Assembly: GCA_019359325.1 (NCBI GenBank)
Contig: JAHHHN010000004.1
Span: 124,001-188,000 of the forward strand
Length of the DNA stretch: 64,000 nucleotides
Direction of reading: 5' to 3'
DNA from: Mojavia pulchra JT2-VF2
GTDB taxonomy: Bacteria; Cyanobacteriota; Cyanobacteriia; Cyanobacteriales; Nostocaceae
Shown piece after piece: positions 1-64,000 of the stretch. The translations under genes and the position numbers were made by a program. The notes beneath the pieces are model-generated. The model saw nothing but the letters and a program-made list of their open reading frames with translations. It searched no databases and was not told where the DNA came from. Numbering within the stretch: position 1 is the first letter of the stretch; every line of letters begins with the position of its first letter.

Positions 1-451
1 ACCACTTGACTCCAGAGCGTGGCTGCGCTGAAAAGAAACTTAATATAGCGGCAATACTTATAGCTGTTGCCATTGATTTGGGATTGGTGTTTTCACCTTG
101 TTTAATTTTCAAATTGGCAGCGTATTTTAAAGCTAGCTGGTTTTGGGGATTCAGTTTTAATGCTTGACGGATATAAACCATTGCCATCCCACGAAGATTC
201 TGTTGGAGATGTACTAACCCTAGTAATGCATGATAGTCGCTATTATTTGGCTCTAGTTTAATAGCATCCCGCAGTTCTTGTACAGCTTGTGTCCAGTTAG
301 CTTGGTTATTATATTCAATAGCCCGCTGATAGTGCCGTTGAGCGTATTTGTTAACAGATGGTTTGGCATTGCTTGTTTCATCTAATGCCAAGTCCTCTGG
401 TTTCACTATAACCTCAGTAATTATAGGGACAGCTTCTTGCGGGAGGAGCAT
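1..451 (-). CDS. TPR-repeat protein, 3' part outside the window
   Basis: Partial gene: 150 codons are visible and the frame runs off the left edge. The translation shows at least two tetratricopeptide-like helical pairs between roughly residues 30 and 115 (Y-x-R-A-I-E-Y, then E-P-N-N-S-D-Y-H-A-L-L-G-L-V, then A-L-K-L-N-P-Q-N), followed by an Ala/Ile-rich hydrophobic stretch near residue 130. TPR units are protein-protein interaction scaffolds; nothing seen fixes a partner or pathway. The ATG at 451 is the first start in frame, and no ATG occurs upstream before the frame closes. The next gene is divergent, so the two share the 343-bp gap. J-domain/TPR hybrids exist in cyanobacteria, so the missing part could carry another domain. 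Confidence 0.75.
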   Translation of the reverse strand, partial: MLLPQEAVPIITEVIVKPEDLALDETSNAKPSVNKYAQRHYQRAIEYNNQANWTQAVQELRDAIKLEPNNSDYHALLGLVHLQQNLRGMAMVYIRQALKLNPQNQLALKYAANLKIKQGENTNPKSMATAISIAAILSFFSAQPRSGVKW

Positions 452-794
452 ATCAGATTTGTGTGGTGAGAAGTTAACTAAATTGAGTGTATTTAATTTT
501 TGCCTTAATTAGGAGAATTTACTGAGAACTTTAGATTAAGCTTCTGCATCGAAAGCGATCGCCTGTTTATAGAACAACTGTGCTTACCAGCTAGGCACTG
601 CCAGCAGTTAATGTACTATGAACAAATTTTCTTAATTTACCTAAGTTATAGGTAGCTAATAACTCCTAGCTGGAATTAATAAAATGGATTCAGAGATTCG
701 GTGTTAGGTACGATAACACTAATGCTGAATTTATGCAGGCGCTTTGCTACGATGACTATCTGATTGTGAGAAATATAGTAGTAAATTTAAGAAT
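452..794. other. Divergent intergenic region, no gene
   Basis: About 340 bases between the divergent TPR and TM2 genes. It is AT-rich and holds one HIP1 octamer near 553. No open frame with a plausible start, no strong hairpin and no recognisable operator was seen. It should contain both promoters, but no clear -35/-10 pair could be assigned. Confidence 0.5.
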
Positions 795-1169
795 ATGTTG
801 ACTAAGCGAAAAAGCCGTAGTGTTGCTGCTGTTTTAGCTTTTGCTGGCACGCTGACAGTTTCAGGATTGCATAAGTTTTATTTAGGACAGCCGTTATGGG
901 GTATTTTATATGTTTTGCTTTCCTGGACGCCTATTCCCAAGGTAGCTAGTGCTATTGAGGGAGTGTGGTACTTAGCCCAAGACGAAGAAGCTTTTGATCG
1001 TAATTTTAATTTTGGTAAGTCGGCGGCTAAAAATTTACAGCAAGTCAGCAATCAGGTAGGAGCGATCGCAGACGCTTTGCGCGAGTTAGATGCTTTGCGT
1101 CAAGATGGATTAATTTCTGAGTACGAATTTGAGCAAAAGCGCCGCCAGATGCTAGACCAAATTTCTTGA
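795..1169 (+). CDS. TM2-domain membrane protein with C-terminal SHOCT-like motif
   Basis: A 124-residue protein. Residues about 10-60 match the TM2 pattern: two hydrophobic helices separated by a short turn, with G-L-H-K-F-Y-L-G between them. The C-terminal 30 residues (L-R-E-L-D-A-L-R-Q-D-G-L-I-S-E-Y-E-F-E-Q-K-R) are a SHOCT-type helical pair, a short module often found at the ends of bacterial membrane and stress proteins. The function is not known. The ComEA-like gene follows 15 bases later on the same strand, so the two are probably co-transcribed. Confidence 0.8.
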   Translation: MLTKRKSRSVAAVLAFAGTLTVSGLHKFYLGQPLWGILYVLLSWTPIPKVASAIEGVWYLAQDEEAFDRNFNFGKSAAKNLQQVSNQVGAIADALRELDALRQDGLISEYEFEQKRRQMLDQIS

Positions 1170-1184
1170 TACCAGCGAAATGTT

Positions 1185-1718
1185 ATGAATAACTGGCTAC
1201 CTTTGAACCCCAAGTTGCAAAAACTCCGTGCCAAGCTCCTTAACGACCCGTACTATAGACTACAATCTGGGGAAGAAATTCAAATGGCAGTGCAACTGGG
1301 TATCCAAATTGATGCCAATCAAGCAACTGTAGATGATTGGTTACGCCTACCTGGGTTATCGATTCACCAAGCGCGATCGCTGGTGGAACTTTCGCGTTCA
1401 GGTGTGAAATTCTACTGTATTGAAGATATAGCTGCGGCTTTGGCTATACCAGTACAACGGCTAGCACCACTAAAGCAGTTGCTTAATTTTGTTTACTATG
1501 ACGAAGAATCTCTAGATAATCTTACGCCTTTGGTAAATCCAAATACAGCAACAGTTGAGAACCTGGCAAAAATTCCCTTTATAGATATGTCTATGGCGCA
1601 AGCAGTAGTGCAAAATCGGCTATCTTCTGGGCCTTACCGCAACTTAGTTGATTTTCAGCGTCGCCTAGAGTTACCTGGGGATGCGATCGCCCAGTTAATG
1701 TATTATTTAAGATTTTGA
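1185..1718 (+). CDS. ComEA-like helix-hairpin-helix protein
   Basis: 177 residues with two helix-hairpin-helix-like units. The first (about residues 40-95) contains the pattern L-R-L-P-G-L-S-I-H-Q-A-R-S-L-V; the second (about 115-165) contains N-P-N-T-A-T-V-E-N-L-A-K-I-P, the usual ComEA opening of N-x-N-x-A-x-x-x-E-L. Such domains bind DNA non-specifically; in ComEA they receive incoming DNA during natural transformation. Unlike classical ComEA there is no signal peptide or membrane anchor, so a cytoplasmic DNA-binding or scaffolding role is equally possible. It lies 15 bases after the TM2 gene and converges with the signal peptidase gene. Confidence 0.75.
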   Translation: MNNWLPLNPKLQKLRAKLLNDPYYRLQSGEEIQMAVQLGIQIDANQATVDDWLRLPGLSIHQARSLVELSRSGVKFYCIEDIAAALAIPVQRLAPLKQLLNFVYYDEESLDNLTPLVNPNTATVENLAKIPFIDMSMAQAVVQNRLSSGPYRNLVDFQRRLELPGDAIAQLMYYLRF

Positions 1719-1722
1719 GTCT

Positions 1723-1743
1723 CAGTTAACAGGTTGTTAACTG
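1723..1743. terminator. Hairpin between convergent genes
   Basis: A perfect 9-bp inverted repeat (CAGTTAACA / TGTTAACTG, loop GGT) lies in the 37-bp gap between the convergent ComEA-like gene and lepB. The position suggests a bidirectional terminator, but there is no long T tract on either side. Confidence 0.5.
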
Positions 1744-1755
1744 ACTACTGACTAA

Positions 1756-2328
1756 TTAAATGAACCCGATACGACTAAGAGGCCAAAAGCGAAATGTTGC
1801 TCGGCCAATAATATTTGCTCTAGGTAAAAAGCCCCAGTAGCGAGAGTCATTACTATCGTTACGGTTATCTCCCATAACAAAAAATTCATTTTCAGGAACT
1901 TGCTGTGGTGGGTAAGGGCTATTTGGTGGTTCAGCGATGTAGTCTTCTTGCAAGGCTTGACCGTTAAGGTAAACTTTGCCATGAGCAACGCTGATTATTT
2001 CTCCAGGCTCACCAATCACGCGCTTGATAAAAGCTTGGTCTTTAGGATATCCCCGACGTTGCAGTTCTGCTGGTGGCTGAAAAACAATAATATCTCCGGT
2101 TGCAGGAGGGTGAAAACGGTAAGATAGTTTTTCCACCACCAAGCGATCGCCTGTATGCAAGGTGGGAAACATCGATTCAGAAGGGATATAGCGAGGTTCG
2201 GCAATAAAAGTTCGGATTACAAATGCCAAACACAAGGCGATCGTAATTAGAGTGAGATTTTCCTGCCAACTACGCCATATTTTCGACGACGTAGGAGCAT
2301 CTTTTGCATCACTTTCGTGAGGAGTCAT
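1756..2328 (-). CDS. lepB: Signal peptidase I
   Basis: Membrane-anchored serine protease that cleaves signal peptides from exported precursors at the outer face of the plasma or thylakoid membrane. One N-terminal membrane helix (about residues 24-42) is followed by the catalytic serine box S-E-S-M-F-P-T-L (Ser near residue 52), the general-base lysine in F-I-K-R-V-I-G (Lys near 102) and the terminal box G-D-N-R-N-x-S-x-D-S-R-Y-W-G. At 190 residues it has the usual bacterial length. The frame stays open upstream to a TTG at 2361; the ATG at 2328 is preferred because it gives the ordinary short cytoplasmic tail. It converges with the ComEA-like gene. Confidence 0.93.
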   Translation of the reverse strand: MTPHESDAKDAPTSSKIWRSWQENLTLITIALCLAFVIRTFIAEPRYIPSESMFPTLHTGDRLVVEKLSYRFHPPATGDIIVFQPPAELQRRGYPKDQAFIKRVIGEPGEIISVAHGKVYLNGQALQEDYIAEPPNSPYPPQQVPENEFFVMGDNRNDSNDSRYWGFLPRANIIGRATFRFWPLSRIGFI

Positions 2329-2509
2329 AGAAGTTTTCAGCCAGTTAAGAAAGTGGAACAAATACCTTGATTATTTTGACGCTAAAGGTATATTTAATAA
2401 ACAACTTGGGTTTTGCGCTAACCCATAACAAGCATTAAGAATACGACTATCGCATCTACCAATTATAGGCAAGAGTGCTGAAAACAAAATAAACTCTGTC
2501 TTATACGAT

Positions 2510-2666
2510 ACAAGCTGAGATTAGGCTTTCTAAATCCACATTTAACAATCCTAATCTTAGTAGCTGCAATTATAAGGCAAGGTTTTGGCAGATTCTCAAT
2601 TGTTAAGCCTCTTCCTAGAATAGTTAGTTGCCGACTGGTAGAGCGATACAGCCAGTCGGTTTTTTC
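2510..2666 (+). ncRNA. Candidate small RNA ending in a terminator
   Basis: No plus-strand gene precedes this point (the nearest plus gene ends at 1718 and lepB runs the other way), yet a strong plus-strand terminator lies at 2631-2666. Upstream are a -10-like TATACGAT at 2502-2509 and an 8-bp stem, AGATTAGG (2518-2525) with CCTAATCT (2550-2557). Together these outline a transcript of about 150 nt without an obvious reading frame. No known cyanobacterial RNA family was recognised, and the -35 region is poor, so this is an inference. Confidence 0.35.
2631..2666 (+). terminator. Rho-independent terminator
   Basis: An 8-bp GC-rich stem (CCGACTGG / CCAGTCGG) around a 12-13 nt loop, followed immediately by six T residues on the plus strand. 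It is a textbook intrinsic terminator and is oriented away from lepB. Confidence 0.8.
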
Positions 2667-2855
2667 TTATGTGCTTCATCTTAGCCGCACACTAAATTTT
2701 TTGCAGAAGAGTATTGTGGGAGTTAACCCACGCACATCCAATAAAGCCTTAAGATTTACACTCAAATCCCAAATCTAAAATTTTTAATCGTACTCAACTT
2801 GTGGGGCGACAATTCGCGGCACTGTTGATAGAACTGCTATATATTCAGACTGGAA
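2667..2855. other. Short intergenic stretch
   Basis: AT-rich sequence between the terminator and the end of the protease gene. No gene or structure was seen. Confidence 0.5.
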
Positions 2856-3221
2856 CTACAACTTTTCAAGTGTTACTAAACCACCTTCAGTAAACTGTAT
2901 TACAAGTTCATGCTCATCAAGTAAAGCTGTACCTAATAGAGGTAATCGTTCTGTAGCGAGTACATTAACTTCCCGTTCTTCTCCATTCCAAATAATGGTA
3001 GCTTGATGTACTGGTAAGATGACATTACTATTGTTAGCTAAATTTACATACATATCATAAACAAAAGGAAGACCCAACACAATTACCGCCGCTGGAGGTA
3101 GGGAAAGAAAATCTGTAAAACCTGTATCAATAACAAATTCAATACTAAAGTCTGGTTGATTTGGGAGTCGGAATATTATGTTAACAGTAGCACGTCCATT
3201 TTTGATAATCCCAGAAATCAC
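2856..3221 (-). CDS. Clan AA (retropepsin-like) aspartic protease
   Basis: 121 residues resembling the small clan AA aspartic protease families of archaea and cyanobacteria. The catalytic motif V-I-D-T-G-F-T-D is at about residues 30-37, followed by a predicted hydrophobic flap region and the hydrophobic L-L-G-T-A-L-L near the end, which corresponds to the retropepsin G-x-x-x-L strand. One such unit forms half an active site, so it should act as a homodimer. The GTG start at 3221 overlaps the TGA of the upstream gene in a GTGA arrangement, implying translational coupling. The substrate is unknown; the upstream partner is the obvious candidate. Confidence 0.75.
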   Translation of the reverse strand: MISGIIKNGRATVNIIFRLPNQPDFSIEFVIDTGFTDFLSLPPAAVIVLGLPFVYDMYVNLANNSNVILPVHQATIIWNGEEREVNVLATERLPLLGTALLDEHELVIQFTEGGLVTLEKL

Positions 3222-3490
3222 CGATAATCACGCTCCATCTTCCCACTGAAGGAAGCAGCAACTTTATAGCCTATACGAATGCCGAAAAGTCGAGCAAATG
3301 GGTGTTTATTGCGTAAATATCGAGCTGATTCTATGCCTACTTTATCAACAGCGTATTCACCTGTTTCTATATCGATAATCACCATCTTACCGATGTTTTC
3401 TTCTCGTTCCACTTGTTGACGAATGCCATTGTCGTATAATTCTTTAGCACGTCGTGCAACTTCTTCGCGGCTTAAAAGTATACTTTGCAC
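3218..3490 (-). CDS. Small protein coupled to the aspartic protease
   Basis: 90 residues, not recognised as a named family. It starts with a charged helix (S-R-E-E-V-A-R-R-A-K-E-L-Y) and then shows a beta-rich middle (K-M-V-I-I-D-I-E-T-G-E-Y-A-V-D). The GTG start at 3490 has a good ribosome-binding site (GGAG, about 8 bases upstream). Its stop overlaps the start of the protease by 4 bases. The size and coupling recall antitoxin-like or adaptor proteins; whether it is a substrate, regulator or independent is not shown by the sequence. Confidence 0.65.
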   Translation of the reverse strand: MQSILLSREEVARRAKELYDNGIRQQVEREENIGKMVIIDIETGEYAVDKVGIESARYLRNKHPFARLFGIRIGYKVAASFSGKMERDYR

Positions 3491-3627
3491 GTCCTTACTC
3501 CTTTTTTAATTTATCTACACATTCTACGACCAGCCTTCTAAAAATGCGGTTTCGGTTCTATCGGCGTATTCTCTTTGCGAATAGTCTATTTTGATACTTC
3601 CATAAAGTAACAATAATTGCTCGTTTA

Positions 3628-3729
3628 TGTTTATCCTAGCTGAAGCGAATACTTTGTGCGTTAGCGTAGCTTACCGTAGGTATCACCTCCTGTAGCGCAG
3701 ACCCTCATCGCTTCATTTAAAATAATTCC
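3628..3729. repeat. About 100-bp direct repeat, copy A
   Basis: Diverged direct repeat of the segment at 4583-4681. Both start with TGTTTATCCTAGCTGA, share GCGTTAGCGTAGCTTACCGT and end with TTAAAATAATTCC, which overlaps the last codons of a small minus-strand gene in each case. Confidence 0.75.
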
Positions 3730-4013
3730 TCTAGCCACTGTTGATAACCACAACTAAATAAATTATTTTTTAAATTAGCAATAGCTTCAGCTTTAGGAAT
3801 ATCAATTGACTGTACTCGGTATACATCGTTGAGTACCACACTATATTCTTTACCAACGTAGTAAGCAATTACTTGCGCTAAGTTTCTATCTGACATCTCT
3901 TCGCTTAGTAATGCTAAAAGTGGTTCATAATTTTCTGGTTCAATACCATTAGGAAAAGCACATTGAATTAATTTATAGGTGCTTTGTAGATGATGCGGAA
4001 TAGTTATTTGCAT
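3717..4013 (-). CDS. Conserved-looking small hypothetical protein
   Basis: 98 residues, no family recognised. It is predicted to be largely helical, with a central segment L-A-Q-V-I-A-Y-Y-V-G-K-E-Y and a Trp-containing end. No catalytic motif or signal sequence is visible. The ATG at 4013 lies two bases after the stop of the broken DUF1308/PIN-like gene, so the two form an operon in which the upstream member has decayed. A role as the partner of that nuclease-like protein is possible but unproven. Confidence 0.6.
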   Translation of the reverse strand: MQITIPHHLQSTYKLIQCAFPNGIEPENYEPLLALLSEEMSDRNLAQVIAYYVGKEYSVVLNDVYRVQSIDIPKAEAIANLKNNLFSCGYQQWLEELF

Positions 4014-4015
4014 AA

Positions 4016-4420
4016 TTAATTACCAGTTAATGGAAAAGGTGGATGAATGTATACAAGAAAATCCACACCTTGAGCAGAAGCAGCTCTAACAGCTTTTGCA
4101 TCTGCTGTTGTAGTGACAATTCCTAATTGATCACCTGTACCTAAAATAATAATATCGCTTATTCCTAATTTCCTTGTTAGTTATAGGTTTAAGGTTCTAA
4201 GTGATCGGTTATCTGGAATAATAGTTACTCTTTGCAAAAATCTTCTAGCTCTATCCTGTTCTAATATTCCACCAATACTTTTGACTATATTAGTGAACTC
4301 ACCAAAAGCAGTTTGAGTCATTACCATTTTTTGAGCATTTACATATTGTCGCAACAAATAACGGACATAAGAACCTTCAGCAATGAAAGCTACAGCCGTT
4401 ACAGTATCTAGATTAACCAT
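4016..4420 (-). pseudogene. DUF1308/PIN-like gene with one in-frame stop
   Basis: Reading from the ATG at 4420 gives 79 residues to a TAA at 4181-4183. Continuing in the same frame restores another 54 codons (L-T-R-K-L-G-I-S-D-I-I-I-L-G-T-G-D-Q-L-G and onwards) to a second TAA at 4016-4018, for a total of about 134 residues. The restored tail carries the acidic D-I-I-I-L-G-T-G-D and T-T-A-D-A-K-A-V motifs typical of the end of PIN-like nuclease domains, with V-N-L-D-T at the start as the first acidic site. A single nonsense change explains the damage; no frameshift is needed. A sequencing error or stop-codon readthrough cannot be excluded. Confidence 0.7.
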
Positions 4421-4582
4421 GTTATTGTCATGCTTCAGACCCTCTGATTGTTATATAGTAAAATACAAGAAGTAGTATCTTGGTTTCTTCAAGAGGTAGA
4501 CAAAAGAATAAAGAAACTCAAAACAATATAAGTATTTGTATTAAAAACATATCTGTCCGCAAGTACCTTAATCGCTGGCTTG

Positions 4583-4681
4583 TGTTTATCCTAGCTGACG
4601 AGAATTTTATGCGTTAGCGTAGCTTACCGTAGGTATCGCCTCCTATGGGGCGAATCATCTTCGCTCTAGTTAAAATAATTC
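4583..4681. repeat. About 100-bp direct repeat, copy B
   Basis: Second copy of the repeat at 3628-3729, with the same beginning, core and end but a changed middle. It too abuts the stop codon of a small minus-strand gene (4670). Confidence 0.75.
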
Positions 4682-4939
4682 CGTAGCTAACAGCCTACCT
4701 GCAATTGGTTCATATTCATCTTCTAGTAACCGTAACTTAGCTGCATCATAGTTATTACTAGAAAATACAACCTTATAACCCTACGCCGGGTCATAAATTT
4801 GACAGCTTTGCTCGCTATCGCAGAGTAATAAAAGAATGTATGGAGGAGACAACATAGGATCTATCCAGACTTCCGTAAATTCCCAGTTATTCCTCACTCT
4901 ATCTGCTGCGGGGGATGACGTGGTATTGGTCGTCTGCAT
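4670..4939 (-). pseudogene. Small hypothetical gene with one in-frame TAG
   Basis: An ATG at 4939 opens a frame of about 90 codons ending at TAA 4670-4672, interrupted only by TAG at 4781-4783. Before the stop it reads W-E-F-T-E-V-W-I-D-P-M-L-S-P-P-Y-I-L-L-L; after it, G-Y-K-V-V-F-S-S-N-N-Y-D-A-A-K-L-R. The coherent protein on both sides argues for a real gene hit by one substitution (CAG to TAG would suffice). I do not recognise a named function. It lies in line with other decayed minus-strand genes. Confidence 0.6.
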
Positions 4940-5045
4940 TGATTTTTATCTCCCCATAATAAAGTAGAATACGCCTACCATCTCAGGGCAAACGCATCTA
5001 AAGTATAAGAATCCTTTAATAGCAAGGGTTTTGGCGTTTTTAAAT

Positions 5046-5237
5046 TTAGTCTATTTTTTCGTCAATATCCTTATCTAGCAAGGGTTTCAGAAATCTCGTG
5101 CGTTCGCCCTGCCTACCATCTGGACTGATCCTATAACCTATTGGTTCATTAAAAAACATTCCGTATCGCTCATATCCGCGAATGATTCCAGTGAACTGTC
5201 CATTTTCTATTATGGCTTGAGCGACTCGACAGCCTAG
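5046..5237 (-). pseudogene. 3' remnant of an unidentified gene
   Basis: An open stretch of about 63 codons without a start codon, closed by TAG upstream and ending at TAA 5046-5048. It reads A-I-I-E-N-G-Q-F-T-G-I-I-R-G-Y-E-R-Y-G and then F-N-E-P-I-G-Y-R-I-S-P-D-G-R-Q, which looks like genuine protein rather than random sequence. The 5' part of the gene is missing. Function unknown. Confidence 0.45.
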
Positions 5238-5248
5238 CTATAACGGCA

Positions 5249-5288
5249 AGAAAACAAAAAACGGTAGAGCAATTAATACTCTACCGTT
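5249..5288 (-). terminator. clpC terminator
   Basis: A perfect 10-bp inverted repeat (AACGGTAGAG / CTCTACCGTT, 9-nt loop) 41 bp past the clpC stop codon. Read on the minus strand it is followed by a T-rich run (TTTTTTGTTTTC), as expected for intrinsic termination. Confidence 0.85.
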
Positions 5289-5328
5289 TGAATTTTTAAA
5301 CTTGAGATTTAATCCCAAATATTAAAGA

Positions 5329-7797
5329 CTACTCAACACCTTGAGGTAACAATTCCCGCCGCTGTTGAGAACTAACTTGCACATTACCGCTGTCATCTAC
5401 ATCAACGAGGGCTACATCGCCATCTTTAATGCGACCAGAGAGAATTTCTTCTGCTAGGCTATCTTCTAACAAGCGCATAATTGCCCGACGTAAAGGTCTT
5501 GCACCATAGCTGGGGCTGTAACCTTCTGTAATCAAGCGCTCTTTGAAGCGGTCGGTAACTTCTAAGGTAATACCCTTTTCGGTTAGGCGACCAAAGACTT
5601 CTTTGAGCATGATTTCGGCGATTTGAGTCACTTCCACCTTGCTCAGTTGACGGAAGACGATGATTTCATCTAGTCGGTTGAGGAACTCTGGACGGAAGTA
5701 TTGCTTCAGTTCTTCGTTCACCAAGGTTTTAATGCGGTTGTACTGTGATTCGCTTTGGTCTTCGCCAAACTCGAAGCCGATACCGCCGCCGCCTTTTTCA
5801 ATTACCTTGGAACCGATGTTGGAGGTCAAAATCAGCAAGGTGTTCTTGAAGTCCACCGTGCGACCTTTGGCATCAGTTAAGCGACCATCTTCCAAAATTT
5901 GCAGCAGCATATTGAAGACATCGGGGTGGGCTTTTTCGATTTCGTCGAATAGCACCACGGTATATGGACGACGGCGCACTGCTTCAGTTAGCTGACCGCC
6001 TTCGTTATAGCCAACATAACCAGGAGGCGAACCAATCAGTTTGCTGACGGTGTGTCGTTCCATATATTCGGACATATCCAGGCGAATCATTGCTTCTTCA
6101 GAACCGAAGAAGTAAGAAGCCAAGGATTTCGCCAACTCAGTTTTACCAACGCCGGTCGGCCCGGAGAAGACAAAGCTGGCAATGGGACGATTGGGATTCT
6201 TCAAACCGACACGAGCGCGACGAATTGCCCGTGAAACTGCCTTCACAGCATCTTCTTGTCCAATTAGACGCTGATGCAAGGTGTCTTCCATGTGCAACAG
6301 CTTCTCGGATTCGGATTCGGTGAGCTTGTTCACCGGAACTCCAGTCCAAGATGCGACGATGTGGGCGATGTCCTCTTCTGTGACTACAGGCTCTTCACCT
6401 TCAGTACCGGAGGCATTCGTCTTGCTTTGAGCGATCGCGCGAATTTCGGCTTTGATTTCCATTTCCCGATCGCGCAGTTCCCCAGCTCGGTCAAAGTCTT
6501 GGGAGCGAACTGCATCATCTTTTTCTTTTAAGATTTGCCGCAGTTCTTTGTCTAACTCTTTGGCTGCGGGTGGCAGTTGGGAGTTAATCAACCGAACTCT
6601 AGAACCTGCTTCATCGATCAAGTCGATAGCTTTATCTGGGAGGTAGCGATCGCTAATGTAACGATCAGATAACTTAGCTGCCGCCACCAATGCTTCATCG
6701 GAGATTTTCAGCTTGTGGTGTTGCTCGTAGCGATCGCGTAAACCATACAAAATCTCAATTGTCTCATCGACTGTTGGTTCACCCACCATCACTGGTTGGA
6801 AGCGTCGCTCTAATGCTGCATCCCGCTCGATGTGTTTGCGGTATTCATCAAGGGTTGTTGCGCCGATACATTGCAACTCACCCCTTGCCAAAGCTGGCTT
6901 GAGGATATTCGCCGCATCAATCGCACCTTCAGCCGCACCTGCACCAATGAGGGTGTGTACCTCGTCAATCACGAGAATTACATTGCCCGCCTGCCGAATT
7001 TCATCCATGATTTTCTTCAGGCGTTCTTCAAATTCACCCCGGTACTTGGTTCCTGCTACGAGCAAGCCGATATCCAGAGTGACTACGCGCTTATCTTCCA
7101 GGATGTCGGGGACATCTTTGTTGGCAATGCGCGATGCTAAACCTTCTGCGATCGCTGTTTTACCAACACCTGGTTCGCCTATCAGCACTGGATTGTTTTT
7201 AGTCCGGCGTCCCAAAATCTGAATTACTCGCTCGATTTCTTTGGCGCGTCCCACCACTGGATCGAGCTTGTTATCCGTTGCCATTTGGGTCAGGTTCGAG
7301 CCAAATTCATCCAAAGTTGGAGTTTTGGTACGTCCTGATTGCCCGGTTGCCGAAACCTCTGCTGTTTCTCCCAGCATGCGGATTACTTGGGTTCTTACCT
7401 TAGATAGATCCACACCGAGGTTTTCTAGCACCCTGGCTGCTACACCTTCCCCTTCGCGGATCAGGCCCAACAGCAGATGCTCGGTGCCAATGTAGTTATG
7501 CCCTAATTGGCGCGCTTCTTCTAAGGACAGTTCCAGAACCCGCTTTGCCCGTGGCGTAAAGGGAATTTCCACGGCGACAAAGCCAGAACCCCGTCCTATG
7601 ATTTTTTCTACCTCAATGCGGGCATCTTTGAGATTGACGCCCATTGATTTGAGCACTTTGGCCGCCACTCCCGTCCCTTCACCGATCAGACCCAGGAGGA
7701 TCTGTTCAGTGCCGACGAAATTGTGACCTAAACGGCGGGCCTCTTCTTGGGCCAGCATGATTACCTTAATAGCTTTTTCTGTGAAGCGTTCAAACAT
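5329..7797 (-). CDS. clpC: ATP-dependent Clp protease ATP-binding subunit ClpC
   Basis: Hsp100 unfoldase that feeds proteins into the ClpP/R protease chamber. The 822 residues show, in order: the double Clp-N repeat ([12 protein letters not shown] and its second copy), first AAA domain (Walker A G-E-P-G-V-G-K-T, Walker B V-I-D-E-V-H), a UVR-type coiled linker ([12 protein letters not shown]), second AAA domain ([17 protein letters not shown]) and the I-G-F ClpP-docking loop. The start is placed at the [11 protein letters not shown] (7797); the open frame extends 16 codons upstream, but that part is not like the family. Usual length for cyanobacterial ClpC. The hairpin at 5249-5288 ends the transcript. 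Confidence 0.97.
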
Positions 7798-8333
7798 GGC
7801 ATTTTTCCCATCACCTGCGTCGTGCCGGTACGCTGATTTTAGCACAGGCTAAGATTTTGGATGCCTGTATCAAAATTTTAGACAACCACGCGGGATCACC
7901 CAAGCTGATGGCGTAATTCCTTAATATTTATTACTTTTGTGTGGCTTTTGTACTGAGGAGAGCGAGTTTACCTGCGTTTTTGGTATTGACTACACACAAA
8001 AAACCTTTGAAATCTTGATTTTATTGAACTACTTCCAAACAAATATATATATCATACATATTTACAAAAATCAATATTTTTTCTGTTTGATATTTTTTTT
8101 AAATAGTAAATTTTTAGACAATAAATAATTATCATGAAAGATAACGCAGAAAAATTTATGTTTTTTCATGAAGATGCTTAACAGTCAACAGCAGAGCTAT
8201 CAACGGTTGCAACTACATAATGATGCTTTGATGAAGAAAGTAGGAGTAAATAAACTCAATGCTCAAAAGTTCACGTTCTATAGTAAAGGGTTTTTTGAGC
8301 GTGAACTGTTGACTATTAACTATTGATGCCAAT
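7798..8333. other. AT-rich clpC upstream region
   Basis: About 540 bases between clpC and rimI, both on the minus strand. Very AT-rich around 8030-8130. An imperfect 11-bp inverted repeat (8268-8278 with 8297-8307, AGTTCACGTTC / GAGCGTGAACT) lies just past the rimI stop and may end its transcript. A plus-strand frame at 7937-8128 is low-complexity and not credible. The clpC promoter must be in the right-hand portion near 7800-8000, but no clear -35/-10 pair was identified. Confidence 0.5.
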
Positions 8334-8885
8334 TTACTGAAAAAGCAGCTGCCAAGAGAATTTACTGAGGCGATCGCTAACCATGGTATGCCACTCAAGC
8401 AAAGTTGCTTGAAATTGCGGCTGTTGTAAATCAGAAAGCCAAAGAATCAGCGCATCCTCACCGTTATCTTTGTAGTAACGCCGACGTCGCCCAGCTGTTT
8501 TGAAACCAAATTTTTGATATAAAGATATAGCCGCCAAGTTAGAAGCTCGGACTTCAAGAGTAGCTCGCTCTAAACCGCGATCGCTAGCTGTCTTCAGGAG
8601 GGAATATAGTAAAGCTTGTCCCAAACCTTGACAGTGATATTGGGGATGAACCGCCAAAATTGTAATATGAGCTTCTTCTAAAATTGACCAAAAGCAACCG
8701 ATGCCCAGCAGTCTCAAGCTAGAACCTGGGGAAAATAAACCCAGTAAATCGCTGTTAGGACTGTCCAACTCTCGTTGGTAAGCATCCATAGTCCAAAGAC
8801 CACCGAAACAGGCTTGATCCAGTTCTACTATTGCACTTAGATGCTCTGTTGTCAGTGATTGAAGTTTTAAATCTAATGAGATCAC
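8334..8885 (-). CDS. rimI: Ribosomal-protein-alanine N-acetyltransferase (RimI-like GNAT)
   Basis: 183-residue GNAT-fold acetyltransferase that uses acetyl-CoA; RimI acetylates the N-terminus of ribosomal protein S18. Seen: I-T-I-L-A-V-H-P-Q-Y-H (strand beta4), the acetyl-CoA loop Q-G-L-G-Q-A-L-L (Q-x-x-G-x-G/A pattern), L-E-V-R-A-S-N-x-x-A-I-x-L-Y-x-x-F-G-F-K, and the end Y-Y-K-D-N-G-E-D-A-L, all characteristic of RimI. It is slightly longer than E. coli RimI at both ends. The start is GTG at 8885. The gene is divergent from lysA across 91 bp. Confidence 0.85.
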   Translation of the reverse strand: MISLDLKLQSLTTEHLSAIVELDQACFGGLWTMDAYQRELDSPNSDLLGLFSPGSSLRLLGIGCFWSILEEAHITILAVHPQYHCQGLGQALLYSLLKTASDRGLERATLEVRASNLAAISLYQKFGFKTAGRRRRYYKDNGEDALILWLSDLQQPQFQATLLEWHTMVSDRLSKFSWQLLFQ

Positions 8886-8976
8886 AGTTATTGGATAAGA
8901 TTACAAACCCTTTGTAAACTGGGAAACGGGAGACTTACTCACGCCCATAATTTGAACAAGGACAACTCGTATAGTT

Positions 8977-10401
8977 ATGGTATCGACTCACCCCACTGGG
9001 GTTCAACATACTGGTAGTCAGTACTTACCTCAAAGGCGCAGCAATTCGCCTAATCAAGAACTTTTACCCTTGACTGCTAGAGTAAATGGTCATGACTTCC
9101 TGGAAATTGGTGGGTGTGATATCACAACCCTAGTGCAGCAGTTTGGCTCACCTTTATATATTTTAGATGAAGAAACCCTGCGTTCGGCTTGTCAGCAATA
9201 CCGAGATGCTTTCAAGCAATACTACCAAGGTGAATCACAGGTACTTTATGCTTCAAAAGCGTGGAACTGTCTAGCTGTTTGCGCCATAGCCAATAGTGAA
9301 GGCTTAGGAATTGATGTCGCCTCTGGAGGCGAACTTTACACAGCACTGGCTGCTGGCGTAAGTCCTGACAAAATCTACTTCCACGGTAATAATAAATCTC
9401 GCGCAGAATTGCTTTACGCAATTGAAGTAGGTTGCACCATTGTGGCGGATAACTGGTATGAGTTGCATACTTTGGTTCAGTTAGCAGAGGAGCAGGAGAG
9501 CAGGGGAGCAAGGGAGCAAGCAGAAAACTCCTCACTCAGGACTCGGATCTTGCTGCGTTTGACTCCTGGTATTGATTGCCATACACATGAATACATTCGT
9601 ACTGGTCACTTAGATAGTAAATTTGGGTTTGATCCAGGCGATTTGGATGAGGTGTTTGCTTTTGTGAGTCAGCAACCAGCCCTAAATTGCGTGGGGGTAC
9701 ACGCTCATATTGGTTCCCAGATTTTTGAACGCCAACCACATCGTGATTTAGCAGCTTTAATGGTGCAATGGGTAACTAAAGCTGCTAGCTATGGTTTAAC
9801 TCTGACAGAGGTAGATGTTGGTGGTGGCTTGGGGATTACTTATATACAATCGGACGATCCCCCCAGCATTGAAGAATGGGTAAAACCGATTTGCGAAGTA
9901 ATTCAAGAAGCTTGTGCGGCAGAAAATTTGCCTTTGCCAAAATTACTTTGTGAACCAGGGCGATCGCTTATTGCTAACGCTGGTGTTACTGCTTACACTA
10001 TCGGCTCCTCAAAAGTGATTCCTGATATCCGTACCTACGTAGCGGTAGATGGAGGATTGTCTGATAACCCGCGCCCAATTACTTACGAGTCAGTTTATCG
10101 AGCAGTAGTTGCAAATAAAATGTCATCTCCCCTTACAGAAACAGTCACAATTGCTGGTAAACACTGTGAATCCGGGGATGTTCTAATTAAAAATGCCCAA
10201 CTGCCAAAAACTGAACCAGGAGATATTCTCGTAGTTATGGGAACTGGTGCGTACAATTACAGTATGGCATCTAACTATAACCGCCTGCCCCGGCCGGCAG
10301 CAGTTGTGGTAACGAACGGCGAAGCAAACTTGATTTTGCAACGCGAAACTTATCAAGATTTGATTCGACAAGATTGCCTACCAGAAAGACTAAAGAGTTA
10401 G
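8977..10401 (+). CDS. lysA: Diaminopimelate decarboxylase
   Basis: PLP enzyme making L-lysine from meso-diaminopimelate, the last step of lysine synthesis. The 474 residues have the alanine-racemase-type barrel with the PLP lysine in L-Y-A-S-K-A-W-N (Lys 94), the H-A-H-I-G-S-Q strand, the glycine loop V-D-V-G-G-G-L-G-I and the C-E-P-G-R-S motif, then the C-terminal beta domain with C-E-S-G-D and G-A-Y-x-x-S-M-A-S-N-Y-N. About 15 extra residues around 170-186 (E-E-Q-E-S-R-G-A-R-E-Q-A-E) come from a GGAGCA-type repeat inserted in frame, directly before the conserved strand R-I-L-L-R-L-T-P-G. It precedes cdaA and uppS. Confidence 0.95.
   Translation: MVSTHPTGVQHTGSQYLPQRRSNSPNQELLPLTARVNGHDFLEIGGCDITTLVQQFGSPLYILDEETLRSACQQYRDAFKQYYQGESQVLYASKAWNCLAVCAIANSEGLGIDVASGGELYTALAAGVSPDKIYFHGNNKSRAELLYAIEVGCTIVADNWYELHTLVQLAEEQESRGAREQAENSSLRTRILLRLTPGIDCHTHEYIRTGHLDSKFGFDPGDLDEVFAFVSQQPALNCVGVHAHIGSQIFERQPHRDLAALMVQWVTKAASYGLTLTEVDVGGGLGITYIQSDDPPSIEEWVKPICEVIQEACAAENLPLPKLLCEPGRSLIANAGVTAYTIGSSKVIPDIRTYVAVDGGLSDNPRPITYESVYRAVVANKMSSPLTETVTIAGKHCESGDVLIKNAQLPKTEPGDILVVMGTGAYNYSMASNYNRLPRPAAVVVTNGEANLILQRETYQDLIRQDCLPERLKS
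9488..9524 (+). repeat. GGGAGCA-type repeat tract inside lysA
   Basis: Short imperfect tandem repeat built from GGAGCAG/GGGAGCA units. Similar G-rich tracts occur between genes in this window (59402-59440, 63360-63395). Here it is in frame and encodes a charged loop. Confidence 0.7.
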
Positions 10402-10428
10402 TCATTAGTCATTAGTCATTAATCATTG
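10399..10428. repeat. TTAGTCA heptamer tract
   Basis: Tandem heptamer of the type TTAGTCA (about four units, last ones degenerate), overlapping the lysA stop. It belongs to the STRR class of heptanucleotide repeats described in heterocystous cyanobacteria. Confidence 0.7.
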
Positions 10429-10430
10429 GT

Positions 10431-10552
10431 GAGCTAGTGCAGTAATTCCAGCACTTGGGAAAGAAGTCGTAAGGAGGGTTTCCCTCCAAGCGAACTTCAA
10501 GGGAGGATTAGACCGACCCAGGTGATTGGGGTTCCCTAAAGGTTCACTAGCT
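10431..10552. repeat. 122-bp inverted-repeat-bounded element
   Basis: Bounded by an 8-bp perfect inverted repeat (AGCTAGTG at 10432-10439, CACTAGCT at 10545-10552). Inside is a perfect 6-bp hairpin GGAGGG-TTT-CCCTCC at 10473-10487. The core AAGTCGTAAGGA recurs at about 15103 downstream of dnaJ's start, so at least the core is dispersed. It sits in the 5' region of cdaA. It looks like a small non-autonomous element or structured RNA; no known riboswitch was recognised. Confidence 0.5.
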
Positions 10553-10630
10553 AAAAATTATTGACTATTGACTATTGACAATTGGCAATTAACTCGCTGT
10601 ATTTAGAGGCAAAGTAGTAATCCAGATGTC

Positions 10631-11554
10631 ATGAGAGATTGGTGGAAGCAATGGCTGACAAACCTGGGATGGTCGCAGTCCTTGCTGTTTGGGACTCTGG
10701 ATATTGTATTAGTGTTGGCGCTGACCTACATGATACTAGTTATTATTAGTGAGCGCCGGACACTGTGGATGGTACGGGGTTTTATTATATTGATGCTAGC
10801 CTCAGCACTCAGTAATAGATTGGGGCTACCACTGCTCAATTTCGTACTAGAAAAGTTAGTTATTGGCTGTGCTGTAGCAATGGCAGTCGCTCTCCAATCA
10901 GAGTTTCGCCGATTTTTAGAACAATTGGGGCGTGGCGAATTTCGCCAGTTGTTTCAACCATCCAATCTAGCAATACCTAAGTCCGACAGTGTAATTGATG
11001 AAATTGTTGATGCGGTTAAAGAACTGTCAAAAAACCGGATTGGAGCTTTGCTGATTTTGGAAACAACAGGCCCGATTGACGAGCGGGATTTTTCTGTCCC
11101 AGGAGTAAAACTGAATGCTGAGGTTTCTAAGGAATTAATCCAAACAATTTTTCAGCCTAAAACTCTGTTGCATGATGGAGCAACCTTAATACGTGGCTCA
11201 AGGATTGTAGCATCAGGTATAATTTTACCACTTTCGGGACGCACAGCCTCGCGCCAGTTGGGAACACGCCATCGGGCAGCAATGGGAATTACTGAGCGGG
11301 TCGAAAATTGTATCTGTGTCGTTGTATCAGAAGAAACTGGTTCTATTTCCTTAGCGGAACGGGGAATCCTAAATAGACCGCTGACGATTAGGAAGCTGAA
11401 AGAGTCATTAGAGGCTCTATTGTCCCCCACTGTAGATCGGGAAGCTGTTGCTCCTGGTTTGTTCAGCTTGGGTCGTCAGATTGTTACTAAGGCATTAGTA
11501 CTAATTTCACGTTTACTCGGACTACCATCGACCGCTTCTCGAGATAAAAAATGA
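10631..11554 (+). CDS. cdaA: Diadenylate cyclase CdaA
   Basis: Membrane-bound enzyme that condenses two ATP into the second messenger c-di-AMP, which controls potassium and osmotic homeostasis. 307 residues: three membrane helices in the first 90 residues, then the DAC domain with its two signature motifs, D-G-A at residues 182-184 and R-H-R-A-A at 213-217, and a hydrophobic C-terminal extension. Length and layout fit CdaA rather than DisA (no helix-hairpin-helix DNA-binding domain). Its stop overlaps the uppS start by 4 bases (ATGA), so the two are translationally coupled; lysA is upstream. Confidence 0.95.
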
Positions 11555-12300
11555 CAGCACAACAAACTGAACTTCAAGATTTGCCCCCTGGCTTAAAACG
11601 AGAACTATTACCCAAGCACGTTGCGGTGATTATGGATGGCAATGGTCGATGGGCTAAACGTCAAGGTCTACCACGGATTATGGGTCATAAAGCTGGTGTA
11701 GATGCCCTTAAGGATTTGCTCCGTTGCTGTAAAGATTGGGGAATTCAGGCGCTAACAGCTTATGCTTTTTCGACGGAAAACTGGAAAAGGCCCCAGGAAG
11801 AAGTAGATTTTTTGATGACTTTATTCCAAAGAGTTTTGCGTCAAGAATTGCGGGAAATGCTAGAAGAGAATGTTCAAATTCAGTTTGTCGGCAATTTAAA
11901 TGCTTTGCCGCGATCGCTTCAACAAGAAATTTCCCGTTCAATGGCAGAAACTAAGGATAATCGCAGTATCCGATTTACAGTAGCTACAAATTATGGCGGA
12001 CGACAAGAAATTTTGCAGGCTTGTCGAGCGATCGCTGAGAAAGTCCAGCAAGGTCTATTAAAACCGGATGAAATTAATGAGGAAGTATTTGAACGCCACC
12101 TCTACACAGCAGGTATATCTGACCCAGATTTGTTAATCCGTACTAGTGGGGAGATGCGCCTGTCAAATTTCTTACTTTGGCAAATGGCTTATGGAGAAAT
12201 TTACATAACTGAGACTTTGTGGCCAGATTTTGACCGCGTTGAATTTCACCGCGCCTTGTGTGCATATCAGCAGCGAGAACGGAGGTTTGGGAGTGTGTGA
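11551..12300 (+). CDS. uppS: Isoprenyl (undecaprenyl-type) diphosphate synthase
   Basis: Cis-prenyltransferase that elongates farnesyl diphosphate with isopentenyl diphosphate to make the lipid carrier for peptidoglycan and polysaccharide building blocks. The 249 residues begin the conserved core with [12 protein letters not shown] (catalytic Asp 29), followed by [18 protein letters not shown] and the C-terminal substrate motif [18 protein letters not shown]. The length is typical. Coupling to cdaA is direct (4-bp overlap). Confidence 0.96.
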
Positions 12301-12310
12301 GAGAGTGATG

Positions 12311-12405
12311 AGTGCTGAGTTATGAGTCTATGAGTTATGAGAAATCCGACAAAAATTCAACTCTTGATTCTTCTACTTGTTACTCAGCACTTGTTACTCA
12401 GCACT
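12311..12405. repeat. Inverted heptamer repeats between convergent genes
   Basis: AGTGCTGAGT at 12311-12320 is followed by two reverse-complement copies at 12382-12391 and 12396-12405, the latter pair spaced by 14 bp (two heptamers: TTACTCAGCACTTG). TGAGTTA heptamers fill the left arm. The region lies exactly between convergent uppS and the DUF3143 gene and could fold as a transcription end for both. Confidence 0.55.
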
Positions 12406-12408
12406 GTC

Positions 12409-12681
12409 TTAAGGCCCAGAAAAAACTGCTTGTTCTATATCTTCCCGACTCAGGGAATATTTGAAAGAGCGTTGGATATCTTGCCCGTTTTCCCCAGCTT
12501 GGATGTACCTTACTGTAATTTGCTCAACATCAAGGGAAAGTTCAGCTTGCCAATGAGGTCGCTCTACACGCCAGCAATGCAAAAATGCTTCATCTTGTTG
12601 GCAGCCTTGGTCTTTTAGCCACCGCTCAATTTGTGGCAGGGTATGGTTATATAGAGGAGCATCGGAAGGAAGAAAAGACAT
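12409..12681 (-). CDS. DUF3143 family protein
   Basis: About 90 residues matching the cyanobacterial DUF3143 pattern: an N-terminal D-x-P-L-Y-N-H-x-L-P-x-I-E-x-W-L, then D-Q-G-C-Q-Q-D, L-H-C-W-R-V and a C-terminal beta/alpha stretch with R-S-F-K-Y-S-L-S-R-E-D-I. Function unknown; the family is confined to oxygenic phototrophs. The ATG at 12681 is chosen over a TTG two codons upstream. The J-domain protein gene ends just upstream of it on the same strand (27-bp gap), so they probably form an operon. Confidence 0.8.
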   Translation of the reverse strand: MSFLPSDAPLYNHTLPQIERWLKDQGCQQDEAFLHCWRVERPHWQAELSLDVEQITVRYIQAGENGQDIQRSFKYSLSREDIEQAVFSGP

Positions 12682-12708
12682 AAGCAATTCAAAATTTAAA
12701 ATACAAAA

Positions 12709-13272
12709 TTAACAAAAATAATTTTTAGTTCCCCAAAGGCTAGTTGATTGCGATGGCTGGGGAATTTGCTGATGTACGGTTTGAGGTGGTAGCAATTGTG
12801 TTTGGAAAGCAGCGTCACCACGTGTTAAACCAATGGCGATCGCTAGCAATAAACAACCCAAAAACGTCAACCCCAAAATAAATAAAGCAAAGATTTCGCC
12901 CGATGAGAGGGGGCGATCGCTAGCATCCAGGTAAGCAGATTTTGACCAGTCGTAGGCTTTAGTAACCGGATGGTTCAAATCAGCGGGTGCTTGAATCACT
13001 CCAAAACGAGAATAGCCGATTTTCAGGTCATAACTTAAGCGCCGTTCTGGATTGCTCAATGTGGCGTAGGCTTCGTTGAGTTGCTGGAATTTAGCGGTAG
13101 CGACAGTAGCAGGTAAGTCAGTAGTATCAGGATGATAGCGTTTACTCAGTTTTCGATAGGCGCGACGGATGTCGATTACCGATGCCGAGGGATGGAGTCC
13201 CAGCAAAGAGTAATAGGTGGGTTCACTGCTTTGTCGCATTGCCCCATGTTGATTCACGGCTGATTGAGTCAC
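12709..13272 (-). CDS. J-domain protein with C-terminal membrane helix
   Basis: 187 residues. A J domain (about residues 20-88) starts Y-Y-S-L-L-G-L-H-P-S-A and contains the H-P-D tripeptide needed to stimulate an Hsp70 partner. After a linker, one strong membrane helix (G-E-I-F-A-L-F-I-L-G-L-T-F-L-G-C-L) lies at about 127-150, leaving a Gln/Pro-rich tail. It should recruit a DnaK to a membrane surface. The start is GTG at 13272. The pairing with a DUF3143 gene downstream fits a small operon of unknown role. Confidence 0.85.
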   Translation of the reverse strand: MTQSAVNQHGAMRQSSEPTYYSLLGLHPSASVIDIRRAYRKLSKRYHPDTTDLPATVATAKFQQLNEAYATLSNPERRLSYDLKIGYSRFGVIQAPADLNHPVTKAYDWSKSAYLDASDRPLSSGEIFALFILGLTFLGCLLLAIAIGLTRGDAAFQTQLLPPQTVHQQIPQPSQSTSLWGTKNYFC

Positions 13273-13359
13273 CTTGCAATCAAGTTTTTCCTAATCCTAA
13301 TATTGTAAACCTCTCAACTCCATTACTGACGAGCATCTAATGTTTTAATCAAAGGGTAC

Positions 13360-13616
13360 TTAGCGGTAGATATCGCGTCGATGGCCAACTTGAAGGACTG
13401 TGATCATTGTTTGCTCGTCATCAATCTCCTAAAGCACACGATAATTACCAATTCGGATACGCCATCCTTCGCGGTTAGTCAATTTTAAGCAACCAGGGGT
13501 CTAGGGTCTTCAACGAGAGCGCGAATACCTTCTATCACTCGTTCGTAAGTATCAAGAATTACTTCAATGCGATTTCCTTTTTCATCTACTATGAATCTTT
13601 CTTTAAAAGAATCCAT
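13360..13616 (-). pseudogene. Chimeric remnant of an antitoxin-toxin pair
   Basis: The ATG at 13616 opens as a Phd/YefM-like antitoxin (M-D-S-F-K-E-R-F-I-V-D-E-K-G-N-R). After about 30 codons it runs into the C-terminal half of a RelE/ParE toxin: R-A-L-V-E-D-P-R-P, then, one frame over, G-C-L-K-L-T-N-R-E-G-W-R-I-R-I-G-N-Y-R-V-L, a TAG at 13429-13431 in place of the usual Tyr, and E-I-D-D-E-Q to V-G-H-R-R-D-I-Y-R and TAA at 13360. So antitoxin C-terminus and toxin N-terminus are missing, with one frameshift and one nonsense codon in what remains. The locus is dead. Confidence 0.75.
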
Positions 13617-14073
13617 TTAACTTTACTTATCCTTTTTGCTAAAATGCTATATCTTATTTAATTTAAATGCTAAGTCAGAGCAAATGAAGCAGTTCATCTC
13701 TACGTTTTCGTTTGAATTCTATAATATCTGCAAGGTATATCATGACGATGGATTGGAAGCACATTACAGAAACGAATATTTAGGCAAGTAAAGCCATTTG
13801 TTGTGGATGAAGCATTGTAAAGTAGCTTTTCATATTCTGGGCGATTTGTGCAGTCTACGAATACTTTGCTGAACTATAGAGCCAATCTCATCCCAATAAA
13901 ATAAAGCTTTGCGAAGCCACCGACCAGAAGGAACAGAAATGTTGGGATAATAAAGAATTGTGCGCTTTGATTGGTATAACCACTATTTTTTATCATACCT
14001 TTCTATCAGCAGCGTTGATTTATTAGAGCCGTACTTGCTTGTGTAAAAAATAGCTCGCTAAACTATATCATCC
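13617..14073. other. Intergenic region with a gene fragment
   Basis: About 450 bases separating the dead toxin locus from dnaJ. Apart from the fragment at 13830-13982 it holds no gene, and no dnaJ terminator was clear. Confidence 0.5.
13830..13982 (-). pseudogene. Gene fragment, possibly DUF6236-like
   Basis: An open stretch without a start codon reads K-R-T-I-L-Y-Y-P-N-I-S-V-P-S-G-R-W-L-R-K and then A-L-F-Y-W-D-E-I-G-S-I-V. The Y-Y-P...W-L...A-x-x-Y-W-D-x-I-G-x-I-V pattern recalls the start of DUF6236-type proteins. Only about 45 residues survive; the assignment is tentative. Confidence 0.4.
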
Positions 14074-15066
14074 CTAACTGATTAAATCCGCGCGGGGTTT
14101 AAAGGTTTCAATTTGGCGCAACTTCTCATAGAGTTCCCGTTCTTCGCTGCTAATAGTTTTCGGAGCCACTATCTGAATTTCCACCAGTTGATCGCCACGT
14201 TTGCCGTTTTCGTTGGGGTAGCCTTTATTTGCCAAACGAAATCTTTGACCAGATCTAACTCCTGGGGGAATCGTCATTTTCACAGGCCCATCAAGAGTGG
14301 GTGCTTCTACCTGCCCTCCCAAGACTGCTTCGGTGGGAGTAATGGGTACCTGACAGAAGATATTGGCACCTTCAAGCTTAAACAGAGGATGCGGCTCGAC
14401 GGTAATTTTTAAGTACAAGTCACCGCCACCAATGCCTTGGTTTCGCAAACGGATAGTTTGCCCTGTTACCATAGCTGGGGGCATATTTACTTCTAGCGAT
14501 CGCCCATCTTCTAGACGAATGCGTTCAGTACCACCTTGATAAGCTTTTTCTAATGGTAGAGTCAACCTGGCTTCTATATCTCGACGGGTAGGACGGGGAT
14601 TGACTGTGTATTCAACTTTTGTTCTTGGGGTACGAAACGGATCGCTAGTTGTCTTGGTACTTCCCCCATTTTTATTTTCTTGGCGACTGCCTACACCGAT
14701 TACCTGATTAATAAAACTTTCAAAATCAGCAAATTGGCTGGGATCTACTTCTTGATTGCCATTGCGATTAGTAGAGCGATTATCGCTCCACTGTTTAGCT
14801 TTAGGTGTCTGTTTGTTGACAAAGCCTTTTTGCTTCCAGTAGCGGCTAAACTGATCGTACTGTGCCCGCTTCGCTGGATCAGAAAGGATTTCATAGGCCT
14901 CACCGATATCTTTAAATTTATCCTCTGCTGCCTTATTTCCTGGATTGAGGTCGGGATGATACTGGCGTGCTAAACGTCGATAAACCTTTTTAATTTCCTC
15001 ACTAGAGGCTTCTTTAGGTACTCCCAAAATTTCGTAGTAATCTCGAAAATTCTGCAAATTTTGCAT
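14074..15066 (-). CDS. dnaJ: DnaJ-type co-chaperone without zinc finger
   Basis: 330-residue J-domain protein. The J domain (residues 8-74) has H-P-D at 37-39. A G-poor linker with N/Q/S-rich sequence follows, then two C-terminal beta-sandwich client-binding domains ([12 protein letters not shown], and the second domain around [12 protein letters not shown]). The C-x-x-C-x-G-x-G zinc-finger repeats are absent, so it is class B (CbpA-like). It lies 261 bp downstream of dnaK on the same strand, a pairing known for the cyanobacterial DnaK3/DnaJ3 system. Confidence 0.93.
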
Positions 15067-15327
15067 AGTCAGTTATTTAACTTGAGATTTTAGATTTTGC
15101 GAAAAGTCGTAAGGAATGTTTCCCTCCGTAACAAACTTTTCCAGACACATCTTGGTAATAAGTAACGGATACCATCAGCTGTTATTTTTTTTGATTACTG
15201 CTGACTATTAACAAATTACCAATCAACAATTATCAAATCCGAATTTTGAATCAATTTAATTCGCTTTTTCGGGCTACTAGACCCATGCGGTAGCATGAGG
15301 GCGAGGTTACCCGCCATTTTAGGAGTA
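15067..15327. other. dnaK-dnaJ spacer with repeat and stem-loops
   Basis: Contains a second copy of the AAGTCGTAAGGA motif with GTTTCCCTCC (about 15103-15128), also seen at 10464-10487. Just past the dnaK stop, on the minus strand, are two adjacent stem-loops: GGCG-GGTAACCT-CGCC (15301-15316) and CATGC-TACC-GCATG (15284-15297). They may attenuate or process the dnaK-dnaJ transcript. Confidence 0.45.
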
Positions 15328-17427
15328 TTACAACCAATCATCATCGTCATCATCCCAGTTATCCTGGTAGCTTGGGCGAGATCTGCGAGGAGAACGGTTG
15401 TCAGGGTAAGAGGAACGACTATCTCTGTCATAATCTCTAGTAGAGTCTCTACCATAGTCTCTAGTAGAGTCTCTACCATAATCTCTGCCATAGTCTCTAC
15501 CATAGGAATCACGTTCCCGATAGGTATCTCGCGGAAAATCGCGTTCTTTTTCTTTATCGCCAGTAAAGATGTCTCGAATAGTGCCAAACAAGTCGTCATC
15601 TTCGTCCTCAGCATAATACTGGCGGACTTCCCGGTTTAGCTCATACAAAGCATCTTGCAGGTCGGCGTAAGCTTGGTCAATGCCGCGATCATCGTCTTGT
15701 TGTAAACTCTCCTTCAGTTCCCGGCAAATATTATCAATTCTTTGGCGGCGGCTGCGGGCAAACTGCATACCAAACTCTAGCGCCACTTCTCTAAGTTGTC
15801 GTTCTGCTTGTAAAATCAAAGCCTCAGATCGAGTACGCTTTTCTACTCTTTCTTTGCGTTCTCGGTCGATGTCGGCATATTTCTGGGCATCCTGAATCAT
15901 TCGATTCACTTCTGACTCGCTCAAAGTAGAAGCGCCTTGGATGGTGATACTTTGCTCTCGTCCAGTAGTTCTATCCAAAGCTGTTACTTGTAAAATACCA
16001 TTGGCATCAATATCAAATGATACCTGAATTTGTGGTATGCCTCTGGGTGCTGGCGGGATGCCATACAGTTTGAAACGCCCCAGTGACTTGTTATTAGCAG
16101 CCATTTCCCGTTCGCCTTGGACTACGTGGATTTCCACAGTGTTTTGGTTATTTTCTGACGTGGAGAAAATATCAGAACGGCGTACTGGGATGGTAGTGTT
16201 ACGGGGAATAAGTTTTTTCATCACGCCCCCAATGGTTTCCAACCCCACTGATAACGGTGTGACATCTAAAAGCAACACATCTTTAAGTTCGCCTGCGAGA
16301 ATACCTGCTTGAATTGCTGCACCTACTGCCACCACTTCGTCAGGGTTGACATTTTCACTCGGTTCTATGCCAATCAAGTCACGCACTAGCTGCTTCACCA
16401 TGGGGATGCGTGTGGAACCACCCACTAACACAACTTCTTCAATGTCATCTGGTGAGAGACCTGAATCTTTTAAGGCCCGTTTGACTGGTGTTCGCAAGCG
16501 TCCCACCAAATCACCGCACAAACCCTCAAACTGAGAACGAGTTAGGCGAGTTTCTAGATGTTTAGGGCCATCTTCAGTTGCGGTTATAAAGGGCAAGTTA
16601 ATATCAGTAACGCTAACAGCAGAAAGTTCTATTTTGGCTTTTTCTGCGGCTTCCATCAGACGTTGCAAAGCTTGGCGATCGCGTCTTAAGTCTACCCCTT
16701 CGGCTTCCAAAAATTGCTCTGCTAACCAATCTACAATCTTTCTGTCAAAATCATTACCGCCAAGCTGCGTATCTCCACTAGTGGCTTTGACTTCGAAAAC
16801 TCCATCACCCACTTCTAGAATGGATACGTCAAAGGTTCCACCACCCAAGTCAAAAACTAAGATAGTTTCGGTATCACCACGATCTAAACCGTAAGCTAAA
16901 GAGGCGGCGGTAGGTTCATTAAGAATCCGTAGTACTTCTAAACCAGCAATCCTACCAGCATCCCTGGTGGCTTGCCGCTGAGAATCATTAAAATAAGCAG
17001 GAACTGTAATCACTGCCCCTGTTACTGGTTCACCCAAGTAGCGACTGGCATCTTCTGCCAATTTCTTCAGCACCATTGCCGAAATTTCTTCTGGGGCAAA
17101 TTCCTTACTTAAACGGGGGCAGGCAATTTTAATATTACCAATTTCGTCTTTGCGGATAGTATATGGTACACGCTTCGATTCTGGGTTAAGTTCACCATAC
17201 TTGCGCCCAATGAAACGTTTCACTGCGAAAAAGGTATTTTGGGGGTTCAAAACGGTTTGTCGCCGTGCCATTTGCCCGACTACTCTTTCGCCTTCTTTGC
17301 TGAAACCAACTACGGAGGGGGTTGTTCGCATTCCTTCTGCATTGGCAATCACCACCGGCTTGCCACCCTCCATAACGGCGACTACTGAGTTGGTTGTACC
17401 CAAGTCGATGCCGACTACCTTGCCCAT
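15328..17427 (-). CDS. dnaK: Hsp70 chaperone DnaK (DnaK3-like)
   Basis: ATP-dependent chaperone of 699 residues. The ATPase domain shows the phosphate-1 motif G-I-D-L-G-T-T-N-S, phosphate-2 [11 protein letters not shown] and the adenosine motif [10 protein letters not shown]. The linker [11 protein letters not shown] and substrate-binding domain follow. The tail replaces the classical E-E-V-D-like end with repeated [Y/S]-[G/T]-R-D units and a terminal D-D-D-D-D-W-L. The N-terminal sequence and charged tail resemble the essential, membrane-associated DnaK3 type; that subtype call is from memory of family features. No CIRCE operator (TTAGCACTC-N9-GAGTGCTAA) was seen upstream. Confidence 0.95.
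15421..15505 (-). repeat. 12/24-bp coding repeat in the dnaK tail
   Basis: Tandem 12-bp units arranged partly as 24-bp pairs (TCTCTAGTAGAG + TCTCTACCATAG on the plus strand) encode alternating Y-G-R-D and S-T-R-D tetrapeptides at the DnaK C-terminus. Such arrays change length easily, so the tail probably varies between strains. Confidence 0.8.
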
Positions 17428-17517
17428 GCGTTACTCATCTCCTAGCGTGTCTTATACAATTATTATGAATGTGCGAGACTACCTCTAGCTTTTTGCTCTA
17501 GGATTGAAAGCCCTCAA

Positions 17518-17526
17518 TGGTATAAT
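17518..17526 (+). promoter_or_regulatory. Candidate extended -10 promoter
   Basis: TGGTATAAT is an extended -10 box on the plus strand within the dnaK/M28-peptidase divergent region. A properly spaced -35 was not found, as is usual for extended -10 promoters. It would give a leader of about 210 nt before the peptidase start. Confidence 0.4.
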
Positions 17527-17745
17527 AGTCATTATTAAGGTAGTAAGGGCCAGAATTTTAGCTAGAGGAGCTAGTTGCAAGACTAGGATAACATTGACTA
17601 TGGTTAGTGTGTCCAAACAGTCTTAATTCTTGGAGTTTAAGAGATTTAGTTGAGTGTATCTGCAAGATGGGAAATGCACTCTAATAATACTTGCTCTGTG
17701 TTTCCCCCTGTCTGCAAACTTTGATATTGCGACTACTTTAAAAAT

Positions 17746-18594
17746 TTGAATTTAAAAGCACGATTACAAACTCACCTGACGGAAATAGCCAGAGAACGCG
17801 ATCCTTACATGGCAACAGCTGGGTATTTTTTTGTCCAAGAATACATCCGTCAGCAATTTGAACAATGGGGAAGTGTGGAAATCCACACCTTTCGAGTAGG
17901 GAGCAAAATCTGCAAGAATCTCATATTGAATTTGCCTTCTCAATTTAGAGGGCAAAAAAAAGATTTGCCACCAATTTTAATTGCTGCTCACTATGATGCT
18001 GTACCCGGAACACTAGGGGCTGATGATAATGCTACAGGTGTGGCAGTGTTGATAGAATTGGCTAAAAATTTCGCCACTGAACCCATGAGATATCCTTTAA
18101 GGCTGGTGGCTTTTGATATGGAAGAATATGGCCTACTGGGTAGTGCTGACTATGTAGCCTTGTTGCGTCAACAAAAGCAACCACTACGGTTAATGATGTC
18201 TCTAGAAATGTTGGGTTATAAGGATTCTCAGCCTAATTCCCAAAGTTACCCACCACCTCTAGAACGCTTTTACCCAAATCGTGGTGATTTTATTGCTTTA
18301 ATTGGTAATTGGCGGACAATACCTGACTTAATTAGAATTAGCCGTAGTATTCGCAATATTGGGGTAGCTAGTCAATGGTTACCAGTACCGAATCGAGGTT
18401 TGATAGTTCCTCAAACTAGGCTGAGTGATCATGCACCTTTTTGGGATGCAGGCTATCCAGCAATTATGGTGACAGATACGGCATTCTTGCGTAATCCCCA
18501 CTATCACAAACCTAGCGATACCATTGCTACTTTGGATTTAGATTTTCTGACTGGCGTATGTGAAGGATTGGAAATTGGTATTCGACGGTTATGA
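17746..18594 (+). CDS. M28-family zinc aminopeptidase
   Basis: 282-residue metallopeptidase of the aminopeptidase Y/S type. Co-catalytic zinc ligands appear in order: A-H-Y-D (about 80), G-A-D-D-N-A-T-G-V-A (Asp bridging), D-M-E-E-Y-G-L-L-G-S (catalytic Glu and ligand Glu), a later Asp in R-L-S-D-H-A-P-F-W and the final His in N-P-H-Y-H-K-P-S-D-T. No signal peptide, so probably cytoplasmic. The frame opens with TTG (17746) after an in-frame TGA at 17722 and has no early ATG. The 317-bp divergent gap with dnaK carries the candidate promoter. Confidence 0.85.
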   Translation: MNLKARLQTHLTEIARERDPYMATAGYFFVQEYIRQQFEQWGSVEIHTFRVGSKICKNLILNLPSQFRGQKKDLPPILIAAHYDAVPGTLGADDNATGVAVLIELAKNFATEPMRYPLRLVAFDMEEYGLLGSADYVALLRQQKQPLRLMMSLEMLGYKDSQPNSQSYPPPLERFYPNRGDFIALIGNWRTIPDLIRISRSIRNIGVASQWLPVPNRGLIVPQTRLSDHAPFWDAGYPAIMVTDTAFLRNPHYHKPSDTIATLDLDFLTGVCEGLEIGIRRL

Positions 18595-18625
18595 AATCGC
18601 AATTTATTATTTCTTATTTTCCTAC

Positions 18626-19558
18626 TTAACTGACACTAAAGTCTTCTGTGTTGTTCACATTATTGATATGCGATCGCACATTTGGACTCAGACTCATTAA
18701 ATCCTCAATATTGCGTTTCATTGTGTTGCAAATTGTATCAAGGGGTAAGTCATTAGCGTCATAGCCGAAAGGGTTTTCTATCTCTAAACCAATGGCTTCA
18801 ATGCCAAATAAAGTAAAACTTACTAAAGCAGCGATTACGCCTGTCCACCAACCAAGACTGTCTACCATTTGGAAAGGTAGCAAGAGACAATATAGAAATA
18901 GTAATTGCTTCAAATGAATAGCATAAGCAAGCGGCATAGGCGTTCTTAAAATCCGTTCGCAAATTCCTAAATTATCTACCAGATTATTCAATAACTCTTG
19001 CATAGATGTTAACTGATAGCTATTGAGGCAATTGCGGTTATATTGTCGTTGTAAATAATCTCCTATCCAAAAAGCTACTTCTATGGGAGGATTATTCATA
19101 ATTTTTAGTTCTAAATACATAGAAGACGGCATTAATTCTTGCAACTCACGATTTACAGGTTCACCCCGTAAATGCAATTTGGTAGCTACAGCAAAAGCAA
19201 CTAATAACCGTAAAGCTGCAATTTTATCTTTTCTATCTTCAGGGGAAATTTCATCAATAGTTACCCATATTTGTCGCGCCAAATTACGGACAGTATTTAC
19301 GATGGAACCCCAACTTTTTCTACCTTCCCAAAAGCGCTCATAAGCTGTATTTGTGCGAAAAACCAGCAGTAAACCTAAAACAATACTGGGAATAACGCTT
19401 CCTAAAATAGGTTGGGAAACAGGGAATTTAAAATAGTGAAGTATAGAAATAATAACACCGAAAATTCCACAACATAAAACATTTTTATAAATTGCTGCGA
19501 TTACCGAACCTTTAAGCTGTAAAACCATTGGAAACCATTGTTCTTTGCCAGCCTTCAT
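18626..19558 (-). CDS. Bestrophin-like anion channel
   Basis: 310 residues of the bestrophin/UPF0187 family. The N-terminal part has two membrane helices with the pore-lining pattern V-F-R-T-N-T-A-Y-E-R-F-W-E-G-R, followed by the cytoplasmic helical region and a second membrane pair (L-L-L-P-F-Q-M-V-D and T-G-V-I-A-A-L-V-S-F-T-L-F). The motif G-L-E-I-E-N-P-F-G near the end is a family hallmark. Cyanobacterial and plant relatives conduct chloride or bicarbonate and influence thylakoid ion balance; the substrate here is not determined. It converges with the M28 peptidase gene, separated by 31 bp. Confidence 0.9.
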   Translation of the reverse strand: MKAGKEQWFPMVLQLKGSVIAAIYKNVLCCGIFGVIISILHYFKFPVSQPILGSVIPSIVLGLLLVFRTNTAYERFWEGRKSWGSIVNTVRNLARQIWVTIDEISPEDRKDKIAALRLLVAFAVATKLHLRGEPVNRELQELMPSSMYLELKIMNNPPIEVAFWIGDYLQRQYNRNCLNSYQLTSMQELLNNLVDNLGICERILRTPMPLAYAIHLKQLLFLYCLLLPFQMVDSLGWWTGVIAALVSFTLFGIEAIGLEIENPFGYDANDLPLDTICNTMKRNIEDLMSLSPNVRSHINNVNNTEDFSVS

Positions 19559-19928
19559 GCAATTTACCTAAATAATCTGTGAATTTTCAGTCTGTTAATT
19601 TAAAAATAATAACTCTATTAGTAGCATAATTGGCAATGGTGATTATAGACGAAATTGTGTAAGTGGTGTAATGTTTGTCATGCAGCTTTGTGAGCTAATA
19701 AACAGGCTTAATTCAATTCAGTCGGAGGATGATCACCCCATCGCTGTTAGCGTGGATGGTATAGCGACACATTGCGATCGCAATCTCACTCTGTCCTTTT
19801 ATATACTTGCACACCCATTTCCAACTCACCCCACACTTCCTTTAACACTTTTTCTATCCCTTGACTGATTAATTACTCTTGCACCCTTAACATAATGGGC
19901 AGGTATAAAACAACAAGAAGGAACACCC
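19559..19928. other. Divergent intergenic region
   Basis: About 370 bases between the bestrophin gene and the DUF2945 gene. A plus-strand frame at 19671-19868 has no similarity or codon regularity worth reporting. A ribosome-binding site (AAGGAAC) precedes the DUF2945 ATG. TTGACT at 19861 and CATAAT at 19891 are too far apart (24 bp) for a standard promoter. Confidence 0.5.
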
Positions 19929-20144
19929 ATGACTGAAGATTTGAAGAAAGGTGACAAGGTGAAGTGGAATACAGCACAAGGTGAAACCACTGGTGAAGTA
20001 GAAAAAAAATTAACTTCACCTACAGAGATTAAAGGACATCATGTTGCCGCCTCAAAAGAGAATCCAGAGTACTTGGTGAAAAGCGACAAATCTGGCAAAG
20101 AAGCCGCCCATAAACCTGATGCTCTGGATAAAATTGAAGAGTAA
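19929..20144 (+). CDS. DUF2945 (HVA1/Tudor-like) small protein
   Basis: 71-residue hydrophilic protein with the DUF2945 pattern: G-D-K-V-K-W-N-T-A-Q-G-E-T-x-G-x-V-E, then H-x-V-x-A-S-K-E-N-P-x-Y-L-V-K-S-D-K-S-G-K-E-A-A-H-K-P-D-A-L. The fold is Tudor-like and related proteins accompany stress genes in bacteria and fungi. The ribosome-binding site AAGGAAC is good. It is followed after 9 bases by the DUF3140 gene; the two are often neighbours, suggesting a common stress role. Biochemical function unknown. Confidence 0.85.
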   Translation: MTEDLKKGDKVKWNTAQGETTGEVEKKLTSPTEIKGHHVAASKENPEYLVKSDKSGKEAAHKPDALDKIEE

Positions 20145-20153
20145 TATAACGTT

Positions 20154-20492
20154 ATGAGTAAAGATGTTAAATCAGTGATAGATGAGTTTCATTCCTCAGT
20201 TAATATGACACCAAAAGAATTAGAATCTTGGTTAAAAACAGAGGACTCTCTATCAGTTGGACAAAAAGAAGGTGATGACGAATCTATTGGGCATAAATCT
20301 GGTAAGCGAATCATCAATTTGTTGAATAAGAACAAAGATGACTACACCGATGATGATTTATCGCACATGAAAAAAGTTGTCAGCTACATCCATCGCCACT
20401 CAGCACAGCAGCCTCAAGGCGATGTTGAACATACGCGCTGGCGCTACTCGTTGATGAATTGGGGACACGATCCCCTAAAAGTTAATAGTTAA
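20154..20492 (+). CDS. DUF3140 protein
   Basis: 112 residues matching DUF3140: F-H-S-S-V-N-M-T-P-K-E-L-E-S-W-L-x-T-E-x-S-x-x-V-G, G-H-x-S-G-K-R-I-I, and the strongly conserved end M-K-K-V-V-S-Y-I-H-R-H-x-A-Q then R-W-R-Y-S-L-M-N-W-G-H-D-P. Charged, soluble, no catalytic motif. Likely co-transcribed with the DUF2945 gene. The family is small and uncharacterised; fungal and bacterial members have been linked to DNA-binding or stress proteins only by annotation. Confidence 0.85.
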   Translation: MSKDVKSVIDEFHSSVNMTPKELESWLKTEDSLSVGQKEGDDESIGHKSGKRIINLLNKNKDDYTDDDLSHMKKVVSYIHRHSAQQPQGDVEHTRWRYSLMNWGHDPLKVNS

Positions 20493-20495
20493 CAG

Positions 20496-20517
20496 TGAGG
20501 AGTTTTTTAACTTCTCA
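20496..20517. terminator. Hairpin between convergent genes
   Basis: A 9-bp stem with one G-T pair (TGAGGAGTT / AACTTCTCA) around a TTTT loop in the 39-bp gap between convergent DUF3140 and the next minus-strand gene. Probably a bidirectional terminator. Confidence 0.5.
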
Positions 20518-20531
20518 TTCGTAGCCATAAT

Positions 20532-20909
20532 TCAGCCAAACCAGTGAGACGGTTCCAAGCCAGGTTGAACTGTTTCACAAAGGTGATGGCTGATCCAATC
20601 TGACTTATCTTGAAAGATAGAGGAAATTCCTTGATGAATCAAATTTTGTAAATGTAGTTGCTGCTCCAAAGGGCCACGAGGTAATTTATAGTTGAGCAAG
20701 CACTCTTTATCAGCTTCAAAAAGCAGATTTTGTCCAGCAAACATCGTGTAATCAAGGCAGGGAATACGGTTGAGGACGAATGCAATTAATTCTTGGCGCA
20801 AGTCAGGAATTGCAAAGGCTTGTTGGTAAGGATGATATGGATATGTATCCAAAACACTTTCAATTTCTCCTAACACCGTTTGTTGTGTTAATTTGACTAC
20901 TGTTTTCAT
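20532..20909 (-). CDS. Cyanobacterial hypothetical protein
   Basis: 125 residues, family not recognised. The sequence is helical and soluble, with N-terminal V-L-G-E-I-E-S-V-L-D-T-Y-P, then Q-E-L-I-A-F-V-L-N-R-I-P-C-L-D-Y and a conserved-looking tail W-I-S-H-H-L. The first part resembles small antitoxin-like or late-competence helical proteins only superficially. It starts with ATG 12-13 bases downstream of a purine-rich site (AAAGGAGAT). Upstream is a 549-bp gene-free region. Confidence 0.65.
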   Translation of the reverse strand: MKTVVKLTQQTVLGEIESVLDTYPYHPYQQAFAIPDLRQELIAFVLNRIPCLDYTMFAGQNLLFEADKECLLNYKLPRGPLEQQLHLQNLIHQGISSIFQDKSDWISHHLCETVQPGLEPSHWFG

Positions 20910-21458
20910 AAATTGTTTATCTCCTTTTGTTATTCAGCTAATCAGCCATGCAGAGAAAGTTCACTTGCAGGCAATGTAGTTATGACAATCAGTTGGAATT
21001 GATTGAAGTGAAAGGATGCTCTAGCGCTGAATCTAAATTTTTAATTTGTACGACAATAAACATCAAGCTCTGCTGTTTTTAGTTAAGCCTGATATTTTTT
21101 CACAGTATAACCTCGGAAATCAGTATGTAAAGGTTTGGTAAAGTACTGATATTCTATCGATACGATGACAATTATTCCAAAATTATGTAATTTTGGTTAA
21201 AAACTACACAAAACGCATCATATAATATTAGGGATCAATTTTGCCGCTCGGAACTAAGATGAATTCTGGTTAAATCTTCAGGAAATTTGAATTGACAGTA
21301 TTGTTTACATTACTTATTAAAGTAACCACCAGCGATCGCCACCTCATTTGACAGTAAATATACTATCTAATGTAAAGAACTGATTGTTTAGTATGTAAAT
21401 TCACAGCCGTAATTATAGCAACCTACTATACTGGGCAATCAGCCTATGTCACACAAAT
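20910..21458. other. Gene-free region, 549 bp
   Basis: AT-rich leader region of the hypothetical gene at 20532-20909. It holds one HIP1 octamer near 21333. No open frame, terminator or repeat was recognised. Confidence 0.5.
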
Positions 21459-22559
21459 TTAAAGTATCAAAGAAGTTAAAAGATTATTAACATTCGGTAG
21501 CGGTAAATGCTGTAGATGATGATTAATTTCAACAGCAGCAGCTATTCCAGAAAGCATCGCACCTTCTATAAGATTGCCACCGCACCAATCACCGCAACAA
21601 ATTAAGGGTAAAGGAGTTGTAGTAGATAAAACAGCTTCGTACCAAAAAGTCTTAGGAAAGGCATAACGCCAGCGATGTACTTGCATCCACTCAGGATTTT
21701 CTAGCCAGGGAAGTACCAAAAGTTGGGCTGCACGCTGCAACATATACTGTCCAGCTGGTTGTAAATCTAGGGATTCTAGGTGAAGTTGAGCAAAATCAGC
21801 GCTACTTTGCACTACAAAATGTGGTTGCTGAGGATTGAGACGCTTACTGCTATCCAAACCAATCCATGCCAAGTCAGCATTATTTATAAAATTCAAAGCT
21901 TTCCATTGCGGTAATGGTTTGCACGTAGGTGCATATCCGGCAATTACACTGATAGAGGGATAAAATTCTATAGAACGCAGATTATCAAGAAAAACTGCAT
22001 CTAAAACCCTGTCACTCAAGGGTGCTAACAGTGCCAAAGCTTGGGGCGCGGGAATAGCGAAAACTAAAGTTTTAGCAGTTAATTCTTCATTACTAGATTC
22101 AAGATTGAGTCGCCAACTATTTTCGGGAGTTGGGGTAACGGCGATGACACGCTGATTCAGCAATATATCCAAACCTTGGGCGAGAAATTTAGCAACAGTA
22201 CTCATTCCCTGAGGTGCGACATATCGAGGGCTACGGCTTTGAGGTTGAGATATAGAAGCATCTGCTGTCAGTTCATAAACTGTATCCGTCCAGATTTCTA
22301 GTAGATGGCGATTGCGCGGAGCGCAGCGCCCTAAAGGGCGATCGCATAGTAACTCCACAAAACGTCCCAGCAATTCACCCTTGGGTTTGAGATAACAAGC
22401 CCCATGATCCGCGCAAGTTCCATGCAAGCGGCGTGTGGCAACTCTTCCCCCTAAACCGCGGGACTTTTCCACAACTAACACCGAATATCCCGCTTGGCTT
22501 AATTGCTGGGCGCAGGCTAAACCAGCCATGCCCGCACCAATTATTGCAACATCAATCAT
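21459..22559 (-). CDS. Renalase-like FAD-dependent amine oxidoreductase
   Basis: 366 residues. The N-terminal dinucleotide-binding motif I-G-A-G-M-A-G-L-A-C-A-Q-x-L and the flavin loop V-V-E-K-S-R-G-L-G-G-R-V-A-T-R-R with D-H-G-A resemble the renalase/NAD(P)/FAD oxidoreductase family. The FAD-contacting C-terminus reads C-C-G-D-W-C-G-G-N-L-I-E-G-A-M-L-S-G. Renalases oxidise aberrant forms of NAD(P)H; the substrate here is unproven. A HIP1-linked repeat (22308-22346) is inserted in frame and encodes R-P-L-G-R-C-A-P-R-N-R at about residue 75. Confidence 0.85.
   Translation of the reverse strand: MIDVAIIGAGMAGLACAQQLSQAGYSVLVVEKSRGLGGRVATRRLHGTCADHGACYLKPKGELLGRFVELLCDRPLGRCAPRNRHLLEIWTDTVYELTADASISQPQSRSPRYVAPQGMSTVAKFLAQGLDILLNQRVIAVTPTPENSWRLNLESSNEELTAKTLVFAIPAPQALALLAPLSDRVLDAVFLDNLRSIEFYPSISVIAGYAPTCKPLPQWKALNFINNADLAWIGLDSSKRLNPQQPHFVVQSSADFAQLHLESLDLQPAGQYMLQRAAQLLVLPWLENPEWMQVHRWRYAFPKTFWYEAVLSTTTPLPLICCGDWCGGNLIEGAMLSGIAAAVEINHHLQHLPLPNVNNLLTSLIL
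22308..22346 (-). repeat. HIP1-linked repeat inside the flavoprotein gene
   Basis: GC-rich palindrome-like block containing GCGCGGAGCGCAGCGC, CCCTAAAGGG and a HIP1 octamer. It is of the dispersed kind common between genes in Nostoc and contrasts with the surrounding coding sequence. Confidence 0.55.
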
Positions 22560-22567
22560 GAATTAAT

Positions 22568-22593
22568 AGTCCTTAGTCATTGGTCATTGGTTA
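22568..22593. repeat. TTGGTCA/TTAGTCA heptamer tract
   Basis: About three to four units of the heptamer (CCTTAGTCATTGGTCATTGG), an STRR2-type sequence, in the divergent gap between the flavoprotein and YaaW-like genes. Confidence 0.65.
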
Positions 22594-22686
22594 TTATCAA
22601 ATGACACAAGACAAAAGGACTACTCAATGACTGCTGAAAGCTAATAGTAGAATAAGGTACAGCAGCATGGAAGGGAGGAACGGAAA

Positions 22687-23529
22687 TTGGATGAACTGAG
22701 GGCGGCGTTAGAGATGGCAACCGAAGAAGAACTGCAAGACTTAACGGCAATTCTGTTTAGTCGTAAGTTCAATCCCTTAGACTATGTTCAGACACCTGAA
22801 CCGATTGAAGTCCAAAGCCAAGACCGCAAAGCTTGGCTAGATACACTGGAGAATCGTTTCCGCTTTTTGGCAGCAGATGGAATGACGGTTTTACGGGGAC
22901 GCACCAACCAAGTAACTTACCGACAAGCGCTAGTTCAAGTATGTAAGTATTTAAAAATTCCTTATTCTAGTCAGCTGGCAACGGTTGATTTAGAAGCAGA
23001 GGTATTTTTGCATCTATTAGGTCATGTGTGGAAAAAACTGCCAGAAGACGAGAAACAAAAGTTAACTGTGCGAGTGCAGCGTCAGTTGATCAAATCAGAA
23101 GGACAAGAACCGCTACCAATTTTATTGCAGCGCGATCCTTTAGGATTAATTTTCAAAGGCGGTAGTGCCTTGGCGGTCACTTCTGTAATCCAGCCATTTG
23201 TGCTTAAACAAATCGCCCGTCAATTTGCTATGCATTTTGCTACCTATCAAGTAGCCAAACAAACTGCCATTCAAGGTTCAGCAGTTGCTACAACTCAGTT
23301 TCAAAACTATATAGTGTTGCAAATGGCACGGCGGGGTATGACTATGAGTGCAGCTCGTTATGGCGCAGTTCGTAGTGTTTTTGCTTTTATTGGGCCAGTG
23401 ATGTGGACTTGGTTTTTTGCTGACTTGGGATGGAGAGCGATCGCCACTAACTACGGTAGAATCATTCCTACCATTTTTGCCTTAGCTCAAATTCGTCTCA
23501 CCCGTGCTGAATGTTGGGAGCCAGCTTGA
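22687..23529 (+). CDS. YaaW-like protein (DUF3944 / UCP chaperone-like)
   Basis: 280 residues resembling E. coli YaaW and cyanobacterial relatives. The N-terminal helix D-E-L-R-A-A-L-E-M-A-T-E-E-E-L-Q-D-L is the DUF3944-type start; a middle region Y-R-Q-A-L-V-Q-V-C-K-Y-L-K-I-P and a C-terminal hydrophobic part with G-P-V-M-W-T-W-F-F-A-D-L-G-W-R-A-I follow, ending in a likely membrane-associated segment. Function unknown. It starts at a TTG preceded by GGGAGGAACGG, a strong ribosome-binding site. Its 3' end overlaps the next gene by 19 bases. Confidence 0.75.
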   Translation: MDELRAALEMATEEELQDLTAILFSRKFNPLDYVQTPEPIEVQSQDRKAWLDTLENRFRFLAADGMTVLRGRTNQVTYRQALVQVCKYLKIPYSSQLATVDLEAEVFLHLLGHVWKKLPEDEKQKLTVRVQRQLIKSEGQEPLPILLQRDPLGLIFKGGSALAVTSVIQPFVLKQIARQFAMHFATYQVAKQTAIQGSAVATTQFQNYIVLQMARRGMTMSAARYGAVRSVFAFIGPVMWTWFFADLGWRAIATNYGRIIPTIFALAQIRLTRAECWEPA

Positions 23530-24968
23530 AAAAGGCTTATTACCATCCCAATTCTGCTTTGCAATTCCCTTGGAATTTAACTCAATGGGGGCTACTAGTC
23601 TTCCCATTGAGTCCCTTTTTAGGGGCTGTATGTATAGTTTTGGCATCTTTAATTACTTGGCAGCGACAATACCGCACCATTGTCCGCCGCCCCCTCAACT
23701 GGGGATTTGCGCTTCTTAGCGTATTACTCATAATTACAGCTGCGTTTGCCTATGACAAAACACCAGCTTTTATCGGTTTATTCAATTTCTTACCATACTT
23801 TATTGTTTTTGCTGGGCTTAGCGCCCTAATTCAGACAATTGCACAATTGCGTCAACTGGCTTGGATTTTGGTAATCGGTTCCGTACCAATAGTAATTCTA
23901 GGCTTGGGGCAATTATTTTTGGGCTGGAGTCTGAATTTTACGTTGTTGTGGGTTGTATTAGAGTGGGCGATCGCACCTGGAGGGCAACCACCAGGTCGCA
24001 TGGCTTCAATATTAATGCACGCCAACACTCTAGCTGCTTATCTAGTTATAGTTTTCATCCTCGGCTTAGGATTGTGGCTAGAACAATGGCAGTTAAGGAT
24101 GAGGACAATTTCCCAATCCCCAATCCCCAGTCCCCAATCCCCAATCCCCAGTCCCCAATCCCCAATCCCCAATCCCCAATCCCCAATCCCCAGCCCCCAA
24201 TCCCCAATCCCCAGTCCCCAATCCCTAATTCCTAATCCCCAATCCCCAATCCCCCTCCTCTTTCTGACCGTGACCGGAATTGCCAACTTCATTGCCCTGA
24301 TTTTTACTAACTCACGCAATGGATGGGCGATCGCAATTTTTGCTTGTTTAGCTTTTGCATTTTACCAAGGTTGGCGGATTCTTGTAGGCGGCGTTGCTAG
24401 TGTCGTTGCTACGGTGCTTTTGGCAGCTTTTGCTCCCTTACCTGTGGCGCAGTTTTTTCGTCAGTTCGTTCCTGCTTTCTTTTGGGCGCGGTTAAATGAT
24501 GATATGTATCCCGACAGACCAGTTGCCTTAATGCGAAAAACCCAGTGGGAGTTTGCCTGGTCTTTAACTCAGCAGCACCCTTGGACTGGTTGGGGTTTAC
24601 GCAACTTCACCGCACTCTACGAAGCCAAGATGCAAATTTCCTTAGGTCATCCCCACAACTTATTTTTGATGCTATCTGCTGAAACTGGTCTGCCGAGTAC
24701 TCTTTTGTTTTGTAGTTTAATCGCTTGGATTTTGACGACATCCATTCAACTACTACGAAACTCAAAATATAAATATATAGATCAAGAAGACAGATTGATA
24801 TTTTTTAGTTATATCGTGGTTCTGTTCGGTTGGTTGCTATTCAATACTGTTGATGTTACCTTATTCGATTTCCGGTTAAATACGCTTTCGTGGTTAATGT
24901 TATCTGCTGTTTGTGGAGTAGTGTATCGCAACAAACAACACTATAGGCTTCAAGCTAATTCAAAGTAG
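23511..24968 (+). CDS. O-antigen ligase (Wzy_C) family membrane protein
   Basis: 485-residue polytopic membrane protein with about 10-12 helices. The Wzy_C/O-antigen ligase signature is in the second half: F-T-N-S-R-N-G-W, then the periplasmic loop ending [17 protein letters not shown], whose His and Arg residues are typical of glycan ligases and polymerases. A loop at about residues 201-250 consists of seven copies of the heptapeptide S-P-I-P-[S/N]-P-Q encoded by the CCCCAAT/CCCCAGT heptamer, so the protein is about 50 residues longer than expected. It overlaps the YaaW-like gene by 19 bp. It may act in polysaccharide assembly, though it lies outside the main glycan locus. Confidence 0.85.
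24114..24256 (+). repeat. STRR1 heptamer array inside a coding sequence
   Basis: About 20 tandem CCCCAAT/CCCCAGT heptamers. Three heptamers make one 21-bp unit, so the array stays in frame and encodes S-P-I-P-[S/N]-P-Q repeats. The same heptamer lies between genes at 28428-28456. Confidence 0.9.
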
Positions 24969-25435
24969 TCAAGCAGAGAATTTTGGCATTTACAAAATAT
25001 ATAAATGACATTTTTTACGTGCATACACTGAAGTTATTTATATATTTTGGTTAATAAAATTACTGTATTCACGTCTGTGAGTGTGGTTAATTTCAAATTA
25101 GCCACTGTTGCTGATTGTTGGGAAGGTGTAAGGACAACCCTTCTGGGGTTTTCCTGCATTTTGGGCATCTCTTGCAGATGCCTTTTTTTATGTGTTGTTT
25201 TCGTCATTAACGCAAGTTTAAAAAATATTGCATTAAGGCTTCTTATCTGCAATCAAATTCTTTAGGGTTAGAAATGCTAACCTCTGTTTGATTTCTTGCT
25301 GACTTGATTAAAAAGTATTAGAATTTGCAAGCTAAACTTGTTGTAGACGGTCAAGTGCCTGAAATAAAACCACAGATAAACCACAGAAAAATCTGAGAGG
25401 GCGTCTTCCGCATACCCAATACCCAGTACCTAATC
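24969..25435. other. Intergenic region with two hairpins
   Basis: About 470 bases. It holds a hairpin AACCC-TTCT-GGGGTT (25135-25150), the terminator at 25163-25190, and an ACCACAG direct repeat near 25369 and 25381. No gene was seen. Confidence 0.5.
25163..25190 (+). terminator. Rho-independent terminator
   Basis: Stem GGCATCT / AGATGCC (25164-25170 with 25176-25182) with a 5-nt loop and seven T residues immediately after. It lies about 200 bp downstream of the ligase-like gene. Confidence 0.85.
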
Positions 25436-25786
25436 ATGGCAACTTGGCAATGTATAAAGCAATGTGGAGCCTGCTGTAATCTTGATCCAGCAGAGCGTCC
25501 AGACATAGAAGAGTATCTCTCAGCCGCAGAACTGGAAATTTATTTCAGTATGGTAGGCGAAGGGGGATGGTGTGTGAATTTTGACCATACCACACGAGAA
25601 TGCCGCATTTACCCGAATCGTCCTCGCTTCTGTCGGGTGGAAACTGAGATATTTCAGGATATGTATGGGATTGAGCCAGAAGATTTAGATGATTTTGCTA
25701 TTGATTGCTGTCGCCAACAGATAGAAGGAGTTTATGGCGATCGCAGTCTAGAAATGCTCCGCTTCGATAAAGCTGTTGGTCTGTAA
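25436..25786 (+). CDS. YkgJ-type cysteine-cluster protein
   Basis: 116 residues with the YkgJ/CxxCxxCC pattern: C-I-K-Q-C-G-A-C-C near the start, then C-V-N-F, C-R-I-Y-P-N-R-P-x-F-C-R-V-E and a late D-C-C-R-Q. Eight or so cysteines suggest a zinc or iron-sulfur site. In bacteria these proteins are annotated as putative zinc/iron-chelating; the exact role is unknown. The same fold appears in enzymes modifying flagellin or radical clusters. It stands alone on the plus strand, 160 bp before the first GDT1 half-gene. Confidence 0.85.
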   Translation: MATWQCIKQCGACCNLDPAERPDIEEYLSAAELEIYFSMVGEGGWCVNFDHTTRECRIYPNRPRFCRVETEIFQDMYGIEPEDLDDFAIDCCRQQIEGVYGDRSLEMLRFDKAVGL

Positions 25787-25947
25787 GATAACCCGATCTT
25801 CTTTCCCCTTGTCCTCTTCGATTAGGAGCGTTAGCCTGACAAGCATAAACTTGTCTAGTTCGGAATTGCAGTACTACTACAGTTGCAATCTATTACAACA
25901 ATCTGAGAAAATGAGAAAAATATGAAAACAACCTCGTCACAAAATTA

Positions 25948-26382
25948 TTGCCTGTGAAACTTGACTCTGCACCATTAAGCCTTTCTGACAAATACCAGAC
26001 TGAAAGCCAGCCAGAACCACAACACATCACCAGTATTAACTTAACTACTGCAACTATTGAGCCGATTCAGCCTGAAATTATTGATAGTCCTAAAAGGCAG
26101 CAATCAGTAGCGGTTGTTTTCGGTACTACTTTCGCCACCATTTTTTTAGCTGAAATTGGAGATAAGACTCAGTTATCTACCTTATTAATGAGTGCAGAAT
26201 CTCATGCACCTTGGATAGTATTTATGGGGTCTGGGGCTGCACTAATAACCACTAGCTTATTAGGCGTACTGTTAGGAAGTTGGATATCTAGCCGACTCAG
26301 CCCAAAAACCGTAGAAAAATCATCAGGAGTAATGTTATTGGTGATTTCCCTTCTGCTGTTTTGGGATGTATTTCACGGTTAA
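25948..26382 (+). CDS. GDT1/Mnx-type Mn(Ca) transporter, first half
   Basis: 144 residues. After a variable hydrophilic N-terminus of about 50 residues, three hydrophobic helices follow; the first contains the ion-binding signature E-I-G-D-K-T-Q-L. This is one of the two E-x-G-D-[K/R]-[T/S] halves of the UPF0016 family (TMEM165, Gdt1, Mnx), cation/proton exchangers that export manganese or load calcium. Usually both halves are in one chain of about 200 residues; here they are separate genes 45 bp apart. The start is uncertain: TTG at 25948 or GTG at 25954, both without a strong ribosome-binding site. Confidence 0.85.
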   Translation: MPVKLDSAPLSLSDKYQTESQPEPQHITSINLTTATIEPIQPEIIDSPKRQQSVAVVFGTTFATIFLAEIGDKTQLSTLLMSAESHAPWIVFMGSGAALITTSLLGVLLGSWISSRLSPKTVEKSSGVMLLVISLLLFWDVFHG

Positions 26383-26427
26383 GAGTCGTTTAATTGTTTT
26401 CTGTTTGTCCCCTCTCCCCTTAATCAC

Positions 26428-26715
26428 ATGGACTGGCATCTTTTAGGACTGAGCTTTATTACAGTTTTTTTATCAGAATTAGGTGACAAAAGCCAGTTAG
26501 CGGCGATCGCGCTTTCAGGTCGTAGCCAATCTCCGCGTGCTGTGTTTTTTGGTACTGCGGCTGCCCTATTGTTAACTAGTTTGTTGGGAGCATTAGCAGG
26601 GGGAGCCGTTGCAGAATTATTACCTACACGTTTGTTAAAGGCGATCGCTGCTTTAGGATTTGCAATACTTGCCGCACGCCTGCTGTTGTTTAGTGATTCT
26701 GAATCAACGCACTAA
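26428..26715 (+). CDS. GDT1/Mnx-type Mn(Ca) transporter, second half
   Basis: 95 residues, three hydrophobic helices, with the second signature E-L-G-D-K-S-Q-L at about residue 16. It should associate with the first half-protein so that both acidic motifs line one pathway, as in the fused members. The ATG start is clear. No frameshift or shared codons join the two genes (45-bp gap with its own start), so this is a real two-gene arrangement rather than damage. Manganese homeostasis for photosystem II is the likely context, from the family. Confidence 0.88.
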   Translation: MDWHLLGLSFITVFLSELGDKSQLAAIALSGRSQSPRAVFFGTAAALLLTSLLGALAGGAVAELLPTRLLKAIAALGFAILAARLLLFSDSESTH

Positions 26716-26806
26716 CCGAAAAATAAATTATCCAGTCTTGGAAACCCTTAATTATCCCTGACGTTACATATTCAAATCAATAGAGCCGTTTTCCAGGTAT
26801 GGAATA

Positions 26807-26851
26807 CCAAAAATTTGTGGGCGCACAAACCAAACATTGTTGTGCCCCCAC
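26807..26851 (-). terminator. Terminator of the following membrane-protein gene
   Basis: A 12-bp stem with one mismatch (GTGGGCGCACAA / TTGTGCCCCCAC) followed on the minus strand by AAATTTTT. It lies 30 bp past the stop of the minus-strand gene at 26881 and may also stop transcription from the GDT1 pair. Confidence 0.75.
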
Positions 26852-26880
26852 CGTGTTTATCTATGCATGAGATTTAAATC

Positions 26881-27372
26881 TTAAGCTTGCTGTCGCCAGT
26901 ACCAGTTTAAAAGTGTACCACCCGCTATAAGCTTGGCTGCTTCTAATATCCAATAGCCGCCGTGAAGTAAATTCATTGTTGCCGGAATAGTAGTCTCTAC
27001 ATCAAATGCGTTGAGATGAACTCCGATAGCGCTCATTTGCGGAGTTAAAAGATAGGTTTCCAGCAGCGCTATAGCTAGCAGGATTACAGATAAAACAATT
27101 CCGTTCAGACGCCAGTGAGATTGGGTTTTGCTTAAAGCTAATACACCAGTCAATACTACAGCAGCAGATAATAATTCTACACGATTAAAATTCCAAAAAA
27201 TTACATAGCCAGCTGTAGTAAAACCAGCTTGGGTCATCATGCCAGAAACATAAAGACTAGGCATAATTACCCAATCCAAAATTAGGCTAGCACTGAGCCA
27301 AAAGCCTAAAGTCAATAAAATAGCAGGTTGCCAAATTGCCCGTTTGAATTGAAGGTTAGAAATAGCATTCAT
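26881..27372 (-). CDS. Four-helix membrane protein, DUF4149-like
   Basis: About 163 residues with four membrane helices: one after R-A-I-W-Q-P, one around G-Y-V-I-F-W-N-F-N-R-V-E, one at I-V-L-S-V-I-L-L-A-I-A-L-L and one at the end. The layout and the N-R-x-E and T-P-x-M motifs recall DUF4149/TMEM205-type proteins. Function unknown. The open frame extends 20 codons upstream to 27432, but that part is not hydrophobic or conserved-looking, so the inner ATG (27372) is preferred. Confidence 0.65.
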   Translation of the reverse strand: MNAISNLQFKRAIWQPAILLTLGFWLSASLILDWVIMPSLYVSGMMTQAGFTTAGYVIFWNFNRVELLSAAVVLTGVLALSKTQSHWRLNGIVLSVILLAIALLETYLLTPQMSAIGVHLNAFDVETTIPATMNLLHGGYWILEAAKLIAGGTLLNWYWRQQA

Positions 27373-27526
27373 AAGAATAATTGCGTGCGTGATATTTGTA
27401 GTCTCTCTCTCTAGAAGTAGCTTTGACAACACTTATCAATTATCCTTTACAAAGCAGTTACAACTTCAAAAAGTTAACATTACAATTGTTTAGTTTTATT
27501 GCTGAAGTAATCTAATTAATCATTAA

Positions 27527-27619
27527 CAGGACTTACGCAAAATTATGAAAAAACGAACCGCAAAGGACACGAAGGGCACGAAGGAAAGAGGTTTTCAGAG
27601 AGTTCTTGCGTAAGCCCTA
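27527..27619. mobile_element. 93-bp MITE with 5-bp target duplication
   Basis: Ends AGGACTTACGCAA (27528-27540) and TTGCGTAAGCCCT (27606-27618) are inverted repeats with one mismatch. It is flanked by ATTAA on both sides (27522-27526, 27620-27624), a likely target-site duplication. The interior has no reading frame. The element at 54787-54879 has the same ends, the same length and its own duplication. Confidence 0.8.
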
Positions 27620-27703
27620 ATTAAATTTAATTGAAAAAGTTTCGTTATTGTCTAGGATATCTAAATTGCTTAAATCTGATTGATGAACAGTGTGATCAAC
27701 TTT

Positions 27704-28372
27704 CTATTCAAACTGCTCGTCGTTTTTGGGTGTACGCACTCTGATATCCACCTCAGTCAGATCCGTATCAAAAACATGGCGGACATGAATGAATTCATCT
27801 TGTGCAGAGATCTGAAGAACATCTTCTACTTTTGCCCTAACTCTGTTCTTAATAGGTTGAGCAGGGTTACCTGCATAAATTATCATTGGCTCTAATGAGC
27901 GTCCAGTCACGCCACCCAAGGTCAACACTGCTCCTTGACCGACTGTGACTCCAGGCCCAATTACCGACTTAGCGGCAATCCAGCTACTCTCATGTATGTG
28001 AATTGGTGCAGGAATTAATCTAAAATCTGGATGATACCAATCATGATTGCCAGTGCAGAGATACACCCCTTGCGACAGACAAACATGACTTTCAATTACT
28101 ACAGGCGCAAGGTTATCAATCCAAGCATTTTCCCCAATCCAAACAAAATTACCAACTGTTAATCGCCAGGGAAACTTGACCCGCACTCCTGTTTTAATGC
28201 GAACACCTTTGCCAATGCTAGCTCCAAAACTGCGAAGCACCCAAACTTTTATCTTTGAGAAGGGAAGCCAGCTACTCTCAACTAAAGGTGATCCAAAGAA
28301 ATGCCACAAAAGTTGCTTCCAGTAGGGTGCGCCTGGGGTGTAACTGCCAAGGGTATAGTTATCTAAATGCAT
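27704..28372 (-). CDS. WcaF-like hexapeptide acetyltransferase
   Basis: 222 residues of the left-handed beta-helix acyltransferase superfamily. Hexapeptide turns ([I/L/V]-G-x-x-x-x) run from about residue 50 (I-G-K-G-V-R-I-K-T-G-V) to 175, with catalytic His in T-G-N-H-D-W and the substrate-binding loop W-I-A-A-K-S-V-I-G-P-G-V-T-V-G. The N-terminal Y-T-L-G-S-Y-T-P-G-A-P and overall length match the WcaF group, which acetylates exopolysaccharide sugars using acetyl-CoA. It lies at the left edge of the glycan locus and probably decorates its product. Confidence 0.88.
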   Translation of the reverse strand: MHLDNYTLGSYTPGAPYWKQLLWHFFGSPLVESSWLPFSKIKVWVLRSFGASIGKGVRIKTGVRVKFPWRLTVGNFVWIGENAWIDNLAPVVIESHVCLSQGVYLCTGNHDWYHPDFRLIPAPIHIHESSWIAAKSVIGPGVTVGQGAVLTLGGVTGRSLEPMIIYAGNPAQPIKNRVRAKVEDVLQISAQDEFIHVRHVFDTDLTEVDIRVRTPKNDEQFE

Positions 28373-28373
28373 A

Positions 28374-28456
28374 TATAGGACTCATATTTGATTTTTGAAC
28401 AAAATTCAGTACACCTTTATTCCTTCTTCCCAGTCCCCAGTCCCCAATCCCCAGTC
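28374..28456 (+). repeat. Dispersed repeat plus STRR1 tract
   Basis: Starts TATAGGACTCATATTTGATT; a closely related sequence starts at 62529 (TATAGGATTCCTATTTGATT) and both continue with TTTTTGAA and a GTACAC motif. The copy here ends in CCCCAGT/CCCCAAT heptamers (28428-28456), the other in TTCCC-type heptamer-like tracts. Confidence 0.75.
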
Positions 28457-28495
28457 CCTTACCTCTACGAGTGATTCAGAAATCAAATCGGATTG

Positions 28496-28987
28496 CTATA
28501 GTTGCTTAGTTAAGCTTAGGGTTAAGGCTTGCTCCGGTACCTCCTGAGACAATCCAGAAGAGGGAACGCCCAATATCACGTAGGATGTGGAGATAGAGGT
28601 AAAGGTTATGCCTTGGCTACCAAAAACAAGAATAGCAATGGTTTTGGCTCTAGGCATATGAAAATCGGAGGTAATTAAGTAGACATGCTGAATACAGCGT
28701 TGTTTAAATTCTGCAACTAGAGAAGCGAAGTTAGTAACAGTGTCAACAGCACGGTAGTCGAGGTGAAGGCGGCTAGTTGGGATATCTGCGTTATAAAAGA
28801 TAGTATAAGCTCTATTTAGAGGTGAGCCACTGAAAATCCAAACGTCTAGATTAGGATGTTTTTGGGCAAATTGGGCAGTGAATTTTTCTCGGTCTGAATC
28901 GCCACCAAGGGTGAGGATAGCTTGGGCGTAGGGGCTTTGGTAGGATGCGATCGCTATTTTAATAAGGATAACAGTTAGCAAAACCAA
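28496..28987 (-). pseudogene. YdcF/DUF218 protein gene, damaged at both ends
   Basis: The middle matches the YdcF/DUF218 family: A-I-L-T-L-G-G-D, Y-R-A-V-D-T-V-T-N-F, L-I-T-S-D-F-H-M-P-R-A. Two defects are visible. The C-terminus runs into unrelated residues after S-I-S-T-S, while the next frame over from there reads I-L-R-D-I-G-R-S-L-F-W-I-V-S-G-G-T-G-A-S and ends L-N-P-K-L-N at TAA 28506-28508, which is the expected family tail. So there is an indel near 28575-28590. At the 5' end only a TTG is available (28987), just after an in-frame TAA, and the usual N-terminal anchor is shortened. Such proteins act in envelope metabolism. Confidence 0.65.
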
Positions 28988-29152
28988 GATAAGAAGATAA
29001 ATATATTAAGTTCATCCCACCTCCTTGATGGAGTCGGCAATCAAGCGTCAACTTCTGTAAAAGAGCATCTCAATTTTGCACAAATTTTGCTGAAGGATGC
29101 GGCTACACAAACTAAGTTGCCGATCTAAGCTTCTAGCCTGTGGGCATTTTCG

Positions 29153-29941
29153 CTAAATTTCTTCTGGATTAATCCCCATTGCTCGGAGTCTTTGAGCTAA
29201 TCTATCAGCTTTTTGTTCTGCCTGTTGTGCCCGTTGGCGTTCTTGCTCGGCCCGTTGACGTTCTTGTTCAGCACGTTGGCGTTCTTGCTCCACTAATTCA
29301 CTTCCCCAAGGCAGTAAATTTCCTGATTTATCCCACCAGCGTAGCCAATAGCTTTCTAACTCTGCTTTTCTTCCCATCCACACGCCCAAAAATAAGCCCA
29401 AGGCTTCTATCCAAAAGCGTCCGTTTTCATCTGGGGGTTGTTGTTGATACTTACCCTGCACCAAGAAGTAGACTTCTAATACTCCGATTTGAGGGTGGAA
29501 AATTACGTAGACGGGGATAGATAAAATCTGTTCGTAAAAGTACCACTTGCCATAGGGATAGTGAGGATTAATCGAGTATTCGCCCCCCTCTGTGGCAGAG
29601 ATAAACTCCATAACTAGGGCAGGCTTTTCTCCTTCTGCTTGGGGGGTGTAGCTGCGGCGAATTTCTCCTGAAGGTAGAGGATGAACCGACGGGACGTAAA
29701 CCCAATCGGGAGCTTTGACGATAGTTTTGTCAGCAACTGTGGCACAAAGACCAAAATTAGAGGTAATCAACATTGATTCGAGAATCAAGCCTGCTAACTC
29801 TAGGGATTCTCGCAGGGCGGCGGCTAGTAGGGGTTGCAGGTTACTTTCCACAGGTTCATCGGGCAAAGGAAAATCAGCAGGTAGTTTCTGCCAAGTAATC
29901 GGGGGTAGGGCATTTGCCGGGTGACCTTGTAGGGCTGTCAT
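29153..29941 (-). CDS. Uma2 family endonuclease-like protein
   Basis: 262 residues of the DUF820/Uma2 restriction-endonuclease-like fold, highly multiplied in filamentous cyanobacteria. The core has the P-D-W-V-Y-V-P and A-L-V-M-E-F-I-S region, which supplies the PD-(D/E)xK-like acidic residues, followed by Y-P-Y-G-K-W-Y-F-Y-E. The C-terminal 45 residues are a charged coiled coil made of E-Q-E-R-Q-R-A repeats ending R-A-M-G-I-N-P-E-E-I. The biological role of the family is unknown; nuclease activity has not been generally shown. It borders the left end of the glycosyltransferase run. Confidence 0.85.
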   Translation of the reverse strand: MTALQGHPANALPPITWQKLPADFPLPDEPVESNLQPLLAAALRESLELAGLILESMLITSNFGLCATVADKTIVKAPDWVYVPSVHPLPSGEIRRSYTPQAEGEKPALVMEFISATEGGEYSINPHYPYGKWYFYEQILSIPVYVIFHPQIGVLEVYFLVQGKYQQQPPDENGRFWIEALGLFLGVWMGRKAELESYWLRWWDKSGNLLPWGSELVEQERQRAEQERQRAEQERQRAQQAEQKADRLAQRLRAMGINPEEI

Positions 29942-30192
29942 GATCTTAATTTAGGCGATCGCTAGCAGGGTCGATTTAATATATTATACAAAGTTAACTA
30001 ATTATGATATTTTAGGTCAGCGATCGCATTTACAAATGGTTGAGGACAGAGGCGATCGCTATTTGTAAGGAGATGATACTCAGCAGCATTAGAATAAAAT
30101 CTGCTAGACCAAAAACACAAAAACTTTTTGGATTGACAATGTAACCTTTTCACTAAAATAATTATTGATTAGCTGATGGAGTTGTAGCAGAA
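29942..30192. other. Spacer at the end of the glycan operon
   Basis: 251 bases with three HIP1 or HIP1-like sites. No gene and no clear terminator for the long upstream operon was seen. Confidence 0.5.
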
Positions 30193-30960
30193 TTATGTTT
30201 TTAATTTCTCTGCTTCAATCAGATGAATTGCCAGCAGAATCTCCGCCAATACCCGCTGGAATGCATAGTAAAAACCATGCCAACCGTCGAGAATACCGCC
30301 TTTGAGGATGAGGCAATAAAATAGGATGATGATGGGAGCAAGGATTTTTTGTTTGCGGATGCGATCGCCTAAGCTTAGTTCAATGCTAGGTGTTTCTAAT
30401 ATCTTTTTAGCTTCAATCACCATATAGCGATCCTGTGCCCATAGCCAACGGCTCAGAGGTTTGCGATCGTCATGGTAAATGAAACCAGAGAGTTTACTTG
30501 ATGATCCTTTCACCTCTAGCAATTGAGTATGGCCATCGTCAATATAAATGGCTTTAGCTTTTCGGAATAGTACCTGGCGGGGAGGTAACAAAGTACCATG
30601 CAGTGGTTTACCAAAGACGCAATATTTAAACGGTGCAAAGTAACCATCAATAGATGAATCTATCGAAAGTTCTTTAATCTCTGCGATCAGTTCATCCGTA
30701 ACAATGTAATCGGCATCAAGGGAAAGAACCCATTCCGATTCAACTTGCTCTAAACCATAATTCCATTGTGAAGTATGGGTATCAAATTTACGCTGAGATA
30801 GCTTAACTTGAGGATAGGAGTGTAAAATCTCTAAAGTTTCATCTGTGCTGTAACTATCAATTACAACTATTTTCTTTGCCCAAGTGATACTTTGCAAAGT
30901 GCGCTCAATATTGAGCGATTCGTTATATGTGAGTATAAGAGGAGTAACTTCTTTGAGCAT
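30193..30960 (-). CDS. Glycosyltransferase family 2
   Basis: 255 residues. GT-A fold with P-L-I-L-T-Y-N-E (nucleotide-binding start), V-V-I-D-S-Y-S-T-D-E-T and the metal-binding D-x-D in L-S-L-D-A-D-Y-I. A conserved basic/Trp region R-W-L-W-A-Q-D-R-Y follows, then hydrophobic segments near the end that may hold it to the membrane. Likely adds a sugar to the lipid-linked oligosaccharide or trims the chain end, as it is the last gene of the run. The ATG at 30960 is chosen over a TTG one codon upstream. The gene overlaps the previous one by about 40 bp. Confidence 0.9.
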   Translation of the reverse strand: MLKEVTPLILTYNESLNIERTLQSITWAKKIVVIDSYSTDETLEILHSYPQVKLSQRKFDTHTSQWNYGLEQVESEWVLSLDADYIVTDELIAEIKELSIDSSIDGYFAPFKYCVFGKPLHGTLLPPRQVLFRKAKAIYIDDGHTQLLEVKGSSSKLSGFIYHDDRKPLSRWLWAQDRYMVIEAKKILETPSIELSLGDRIRKQKILAPIIILFYCLILKGGILDGWHGFYYAFQRVLAEILLAIHLIEAEKLKT

Positions 30961-31831
30961 CAATAACTCTATTTTTTTGACAAATTAAAGTTGTAAAACC
31001 TCTAAGACCAAGCTTATCTTTTAATTTAGTAAAATTAGATTCGGTAAGCTGATCAAGAACCAAATTATCATTTAAGTAAAATATCTGAAATCCCAGGCCA
31101 ATAATATATTTGAATAAATCATCTGGTTTATAACCTGACATTTCTTGTGAGAGCATATTCAATTCAATGAAGATAACTAAACCAGGAGAAGATTTGATGA
31201 CAGCATCTAATCCCTTTAACACGTTGATTTCCCATCCTTCAACATCAATTTTTAGAAAATTAATACTATTAATTTTCCTTTTATGCAAAAAAGATGTACC
31301 ATTGACTAAATCTACTTTGTATTTTTTTATATCGGCTACTGATTTTTCATGTTCAAGTAAATGTTCTGCTGGATATTCAGATAAAAAAGAAGCAGTATTT
31401 ATATTATTATTAGCAACAAACAAATTTAAAGAATCATTTTCTTCTGACAATCCTAAGTTTAAACATTCTACATTTTTTCTATTTTTAGTATTTTTTTGTA
31501 AGATTGAAAAAGTCTCAGGATTTGGTTCAAAAGCTATGACATATCCATTCTCTCCTATATATTTGGAAAACTTTAAAGAAAAATATCCAATATTAGCCCC
31601 AACGTCAAGTACCAAATCACCTTCTTTCAGAAATTGCGGTAATAAATCACAATATTCTTTTTCATAATTACCAAAAATAATTTCTAAAGCAAATTGAAGA
31701 TATGGATGTGGCCCTAAATCTATACCTCCTAATAAACTGTAAAGTTTCAATATATTTTCAGTTATATACCTCATGAATTCGTGAACTTTTTTGTACTTGC
31801 TTATGCTAGACATCCTATAGAGATTTAACAT
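30923..31831 (-). CDS. FkbM family methyltransferase
   Basis: 302 residues. SAM-binding motif I is L-V-L-D-V-G-A-N-I-G-Y-F-S; the acidic motif is A-F-E-P-N-P-E-T; the FkbM hallmark is F-L-K-I-D-V-E-G-W-E-I-N-V-L-K-G. FkbM enzymes O-methylate sugars or polyketides. In a glycan operon it probably methylates a sugar hydroxyl. Base composition is clearly more AT-rich than that of the housekeeping genes. It shares 41 bp with the following GT2 frame and is 2 bp from the GT61 gene. Confidence 0.9.
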   Translation of the reverse strand: MLNLYRMSSISKYKKVHEFMRYITENILKLYSLLGGIDLGPHPYLQFALEIIFGNYEKEYCDLLPQFLKEGDLVLDVGANIGYFSLKFSKYIGENGYVIAFEPNPETFSILQKNTKNRKNVECLNLGLSEENDSLNLFVANNNINTASFLSEYPAEHLLEHEKSVADIKKYKVDLVNGTSFLHKRKINSINFLKIDVEGWEINVLKGLDAVIKSSPGLVIFIELNMLSQEMSGYKPDDLFKYIIGLGFQIFYLNDNLVLDQLTESNFTKLKDKLGLRGFTTLICQKNRVIDAQRSYSSYTHI

Positions 31832-31833
31832 TT

Positions 31834-33114
31834 TTATAATTTCTCCAAATATTTACTAAGTTGAAATACATCTAATAATATATCTTCCGCAATCATCCGA
31901 TCTACGTTATTAGTATGTTCTTGCTTATTAGCAACTATAAATCTGTAATTTAAATTTAGCATATCTGCAATATACCAGTAATAGTATTGAATATAGTTTG
32001 GAGGAAATATTTCAATAATTTTTGTGTTTTCTTTACAGAAAATTATGTTACTAAAACCTGCTCCATGTATTCCTAAAATACAGTCTGCATTATAAAAAAG
32101 TGTACGTTGTTCGGCAATACTGTAATCTTCTAAATAAATTGTTGAAAATCCTTGATTTGTAATAATACTTTCTATTTCTTTCTCATTGATAAATCTTCTT
32201 TGTTGACTACGCTGACGCGATATATATATCTTACTCAATTTTTTAGTTTCTAATTTCTTAAAATTTAATTTTTTTAAAAAATCTTTTTTCCAACTATGAA
32301 CGCCATTTTCTGAGGGGCATAAATTAGGAATAATAGCATATTCAGTATGAAAATGTGAGTTAGAATTACAACAAATAATTTTCTCTTCGGGAATTCCTAG
32401 TTCTTTAAGAGATTCTAATTGGTACTGCTGCTTAGTATGGTTAATTATAAAATTGTCTATAGAATCAAGTTTTACACCACTTTTCAAAAGTAAATCAAAT
32501 CTAGGCAATAGGTCAAAAGTCCAATGCCAGTAGTTTGATGCTGCTTCAGGGGTTGAAAGTATTACAGTTTTACCTTTAATTTCAATGCAACGTGGTAATC
32601 TAAACTTTGTAAAAATTGTATGTTTTTCAATACCCCATATATCAGGTGATATATCTGCTAATACTTGATTTAAAGGTGTAATTAAAGTACCACCATAATG
32701 CCCCCAAAACCTAACATTATGTAAATGATAGACTCTTTGTTCCGGTAAAATAGACTCAGCATGTTCACTGAAGCCCTGTTTTACTTTTTCATCAATACAT
32801 ATAGGTAACTTTCTTTTAATCTTCTCCTGCTCATAAATATTTATATAAAAATCATTATTTTGAGATTGGTTTATATATTCGAAAGTAGAATATATATAAC
32901 CTCTAGGAACTTTAAATTTATTATTTTTAAAAACTACATATTTGTCGATTATTTGGTATATTATTACTATAACATGTTTATATTTTTCTATTACAGGTAA
33001 TAAGCTCCTCAGTCGCCATTTATTCTTTATAAATATTATTTTTGTTTTTTGTTTAATTTTTTTATATAGCATAATTTTTGTTATTAGTAAATTAGTATTT
33101 ATGTTTTTAATCAT
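31834..33114 (-). CDS. Glycosyltransferase family 61 (DUF563) protein
   Basis: 426 residues. The DUF563 core is recognised by Y-W-H-W-T-F-D-L-L-P-R (metal/donor region), the R-Q-R-S-Q-Q-R-R-F-I-N-E block and the G-I-H-G-A-G-F-S-N-I-I-F near the end. GT61 members transfer xylose, N-acetylglucosamine or other sugars. The first 100 residues are very basic and Ile/Lys-rich, giving the strongest AT bias of the locus, a hint of recent acquisition. It overlaps the upstream GT4 gene by 8 bp. Confidence 0.85.
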   Translation of the reverse strand: MIKNINTNLLITKIMLYKKIKQKTKIIFIKNKWRLRSLLPVIEKYKHVIVIIYQIIDKYVVFKNNKFKVPRGYIYSTFEYINQSQNNDFYINIYEQEKIKRKLPICIDEKVKQGFSEHAESILPEQRVYHLHNVRFWGHYGGTLITPLNQVLADISPDIWGIEKHTIFTKFRLPRCIEIKGKTVILSTPEAASNYWHWTFDLLPRFDLLLKSGVKLDSIDNFIINHTKQQYQLESLKELGIPEEKIICCNSNSHFHTEYAIIPNLCPSENGVHSWKKDFLKKLNFKKLETKKLSKIYISRQRSQQRRFINEKEIESIITNQGFSTIYLEDYSIAEQRTLFYNADCILGIHGAGFSNIIFCKENTKIIEIFPPNYIQYYYWYIADMLNLNYRFIVANKQEHTNNVDRMIAEDILLDVFQLSKYLEKL

Positions 33115-34240
33115 GTTTTAAATCTATCAATTTATCAAAATTATATAGATAGTCTTTAGCAATATTTTTATAGCTATAAGCTATAGATTTTTGAATAGCA
33201 TTTGAACTCATTTGTGTTGTTTTTTGCCAATTAACAATAGCTGATTGTAAAGTTTTTGCAAGAATTTCAGCAGCATTATGGTTACGATGATCAAAAAAGT
33301 ACCCAGTTTGCCCATCTTCAACAAAATCTCGAAAACAAGCTAAGTCAGAAACAACTGGAATAAGACCTGATGCCATTGCTTCTAATGGTGCAACTCCAAA
33401 TGATTCACCTTTTTCAGCCAGTGAAGGGTAGCAAAATACATCGGCTTCCCGATAAGCTTGAGCTAATTTATATACGTCAAAAATAGGTTCTATAAATTCA
33501 ACGTTTAAACCTTCAGCCTGAGAGCGAAGAGTACGCAAATATGCCTCTCCGCCACCACCTTGATTTTCTTTTACAGGCCCAACAATCCTCAACTTTACTG
33601 TATAAATTTGCTGCGATAAAATTGAAAATGCATCTAAAAGAAGATGAACTCCTTTTTCTGGATGAATCCTACCTACATACAAAATGACTTTTTCTTTAGG
33701 TTCTAATTTTGGTTGAGTATTTGGTGAGAATATACGAGTATCAATCGGGTTAGGAATAATTCCCATTCTGTGTATAGCGGCAGGATATTCTTTAGCAATA
33801 GCTTCTTGGATAGCTCGTGATGCAGCAGCAAAAAAAGTAGTTCTTGCATATAACCAATACTGTCCCTTGGGGAAGCGATTGGCATTAATTACAACCTTGC
33901 CTGCTTTAGGACGCAAAGCAGCAAATATAGGCAACCAAAAGTCATTAATAACTAAAATATCAGCAGGAGGTAATGTAGGAAATGTTAACAAGCCATAAAA
34001 CAAGTCTTTGAGTAAATCCAGGATAATATTGGTGCTTTGTGGGAGTCCCCCACGTCGAATGTATTGCACGCCATTAATTACTTCTGTTTGAGGCTGCCCA
34101 GGATAGGAACGACATAGAATCCTCACCTCATGACCTCTGGCAGCAAATTCTTCTGCTAAACCTTGCCAAAGTCGAGGGATAGCACCTCCTTGCACCGCAG
34201 GAACAGGTAGCCAAGGGCCTGTAGCAATGTTAATAATCAT
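33107..34240 (-). CDS. Glycosyltransferase family 4
   Basis: 377 residues, GT-B fold. N-terminal acceptor domain with G-G-A-I-P-R-L and G-H-E-V-R-I-L; donor domain begins I-L-Y-V-G-R-I-H-P-E-K-G. The E-x7-E motif is G-E-S-F-G-V-A-P-L-E-A-M-A-S-G. It is the most similar in organisation to the GT4 at 47213-48304, suggesting related specificity. It overlaps the GT61 gene by 8 bp, and the GT4 upstream ends 12 bp before it. Confidence 0.92.
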   Translation of the reverse strand: MIINIATGPWLPVPAVQGGAIPRLWQGLAEEFAARGHEVRILCRSYPGQPQTEVINGVQYIRRGGLPQSTNIILDLLKDLFYGLLTFPTLPPADILVINDFWLPIFAALRPKAGKVVINANRFPKGQYWLYARTTFFAAASRAIQEAIAKEYPAAIHRMGIIPNPIDTRIFSPNTQPKLEPKEKVILYVGRIHPEKGVHLLLDAFSILSQQIYTVKLRIVGPVKENQGGGGEAYLRTLRSQAEGLNVEFIEPIFDVYKLAQAYREADVFCYPSLAEKGESFGVAPLEAMASGLIPVVSDLACFRDFVEDGQTGYFFDHRNHNAAEILAKTLQSAIVNWQKTTQMSSNAIQKSIAYSYKNIAKDYLYNFDKLIDLKHD

Positions 34241-34252
34241 AGTTATGCTTTT

Positions 34253-35494
34253 CTATGAGTTATAAAGTTGAACACAGTTGGGAAGTTCACCACCACCAAT
34301 AATCCAGCGATAAACATTCGCCATCTCCTTTGCAATTGAATTCCAAGAGTATTTAGTTTCTATTAAGTGTTGCCCTTTTAAACCCATTGCCTTTCGTTCT
34401 TGTGCAGAAATCTGCATTGCTTCCACTAAAGCAACCTTGAGTGCTTCTTGGTTATCCTCAATCCACCAGCCGCACCCATAGTGTTGTAAGTCCTGCCAAG
34501 GCGCGCCTTTAGTAGTAATCACAGGTACACCGTAAGCTAAAGATTCTGCGATCGCAATACCAAAATTTTCTGAATGGGTTGGCAAAACAAATAAGCCAGC
34601 ATTACTAAGCGCACAGGACTTCTCCTGCCCTGAGAGCATTCCCGTAAAAGTTACCTGTTGTCTTAAATTCAACTTCTCTACTAGTAGTTCTAACTTTTCT
34701 TGGTATCCAATTAAGTCGGGGCCAGCAATAATCAGATGCCAGTCTAAAAATTGGTCTACTAATTTTTGCCAAACGTAGAGTAAATTGTCTATACCTTTTT
34801 TAGGATGAAGTCGAGAAAAAAACAGTAACCATTTCTTTTCAGCAAGTTCAGGGAATAATTGTGTTAATACTTCTCTACTAGGTTGGCTTTCGCAATCAGC
34901 AAGATGTACACCACTAGGAATAAAAGCAATTGGTTGCTGAAAACCAAGATTGCGAATTGACTTTACTTCTTCGTCGGAAGTGGCATGAAAAATAGTAGCA
35001 CTGTTGAGATTTTTTTGCTCATATAGTAACCATGCTGAGAATTTTTTTAGCCTACTACGAGTCAAAGACCAAGACTCTAGCATTCCATGTGGTGAAATGA
35101 TTAAAGGTAGGTTATTTTTTAATGCAGCCTGCCGAGCATAAAGGTTAGGAAACATCCACAAGCCATGATTGTGAATCAAATCAAATTCAGCCGATGCTAA
35201 CTGCGATAAAGCATGACTAGCTTGGGGATGAAATCCTCGCATATTCTTAGCTAAGAATGTAGCAGGATAACTGTATATATTGACATTCTCTGCTACAATC
35301 TGCTTGCCAATTTCTTGATAATCAAGCGTGAATATATTAGATGGTAATCCTTGATTATTTATAGCTGATGCAAGGCTGGTAACAAAAAAAGCTGTGCCAC
35401 CAACATTTTCATTGATACTTGCAACTACGTGGCCTACCCGTGGATTACTTATAGATGTTTTTAGCTGTTGAACGTTTGAAGAATTAACTTGCAT
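34253..35494 (-). CDS. Glycosyltransferase family 4
   Basis: 413 residues, GT-B fold. Features: N-E-N-V-G-G-T-A-F-F-V near the start (nucleotide loop), I-S-P-H-G-M-L-E-S-W (acceptor-side His, typical of this GT4 branch), L-F-F-S-R-L-H-P-K-K-G-I-D-N-L, and S-E-N-F-G-I-A-I-A-E-S-L-A-Y-G for the donor site. The H-G-M-L-E branch is common in exopolysaccharide loci. Spacing of 9-12 bp to both neighbours implies one operon. Confidence 0.92.
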   Translation of the reverse strand: MQVNSSNVQQLKTSISNPRVGHVVASINENVGGTAFFVTSLASAINNQGLPSNIFTLDYQEIGKQIVAENVNIYSYPATFLAKNMRGFHPQASHALSQLASAEFDLIHNHGLWMFPNLYARQAALKNNLPLIISPHGMLESWSLTRSRLKKFSAWLLYEQKNLNSATIFHATSDEEVKSIRNLGFQQPIAFIPSGVHLADCESQPSREVLTQLFPELAEKKWLLFFSRLHPKKGIDNLLYVWQKLVDQFLDWHLIIAGPDLIGYQEKLELLVEKLNLRQQVTFTGMLSGQEKSCALSNAGLFVLPTHSENFGIAIAESLAYGVPVITTKGAPWQDLQHYGCGWWIEDNQEALKVALVEAMQISAQERKAMGLKGQHLIETKYSWNSIAKEMANVYRWIIGGGELPNCVQLYNS

Positions 35495-35503
35495 TGAAAA
35501 AAA

Positions 35504-36676
35504 TTATATATGGAAACTTTGCATAATTTCTGCAACAGTTTGTTTGAATTTTTTAAATCCAAATGTATCAATAACTTTTTGTCGTAAAGCTTCTGGTTGA
35601 TATATTAAAGGATTTGGATAAGTGCCTTGCAAAATTTGGATGAGAGTTTGAGCGATCGCATCTACATCACTAGGATTAACTAATGCTCCCAGTTCACCGT
35701 GACAAAGCGCGTCAATAGCACCATCCTGATTTCCACCTAAAGTCGGTTTACCACAAGCTAGTGCTTCCAGATAAACAATTCCAAAACCTTCTCCGCGGCT
35801 AGGCATAGCAAAGACATCGCAAAGATTGTAATGATCGCGGATTTCACTATCGGGTATAAAACCGGTTAATGTAACGCAGTCTTGAAGGTTAAGTTGAGCA
35901 ATTAACTGTTCAATTCGGGAGCGATCATCACCTTTGCCAACCAGAATGTAGTGAACATCTGGAAGATGACGTTTAATTTCCGGTAAAGCATGAAGAATTT
36001 GATCATAGCCTTTATAGCCATCAGTACTAGCTAACCGGGTAACGGTAAGAATAACTGGCTGTTTAGAGCTTAAACTATAACGCTCAAGCAAGTAACTTGG
36101 TTTAGCGCCAAGCTGAAAATTTTCTACATCAAAAGTAACAGGTAAAAGTTCAATCTTATTTGGAGGTAGTTGCTGCTCATCAATTAGGCGATCGCGTGTA
36201 TACCCACTAATTGAAATAATTTTTTCAGCAGAATGTAGCGCTTTGATTTTCCATTTATCCTGAATTTGCCATGCATCAACACCATAAACAATGATTGTAT
36301 AAGGAATTCCTGTTAACTGATGTAAGCAAAATGCTACAGGAGCAAAATTTAAATGTCCACATACAATAATTTTGGGACGATTGAGCAACGCTTTTTTAAT
36401 TAAATTAAAAGCAAAGTGGGTTGTTTGTAAATAGCTAGATAGATGTCCACTAAAAGTAAAAGATAAGTTGTCTGCGTTGAATTTATCTATAGGTTTATTT
36501 TTATCAAGCTTGTCTAAAACAGAAACCGACAAATTAGGTAGTTGGTCTTGTAGAGCTTGGAGAAAATCTTGTAGATAAACCTGAATGCCACCTTTAAATT
36601 CAAATAAGTTAGGGAACCACAAATGCACATTACCTTGCACTGTAAATTTCGGCTTTTCAATAGTCTTTAATTGCAT
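35504..36676 (-). CDS. Glycosyltransferase family 4
   Basis: 390 residues, GT-B fold. The N-terminal domain includes F-K-G-G-I-Q-V-Y-L-Q-D-F; the donor domain has I-L-T-V-T-R-L-A-S-T-D-G-Y-K-G-Y and R-G-E-G-F-G-I-V-Y-L-E-A-L-A-C-G. The T-R-L-x-x-x-D-x-Y-K-G variant occurs in GT4 enzymes that handle mannose or rhamnose, but specificity cannot be read reliably. Nine bases separate it from the next gene. Confidence 0.92.
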   Translation of the reverse strand: MQLKTIEKPKFTVQGNVHLWFPNLFEFKGGIQVYLQDFLQALQDQLPNLSVSVLDKLDKNKPIDKFNADNLSFTFSGHLSSYLQTTHFAFNLIKKALLNRPKIIVCGHLNFAPVAFCLHQLTGIPYTIIVYGVDAWQIQDKWKIKALHSAEKIISISGYTRDRLIDEQQLPPNKIELLPVTFDVENFQLGAKPSYLLERYSLSSKQPVILTVTRLASTDGYKGYDQILHALPEIKRHLPDVHYILVGKGDDRSRIEQLIAQLNLQDCVTLTGFIPDSEIRDHYNLCDVFAMPSRGEGFGIVYLEALACGKPTLGGNQDGAIDALCHGELGALVNPSDVDAIAQTLIQILQGTYPNPLIYQPEALRQKVIDTFGFKKFKQTVAEIMQSFHI

Positions 36677-36715
36677 ATTTATAATTTTAAAATTAAGAAT
36701 TAATTGAGTGTTTTG

Positions 36716-37966
36716 CTAACTAAGAAGTTCTCGAACTCGACTTGCTAATTTCTGGCGATACAAAGCCCAATTCAACTGTTCAGCTTTGCGTCGAGCTGCC
36801 CGTCCCATTTCTGCCAACTCTTGAGGATGAGAGTAGCACCACTCCAGTTTTTCCTTAAGCGCTTCTACATCCCGAATCGGAATGATAAACCCTTCCACAC
36901 CATTGGTTATGATATCGGGGCCTGCTGTGTTAGGCGTAGTAATTACAGGAATCCCACAGGCCATTGCTTCTAACAGCACTAAACCAAAACCTTCCACCAA
37001 AGAAGGAAAAACAAAGACACTAGCAGAACTGTAATACTGATTTAGTAGGAGATGAGGAACCGAAGAAACATGGCGGTAAATATCTTTATACTGCTCTAGC
37101 CAACCTGCTGGGAAAAGGCTTGTTCCCACTAACAGCAACTCTGCATCGGGTAATTTGAGGTCTTGCCAAGCTTGTAATAAGTAATGAACACCTTTGCGAG
37201 GAGAAACGCGACCAACAAATAAGGCACGGAAGCAATCATCAGTTTTCGGTTGAGGTTGGAAATACTCTACAGGAGCGCCAAAGGGAATAACACTGATTTT
37301 TTCAGACTCTACACCAATCTCTAGCAATGACTGTTTTGTTACCGAAGAAGCGACGAAGATATGATCGGCCAGTTGAACTTCCTGTTCCTTACGCTCAATT
37401 TTCCATGCAGGTTCATTCACTGCCTCAAGCCCTGGAGCTAATTTAGGAAAACTCTCAGCCTCCTGGCGCATGATGTTACAAGTCATGCGATAAAAAGGGA
37501 TAGGTAAATCGTAAAGGCAAAGAATTCCTTGCTGCTTTGCCTTCTCAAATGTGGTTGCAGCTAAATCTTCATAACTGTAGATAGCATCTAAACCTTGAAG
37601 GTGGTGTTTGGCAACTTGACGATCTAGGCAGACATAAACCCAGTTAACTAAATCTGTATAACTAAATCCTAAACGAGGTGCTAGCCTGGTTCGAGATAAA
37701 AATATCCGCATGATTTCTTGCCACGGATAGGTTTGAATCGCCATATCATCGGCAGAAATCCAAGTTCGTCTACTTAGTTCATTGCTAATGGATGATCTCA
37801 ATTTTTTGGGTAGCAAATTTAAGTAGCGCCACACAGGTGCTTTTGGGTCATAGGCGACAGGAGTAATAACTTGTTTCAATAAATTAGCTTCGGCAAATGC
37901 TAAAGCAGCATATTGAGCGTTAGAAGGATTAATTTGATGAACTAAAGAAATGCTGGGGTTAGACAT
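36716..37966 (-). CDS. Glycosyltransferase family 4
   Basis: 416 residues, GT-B fold. Unlike its neighbours the N-terminal part begins with I-S-L-V-H-Q-I-N-P-S-N and lacks the glycine-rich loop, containing instead W-Q-E-I-M-R and a long helical insertion. The donor domain is standard: A-L-F-V-G-R-V-S-P-R-K-G and V-E-G-F-G-L-V-L-L-E-A-M-A-C-G-I-P-V. It overlaps the Wzy-like gene by 8 bp. Confidence 0.92.
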   Translation of the reverse strand: MSNPSISLVHQINPSNAQYAALAFAEANLLKQVITPVAYDPKAPVWRYLNLLPKKLRSSISNELSRRTWISADDMAIQTYPWQEIMRIFLSRTRLAPRLGFSYTDLVNWVYVCLDRQVAKHHLQGLDAIYSYEDLAATTFEKAKQQGILCLYDLPIPFYRMTCNIMRQEAESFPKLAPGLEAVNEPAWKIERKEQEVQLADHIFVASSVTKQSLLEIGVESEKISVIPFGAPVEYFQPQPKTDDCFRALFVGRVSPRKGVHYLLQAWQDLKLPDAELLLVGTSLFPAGWLEQYKDIYRHVSSVPHLLLNQYYSSASVFVFPSLVEGFGLVLLEAMACGIPVITTPNTAGPDIITNGVEGFIIPIRDVEALKEKLEWCYSHPQELAEMGRAARRKAEQLNWALYRQKLASRVRELLS

Positions 37967-39320
37967 GTGGTTGCTGTACCCAGTGTTTAGAAGAGAACAA
38001 CTGCTGAGATTCTAATGTTGGAAGTAGGAAAACAAAACCGCCAAAAAACCAATAGTAAATCGCAAAGGTACTGTTGACTACGAGTTGATTAGTAATATTA
38101 ATAGCGTGAAATAAAAAGATAGCAAGAGCTAAGTTACGGAAAAAAGGAGTTTTCAATTTTAGGTAAACTCTCGCAAGAGAGAATATCAAGGCTAAACGCA
38201 ATCCATACCAAATGAGAAAGCCGAATGGGCCTATTTCTAGAACAACTCTTCCCATTTCTCCTTCAGCTGGTGGAGGTGATTCGCCCCAAGGTAAATTGAG
38301 AGCCTGACGCAAAGCCGGGACAGCCTGATGGGTTGCTCCTGTTCCATAACTATCAAATCCCTTAAATTGCATGGCATTCTCAGGTTCTGCAAAAGCAGAG
38401 AAAGCCCGATCAAGAAATGTTTCTGAGTCTGATCCTGCTACACGGCTAGAAAATGCCTCTATTGCTTTGTTAAAAAACATGGGCACAATAGCTGAAATCA
38501 AAACTACAGGTAGCATGAATTGTTTAGTTGAACGGGCAGCTATTGAAGGCTGCGTGAACCAGAGGATACATATATATCCCACTACAAACAAAATTTCAAA
38601 AAACAGCAAACCACGGGCACCAGTCATGAATGAGGTACCAATAACCAATAAAATTTCAATAACAGTTAGCGATCGCCATAGTGGGGTTTGCGGCAGGGTT
38701 AATAATGGAATTAGTAAGCTGAAACAAGTAGATAAATAAACTGAGTAGCCAGCAATGTAAGGAAATGTACCTGTAACTCTAACAGCGCCACCAGCCGTAG
38801 CAGTAGCTTCTTGCCCACCCACATACATATTGATAGGGCTGGAGCTTGGGCTACCGAATTGAGCTACAGCTAGAAGAGCCACCGGAATAACCAATAGCAT
38901 ATAGTTGCGTAAAAATCGGTATAATTCCTCCTCAGACTGAAATAAGCTGGGTAACATCCACATCAAAGGAATATAAAAGATATATGCTTTTAGCCCAAAA
39001 AAACCGACTATCGGTGAACCTAAGCTAGGGTTAAAAGACTGGGCTAAACACCAGCCAATTACCATTAATAAAGTAATAGTGAAACCAGACGATTTAAAGG
39101 GATATTTTGGTTCAGAACTAAAGTAATACTTTAAATATGCTCCTAACAGGACTAAATCTTTAACAAAGTAAATGAAGTCGCTGGCTTGTGGTAGCACCCA
39201 CTTTCGTAGTACACCTTCTAAAATAACGATAACCAATGCAGCTTTAACAGAGCGTCGCCAATTAATAGAAGATAGCCCAACTATTATAATTAGACCTAAT
39301 AGAGCAATGGATAGATCCAT
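37959..39320 (-). CDS. Wzy-like O-antigen polymerase
   Basis: 453 residues with about 10-12 membrane helices and one larger exported loop between about residues 280 and 350 (E-A-F-S-S-R-V-A-G-S-D-S-E and G-T-G-A-T-H-Q-A-V-P-A-L-R-Q). Topology and position in a Wzx/Wzy locus fit the polymerase that joins lipid-linked repeat units outside the membrane. Sequence similarity in this family is too low to go further. Its ATG shares its first base with the stop of the GT4 gene upstream (39320). Confidence 0.85.
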   Translation of the reverse strand: MDLSIALLGLIIIVGLSSINWRRSVKAALVIVILEGVLRKWVLPQASDFIYFVKDLVLLGAYLKYYFSSEPKYPFKSSGFTITLLMVIGWCLAQSFNPSLGSPIVGFFGLKAYIFYIPLMWMLPSLFQSEEELYRFLRNYMLLVIPVALLAVAQFGSPSSSPINMYVGGQEATATAGGAVRVTGTFPYIAGYSVYLSTCFSLLIPLLTLPQTPLWRSLTVIEILLVIGTSFMTGARGLLFFEILFVVGYICILWFTQPSIAARSTKQFMLPVVLISAIVPMFFNKAIEAFSSRVAGSDSETFLDRAFSAFAEPENAMQFKGFDSYGTGATHQAVPALRQALNLPWGESPPPAEGEMGRVVLEIGPFGFLIWYGLRLALIFSLARVYLKLKTPFFRNLALAIFLFHAINITNQLVVNSTFAIYYWFFGGFVFLLPTLESQQLFSSKHWVQQPHV

Positions 39321-40327
39321 TAAATTACTCCCTCTATAACTTCAAGGTACGCTTTAGCAACAGCTTTACTAGTGTGACGAGCTAAGTGCGATTTAGCTTG
39401 TTCTCTATAAGTTGTTAATTTCTCAGGATGGGTGAGTAAATCGAATAGAATTTGGGTCAAACGCTCAACATTACCGTTGGGAAATGTCACACCACAAGCG
39501 CCAATTGCATCCTTTAATCCCCCTCCCTCAGAACCAACGACAACACAACCACAGGCAATTCCTTCTAAGGCCACGATGCCAAAGGGTTCATCCCATAGAG
39601 AAGGCACTACCATAATTTGATGAGCATTTAATAATTTGACTAACTCATGCTCAACTTTTACTCCAGTAAAATTGACTTGCTCAACAATTTCTAAGTCATT
39701 GACTTGCTGGCGTAATTGAGATTCTTCGGGGCCACTTCCAATAATTGTCAACTTAGGAGTAAGTCCCTTCGATTTGAGTTGAGCTAATGCCTCTAACAAT
39801 AAATTGGCTCCCTTGTCAGAAACCAAGCGCCCTAAAAATACAAGTTCTTGATTACGGGGGATATTGGGTATTTCATAAAAAATATCTTCCCGATAAGAGT
39901 TAGGAATTATACTGGATGGTGCTGGTATTGGTTGAGCTACAGCCTGACTAGCTGAGATATTAGTTGCAAAACGAGTCACAAAGTGTTTTAGATAATTCTG
40001 CCAACCCAAACCTCCATTGACATAGCGATACCAAGTTTGATGGGTTACAACCAAGGGGCGAGGTACAAATAATAGAGGCCAAATCCCTCTTAAACTGACA
40101 CAACCTTGAAAATATACATCACACCAATGAGTTAATTTAAATACTTTTTTTATAGTAGGTTGCCGGATAACTTCAAAGGGAAATTTTTTTGAGTCTGTTG
40201 CTGGAGTTTGTGAGATTACCTTTACTTCATGTGACTGATAGGTAAATTCATACGCTAACGTTAAAATTATTGTCTCTAATCCACCAATATTTGGATAGAA
40301 AGAAGGGGAATAAATAAGAATTTTCAT
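39320..40327 (-). CDS. Glycosyltransferase family 4
   Basis: 335 residues, one of the shorter GT4 enzymes. It starts with Y-S-P-S-F-Y-P-N-I-G-G-L-E-T-I (nucleotide loop); the donor site has L-V-F-L-G-R-L-V-S-D-K-G-A and D-E-P-F-G-I-V-A-L-E-G-I-A-C-G. The acceptor domain contains H-Q-T-W-Y-R-Y. It is 3 bp from the methyltransferase upstream and 1 bp into the Wzy gene, so translation is likely coupled. Confidence 0.92.
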   Translation of the reverse strand: MKILIYSPSFYPNIGGLETIILTLAYEFTYQSHEVKVISQTPATDSKKFPFEVIRQPTIKKVFKLTHWCDVYFQGCVSLRGIWPLLFVPRPLVVTHQTWYRYVNGGLGWQNYLKHFVTRFATNISASQAVAQPIPAPSSIIPNSYREDIFYEIPNIPRNQELVFLGRLVSDKGANLLLEALAQLKSKGLTPKLTIIGSGPEESQLRQQVNDLEIVEQVNFTGVKVEHELVKLLNAHQIMVVPSLWDEPFGIVALEGIACGCVVVGSEGGGLKDAIGACGVTFPNGNVERLTQILFDLLTHPEKLTTYREQAKSHLARHTSKAVAKAYLEVIEGVI

Positions 40328-40330
40328 TTC

Positions 40331-41005
40331 CTAATTAAATCCAAATGAATTAGTTTTTTGTTTGATTAACATACACAATGTATCGCCAGAAGTTTCACTA
40401 GGAACAAAAAATTCTAAGATAGAAGATACCAGTTTTGTACTAGGGCGATAAACAAAAGAGCCTTGATTAGGAAAACCCCATTGTTTGGCAATTTCAAAAG
40501 AATAGCGCGGCAAAATTCTATTTAGGCAATTCAGCAAGACTGGATAGATATGGGTTTTATCTCCCTTTTCATCAAATGATGCTAGCTTTCCAGTAGTGAG
40601 AAATTTAAGTCTACAGCTAACTGAATGAATGTTTGGAGTAGTCAACAGAAAATATCCATTTTTATCTAAATGTTTAGCTACATGATAGAAAAGACGTCCG
40701 GGATTTTCTAAGTGTTCTATTACCTCAATCGATGTAATTAAACCAAATTTTCTGTCTCCCAAATCTAAGTCATCAAAATCAAGGTTAGCTTGGGAACAAG
40801 TCGCCTTTTGTGTACCAAATTGTTTAATATCTAGGTCAATACCATGTAGTTGAGTAAAACCTATATTTGCTAACCGTTCTAGCCAAGCTCCTGTACCACA
40901 ACCAATATCGAGAACTGGCGTATCAAGCCTAAGTGTAGGGAGTGAGCTTGCAATGTCATCATGTAACCCTGAAATTGTACGCTCTCTAAGTCCGGTGTTT
41001 GACAT
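40331..41005 (-). CDS. Class I SAM-dependent methyltransferase
   Basis: 224 residues of the Methyltransf_11/23 type: motif I is V-L-D-I-G-C-G-T-G-A-W-L-E-R-L, followed by I-D-L-D and E-V-I-E-H-L-E-N-P and the post-motif L-T-T-P-N-I-H-S. Probably methylates a sugar or lipid-linked glycan; a nonribosomal role is not supported by context. It starts the second transcription block: the 160-bp gap upstream is the largest within the operon. Confidence 0.88.
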   Translation of the reverse strand: MSNTGLRERTISGLHDDIASSLPTLRLDTPVLDIGCGTGAWLERLANIGFTQLHGIDLDIKQFGTQKATCSQANLDFDDLDLGDRKFGLITSIEVIEHLENPGRLFYHVAKHLDKNGYFLLTTPNIHSVSCRLKFLTTGKLASFDEKGDKTHIYPVLLNCLNRILPRYSFEIAKQWGFPNQGSFVYRPSTKLVSSILEFFVPSETSGDTLCMLIKQKTNSFGFN

Positions 41006-41120
41006 GATCTAAATTTCTAACTAGGTAAAAAATGTAAACTAATAATGTTGTTTGCAGCGCTTTATTACCGCTTTATTAATACAATAAAATATTCAATTAA
41101 TTGAATTATTTAAAAATATT

Positions 41121-41143
41121 TAAAGCTTGCAATAAAAGCTTTA
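41121..41143. terminator. Stem-loop inside the operon
   Basis: Perfect 8-bp inverted repeat TAAAGCTT / AAGCTTTA with a 7-nt loop in the 160-bp gap between two operon genes. On the minus strand it precedes an A/T-rich TAAATATTTTT. It may be a weak terminator or processing site. Confidence 0.4.
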
Positions 41144-41165
41144 ATTTGAGTGTGAAAGCTCGTTA

Positions 41166-42386
41166 TCAGGATAAAGAAGAAAGAATCATAGCTGGACTAG
41201 CTATGGATTTTTCTAAAGCTTGCACAATAACTTCTACATTCTCATAAGGTGACCAAGTTTTCATCCGTTGAGCAGCAGCAGCACTCATTTTGTTCAAACG
41301 TTCGCTATCGGGAAGAAATACTCGCAAAATTCCTGCTAAGGCATCTACATCACCACAAGAATAAACTAATCCCGTTTCACCATGTTGCACAAGATCATAG
41401 CTAGCACCAACGTGATCGCTCACAGCTACAGGGCAACCGCAGAGCATAGCTTCGTTAACAACAAGCCCAAATGGTTCATGCTCTGACGGTAAGACAAATA
41501 AATTGGCACAGCGATAAACAGAAGGTAGCTGGGACTGATTAACAAAGCCAAGAAATCTAACTTGATCTTGCATTTCTAAAGATTTAGCTTCTGCTTCCAA
41601 TTGTGGTCGTAAAGGCCCTTCACCAGCAAACACAAGGTAGCTATTTGGTACATTTGCTTTAGCAAAAGCTTGTAAAATATCCGTAGGCCGTTTCCAAGGT
41701 TGGAGCTTGGCACAAAATAGCACAACAAGCCCATTTTCTGGGATATCCCACTGTCTGCGAACTGCCTTTACATCCACTTGGGTAGCTTGGTAGCTCCACC
41801 AATCGTTATCAACTGAAGATGGAGTCATCGCAATTTGCTTTTCAGGAATTCCTAAGCTTCGCACCACCTGTTTGCCCAGCGTTGAGGAGACAATAACAAA
41901 ATCAGCAAGTCGAAAGATAGGTGGTAATAAAAATCTTTTTAACCAAGCTTTCCATTGCTTGCCATTACGAGATTGTATACTACTTGCATCTGTGCTAAAT
42001 ACGAATTTTTGGCCATGAGCCTTAGCAGCCGCAGCAGCAATCCAAAAGCTGGCATAGGAATAACCTGCATATACAATTACTGCATCAAAATTTCCTTTGC
42101 GTATCAGTTTCCATAACTCTAAATTTATGAGGCCAAAGAAACTGCCCAGTTTGGGTTTAGGAGAATTATTTTGAACTTGAATCCAAGGATAACCATTAAG
42201 CAACGGTATATCCCATGCAACCTCTACACCAAATTCTGAGTCTAAGCTTGGCTCAAATCCTTGCAAACTACAATAGGCTACCTGCGGTTCTAATTGCGGA
42301 TGTTTTGCCATGACTCGAAAAATCGGTGCTGAGTATTGGGCTGGGTGAGATGCAACAATTAAAATGCGATATTTACGTATATTCAT
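41166..42386 (-). CDS. Glycosyltransferase family 4
   Basis: 406 residues, GT-B fold. It starts I-V-A-S-H-P-A-Q-Y-S-A-P-I-F, a motif of GT4 enzymes with a His-Pro-Ala-Gln loop. The donor domain has V-V-L-F-C-A-K-L-Q-P-W-K-R-P and H-E-P-F-G-L-V-V-N-E-A-M-L-C-G. This branch is commonly found next to FkbM methyltransferases, as here. Confidence 0.92.
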   Translation of the reverse strand: MNIRKYRILIVASHPAQYSAPIFRVMAKHPQLEPQVAYCSLQGFEPSLDSEFGVEVAWDIPLLNGYPWIQVQNNSPKPKLGSFFGLINLELWKLIRKGNFDAVIVYAGYSYASFWIAAAAAKAHGQKFVFSTDASSIQSRNGKQWKAWLKRFLLPPIFRLADFVIVSSTLGKQVVRSLGIPEKQIAMTPSSVDNDWWSYQATQVDVKAVRRQWDIPENGLVVLFCAKLQPWKRPTDILQAFAKANVPNSYLVFAGEGPLRPQLEAEAKSLEMQDQVRFLGFVNQSQLPSVYRCANLFVLPSEHEPFGLVVNEAMLCGCPVAVSDHVGASYDLVQHGETGLVYSCGDVDALAGILRVFLPDSERLNKMSAAAAQRMKTWSPYENVEVIVQALEKSIASPAMILSSLS

Positions 42387-42406
42387 CTGTGTTTATTTAC
42401 TACTTC

Positions 42407-43144
42407 TCACCGATTAAAGTAGGCAATAAGTTCATTAGATTCCTGAACAGTTTTCCCATTAATTGCTTTTAGACTATAGCCAAGAGACTCTAAAAATTGA
42501 CAAGATTGTTGGTGAACTTCTGCCCCATGTGTTGCTAGAAGTATTGTAGGGTGAGCCTTACTGAGGATAGATTTGGCTCCAGAAAGAGCTAACATTTCTG
42601 CTCCTTCTATATCAATTTTGAGGAAATTAGGCAGTGGAATTTGCTTCTTTTCAATCAATTCATCTAGAGCAACTGTTTGAACTTGATATTCTCCCTGAGA
42701 TGAAATACGCCCTAAGAAACCATCTCCTTCTAAAAAGATTGTGCCAAAGGAATCTGAAACTGCTGCTTCAATAACCGTTACATTATGAATCTGATTTAAC
42801 CGCAAATGCTCTTTAAGATAATGTAGATTTCGCGGGTGTGGTTCAAAAGCAAACACTTTCCCTTTGCTTCCCACTAGAACCGATGCCAAGAGAGCATAAA
42901 AGCCACTATGAGAACCCAAATCATAAACAACACTTCCCTCTGTAACTAGTTGTTGAAATAGAAGTTGTTTTTCATATTCATAGCTACCTAACCAAGAGCC
43001 ATGTTGCCCTGAGCCAACAATCCAATGTTTTCCCTTAAGCTTTCCTTGCAAAATTGGCATTACTGTTGCAGGTGGAATAAATTGAAGAGGATAACGTAAA
43101 AGTTTGCCTAATAAGTTTTGATTAGAAATACTAGAGATGTTCAT
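42407..43144 (-). CDS. FkbM family methyltransferase
   Basis: 245 residues. SAM motif V-V-Y-D-L-G-S-H-S-G-F-Y-A (Gly to Ser change within the usual G-x-N-x-G), then F-A-F-E-P-H-P-R-N and the hallmark F-L-K-I-D-I-E-G-A-E-M-L-A-L-S-G. The first 45 residues (G-K-L-K-G-K-H-W-I-V-G-S-G) are typical of FkbM members that act on glycans. Second such enzyme in the operon, so at least two different methylation sites are likely. Confidence 0.9.
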   Translation of the reverse strand: MNISSISNQNLLGKLLRYPLQFIPPATVMPILQGKLKGKHWIVGSGQHGSWLGSYEYEKQLLFQQLVTEGSVVYDLGSHSGFYALLASVLVGSKGKVFAFEPHPRNLHYLKEHLRLNQIHNVTVIEAAVSDSFGTIFLEGDGFLGRISSQGEYQVQTVALDELIEKKQIPLPNFLKIDIEGAEMLALSGAKSILSKAHPTILLATHGAEVHQQSCQFLESLGYSLKAINGKTVQESNELIAYFNR

Positions 43145-43177
43145 TATTTTTTCCTTTAATAATATAAATTTTTATAT

Positions 43178-44257
43178 TTATATATTGAGACAGTTATTCA
43201 TAACCTTTGCTTGAACCGGGAGGCTGTGAGTTTGATACCATGTATAAGCATGATCAGCGATATCCTGTCCCGTTTTTAAGCACAACTGGTTATTTTTGTT
43301 CGTAGCAGACCAATAATGTTTATGGCTTTGGAGGTCATCTATAGGTACTGTGCTGGAGGCAACCATACAAGGAATCAGTCTATGGGCACAGTAAGCAGCA
43401 AAAATAGTTGATTTTGCAAGATAAGCAGGTGGTGGAAAGTTTAAAAAACCTACAACAGCATCTAGCAATATATTGCTAATTTCTACTGCTTCAGTCACTC
43501 CCTTTTCCACAACAGGAATATTATTAATTACAGACAGTTCTAAACCAGTAGGAACCCCAATATCACATAATTCTTCAATTTCAAGAGCTTGGCAAATTTG
43601 TTCCAAAACAGTGCGGCATTGCTGATAAACTTGCAGCCTAGAATTCCGGCTACCAAATACTACTAATCTTCGAGTACGTTCTAGTAGAGGCAATGCATAC
43701 TCTGGCTCTCCAATGTTAGAAAAGACGGGAAGAGAAGGGATTTGAGTATGTTTAGCTTGAGCTAGCTTATACAAAATTTCAGCATAACTCTGTTTGCTTG
43801 TGAGACAGCGATCGCTCAATTGTGCCAAACGCGCTGCTAAATTTTTTTGCAGAGGTGAAAGCCAAAAAGCACTTGTCCAAGGTGGGCCGGAAGCAGAGAT
43901 TTCGTGGAACATGGTTATGAGCGATCGCTTGGGAAATAAATTTTTCCAACGCTGTAACCCATCGACTAACCAAATTGGACAACCCCGGTTAGCATAGCCG
44001 TAACCTACATAATGCAGCAAGATGCTAGAAGTGCGATCGCCTGATAATAAAGCTAGCAATGCATCAGGAGAGCGATCGCTAACTTGGCTAACAGGAAATC
44101 CTTCAATTTCTGCTGCACCATTCCATGTAGGATTACCTACAATAAAATGAGTTTGAATATTGAAGTCCTTGCGGATCTGGCGAGCTAAATTAAGGGCATA
44201 GTCTCCTACACCATCGATTGCAGGAGGTAACCTGGGAACTATAGAAAGTATGATCAC
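43178..44257 (-). CDS. Glycosyltransferase-like protein, degenerate donor domain
   Basis: 359 residues. The N-terminal half looks like GT4 (I-V-P-R-L-P-P-A-I-D-G-V-G-D-Y-A-L-N-L-A, then L-L-H-Y-V-G-Y-G-Y-A), but the C-terminal half lacks the G-R-x-x-x-x-K-G and E-x7-E motifs and reads V-V-F-G-S-R-N-S-R-L-Q-V-Y instead. It may be a glycosyltransferase of an atypical family or a non-catalytic partner. It starts with GTG at 44257. Four or more HIP1 sites lie within it. Confidence 0.7.
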   Translation of the reverse strand: MIILSIVPRLPPAIDGVGDYALNLARQIRKDFNIQTHFIVGNPTWNGAAEIEGFPVSQVSDRSPDALLALLSGDRTSSILLHYVGYGYANRGCPIWLVDGLQRWKNLFPKRSLITMFHEISASGPPWTSAFWLSPLQKNLAARLAQLSDRCLTSKQSYAEILYKLAQAKHTQIPSLPVFSNIGEPEYALPLLERTRRLVVFGSRNSRLQVYQQCRTVLEQICQALEIEELCDIGVPTGLELSVINNIPVVEKGVTEAVEISNILLDAVVGFLNFPPPAYLAKSTIFAAYCAHRLIPCMVASSTVPIDDLQSHKHYWSATNKNNQLCLKTGQDIADHAYTWYQTHSLPVQAKVMNNCLNI

Positions 44258-44296
44258 TATAAGAATAATCGCATTTAATTTTAAGTTTAGTTACAT

Positions 44297-45304
44297 TTAA
44301 ATATTAAAAGAGTGAGATACACCTTTTTTGATAAATCTTAGCAAATTGAGTGTAGAGGTTGGTAAACTTCTATTCAAAAGGGTATAAGCCTGAATCATTC
44401 TTAAATGCTCCTGATTCCATAAATCAAAGTTTTTCAAAAATAATAACCACATACTTAAAATATCAATAAAAGTTTTTTCTCCAATTCCTTCTTTGAAGGA
44501 AACCTCAGAAATTTTTAACCTTAGAGAATATATATTAATAATTTCTTGTTCAAAATCATTTAAATTATTTAATATAGCCTTCATACTGTTAAAGCTTCTG
44601 CGTATCTTGGCTTCACTAACAACGCGATTGGAAGTAACGCCAGAAAAATTATTACCATGTATTCTCCAAATAGACATAGGCGAGTTAATAAAGTATGAGT
44701 AGCCTTGATTTAAAGTACACATAACAAGGTACTCATCAATATACATATCCACCTCTCTTGGTATAGAGAATTTTCGTATAGCCTCTACACGCGCAGCAAA
44801 AGTTGAACCACCTCCAAAGAGAATCCCTCTTCTGTAGAAGAAGGTTAATAACTCTCTGCCATCAACTTTATTACCAAGTATACATTTTGGGATTACTTCA
44901 GAAGTTTTTATATTTTTATCAACATTCCAACAAAGTGCAGGATGTCCTACATGAACAATATCTGGGTTGCTTTCAAATATTTGCACAACCTCTTGAATTT
45001 TATTAGGTAAAAATATGTCATCGGCATCTAAATTAAAGAGATATTTGCCTCTACAATTATCTATACCTACTTTAGTTGCCCATGCTTTACCTAAGTTTTC
45101 TTGAAAAATATATTTAACTCGATTTCCATAAATGGCAACTTTTTCAGCAGTATTATCTGTAGAACCATCGTCAATAATGATGATTTCAATGTCATCTTGA
45201 TTAAAATCTGAATTTAATATACTTTCAACAGCATCACCAATATACTTTGCATAGTTGTATGTAGGTATGATGATACTTACTAATGGATCAATATTTAGTG
45301 ACAT
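44297..45304 (-). CDS. Glycosyltransferase family 2
   Basis: 335 residues, GT-A fold: V-S-I-I-I-P-T-Y-N-Y-A-K-Y-I-G at the start, I-I-D-D-G-S-T-D-N-T and the metal-binding L-N-L-D-A-D-D-I. The acceptor region holds W-R-I-H-G-N-N. The last 100 residues are helical without a membrane segment, so it is a soluble or peripheral enzyme. AT-rich relative to the flanking GT4 genes. Confidence 0.92.
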   Translation of the reverse strand: MSLNIDPLVSIIIPTYNYAKYIGDAVESILNSDFNQDDIEIIIIDDGSTDNTAEKVAIYGNRVKYIFQENLGKAWATKVGIDNCRGKYLFNLDADDIFLPNKIQEVVQIFESNPDIVHVGHPALCWNVDKNIKTSEVIPKCILGNKVDGRELLTFFYRRGILFGGGSTFAARVEAIRKFSIPREVDMYIDEYLVMCTLNQGYSYFINSPMSIWRIHGNNFSGVTSNRVVSEAKIRRSFNSMKAILNNLNDFEQEIINIYSLRLKISEVSFKEGIGEKTFIDILSMWLLFLKNFDLWNQEHLRMIQAYTLLNRSLPTSTLNLLRFIKKGVSHSFNI

Positions 45305-45313
45305 TGCTGAAAT

Positions 45314-45973
45314 TTAAATACTTGCGACAATAATAAATTGCACACCAAATAAACCAGGTGCAAACTTTGATACTAATCTATCTAAAATTGATGCTATGGA
45401 TTTTACAAACCTTCTAACTCCAGGCATAGGTAGGTAACCATCTGCCTTACAAAATAGGACTTTAAAGCCGGATGAGCTAACTAGCTCAACAGATGTATTC
45501 CAGTCAAAAAATCTAAAATGAGTTCGATCCATTACACCCCCATCTGTATATTTAAAGTTTCCTTTGAGAAATTCTAAGCGTTGCTTCCAATGTAAAGTAT
45601 TAGGTAGAGCAATGATCAAGACACCATTGGTTGCCAAATTTCTCCGAAGTTTAATCAATAAATCTTCGGGGTGATATAAATGTTCTAAAATATGGCTACA
45701 AATAATGCAATCAAATTGACCTAATTCTTGAGTATCAAAATAATTGAGGTCTTTGATCAGTACTCTATCCAAAAAAGCTGAAGCTGCATTTGCTTCTGAC
45801 TCTGAGTAAGTAACCCCAACTACTTCGCAGTTAATTCTTGACTTGATTTCTCTTCCTAAATTTCCTGAACCACAACCAATATCGAGTATACATTTAGCAG
45901 TTTTAGGAATATGTAATATAACTGAATCGTTAACTGCTTCATACATGGCATTTAATAAGTGCTGCATACACAT
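45314..45973 (-). CDS. Class I SAM-dependent methyltransferase
   Basis: 219 residues: motif I I-L-D-I-G-C-G-S-G-N-L-G-R, V-G-V-T-Y-S-E-S-E, C-S-H-I-L-E-H-L-Y-H-P-E and A-L-P-N-T-L-H-W. The arrangement H-x-L-E-H-L is that of Methyltransf_23 proteins in polysaccharide loci. Nine bases separate it from the GT2 gene downstream. Exact target unknown. Confidence 0.88.
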   Translation of the reverse strand: MCMQHLLNAMYEAVNDSVILHIPKTAKCILDIGCGSGNLGREIKSRINCEVVGVTYSESEANAASAFLDRVLIKDLNYFDTQELGQFDCIICSHILEHLYHPEDLLIKLRRNLATNGVLIIALPNTLHWKQRLEFLKGNFKYTDGGVMDRTHFRFFDWNTSVELVSSSGFKVLFCKADGYLPMPGVRRFVKSIASILDRLVSKFAPGLFGVQFIIVASI

Positions 45974-46084
45974 TAATAAAAATATACTTTAACTTACACA
46001 ACTCACAATCGTTCAATTCTGCTTATTTGGATTTATTGACCAGTGTTTCACATAGGTGATTAAACATTTATAATGTATATTTGG

Positions 46085-47179
46085 TTAAAATTTTAAGTTC
46101 GCCAATATTGTGTTGGCATAATTTTCAGCTATTTTATCCCAGCTACATATACGATAATAATCATCCATAGTTGTAGCACTACTTAAAATATCAGGCATAA
46201 ATTGCAGCGGTGGTGGGAACGGCTTCAGGGTCTCAAAAAAAGGTTGTAAATCCGGCACTCCACCAGCTATCGTTGCAAAAACTGGCATTCCAGACTCTAG
46301 CATTTCATTCAAGATAAGCCCCCAACCCTCAACTTTACTAGTAAATAAACCAACATCATGGCTAGCAAGTAAACTGTAAAGTTGGCTCCTATTAAACGAG
46401 GATAAAATTTTTATCCTTCCCGAATGAATTAATGCAGGTGGAAAATATTTTTCTACATTAGTATTACATCCAGCAATTGTAAAACTGTCCTTTGGATGTG
46501 AAGCTGCTCGTTTAACAATAAAATTACTCAATTCGGTAGTACCTTTATGAGCAGCCCAGCGACCAATCCACAAAAACTTAATACTGTTGCTATGATACTT
46601 ATTCCTATTTATACAGATACTATTAAGAGTTAGTTGGTCGGTTTTTGAGAGCGCATTAAAATAAAAAATTAATTTATCTCTCCACCAGGGGAACCATTTC
46701 TTCATCCACTTAATTTCTAAGCTTCCGAGGCAAAGAATATATTTTGCTCTTTGCCAACCTTGTATTAATAAAAAAACTAGCGCTATCAAAAATAAATAAT
46801 TTAATGGCAACAGAACAATTTCTTTTAAGCTTAACGGATTGCTTAAGTTACATACTGTGTATAAAATCTGAGGCTGAATACTACGAGCCACTACTAAAGC
46901 TGATTGACCAACCCGTTTAGTGATTAGTTCAGCACTAGTATCAATTACATCGAATGGTTCTTGAGCTTCAATAAATGCATCTAGCTTTGATCGCATTAAT
47001 TGAATACTTTGGAAACCTTGCCACCATCTTGTCAAATTAGGCATAGGGTAAGGAGACCAAAGAGTAACATCATGTCCCTGCGCCCGTAATGCTTCTGCTA
47101 AATTAATTGCCATTTGTCCAGCACCAAATTCAGGAGACAGTGGAGCAGCCGTAGCTATAAGTATACGAATTGACCGCAA
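46085..47179 (-). CDS. Glycosyltransferase family 4
   Basis: 364 residues, GT-B fold. I-A-T-A-A-P-L-S-P-E-F-G-A-G-Q-M is the N-terminal loop. Between the domains is a strongly hydrophobic stretch (L-N-Y-L-F-L-I-A-L-V-F-L-L-I-Q-G-W) that probably attaches it to the membrane. Donor side: F-L-W-I-G-R-W-A-A-H-K-G and V-E-G-W-G-L-I-L-N-E-M-L-E-S-G. The start is TTG (47179), with no earlier ATG in frame. A 111-bp gap precedes the next gene. Confidence 0.88.
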   Translation of the reverse strand: MRSIRILIATAAPLSPEFGAGQMAINLAEALRAQGHDVTLWSPYPMPNLTRWWQGFQSIQLMRSKLDAFIEAQEPFDVIDTSAELITKRVGQSALVVARSIQPQILYTVCNLSNPLSLKEIVLLPLNYLFLIALVFLLIQGWQRAKYILCLGSLEIKWMKKWFPWWRDKLIFYFNALSKTDQLTLNSICINRNKYHSNSIKFLWIGRWAAHKGTTELSNFIVKRAASHPKDSFTIAGCNTNVEKYFPPALIHSGRIKILSSFNRSQLYSLLASHDVGLFTSKVEGWGLILNEMLESGMPVFATIAGGVPDLQPFFETLKPFPPPLQFMPDILSSATTMDDYYRICSWDKIAENYANTILANLKF

Positions 47180-47212
47180 TGGTAACTCCTTATATTAAGA
47201 ATTAGTACTGTC

Positions 47213-48304
47213 TTACTTAGCACCTTTATAAATATCTAAGTGTCTTTGGACTACAGTTGACCAACTTAGAGGTTTTATCCACTCACGACAAAAGAGTTGA
47301 TATTGTGTGTATTCTGAGGGAGACATATCAATAATTGTCTTGATAGCAGTAGCGATCGCCTCACCGGAATTTTGCTTGACTACAAACCCAGTCTTCCCGT
47401 TATCTACAAACTCATGCATTGCACCAGCATCTGTACAGATTACAGGAGTTCCGCAGGCTTGAGATTCTAATAAAGTAAAACCCATTAACTCTGGAACTGG
47501 AGTGTAGTCTCCATAGCAGCTAGTGTGAACTGAAGGTAAAACCGTTACCATCGCTGTGCGATATTCATGCAGCAATTGCTGATCATCAGCATCATGAACA
47601 AATTCTACATTTAGTCCATCTGCTTGCTGTTTCAGGTCTTGGTAGAATTTTTCACTGTAGACTCTACCAACAATTTTTAGTTTGTAGTCTGTACGATTGA
47701 GGAGACGAAAGGCATCTATTAAATAGTTAATGCCCTTATGAGGTAAGATTCGTCCTACGTACAAAATATTTTTTTCTTTTTTTAAAGCTGCATCAGGGCA
47801 AAATTTATCTGTATCAATACCTCCTTTGATTAAAATAGATTTCTTTTGCAGTTCAACAGGAATAAAATCTAAACCAAAGCGAGAATAGGCGATCGCATTT
47901 TTATAACCTCTAAACACTGGTAGTTTCTGGTTCAATACTAAGCTTCCTCCACCACCATAGTCAGTAACAAAAACTCGTTTACCAAGTAAACTTGCTAGAA
48001 GGCAGCCCAGGTCAGAAACTAGAGTATGAATGTGATGTATATGTACTATGTCAGCGCTGATAATCGAACTTAGATATTGAAAACTTAATGGATTTATCTT
48101 GTTTCCATGAATTAAATGTTGAACTGGATATGTCTCGATTTTGAGAGCGTCTTGATGATAATTCCTCCGCGCTGAAGAAAAACTTACAAGAGTAGTATCT
48201 ACAAAATTTGCCATCCAAGCAGCTAATTCTGTGGGATATCGCTCTCCACCACCAATAATTGATGATTCATCAAAATAGGTAGGAGTAATATGAACAATTT
48301 TCAT
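47213..48304 (-). CDS. Glycosyltransferase family 4
   Basis: 363 residues, GT-B fold. G-G-G-E-R-Y-P-T-E-L is the glycine-rich N-terminal loop; H-I-H-H-I-H marks the acceptor site; donor side I-L-Y-V-G-R-I-L-P-H-K-G and F-T-L-L-E-S-Q-A-C-G-T-P-V (the first Glu of E-x7-E lies in P-V-P-E-L-M-G). Related in layout to the GT4 at 33107. Soluble. Confidence 0.92.
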   Translation of the reverse strand: MKIVHITPTYFDESSIIGGGERYPTELAAWMANFVDTTLVSFSSARRNYHQDALKIETYPVQHLIHGNKINPLSFQYLSSIISADIVHIHHIHTLVSDLGCLLASLLGKRVFVTDYGGGGSLVLNQKLPVFRGYKNAIAYSRFGLDFIPVELQKKSILIKGGIDTDKFCPDAALKKEKNILYVGRILPHKGINYLIDAFRLLNRTDYKLKIVGRVYSEKFYQDLKQQADGLNVEFVHDADDQQLLHEYRTAMVTVLPSVHTSCYGDYTPVPELMGFTLLESQACGTPVICTDAGAMHEFVDNGKTGFVVKQNSGEAIATAIKTIIDMSPSEYTQYQLFCREWIKPLSWSTVVQRHLDIYKGAK

Positions 48305-48326
48305 AATTAAATGCTCAAGAATAGCT

Positions 48327-48890
48327 TTATTTAATAGCCTCTAACTCAAAAAAAAGATACCAAGCTGGAAACATCCAAGCCCATCTTTGCTCATAAGTTT
48401 TAGGAAATTTGTTAGCTAATCTACTTAAAATAGAACGGTTAAACCTACCACCTTGAAATTGTAGATGACGATATCTAATTCGGTATCTAGCTTTTGAGTA
48501 ATATGACAAATTATGGCTATTAGAGAAATAATCAAAAGAGAAATAACTTAAATGCCATTTATGAGTTGGGTCTATGTATGAGTTAGCACAAGAAAAATGA
48601 GGTGTAGTTATCTTAAGTACTCCATCCGGCTTGAGAATGCGATGGAATTCCTCTAAAGCATTCGGAATACTTCCTAGATGTTCTATAACATCCAAACATT
48701 CAATTTCAGAAAAGGTTGAATCATTAAACGGATAAGGAGTTTTTTCTAAATTCCAAACTACATCAGGATTTACTGCTGAGGATATATCTAATCTAACTAA
48801 ATCGTTTTGTGGTGGTTTGAGACCGCAACCAACGGATAATACAGTCATGGCTCTATCTGTTACTACTGAAGTTATATAATCAATTGACAT
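48327..48890 (-). CDS. Class I SAM-dependent methyltransferase
   Basis: 187 residues, smaller than usual. Motif I is V-L-S-V-G-C-G-L-K-P-P (glycine-poor variant), then V-R-L-D-I-S and C-L-D-V-I-E-H-L-G-S-I-P and L-K-P-D-G-V-L-K-I-T-T-P-H-F. The H-F-S-C-A-N-S-Y-I-D-P-T-H-K-W-H continuation is common in small methyltransferases of cyanobacterial glycan loci. First methyltransferase after the flippase. Confidence 0.85.
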   Translation of the reverse strand: MSIDYITSVVTDRAMTVLSVGCGLKPPQNDLVRLDISSAVNPDVVWNLEKTPYPFNDSTFSEIECLDVIEHLGSIPNALEEFHRILKPDGVLKITTPHFSCANSYIDPTHKWHLSYFSFDYFSNSHNLSYYSKARYRIRYRHLQFQGGRFNRSILSRLANKFPKTYEQRWAWMFPAWYLFFELEAIK

Positions 48891-48959
48891 TTAAAAAATC
48901 AAAAAAATTGTTTTATAAGAGCTTTTTCTACGAAAATAAATTTTGATATCTCTGCTATT

Positions 48960-50231
48960 TTAAATGCCATTGTAACTTTTTAAACCTCTATATGTAAGCA
49001 TTGCATTGACTAAAAATGGAGAAAGATTTGATAACAAACTCAACCAAATAACTCCTTGAATTGTTGAGATATTTAAAATCATTAGCAAAATAGCTTGCAA
49101 AACTAATCTCATTGGTATTTCAATCCAAATAAACTCAATCCAAGCTTTGGAAAAATTTAGAGAAGACATGATACCGACAAAAGAATTTACTACTGTTAAA
49201 ATAACCATCAGTACTAATTCATTTTTAAGGTGCTGATACTTTCCTCCAAGAATCCAAAGTATTTCACTAGGAAAAATTACTGATAAAAAAATTAATAGTA
49301 AACTAAATCCAAAAAATATGCTTAATATTTGTAAATAACGTTTAGTTAACAGTTTGGCTGACTGACAACGAGAAAAACTCGGTAAAATAATTGCAGTCAT
49401 CACCGAATTAATTAGTGTAAAAATAATACTTATTCGTCCTAAAGCACCTATTTCCGCTATGCTTTTTGTATTACCAAATATGGTAATAATAAAAATACTT
49501 AGTTGCCCTTGAAAACAAAAGAAAATAGTAGAAGGTAGTGTATTTTTAATAGTTTTTAGTATAAAACTTTTATCTTCATTATTGAAAGGCGAGTGCATAT
49601 CAATGTTTTCGCTAACCCAACCCCCTAAAACAAAACGCTGTAATCCTGATACGAGAGATGTAGATGCAATTGCTACTCCGGCATTCCAAAAAGTTAAGTA
49701 ACCTAAGCCGAGAAATACGATCCTAAAAAATGCAGAAAACAAATCTAATTTCTGCATTTTATTAATTTGAGAATGTAAGCGAGGCACTACTATTAAAACA
49801 TCAGATGTTAGCTGAAAATTTAATCCGGCTAAAACTACAATAGATATTAAAATTGCATAAATTTTTGAAGCACCATTGTGAATTAGCATCCAAATTAAAA
49901 TAGGCGTAACTATAGTAACTGAAATAGCTGCTAAAGAGTATCGCAACCGCATTGCAGTATTTATTAACTGACCAAAACGGTAGCGATCTTGCCAAACCTT
50001 TCCTCCAATTGCAGATAGACTTGTACCAATGCCTATATCAGCCAGCAAATTCATTGTTGCCTGCATTGTATTAGCAATAGTGAAATAGGCATATTGTTGC
50101 TGATCTAGTGTCCGAACTAACAAAATTCCGCTTACTAGCCCCAAAGCTTGAACTACAATTTGAATAGAAACAAATTTGCTTAGTATCTTCAACCAATGGA
50201 CAAAATTAGACGGTAAAAAAGATAAGTACAT
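48960..50231 (-). CDS. Wzx-like polysaccharide flippase
   Basis: 423 residues with about 12 membrane helices of the MATE-like/RfbX (MVF) superfamily. The N-terminal K-F-V-S-I-Q-I-V-V-Q-A-L-G-L-V-S-G-I-L and L-A-D-I-G-I-G-T-S-L-S are typical. It translocates undecaprenyl-linked repeat units to the outer leaflet. It is the first gene of the long operon; the 158-bp upstream gap faces a plus-strand Uma2 gene, so the operon promoter should be there. Strongly AT-rich. Confidence 0.9.
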   Translation of the reverse strand: MYLSFLPSNFVHWLKILSKFVSIQIVVQALGLVSGILLVRTLDQQQYAYFTIANTMQATMNLLADIGIGTSLSAIGGKVWQDRYRFGQLINTAMRLRYSLAAISVTIVTPILIWMLIHNGASKIYAILISIVVLAGLNFQLTSDVLIVVPRLHSQINKMQKLDLFSAFFRIVFLGLGYLTFWNAGVAIASTSLVSGLQRFVLGGWVSENIDMHSPFNNEDKSFILKTIKNTLPSTIFFCFQGQLSIFIITIFGNTKSIAEIGALGRISIIFTLINSVMTAIILPSFSRCQSAKLLTKRYLQILSIFFGFSLLLIFLSVIFPSEILWILGGKYQHLKNELVLMVILTVVNSFVGIMSSLNFSKAWIEFIWIEIPMRLVLQAILLMILNISTIQGVIWLSLLSNLSPFLVNAMLTYRGLKSYNGI

Positions 50232-50389
50232 TTAGTTGCTGAGTTTAACTAAATTAAGAAATTTCATAACATAGTTTGGTCGTCACATGACCCTGTTGCT
50301 AATGACGGAAAGCATTTAAGATAGTAGATTAGATTTTAAAAATATTTGCAATTGTTAAATTTGTTTTCCTTAATCAATAGGTCGGCAAT

Positions 50390-50974
50390 ATGTTTCAGTC
50401 AATGGCAATGATGCCTGTTGTCCTCAATTTAGAGAATGTAGAACTAACAGATGAGCAATTTTACCGCCTGTGTCACGCAAACCGTGACTTACAGCTTGAG
50501 CGAACCGCTAAGGGAGAATTAGTGATTATGCCACCAGTTAGAGGAAGTAGCGGAAATCAAGAAGCAAGTTTGATCGGTCTATTGTGGTTATGGAACCAGC
50601 AAACAGGATTAGGTAAAGTTTTTAGTTCTTCCACAATTTTTAAACTCCCTGGTGGTGGTGACCGATCTCCTGATGTAGCTTGGATAAAATTAGATCGTTG
50701 GGAAGCACTCACCACAGAAGAACAAGAAAAATTCCCACCCATTTGTCCTGATTTTGTCATTGAATTAAGGTCACGCACAGATACCCTCAAACCCCTGCAA
50801 GAGAAAATGCAAGAATATCTCAACAGTGGTTTGCGTTTAGGTTGGCTAATTAATCATCAAGATGAGCAGGTAGAAATTTACCGTCCTAATCAAGCAGTAG
50901 AAATAGTTGCGTTTCCAGTAAATTTATCTGGTGAAGATGTCCTACCTGGATTTGGATTAAATTTACCTATCTAA
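50390..50974 (+). CDS. Uma2 family endonuclease-like protein
   Basis: 194 residues, complete DUF820/Uma2 unit without a coiled-coil tail. Motifs: E-L-V-I-M-P-P-V-R-G-S, S-P-D-V-A-W-I-K (first acidic), C-P-D-F-V-I-E-L-R-S (second acidic pair) and L-G-W-L-I-N-H-Q-D. The segment from 50658 to about 50865 is almost identical to the truncated copy at 51602-51822, so one is a recent duplicate of the other. It lies on the opposite strand to the glycan genes. Confidence 0.88.
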   Translation: MFQSMAMMPVVLNLENVELTDEQFYRLCHANRDLQLERTAKGELVIMPPVRGSSGNQEASLIGLLWLWNQQTGLGKVFSSSTIFKLPGGGDRSPDVAWIKLDRWEALTTEEQEKFPPICPDFVIELRSRTDTLKPLQEKMQEYLNSGLRLGWLINHQDEQVEIYRPNQAVEIVAFPVNLSGEDVLPGFGLNLPI

Positions 50975-50998
50975 TACTAAAGCGCGATCGCATCGTGT

Positions 50999-51164
50999 AA
51001 GAGGTTGTTTGAAAAGTGGTTGGCTGTGATTTTAGACACTCGTTGATCCCCCCTAGCCCCCCTTAAAAAGGGGGGAATTAGAATCAAAGTCCCCCTTGAA
51101 AAGGGGGATTTAGGGGGGTCAAAAACGTTTTGCTACCAACAAGAGGACTTTTAAAACATCCTCT
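50999..51164. mobile_element. Nested MITE-like element
   Basis: Outer imperfect inverted repeats GAGGTTGTTTGAAAAGT (51001-51017) and ACTTTTAAAACATCCTC (51147-51163) match at 15 of 17 bases. Inside (51045-51120) is a second palindromic block of CCCCCCTA...CCCCCC and GGGGGG...TAGGGGGG runs. The outer end occurs again as an isolated copy at 55454-55473. Confidence 0.7.
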
Positions 51165-51274
51165 AAGGCTTTCTACAAAAATGTCAACTAAAGTATTTGA
51201 ATCTGTCACAATGATATTGTGTTTTGTTTAAATTGACTACCAAATTAATGTATGGGTGTCTAAAAGAAAATTCA

Positions 51275-51511
51275 TCACTCACCCATCCAAAATTCATCTG
51301 GTAAAGGCTCATTAAAATCGTCACTAATACAACCCATACCTTCATGCAATCCAGCAACGCGCCGCTTTTTTCGGTTCTGACTAAGTTGGGATTGGGCGTT
51401 TTTCTGGGCTAGAAATTCCACAAAATTTACCACCATCTGTTGTTGTTCTGGTGGTAGAGTTTGAAGTTGGGCAATTAATGTCTCAGTTATATTTAGTGTT
51501 TGGGAAGTCAT
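51275..51511 (-). CDS. DUF2281-like antitoxin-type small protein
   Basis: 78 residues. The N-terminal L-Q-T-L-P-P-E-Q-Q-Q-M-V-V-N-F-V-E-F-L-A-type helix matches DUF2281, and the C-terminal part (L-P-D-E-F-W-M-G-E) resembles the toxin-contacting tail of such proteins. DUF2281 members usually precede PIN or RelE-type toxins; no toxin gene follows here, since the next minus-strand neighbour is the flippase after the Uma2 gene. Probably an orphan antitoxin. Confidence 0.65.
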   Translation of the reverse strand: MTSQTLNITETLIAQLQTLPPEQQQMVVNFVEFLAQKNAQSQLSQNRKKRRVAGLHEGMGCISDDFNEPLPDEFWMGE

Positions 51512-51601
51512 CGCAACTGTCCAGATTAGCTCCTCCTGTATTCTAGAGCAATTCCAAAAAGCCTAAATGGAGTTTTTTATTCACGGAATGGGGAATAGGG
51601 A

Positions 51602-51822
51602 ATGAGCGATCGCTCTCCTGATGTAGCTTGGATAAAATTAGACCGTTGGGAAGCACTCACCACAGAAGAACAAGAAAAATTCCCTCCTATTTGTCCTGAT
51701 TTTGTCATCGAATTAATGTCACGCACAGATGCGCTCAAACCCTTGCAAGAAAAAATGCAGGAATATCTCAACAGTGGTTTGCGTTTAGGTTGGCTAATTA
51801 ATCCTCAAGATGAGCAGGTAGC
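51602..51822 (+). pseudogene. Truncated duplicate of the Uma2 gene
   Basis: Matches codons from the middle of the Uma2 gene at 50390-50974 (S-P-D-V-A-W-I-K through N-P-Q-D-E-Q-V) with few changes. It starts without the first 88 codons and ends abruptly at about 51822, where the reverse complement of the neighbouring Uma2 gene's last codons begins. The 123-codon open frame that runs on past this point is therefore an accidental fusion. Confidence 0.8.
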
Positions 51823-52644
51823 TCAAATCTCTTCTGGATTAATGCCCATTGCTCTTAACCGTTCCGCTAAACGTTCTGCACGTTGGCGTTCCTGTTCTGC
51901 TCGTTCCTCTAAAGTAGGAATCCAATTACCTAAAACATCATACCAACGTAGCCATAACCCCTCTGTTTGCTGATAGCTTCCTTGCCAAACCCCTAACCCT
52001 AATTCCAACTCCTCAAACCAAAATCTTTGATCGGGAACTTCCACAGCCTGATATTGTGTTGCTACTAATTGAAAAACTCGCAACTGATTTTGATAGCGGT
52101 CAAACACAATATAGTAAGGGATTCGCAAATTTTGCTCGTACACTTGCCATTTTGTCGGTGGCTTGTTTGCATCCCTTAAAGTTTGCCCCAAATCTTCTGC
52201 TTCTGTACCCGGCGACAAAAGTTCAACCACTAAAAATGGAGCCATTCCCTCCTGCCAAACAACATAGCTCAGGCGCATTTCCTGTTGCTGTTGAGCGCGA
52301 GATACACCCAAAACCAAAAACCAATCTGGTCGCTTATGCCACAGCCGATGGCGAGCATCGTAATAGAGGTTTAAATCTGTGCCAATGAACATCTCCCCAG
52401 TTGGGTAGTTTAGGGGTTGGCAGGTTTCTCGTAATAATTGGGGTTGGAAGTCGTGGAATTCGTCGGGCAAACCAGGCTCCTCTGGATCTTCACTAGGAAG
52501 ATCATACATGGTGGGCATAGTTTCCCAAGGTGGACGGGGATGCATCTCCTCTGGTACATCCAGATCCTCCAAGTCTTCGCTAGGAAGATCGTACATAGTA
52601 GGCAGGACTTCGCTAGGCGGACGGGGCGGATCAGTCTGGTACAT
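51823..52644 (-). CDS. Uma2 family endonuclease-like protein
   Basis: 273 residues. The N-terminal part carries two near-identical 30-residue blocks (R-P-P-[S/W]-E-x-x-P-T-M-Y-D-L-P-S-E-D). The DUF820 core has R-P-D-W-F-L-V-L-G-V, P-F-L-V-V-E-L-L-S-P-G-T-E and W-Q-V-Y-E-Q-N. The C-terminal coiled coil ends in the same R-A-M-G-I-N-P-E-E-I as the protein at 29153. It lies 34 bp downstream of the ABC permease gene, exactly where the ATPase partner would be expected. Confidence 0.88.
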   Translation of the reverse strand: MYQTDPPRPPSEVLPTMYDLPSEDLEDLDVPEEMHPRPPWETMPTMYDLPSEDPEEPGLPDEFHDFQPQLLRETCQPLNYPTGEMFIGTDLNLYYDARHRLWHKRPDWFLVLGVSRAQQQQEMRLSYVVWQEGMAPFLVVELLSPGTEAEDLGQTLRDANKPPTKWQVYEQNLRIPYYIVFDRYQNQLRVFQLVATQYQAVEVPDQRFWFEELELGLGVWQGSYQQTEGLWLRWYDVLGNWIPTLEERAEQERQRAERLAERLRAMGINPEEI

Positions 52645-52678
52645 GGCAGTAATAACGCAGCCTACAAAATTAATATAT

Positions 52679-53515
52679 CTAAATTACATCTGCAAAAGTC
52701 CGTTCCATCTTGCGAAAATGCCAAATCCCAGTCACAAACATTAAAAATACCAGTGCTAAAGACAGAACAAATCCAGGTAAATATAAATTCGACTCACCTC
52801 CCAAAATTGCCCGACGGAAACCATCGATTACCCCTACCATTGGGTTCAACGAGTAGAGGAACCGCCATTTTTCAGGCACAATGGTGCTACTAAATCCTAC
52901 TGGTGAAATGTAAAGACCAAATTGCACAATAAACGGCACAATATAACGAAAATCTTGATACTTCACATTTAACGAAGCCAGCCATAAACCTGCTCCTATT
53001 GAAGCAGCAAAGGCGATCGCAATAAATATAGGCAATATCAAAATTCGCCAATTGGGGACAAAGTTATACCAAGCCATTAACGCCAACAAAATTATGCCAG
53101 AGACTAAAAAGTCTACAAAGCTGACTACTACTGCACTTGTCGGCACTACTAAGCGAGGAAAGTAGACTTTTGAAATTAAATTGGCGTTGCTAATTAAACT
53201 ATTGCTGCACTCTGACAGTGAATTTGCAAAGAACTGCCAGGGCAACATCGCAGAGAAAACTAGAATTGGATAAGGCGCACCTTGGGAAGGTAACTTTGCC
53301 AACTGCCCAAACACAACTGTAAACACTACCATCGTTAAAAATGGTGGAATTAGTGCCCAAGCAATGCCTATGGCTGTTTGCTTGTAGCGCACCAAAATGT
53401 CTCGCCACGCCAGGAAGTAAAATAATTCTCGATAGCGCCACAAATCTTTCCAATACTGCCGTTCTGTACGTCCGGCTTCAATTACTAGATCCGGCTGGGA
53501 AATGCTGTCTTTCAT
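52679..53515 (-). CDS. ABC-2 type polysaccharide export permease (Wzm-like)
   Basis: 278 residues with six membrane helices of the ABC2_membrane (Wzm/TagG) family: R-Y-R-E-L-F-Y-F-L-A-W-R-D-I-L-V-R-Y-K-Q is the classic N-terminal interface helix, and Q-F-G-L-Y-I-S-P-V-G-F lies before helix 5. Such permeases export completed lipid-linked polysaccharides with an ATPase (Wzt). No ATPase gene is found in this window; the slot downstream is filled by a Uma2 gene. It overlaps the GDP-mannose dehydratase gene by 4 bp. Confidence 0.92.
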   Translation of the reverse strand: MKDSISQPDLVIEAGRTERQYWKDLWRYRELFYFLAWRDILVRYKQTAIGIAWALIPPFLTMVVFTVVFGQLAKLPSQGAPYPILVFSAMLPWQFFANSLSECSNSLISNANLISKVYFPRLVVPTSAVVVSFVDFLVSGIILLALMAWYNFVPNWRILILPIFIAIAFAASIGAGLWLASLNVKYQDFRYIVPFIVQFGLYISPVGFSSTIVPEKWRFLYSLNPMVGVIDGFRRAILGGESNLYLPGFVLSLALVFLMFVTGIWHFRKMERTFADVI

Positions 53516-54477
53516 TGTGCTGATTTAGCCAACCTTGCTTTGACCATCATTTGCACCACATCTTTGGTTTTATATTGTGCCTGCCATCCCAGCTGAACCT
53601 TTGCTTTAGCTGGATTACCTCTACCCACTGCCAAATCTGTAGGTCGCAGTAGACTACGATCTGTAACGACATGATCGCGCCAATCTAAATTTACAGATGC
53701 AAAAGCTGCTGCTACAAAATCTTCTAATGAACTGCTTTCTCCTGTAGCAATTACATAATCATCAGGCTGCTGTTGTTGCAGCATTAAATACATCGCCTCA
53801 ACATATTCTGGGGCCCAACCCCAGTCACGCTGAATCTGCATATTTCCTAAATAAAGCTGTTCAGAACTACCTTGAGCGATGCGACAAGCAGCAGCAACAA
53901 TTTTTTGAGTCACAAATCTTTCTGGTCGCAAGGGAGATTCATGATTAAACAAAATTCCCGAACAGGCAAATAAACCGTAAGCTTCACGGTAGTTAGCGAC
54001 TTCCCAAAAAGCAGTGGCTTTAGCAACCGCATAAGGGCTTCTAGGGCGAAATGGCGTTGTTTCTTCGGCTGCGGTTTCGCCAGTATCGCCAAAACACTCA
54101 CTAGAACCAGCATTGTAGAATTTAATCGGCACACCTAAAAAGCGAATAGCTTCTAGTAAATTGAGAGTGCCAGTAGCTATGCTTTCTAAAGTTTCTACTG
54201 GTTGCCCAAAGGATAGGCCTACTGAACTCTGTCCTGCCAAGTTGTAAATTTCATCCGGCTGGATTTTAGTCAATACCTGCAACACGCTGCGAAAGTCAGT
54301 CACAGCCATTGACTCTAGTTTCACTTGGTCTCGGATACCTAAGTGAACCAAATTTTGGAAAGAGGAAATCTGAGCATCCCGCGAAGTACCGCAGACGGTA
54401 TAACCTTGATTGAGAAGCAATTGTGCTAGGTAGGCTCCATCCTGTCCCGATATTCCACAAATAAGTGCTTTCTTCAT
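53512..54477 (-). CDS. gmd: GDP-mannose 4,6-dehydratase
   Basis: About 321 residues of the short-chain dehydrogenase/epimerase superfamily. NADP motif G-I-S-G-Q-D-G-A-Y-L-A; G-T-S-R-D; Y-N-L-A-G-Q-S-S-V; S-S-E-C-F-G (active-site Ser/Thr and Glu); catalytic Y-A-V-A-K; and the GDP-mannose loop F-N-H-E-S-P-L-R-P-E-R-F-V. It converts GDP-mannose to GDP-4-keto-6-deoxymannose, the precursor of GDP-fucose, GDP-rhamnose or perosamine; the next enzyme is not in the window. Shorter than the 350-370 of E. coli GMD. ATG 54477 chosen over a TTG one codon upstream. It overlaps the permease start by 4 bp. Confidence 0.9.
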   Translation of the reverse strand: MKKALICGISGQDGAYLAQLLLNQGYTVCGTSRDAQISSFQNLVHLGIRDQVKLESMAVTDFRSVLQVLTKIQPDEIYNLAGQSSVGLSFGQPVETLESIATGTLNLLEAIRFLGVPIKFYNAGSSECFGDTGETAAEETTPFRPRSPYAVAKATAFWEVANYREAYGLFACSGILFNHESPLRPERFVTQKIVAAACRIAQGSSEQLYLGNMQIQRDWGWAPEYVEAMYLMLQQQQPDDYVIATGESSSLEDFVAAAFASVNLDWRDHVVTDRSLLRPTDLAVGRGNPAKAKVQLGWQAQYKTKDVVQMMVKARLAKSAQ

Positions 54478-54559
54478 CAACTATCCTCAGCTAATCTCCT
54501 AATAACTTAAAAAGCGATCGCACCTTTAGCCTCAAAACTTAGATGCGATCGCTATTTAT

Positions 54560-54603
54560 TGCATAGTTACAGTTATTTTTGGGTAAATAACTGTAACTAT
54601 GCA
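54560..54603. repeat. 19-bp perfect inverted repeat upstream of gmd
   Basis: TGCATAGTTACAGTTATTT and its exact reverse complement, separated by TTGGGT, form the strongest hairpin of the window. It lies about 85-125 bp upstream of the gmd start and is not followed by a T tract. Possible leader structure, operator dyad or small element end. Confidence 0.75.
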
Positions 54604-54786
54604 TAATTGAGGGGTTCGCAAGAGAATTATTTCTAGCAATCTCCCTATTTCCCTATGCTCAATACGAGGTCGCACTAGTCTTTATGGCGTTGCTTATTTG
54701 CGGGATGTAGCAACACCAGAAAACTTCTCCCCCTGCTACCCCAGCTTGCCCCAATTCATCCCACTGTTCTGCAACGCCGTCTTTAT

Positions 54787-54879
54787 CAGGACTTACGCAC
54801 CAATAAAGTAATTTCGTCATTGCGACCGTAGGGAAGCAATCCCAAAGCCTTGATTTTCGTTGCGAGTGCGTAAGTCCTA
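54787..54879. mobile_element. 93-bp MITE with 5-bp target duplication
   Basis: Perfect 13-bp terminal inverted repeats (AGGACTTACGCAC at 54788-54800, GTGCGTAAGTCCT at 54866-54878), flanked by TTTAT duplicates (54782-54786 and 54880-54884). No coding capacity. Length and ends match the element at 27527-27619; the interior differs and contains TCATTGCGA...GAAGCAATC, also found in the element at 59452. Confidence 0.88.
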
Positions 54880-54880
54880 T

Positions 54881-55244
54881 TTATGTAGGTATCGGCGAAT
54901 TTACTTTGCGAGTAACTCGCTTGCGATCGCGCCGACGCACGCCCCCAGCCATCTGATATTCATCGCTATTTTTACCGAACTTACAAGCTACACCAATTAG
55001 CATTCGCTCCGATAACTCAGAAAGGGCTTGCTCTTTGTCTGAAACCGTATTACGTGTCTGATCAAGCATTGACAGAGCTGTATTGTATGCTTCTAACTGA
55101 AGGCGTGTATCTTAAATTACACTCCGAAAATAATTCAACTGTTAGCCCGTTTCCTAGATCTAACGTCGCATCAATTGCCTTCAAAGCAGCTATCCGGCGC
55201 TCGGCTTTTTCTAGAATTACAGAACTGCGTTTCGGTCTTGACAT
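54881..55244 (-). pseudogene. Cyanobacterial hypothetical gene with a frameshift
   Basis: From the ATG at 55244 the frame reads M-S-R-P-K-R-S-S and on to V-E-L-F-S-E-C-N-L-R, then shifts near 55108-55114. In the new frame the protein continues T-R-L-Q-L-E-A-Y-N-T-A-L-S-M-L-D-Q-T-R-N and runs to A-G-G-V-R-R-R-D-R-K-R, ending at TAA 54881-54883. A one-base insertion or two-base deletion explains it. Intact protein would be about 120 residues, helical and basic, of unknown function. The stop lies inside the target duplication of the adjacent MITE. Confidence 0.7.
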
Positions 55245-55453
55245 AATGTATTTATGTTTTAAACGATACACATAAATTAACCTAGTCCTTACCTCCACGA
55301 AACCAGTGTTAACTGGGAACAAAGTCTCATCAAATTTTCGGAATAATTGAGTAAATTCCCTAATTTACATTGATTTACACTCATTTAGCGGGAAAATCTA
55401 CTTGTGAAAGAAATACCTAACGGTTTCTAACTGCCAAGGCAAATAATAAATTA

Positions 55454-55473
55454 GACTTTTCAAACAACCTCTT
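55454..55473. repeat. Isolated MITE end
   Basis: Reverse complement reads AGAGGTTGTTTGAAAAGT, identical to the left end of the element at 50999-51164. No partner end was found nearby. The tandem array starts 3 bp away. Confidence 0.6.
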
Positions 55474-55476
55474 AAA

Positions 55477-55745
55477 CTTACAAATACGTTGAGCATTTCA
55501 ATAAATGCTTATCCAAAATCAAATTTCATTTAAACAAAACTTACAAACACGTTGAGCATTTCAATAAACGCTTATCCAAAATCAAATTTCATTTAAATAA
55601 AACTTACAAACACGTTGAGCATTTATTGAAATGCTTATGCAAAATCAAATTTCATTTAAATAAAACTTATGAATGCTTGAGGCAAATCAAATTTCACTTA
55701 AGCAAAACTTATGAATAGATTGATCATTTCAACAAATGCTGTGTT
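55477..55745. repeat. 63-bp tandem array with hairpin units
   Basis: Units start at 55477, 55540 and 55603, each exactly 63 bp, followed by a shortened 42-bp unit at 55666 and a degenerate one from 55708. Each full unit contains a hairpin: unit 1 GCATTT-CAAT-AAATGC, unit 2 GCATTT-CAAT-AAACGC, unit 3 GCATTT-ATTG-AAATGC. The unit-3 core is the exact reverse complement of that in unit 1 while its flanks are not inverted. The shared flank is AAATCAAATTTCATTTAAA. No spacers, so not CRISPR. Confidence 0.9.
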
Positions 55746-55805
55746 TTTTGGAAACATTCTACGCTTGCAATAAATTTTTGCCTGCTCACTAGGGGCGTTG
55801 AAATA

Positions 55806-55860
55806 TGTCATTTTGCGCGAAACGCAGATATTTAAGTTTTTCGCTTCGCTCAGAACGACA
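55806..55860. repeat. 55-bp inverted-repeat element
   Basis: Ends TGTCATTTTGCGCGAA and TTCGCTCAGAACGACA are inverted repeats with four mismatches in 16. The right arm with TTCGCTTCGCTCAGAACGAC is a typical short dispersed repeat of Nostoc genomes. Confidence 0.55.
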
Positions 55861-56044
55861 CATTACATAACTGATTCAAGCTGAGTATGATGCGAGCATT
55901 AGTACAGTACGGCGGAAATAAACATACCATTTCAAATGGCGCAAGAGCTTGGAATACAATTCTTTTGACTTTTGACTTTTGACTTCCGCTTTGCGGTACT
56001 AGTGCATCCTGATAAATTTTGCATTTTCTTAAATTCACAATTTT

Positions 56045-56485
56045 TTAGTTGATAAATTTAAAATCTTGCAGGCTTCTGTAACCAATCATCCGGGAGTGCC
56101 TGCTAGTGAACTCCCCCACTGAGGGGTTCCTATGAGGATTAATTACTCCGGTTGCCTGTTGCCAAAGTTCTGCTGGTGCTAGTGACAATTCATAAACAGA
56201 TTCACGCTTACATACGTGATACCACTTAGTTTCTTGGCACTCATCACACCAGAAAGACTCCAACCATTCACCCTCTAAGGGAACCGCGGTCTTGGCTGCC
56301 ACTAACATTAAGGCATCGCGCCGATTCATTCCTCTTTGTTGAAGTTGTCCTGCCCGTTCAGCAAACAACCCAAATTTTTGACTCGTACTATTGATGTAGC
56401 AACCATGTACCGGACAGTATATAGCTCGCCGCTTAGAACGTTTCCGATTTCGGTCACACCTTCTCTGCACTTCGACCCTCCGCAT
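56045..56485 (-). CDS. Hypothetical protein with cysteine pairs
   Basis: 146 residues. Basic N-terminus (R-C-D-R-N-R-K-R-S-K-R-R) followed by C-P-V-H-G-C-Y and later F-W-C-D-E-C-Q-E-T-K-W-Y-H-V-C, which together could form one zinc site of four or more Cys/His ligands. No named family recognised; the overall look is that of a small nucleic-acid-binding protein. ATG at 56485 preferred to a GTG one codon earlier. It is isolated between a repeat-rich region and the GT4 gene. Confidence 0.6.
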   Translation of the reverse strand: MRRVEVQRRCDRNRKRSKRRAIYCPVHGCYINSTSQKFGLFAERAGQLQQRGMNRRDALMLVAAKTAVPLEGEWLESFWCDECQETKWYHVCKRESVYELSLAPAELWQQATGVINPHRNPSVGEFTSRHSRMIGYRSLQDFKFIN

Positions 56486-56840
56486 CACTAAACATAAAAC
56501 AGATCACAAGAAGGTTGCGTTGGAGGGACTGAGATCATAAAGACCATCAAAGCCCAACTCCTAAATCAACGGTTTATTCAGTTTGACCAGTAAAAACTTA
56601 TGAACCAGTGCAAGTTCTAGGGAACATGCTTCACTAACTCTTATACCTAAGCAAGTATACATAGACTTGCTTGTTGAGAGTCTGCATTTGTCAGATTGCA
56701 AAGCAGAACTTCTAGAGCTAGGCGCTCCTAAATGGTAGACGCACTATGTTTATATAGCCGCAAATTACAATTGTCAAGACCAAAGTGAAGATAGATTAAT
56801 ACGGATTCGGTAATTTTGTACGTGATATTACTTAAAATCC
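56486..56840. other. Intergenic region with an operator-like dyad
   Basis: 355 bases between two minus-strand genes. It holds the 24-bp dyad at 56649-56672; otherwise no gene or terminator with a T run was recognised. Confidence 0.5.
56649..56672. promoter_or_regulatory. 8-8-8 dyad, possible operator
   Basis: AAGCAAGT, 8-bp spacer, ACTTGCTT: a perfect dyad of the size bound by dimeric regulators. It lies 160 bp upstream of the cysteine-pair gene. The protein that might bind it is unknown. Confidence 0.35.
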
Positions 56841-58280
56841 TTAAGAAGCGGCCTGACGCAAAACTCTCAAATATTGTTTAGCTATGATTTCTGGCGTAAA
56901 ATGCGACTGCAAATACTTACGAGATGCCACACCCATGTGTTCTGCTAGTTCTTGGTCTTTATTCAGTAGGCGAATAAATTCAGCTAGCCCGTAACTGTCT
57001 CCATTCTCAAAACTAGCGCCACATTGAGCATCTTTAAGTAGCTGTCTCAAGTAAGAATATTCCGAACAAACCACTGCTACTGGTCGCCCTGTAGCTAAAG
57101 CTGGATAAAGCTTGCTAGGAGCAACTAAACTTTCCATGCCAGCTTCTACGCTGACTAAAGATAAGTCGCAAGCTGTCAAAGAATATGGCAGCACTTGTTT
57201 GTCTTGGTAAGGTAGAAAAAGGAAATTTTCTAGTCCTAATCGATTTACCTCCTGGATAAAACTTTGTTGTTTAGGCCCACCGCCAATACAGACAAACTGA
57301 ATTGGCTCATCTTGCAGATGTTTCGCAGCCTCTAAAATGGTGTCCATATCATGGCAACGGCCCATGTTACCAGAATAGAGTACGGTAAATTTGTTAACTA
57401 AGTTGTGTTCTTTAGCAAACCAGTTATCTTTTTTTACAATTGGTACGATCAAATCCGGGTCTCCCCAACTGTGAATTACGGAAACTTTATCTGCTACTTC
57501 AGGACAATTTGCTACCACTCGCTGCTTCATAGCAGGACTCAGAACCACGATTCCTCGCGCATTCTGCCAAATTTTTCTGTTAACCGCTTGCCAGAATCCA
57601 CCCAGCCAATGATTCTTGGGGATCACTCCAAGAGCGATCGCAATATCTGGGTAAATGTCGTAAATTAAACACACGTAAGAAAGCCCAAAAAACAGATGGG
57701 CTAAGTACCCTATAATCGGTAAAAACGGGGGTGCTGAAGTCAGTAAAAATACATCGTGGCGACGGCAACATCTGATCAGATGCAGAACGGCACGCAATGT
57801 AAACAAGACACCATTGATAGCTTTACCACGAAGCCGCCGTGACCAGAGTTGGGCAGCGCGCGATCGTTGAATTCTGACTCGGCCTACTTGTTCTACTGCT
57901 GGAGCATTGGATGTCCCAAACGCATACCCTGGTTGACCTGTAAAAACCTCAATGTTTACCCCTTGTTGACTTAAGTGTTTCACCAATTCTTCAATCAACT
58001 GCCCCGTGGCTGCATAGTCTGGAGGGAAAAACTCGGTAATTACAGATAAATTTAACGGCTGGACAAACCTGGTTTCATTCGTTCCTAAAGACTGACGTGG
58101 AGTAATAGGAGGAAATGCAAATGCGGGAAAATTCTTTGCTTTACCGCTTCTTGTGTTATCAAAATTAACCTTCTCATTTGACAACAACTCCCTATCATTT
58201 TGGATGAATTGATGATTTTGAGAAGATTTGCTGCTAGAGTTCGTTGGCAACGACTTTTTCAGCCATTCACTGAATGCCAT
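56841..58280 (-). CDS. Glycosyltransferase family 4 (WbuB-like)
   Basis: 479 residues, longer than the other GT4 enzymes through an N-terminal extension of about 75 residues rich in Ser/Asn. The catalytic part starts L-S-V-I-T-E-F-F-P-P-D-Y-A-A-T-G-Q-L-I; G-P-P-like T-S-A-P-P-F-L-P and Y-D-I-Y-P-D follow (a hallmark of WbuB/WcaI-type transferases of fucose or related sugars); donor side V-L-Y-S-G-N-M-G-R-C-H-D and L-V-A-P-S-K-L-Y-P-A-L-A-T-G-R-P. A fucosyl-type role would fit gmd nearby, by inference only. Confidence 0.9.
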   Translation of the reverse strand: MAFSEWLKKSLPTNSSSKSSQNHQFIQNDRELLSNEKVNFDNTRSGKAKNFPAFAFPPITPRQSLGTNETRFVQPLNLSVITEFFPPDYAATGQLIEELVKHLSQQGVNIEVFTGQPGYAFGTSNAPAVEQVGRVRIQRSRAAQLWSRRLRGKAINGVLFTLRAVLHLIRCCRRHDVFLLTSAPPFLPIIGYLAHLFFGLSYVCLIYDIYPDIAIALGVIPKNHWLGGFWQAVNRKIWQNARGIVVLSPAMKQRVVANCPEVADKVSVIHSWGDPDLIVPIVKKDNWFAKEHNLVNKFTVLYSGNMGRCHDMDTILEAAKHLQDEPIQFVCIGGGPKQQSFIQEVNRLGLENFLFLPYQDKQVLPYSLTACDLSLVSVEAGMESLVAPSKLYPALATGRPVAVVCSEYSYLRQLLKDAQCGASFENGDSYGLAEFIRLLNKDQELAEHMGVASRKYLQSHFTPEIIAKQYLRVLRQAAS

Positions 58281-60286
58281 TGGCTATATTATCCTTTGAA
58301 AGATTTTTAGACGTAGAGATAAACTTTTCAGCGATAATTTAGGCACAAAAATTGCCTTTATCGCCCAATACGTTCAATTCAGTTCCTTTATAGTCGATGT
58401 TTGAGTAAATGAGTATAAAAACCAGATTTTCTTGGTTTTTTTTGTTTATTTTTGTAATATTTTCTCAAATATCTGATTTTTATAAGTCTTTTTAGGGACA
58501 GGAACCCTATGTAAACTTTGCTTTTTTCTTCCTCTTTAATTACTTTCAAAAGAGGAAAAGGCAAATATTTGCATTATCAAACATATCCAAGTTTTACAAT
58601 CTATTGGGTCAAAAGCCTGATAAATTACAAAACCTAATGTTTAATTTTTTTTGTAATTTTAGTAATAAATGATGCTAAACATCAAATCTGCTGGCAGAAG
58701 CATCATACTATCACAACTACATATTTAAAGCCCGTAATACAGACATGATAAGCAAATAGCATCAACCATAGTAGTAAAGCGTTACTTGTGGTTTACGTAA
58801 TTTGGCGGCTATCTTAGCATACTAGTTATATTTGTGTAACCAGTATGCATGAAAAAAATAACGGATTATTCCAGGTTTTCACAAAGGCTAAGGTTTCTAA
58901 AAGTTGAAACAAAAATTATTGGATATACCTAAACTGCTAACATCCGCAGATGTGAGCATCTACGACTTTAATCAAATAAACCTGTTGTAGTACTCAGGTT
59001 AGCTCATTAAATAGTCTCATCCTCAAGTTAGGCATTGTTTGTGTATAGAAAGCTTATATACCTTTGCCAGCAAAACAGCTAAACCTAAGAGTTATAACAT
59101 GATTAACTCATTAATTGCCACTTACTCAGCAGTTAATTATTTTTGCTCTTGTTTTAGCTATTAGCATTTAATACTTGATAATGCCTGACTTATTACACGC
59201 GCCAAGCTGTTAAATGCTTATATATTCGTGTTATTAACTCAAAAAGTATGCAAAAACAACTTAATATTTAAAAAAATTATTGCTGAAAATGAGCTAGGCT
59301 ATTTAACAAATCTGGGGAAACCAGAGGATTAATGAAACATTCTAAGTAGAAGGCAGTCATAACAAAACGAGTTTCAAAGCCAAGCATGAAAATGTTCTAG
59401 GGACTGGGGAGGCTGGGGGAGCAGGGAAGACAAGGGGAGAGATCAGAACTCATACCAAGTTGCAATCAAAAGTAGCAACTGTCATTGCGAGCGAAACAAA
59501 GTGGAGCGAAGCAATCTCCGCTAACGAAAGATTACTACAACAGAACGCAACTTGGTATCAGCACTAAAAACTCAGCACTTTCAAGTCAGTCGGCACTCGA
59601 TTGTCCACTTCTTTTTATAAGTAATTATTCGTAATTTATATATTTCAATAAGTAAAATTATTACAAGTTTACTTGACTTTTTGTTAAACAAAGCTTAATG
59701 CTGAAGAATGTAACAGATTTTATACTTTAATTTGTGAATTATACTCAGGCTTACTTAGAGAAGCCAGAATATACTTGCCTGGGTATAATACCGTTTATCC
59801 TACTTAAAATGCATAATTGCATCCCAAAACAATTGACCAAGCCACTAAAGGTTCCATGAAGATGATACTGATTAACCCCAACCATGTTTTGTTGCGGTAG
59901 ACAATCAAGCTTGACAAAAGACATAGTATTAATGCTAAATTCTCTCACATCCTCTAAAGCAGTGACTTGTAACGCTATGCGGAATTTTACATTCAAAAAT
60001 CTTTGATATTGGGCTTTAGAGCTAGTTTTAGATGTCTCGCTATTTTTAGCTTAGTGCATTAATTACCGTCACGGCCTATAACAGTTATAGAAATTCTCAA
60101 CCTTTTGGAAATAGTTGCGGGAGAGCAAATCAACCCAAACTAAAAAATTTATCATACTACATTTGATTAAGTTAAGTATTTAATTGTTCACCTTCCACAA
60201 CTTAATTAGTAGGACAATCGAATGTCAAATATGACTAAAAGTTGTGATGTCAAACCATACCCAGGCTTATTACCCAATACAAATTA
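58281..60286. other. 2-kb gene-free region upstream of the Wzc-like gene
   Basis: The largest gap of the window. Contents seen: very AT-rich sequence at 58430-58700, a G-rich tract at 59402-59440 (GGGGAGG/GGGAGCAGGG), the MITE at 59452-59558, and a TTGACT at 59673-59678 with a poor -10. A minus-strand frame at 59751-59996 has no credible protein character. No known RNA was recognised, although the length leaves room for a long leader or small RNAs. Confidence 0.55.
59452..59558. mobile_element. 107-bp MITE-like element
   Basis: Perfect 12-bp terminal inverted repeats, ATACCAAGTTGC (59452-59463) and GCAACTTGGTAT (59547-59558). No obvious target duplication. The interior contains GTCATTGCGAGCG and GCGAAGCAATC, a core shared with the 93-bp element at 54787 although the ends differ. 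Confidence 0.8.
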
Positions 60287-62494
60287 ATGATGGAGAATCA
60301 TTTTACTAAAATCTCAAGTTACGAACAGAATGGAAGTAGTGGAGGCACAACACTTCCATCTCAAAATTTTTCCTGGTTTGCAAAGGAAGAGCAGGATTGG
60401 GACTTAAAACAATTCCTGGCTGTGATCAAGCGGCGGGCTTTAGTCATGGTAGGAGTAACTAGCGTTGTGATGAGTTTTGTTTCCTACTCAACGCTACAGC
60501 AAAAACCAGTCTACCAAAGTAGTTTTCAGCTTTTAGTAGAGTCTGTCAATGATGATAATAATTTAGGAAAAGTTACTACAGACGCTAACTTCAACACTAA
60601 AGCAAGTTTAGATTATGAAAGCCAAATTCAGGTTCTTAGGAGTCCTGAGTTAATGGCAGGCATTGTGAAGCAACTGCAAAGTTATTATCCAGGGATCAAC
60701 TATAATTATCTCATTCAAAATTTATTAATTCGTCGTTTAGGTACAACTAAAATTATAGAAGTTACCTATAGAAGTAATGATCCAAATCAAATAAAAGTAG
60801 TATTAGATTTGATTGCTAAATATTACTTAAATTACAGTCTAGAGAAACGGCAAACCAAGCTGCGGCAAGGAGTTCAGTTTGTTGAGAAACAACTGCCATC
60901 TATTAAAAATAGAGTGGATCAGCTGCAAAAAGAGCTACAAATTTTTAGACAAAAGTATAATTTTATTAGTCCTGACACTCAAGGAGAACAAATCCAGTCT
61001 CAACTTCAAACATTGTCTAATCAAAGAATAGCAATTGATCAGCAATTAGCGTTAGTTCGCTCCAATTATAAAATTATGGAGGGGAAAGAAGGAGAGCTTG
61101 TAGCGCTAAATTCTTCACCTATGTATCAACAATTAGTTACTCAGTTGCGACAACTAGAAGTTCAAATATCTAGTGAATTAACTCGTTTCCAACCAGAGAA
61201 CCCGGCTATTCAAACATTGAATGATAAAAAACAAAATCTGTTACCATTAATACAACAAGAAGCGCAGCGTGTTTTAGGAATAAAATTTGCTGAAATTACA
61301 ACTCAAATGCAGAGTTTAGAAGTTCAAAGCCAAGAGCTTTCTAAAGCAGAAGTGCAACTGGATCGACAAGCTAAACTCTTACCAGTGTTATCAAGAAAAT
61401 ATACCGAACTCCAGCGAGATTTGCAAATTGCGACTGAGAGTCTGAATCGTTTTTTAGCTACTCGTGAAACTCTGCAAATTCAGGTAGCTCAAACAGAACT
61501 TCCTTGGGAGTTAATCCAAGGAGCTTTTCAGCCCGAATACCCGATATCTCCTAATATCACACGTAGTTTGCTTTTGGGATTTGTTGCTAGCTCTATCTTA
61601 GGTATCGGCATTAGCTTACTCTTAGAAAAACTAGACAATACCTACCATAGTGTCGCGGAGTTAAAAGAAAATATCAAATTACCGATACTAGGAATTTTAC
61701 CTTTAGACAAAAAAGTCCAACTGAGCCGTAATCTCAATCTCGAACAAAAGTCTCCTAAACAAAAAGTACCTGCTAAGTTGCTTCAGGGAGTTTCTAGTTC
61801 TGTTGAGAATTTACAACGACAATCTGCAAGCGATCGCTACTACAGGCAAGGAAAATTTTGGGAATCTTTACAGATGTTGTATACGAATATACAACTACTT
61901 AATTCCGATCACCCTATTAACTCTTTAATTATTAGTTCAGCACTGCCAGGAGATGGCAAATCTACTGTTGCATTTCAACTAGCTCAAATAGCCACAGCAA
62001 TGGGGAAACGAGTATTACTTGTAGATGCTGATTTACGCCGACCCCAGATTCACTACTTATCAGATTTAAATAACCTGTGGGGTTTGAGTAGTTTAATTTC
62101 TACAAATATGCCACCTGAGCAGGTTATTCGGAAAATGCCAACGATGAGCAATTTATCTATAATTACTTCAGGGCCTGTACCACCTGACCCTGCAAGGTTG
62201 CTTTCGTCAGACAAGATGAAGCACTTGATGGCATACTTCCATAGAACCTTTGACTTAGTAATTTATGATGTTCCCCCAATGGTGGGATTAGTTGATGCGA
62301 GAATGTTAGCACCCTACACTGATGGCATGGTGCTTGTAGTGAGATTAGACAAAACAGATAAATCGGGGTTGATGCAGGCTCAAGATAGTTTAAAAATTTC
62401 TCCAATCAATGTTTTAGGCATCGTTGCCAATGGAGATCAGACTCAGTACAAAGCCTACAAAAACTACTATACTTACGCGAGTAGTCGGTCATGA
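60287..62494 (+). CDS. Wzc-type polysaccharide co-polymerase / tyrosine autokinase
   Basis: 735 residues. N-terminal Wzz domain (about 35-130) between two membrane helices (M-V-G-V-T-S-V-V-M-S-F near 55 and L-L-L-G-F-V-A-S-S-I-L-G-I near 425), with a long coiled coil from about 190 to 400 carrying the R-F-Q-P-E-N-P region. The cytoplasmic BY-kinase domain has Walker A L-P-G-D-G-K-S-T (about 553), A' V-L-L-V-D-A-D-L-R-R-P and B V-I-Y-D-V-P-P. The C-terminus is a tyrosine cluster, Y-K-A-Y-K-N-Y-Y-T-Y, for autophosphorylation. It sets chain length and couples polymerisation to export. The 2-kb upstream region makes it its own transcription unit. Confidence 0.95.
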   Translation: MMENHFTKISSYEQNGSSGGTTLPSQNFSWFAKEEQDWDLKQFLAVIKRRALVMVGVTSVVMSFVSYSTLQQKPVYQSSFQLLVESVNDDNNLGKVTTDANFNTKASLDYESQIQVLRSPELMAGIVKQLQSYYPGINYNYLIQNLLIRRLGTTKIIEVTYRSNDPNQIKVVLDLIAKYYLNYSLEKRQTKLRQGVQFVEKQLPSIKNRVDQLQKELQIFRQKYNFISPDTQGEQIQSQLQTLSNQRIAIDQQLALVRSNYKIMEGKEGELVALNSSPMYQQLVTQLRQLEVQISSELTRFQPENPAIQTLNDKKQNLLPLIQQEAQRVLGIKFAEITTQMQSLEVQSQELSKAEVQLDRQAKLLPVLSRKYTELQRDLQIATESLNRFLATRETLQIQVAQTELPWELIQGAFQPEYPISPNITRSLLLGFVASSILGIGISLLLEKLDNTYHSVAELKENIKLPILGILPLDKKVQLSRNLNLEQKSPKQKVPAKLLQGVSSSVENLQRQSASDRYYRQGKFWESLQMLYTNIQLLNSDHPINSLIISSALPGDGKSTVAFQLAQIATAMGKRVLLVDADLRRPQIHYLSDLNNLWGLSSLISTNMPPEQVIRKMPTMSNLSIITSGPVPPDPARLLSSDKMKHLMAYFHRTFDLVIYDVPPMVGLVDARMLAPYTDGMVLVVRLDKTDKSGLMQAQDSLKISPINVLGIVANGDQTQYKAYKNYYTYASSRS

Positions 62495-62746
62495 AAATGG
62501 GCATGGGGCATGAGGCATTGGGTATCTATATAGGATTCCTATTTGATTTTTGAAAAAATACCGTACACTTCAGCTTTTTTTCTTTCCTGTTCCCCGTTCC
62601 CTGTTCCCCTTCGGGTGAATCCTACGGATATGCTATGCGAGCAGCAGTTGTTTATGGGGGTTTACCCCATAAGCAACTGCCTCCTCTGCCTTATTTTCAA
62701 GACAATTCACAGTACAATTGATCTAGTTGGTCATTTAGGTAAAGCA
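62495..62746. other. Spacer with dispersed repeat and hairpin
   Basis: 252 bases between the kinase and the DUF2808 gene. Holds the second TATAGGATTCCTATTTGATT repeat (from 62529), TTCCC-rich tracts (62585-62612) and the hairpin at 62644-62680. Confidence 0.55.
62644..62680. repeat. 16-bp hairpin
   Basis: GCAGTTGTTTATGGGG pairs with CCCCATAAGCAACTGC (one T-G pair) around a GTTTA loop. No T tract follows. Similar hairpins are dispersed in Nostoc genomes; here it may protect or separate the Wzc and DUF2808 messages. Confidence 0.65.
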
Positions 62747-63325
62747 ATGCGCGTTGCAGTTATATTGGCCATAGCGATCGCAACTGTAGCTGGAATTGAA
62801 ACATATACTCAAAAGCCGAGTCCAGCAATTCAGTTGCGAGATGGCACAGTATATTTTGCCCAACCACCGCGGTTGGTTGAGGCAGCTACTACTTATAATG
62901 AGGTCTATGTCTGGGGTGCAACATACTACTTTACCCTCAGCCTACCAGAGAATGCCGGAGAACCACTGCAACAAGTCACAATCAACCAGCATCAAGGAGT
63001 AGACAATATTCGCTTTGATCTAAAAAACAGTTTTGCTTTTGAAGGTACGCGTTCCGACAAGGGGCAAAAATTTAAATTACAAGATGGGGCGAGTAACCAG
63101 AAGTCACGGACAGTAACATTAAGATTTGAGCCGCCAATATCTCCTGGTCAAACTATTACAATTGGTTTAAAACCTAAGCGGAATCCGGCTGTGGCAGGTG
63201 TTTATTTATTTGGAGTTACGGCTTTTCCTGCTGGTGAAAAATCTCACGGGCAATTTCTGGGTTTTGGACGACTACATTTTTACGGTTCCAGATTTAACTC
63301 GATTTTTTTCCCTTATGGGTGGTGA
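62747..63325 (+). CDS. DUF2808 exported protein
   Basis: 192 residues. The start ATG at 62747 has a signal-peptide-like N-terminus (M-R-V-A-V-I-L-A-I-A-I-A-T-V-A-G). The DUF2808 domain follows: F-x-x-P-P-R-L-V-x-A, T-Y-Y-F-T-L-x-L-P-x-x-A-G-E-P-L-x-x-V-T-I-x-Q, E-P-P-I-x-P-G-Q-T-x-T-I-x-L-x-P, and the end G-Q-F-L-G-F-G-R-L-H-F-Y. The family is cyanobacterial, exported and uncharacterised. The frame is open 68 codons further upstream, but that part comes from repeat sequence. Confidence 0.85.
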   Translation: MRVAVILAIAIATVAGIETYTQKPSPAIQLRDGTVYFAQPPRLVEAATTYNEVYVWGATYYFTLSLPENAGEPLQQVTINQHQGVDNIRFDLKNSFAFEGTRSDKGQKFKLQDGASNQKSRTVTLRFEPPISPGQTITIGLKPKRNPAVAGVYLFGVTAFPAGEKSHGQFLGFGRLHFYGSRFNSIFFPYGW

Positions 63326-63541
63326 GATCACGTCCGGTTAAAGATTTATCATGAAAATAGCAGGGGTGCAGAGGAGCAGAGGGACACAGGAGAAGGCTTT
63401 TTAGGATTTCTGCATAGCTTTGGGAATTAATACTAATTAGCCGGACTTGATATGATTGTTAATTATATTGGTTTAAATCAAGCTATAAGGATTTGAAGAT
63501 TTCTTGCAAGCGTAGCAAGTTTAATTATTTTAAATTGCTGA

Positions 63542-64000
63542 TTATTTCTCTTTAAAAGTCCACACACCCTCATCCCAATCTGCTTCTGATGGAGGTGATT
63601 GTATCCAGTGCTGACAACGGCGCAGATGCAACATAGCAGGTTTATCATTGCCATCAGCAGCCAAAACTTTGGTAAATGCATCTTGAGCCAAGCTAAACTC
63701 ACGCTTGAGGTAATACTCACGTCCTTGGTGATAATACTCAATTACTTCTAGTTTTTTACTATTAATAGGATCGGAACGCAAACTCAGCAGTTCATATATA
63801 GCTACTGGCTCATTTCTACCTTTGACGCGAATATAATCTAGTTCTCTAGCCCAAATATTTTCTTGGCAGGGTTTATAAGTGTTATCGCTAATAATGATGT
63901 CGCAACCGTACTGTTTGCTGACACTTTCTAATCGAGAGCCAAGGTTGACGCCATCACCAATAGCAGTAAATTCCATCCGTTTACTAGAGCCAATGTTGCC
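63542..64000 (-). CDS. Class III adenylate/guanylate cyclase, C-terminal part
   Basis: Partial: the gene begins beyond the right edge. The visible 152 residues hold the end of a class III cyclase catalytic domain (M-E-F-T-A-I-G-D-G-V-N-L-G-S-R-L-E, with the conserved Asn and Arg of the catalytic helix; V-K-G-R-N-E-P-V-A-I-Y-E-L) and a TPR-like tail (Y-L-K-R-E-F-S-L-A-Q-D-A-F-T-K-V-L). Whether the product is cAMP or cGMP depends on residues outside the window. Such proteins usually carry sensor domains upstream. Confidence 0.9.
   Translation of the reverse strand, partial: GNIGSSKRMEFTAIGDGVNLGSRLESVSKQYGCDIIISDNTYKPCQENIWARELDYIRVKGRNEPVAIYELLSLRSDPINSKKLEVIEYYHQGREYYLKREFSLAQDAFTKVLAADGNDKPAMLHLRRCQHWIQSPPSEADWDEGVWTFKEK

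Follow-up and report, generated by a model that had tools for sequence, protein, structure and literature searches.

A probable hairpin-loop inversion within a 63-bp tandem array of the cyanobacterium Mojavia pulchra JT2-VF2

In one unit of a tandem array in the genome of Mojavia pulchra JT2-VF2 (Nostocaceae), the core of a small hairpin reads in the direction opposite to that in the first unit, while the bases around it retain their orientation. What kind of event could turn over a few nucleotides inside a repeat and leave the rest of the unit in place? The array occupies positions 55474–55743 of the window, i.e., the whole 64,000-nt stretch of contig JAHHHN010000004.1 (positions 124,001–188,000, forward strand) that was analysed; the coordinates below are those of the window (Table 1). 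The unit boundaries agree with the initial annotation as to the exact 63-bp period of units 1–3 and the shortage of exactly 21 bp in unit 4, the missing piece being one module of the unit.

Table 1. Units of the tandem array and the adjoining terminal repeat (window coordinates)
Feature	Position	Strand	Length and remarks
Unit 1	55474–55536	+	63 bp; loop CAAT at 55499–55502; perfect 7-bp arms
Unit 2	55537–55599	+	63 bp; loop CAAT at 55562–55565; right arm disrupted by one substitution
Unit 3	55600–55662	+	63 bp; inverted loop ATTG at 55625–55628; perfect 7-bp arms
Unit 4	55663–55704	+	42 bp; one 21-bp module, with the hairpin, is absent
Unit 5 (partial)	55705–55743	+	39 bp; ancestral-type loop CAAC at 55730–55733; 5-bp stem
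Terminal inverted repeat of a dispersed MITE-like element	55453–55474	+	adjoins the array, sharing its first base

The hairpin core of unit 3 is indeed, as initially proposed, the exact reverse complement of that of unit 1: the inverted match of 55492–55509 to 55618–55635 comprises 18 identities out of 18, and the flanks of the two units are co-oriented. The same source had described a 16-bp hairpin in each of the three 63-bp units. The hairpin is present in units 1 and 3, where the exact core measures 18 nt rather than 16, but is not intact in unit 2, whose right arm bears a T>C substitution (AAACGCT) next to a loop of the ancestral type. Since the arms are symmetric, the extent of the flip can be placed anywhere from 4 to 18 nt. 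Overall, unit 3 displays two features expected of a spacer inversion, i.e., a spacer that is an exact reverse complement (CAAT to ATTG, all four bases differing) and unchanged pairing arms, perfect over 7 bp in units 1 and 3.

The loop flip exceeds chance. Between units 1 and 3 the differences fall at columns 12, 26–29, 40, and 62, and between units 2 and 3 at columns 26–29, 33, and 40; thus, all four loop columns differ between unit 3 and either of the others, against two to three of the 59 remaining columns. The hypergeometric chance that six or seven differences include all four loop columns is 2.5e-5 to 5.9e-5. The exact reverse complementarity adds a factor of 1/81, bringing the rough overall chance to 3e-7 to 7e-7, a post hoc estimate that assumes equal site rates and leaves the opportunities to notice such a pattern uncounted. 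Independent substitutions that yielded a reverse complement by coincidence, although substitutions between the units do happen (the same two to three of 59 sites outside the loop), are extremely improbable in view of this estimate and of the related arrays, where no intermediate loop was encountered.

The latter comparison is based on a gap-free alignment, over 63 columns, of 13 full-length units from four arrays of three genomes (three units from the window, two from array L002, and four each from L006 and L007). Every row was found letter for letter in its source; partial units and more distant arrays were left out. Columns 26–29 read C[AG]A[TC] in all 12 units other than unit 3, therefore the ATTG of unit 3 represents the derived state. 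The search for stepwise loop intermediates, suggested initially as a check on the inversion, returned zero among the 13 aligned units. A derived state reached without intermediates, as judged from the related copies (12/12 other aligned units), is a further feature expected of a spacer inversion. In arrays L009 and L056, CTAT precedes AAATG at the corresponding position.

The same alignment bears on the authenticity of unit 3. Tandem repeats are prone to assembly and sequencing errors, and the genome is a draft of 85 contigs (8.19 Mb), so unit 3 might be an artefact. However, column 40 likewise sets unit 3 apart from units 1 and 2: its base there is G, a state shared by the two L002 units and by three of the four L007 units (5/10 outside units); A occupies this column in the remaining five outside units, and C is confined to units 1 and 2. 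Because of column 40, unit 3 is to be regarded as a distinct unit and no plain copy of unit 2. A four-base inversion would, moreover, be an unusual assembly error, and an artefact is rated as improbable.

Another possibility is that the spacer was acquired from a repeat copy on the opposite strand by gene conversion or by a longer-range template switch. Arrays of this family do occur in both orientations in the genome, and unit 1 holds, on its other strand, the exact 16-mer in question, so that an adjacent unit could serve as the template. At the same time, the search of the own 8.19-Mb assembly for the 16-mer GCATTTATTGAAATGC with at most one mismatch revealed four sites, namely units 1, 2, and 3 and one other, which differs by one loop base; no exact copy was found in this assembly outside the array. 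A conversion tract from unit 2 extending over the right arm would also have brought along the arm mismatch, from which unit 3 is free. Such an origin is considered unlikely. The repeated gene conversion offered initially as one of two explanations is not needed: no donor elsewhere came to light, and unit 1 read from its other strand would be a possible template. The lack of a better donor elsewhere in the own draft assembly, with unit 1 of the array as a possible template, is likewise what is expected of a spacer inversion.

The right flank was used to search 100 genomes for an empty site; no orthologous array was found among the matches listed, with mostly five candidates scored per genome. 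The gene at 56045–56488 has relatives in this search, and in the matches listed the alignable portions of the intergenic part were limited to a dispersed repeat and a few bases beside the gene. A dispersed repeat of approximately 100 bp lies at 55900–56002; numerous genomes of the family contain matches to it, and the own genome has at least one further copy.

The other explanation proposed initially, a hairpin-mediated inversion, is favored by the derived and exact character of the change, by the 7-bp stem, by the lack of an exact 16-mer copy elsewhere in the assembly, and by two flipped hairpins in a related genome (see below). With a probability of roughly 0.8, the spacer of unit 3 was inverted, most likely by template switching, cruciform-mediated inversion being a nearly equivalent alternative route. 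The substrate in the array would be the perfect 7-bp inverted repeat around the 4-nt spacer. During replication, the nascent strand would hop onto the other strand within one arm, the spacer would be copied from the wrong strand, and the polymerase would then hop back. The polymerase hops are inferred; probably, a single event was involved, and the flipped loop presumably carries no function. The inversion of a hairpin loop in this bacterial repeat array is real and well supported, and template switching is its most likely cause. The locus represents a clean natural case of such an inversion in bacterial intergenic DNA, where the sister copies in the array give the ancestral state. Flips of this kind mimic four clustered substitutions and can mislead both the alignment and the dating of repeats.

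Small inversions at chloroplast hairpins were reportedly described by Kelchner and Wendel in 1996. They affect hairpins of the trnH-psbA spacer (PMC2903610); as in the present case, inverted repeats in non-coding DNA flank a small inverted segment, whereas the chloroplast arms measure at least 18 bp and the loops at least 25 bp in most taxa, and the genome is that of an organelle. Spacer inversion by template switching at inverted repeats has been documented in Saccharomyces cerevisiae (PMC8604942). The yeast events share with unit 3 the retention of perfect arms, the conversion of a short spacer into its exact reverse complement, and unaltered flanks; unlike the 7-bp arms found here in a mostly non-coding bacterial tandem array, the yeast arms exceed 9 bp and are located in genes. 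Events confined to loop inversion are also recorded for rRNA hairpins, including those of bacteria (PMC8794818). Here as there, an inverted loop, typically of 4 nt, sits on a perfectly pairing hairpin, but conserved rRNA is concerned in one case and a mostly non-coding repeat in the other, and 85.5% of the cases in that source are typically four-nucleotide, partially reverse complementary loops, whereas all four bases change in unit 3. In birds, by contrast, the microinversion hotspots reportedly showed no link to stem-loops (PMC3123225), therefore hairpins are not the sole route to microinversion.

The yeast, rRNA, and chloroplast precedents imply that this kind of event is already known. The characterization of the event as rarely noted is accordingly an overstatement for the mutation type, since loop or spacer inversion is documented in all three sources (PMC8604942, PMC8794818, PMC2903610). 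For loop inversion in minisatellites specifically, no paper was found by a literature search that was not aimed at that question.

How common such flips are was approached by scanning 2.464 Mb from five genomes, i.e., 864 kb of the own genome including the window and 400 kb from each of four relatives (G029, G033, G068, and G147). Repeat copies sharing the inner 6-nt arm and having similar flanks were paired, the criteria being 6-bp arms, at least two loop differences, 28/40 flank identities, and a direct orientation agreeing better than the opposite one. The 379 pairs included 293 with zero to one loop difference and 86 with at least two; among the latter, four pairs representing three hairpins had loops that were exact reverse complements, and the control classes, plain reversals and plain complements, were each represented by 0/86. 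The window flip is the only one in the own genome (1/11 pairs with at least two differences), no second flip being present among the 54 repeat-hairpin pairs of this sample. Genome G033 contributed the others (3/45), with none in G029 (0/3), G147 (0/24), and G068 (0/3).

The best flip besides that of the window is the GGT/ACC hairpin of G033 (L209:7148 paired with L223:3535), with 10-bp arms and 39/40 flank identities. The second hairpin of G033 (L210:9669 paired with L218:1778 and L224:2238) has a TTCA/TGAA loop in which two bases differ. In both G033 hairpins, the loop orientation differs from one dispersed repeat copy to another. Several pairs obtained with looser criteria were dropped: pairs with 3-nt loops differing by one base (G029 and G068), pairs with one member aligned to the opposite strand of a longer palindrome (two in G147 and one in G033), and, in G033, GATGA pairs whose arms measured 5 bp.

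When 16 array loci were scanned with a minimum stem length of 6 bp, only the window array showed a perfect 7-bp stem at the hairpin position; one unit of L007 has a 6-bp stem with a 5-nt loop at this position. On DNA folding, units 1 and 3 reached -5.6 kcal/mol, unit 2 reached -1.7 kcal/mol, and a further 11 real copies, namely unit 5 of the window and ten units of L002, L006, and L007, ranged from 0 to -4.2 kcal/mol. Longer stems are located elsewhere within the units: L005 has one of 13 bp, and L009 and L056 have stems of 11 bp. No flip was seen in these long-stem hairpins of the three arrays, and the loop of the 11-bp hairpin has an identical orientation in L009 and L056 when both are read on a common strand; therefore, a strong stem is insufficient. 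Since one flip is known from this array family, the link between stem strength and flipping rests on a single event.

The two loop orientations coexisting in one array would also be compatible with a programmed switch operated by a site-specific invertase. However, the segment does not exceed 18 bp and its arms measure 7 bp, whereas known invertible segments are far longer. Furthermore, comparison of four flanking ORFs with Pfam (the scan covered these ORFs only) gave two matches, both to sugar enzymes, i.e., a GDP-mannose 4,6-dehydratase-like protein and a group 1 glycosyltransferase. A switch of this kind is hardly credible. The two ORFs nearest the array have no Pfam match.

Other possible roles of the array were also considered. 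A coding origin of the array was rejected, as no ORF of at least 80 aa with a usual start covers it; one of the six frames is open through 55474–55707, which leaves some room for such an origin. In Rfam, three microRNA families scored 22.0–26.1 bits against gathering scores of 79–114 and were judged to be chance matches. The terminator scan returned a single site, at 55812–55828, beyond the array, and the two promoter-like sites do not exceed the shuffle mean of 3.8. A pattern scan of genome contigs resulted in 20 stretches, none with a cyanobacterial title, and was put down to chance.

On its left side, the array borders on the end of a dispersed MITE-like element. This end had been placed 3 bp away; in fact, it abuts the array. 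The terminal-repeat pattern has 20 matches with at most two mismatches in the own genome, the window copy included, and none when reversed as a control. The window copy matches the MITE-like loci of the own genome in the terminal repeat only, and paired ends elsewhere indicate three likely full copies of 213–214 bp. The left flank shares 54 bp (55421–55474) with one Nostoc plasmid and 40 bp with another, both matches ending at or near the terminal repeat, therefore the remnant may exceed the bare MITE-like end.

The array is a mostly non-coding tandem repeat, and related repeats are present in several other members of this cyanobacterial family. The 13-unit model matched, at E ≤ 0.001, 19 of the 192 genomes of the family (own genome included) and 7 of its 56 genera, the weak matches including likely chance matches and an apparent conserved gene; the genus-level search sample was the own genome alone. 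Four weak, mutually similar matches from genus g7 (L058, L060, L064, and L075) look like a conserved gene and were not used; L065, L066, and L067, with equal match length and a similar score, stand outside that reading.

The main periods are 63 bp in L002, L006, and L007, 42 bp in L003 and L079, 105 bp in L057, 126 bp together with 63 bp in L005, and 21 bp together with 63 or 84 bp in L059 and L061. The exceptions to multiples of 21 are 62 bp in L009 and L056, as well as 41 and 83 bp, beside 21 and 42 bp, in L063; L059, L061, and L063 (model E of about 1e-4 to 3e-4) may be no true relatives. The circular self-identity of the 63-nt unit over lags 3–31 peaks at lag 21 (26.5/63 against 14.6–22.0 at the others), hence the unit is read as three diverged 21-nt modules, one of which is lacking in unit 4. 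This lack would most likely result from misaligned pairing of adjacent 21-nt modules. Units of 42 bp without the hairpin-bearing module occur also in L002 and L003.

By its size, the 21-nt module resembles the small dispersed repeats (SDR) reportedly described by Elhai in 2008 from non-coding DNA of such cyanobacteria, with a size range of 21–27 nt. A resemblance to the heptameric repeats (STRR) of Nostoc consists in being short non-coding repeats of such cyanobacteria (PMC4692102). Unlike them, the array lacks a 7-nt period, its identity being 0.31 at lag 7, 0.26 at lag 14, 0.33 at lag 20, 0.39 at lag 21, and 0.34 at lag 22.

The generality of the 21-bp step was assessed by counting exact 10-mer matches at lags of 15–210 in DNA outside ORFs of at least 100 aa, which is a crude ORF rule. 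Multiples of 21 made up 72/243 match events in the own genome, 62/161 in G029, 71/242 in G147, 104/434 in G033, and 14/89 in G068, against an expected share of about 5%, the excess arising partly from heptamer arrays. Without the arrays of 7-nt period, multiples of 21 among the arrays with periods of at least 15 came to 12/23 in the own genome, 4/7 in G029, 3/16 in G147, 1/7 in G068 (a long unit with a period of 378), and 0/13 in G033; one of the own cases (399) is likewise a long unit. Some stretches had been picked for known family arrays (the window, L137:13406, L144:13575, and L157:6945), and their omission changes the first two fractions to 9/20 and 3/6. Thus, the 21-bp pattern is clear in two genomes and weak or absent in three after the removal of the heptamers.

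Prokaryotic satellites are stated to favor generally multiples of 3, interpreted as coding (PMC6749651). In the own genome, the share of 21-multiples among the match pairs amounts to 0.448 in coding and 0.444 in non-coding DNA, and several of the counted arrays have three to five of the six frames open; some of the arrays may be of coding origin. It is conceivable that mostly non-coding arrays in part of the family are built and resized by exact 21-bp steps (two helical turns) with the participation of in-module hairpins, the loop flip and the module loss of unit 4 being outcomes of one replication-slippage process, but this broader view is unlikely, given the equal share of 21-multiples in coding DNA and the deliberate choice of some stretches. 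If true across whole genomes, the 21-bp step would demand a mechanism working in 21-nt blocks; these building blocks are the less explained part of the array. No report of such a step in these cyanobacteria was found by titles and abstract openings, the subscription literature being mostly outside this coverage.

Tandem arrays of 21 nt with approximately 13 copies are located at positions 1435–1715 of L061 and 1320–1588 of L059, and several of the L061 copies contain GCGATCGC (HIP1). The window itself harbors, at 24112–24254, a long heptamer array of about 20 copies of CCCAATC.
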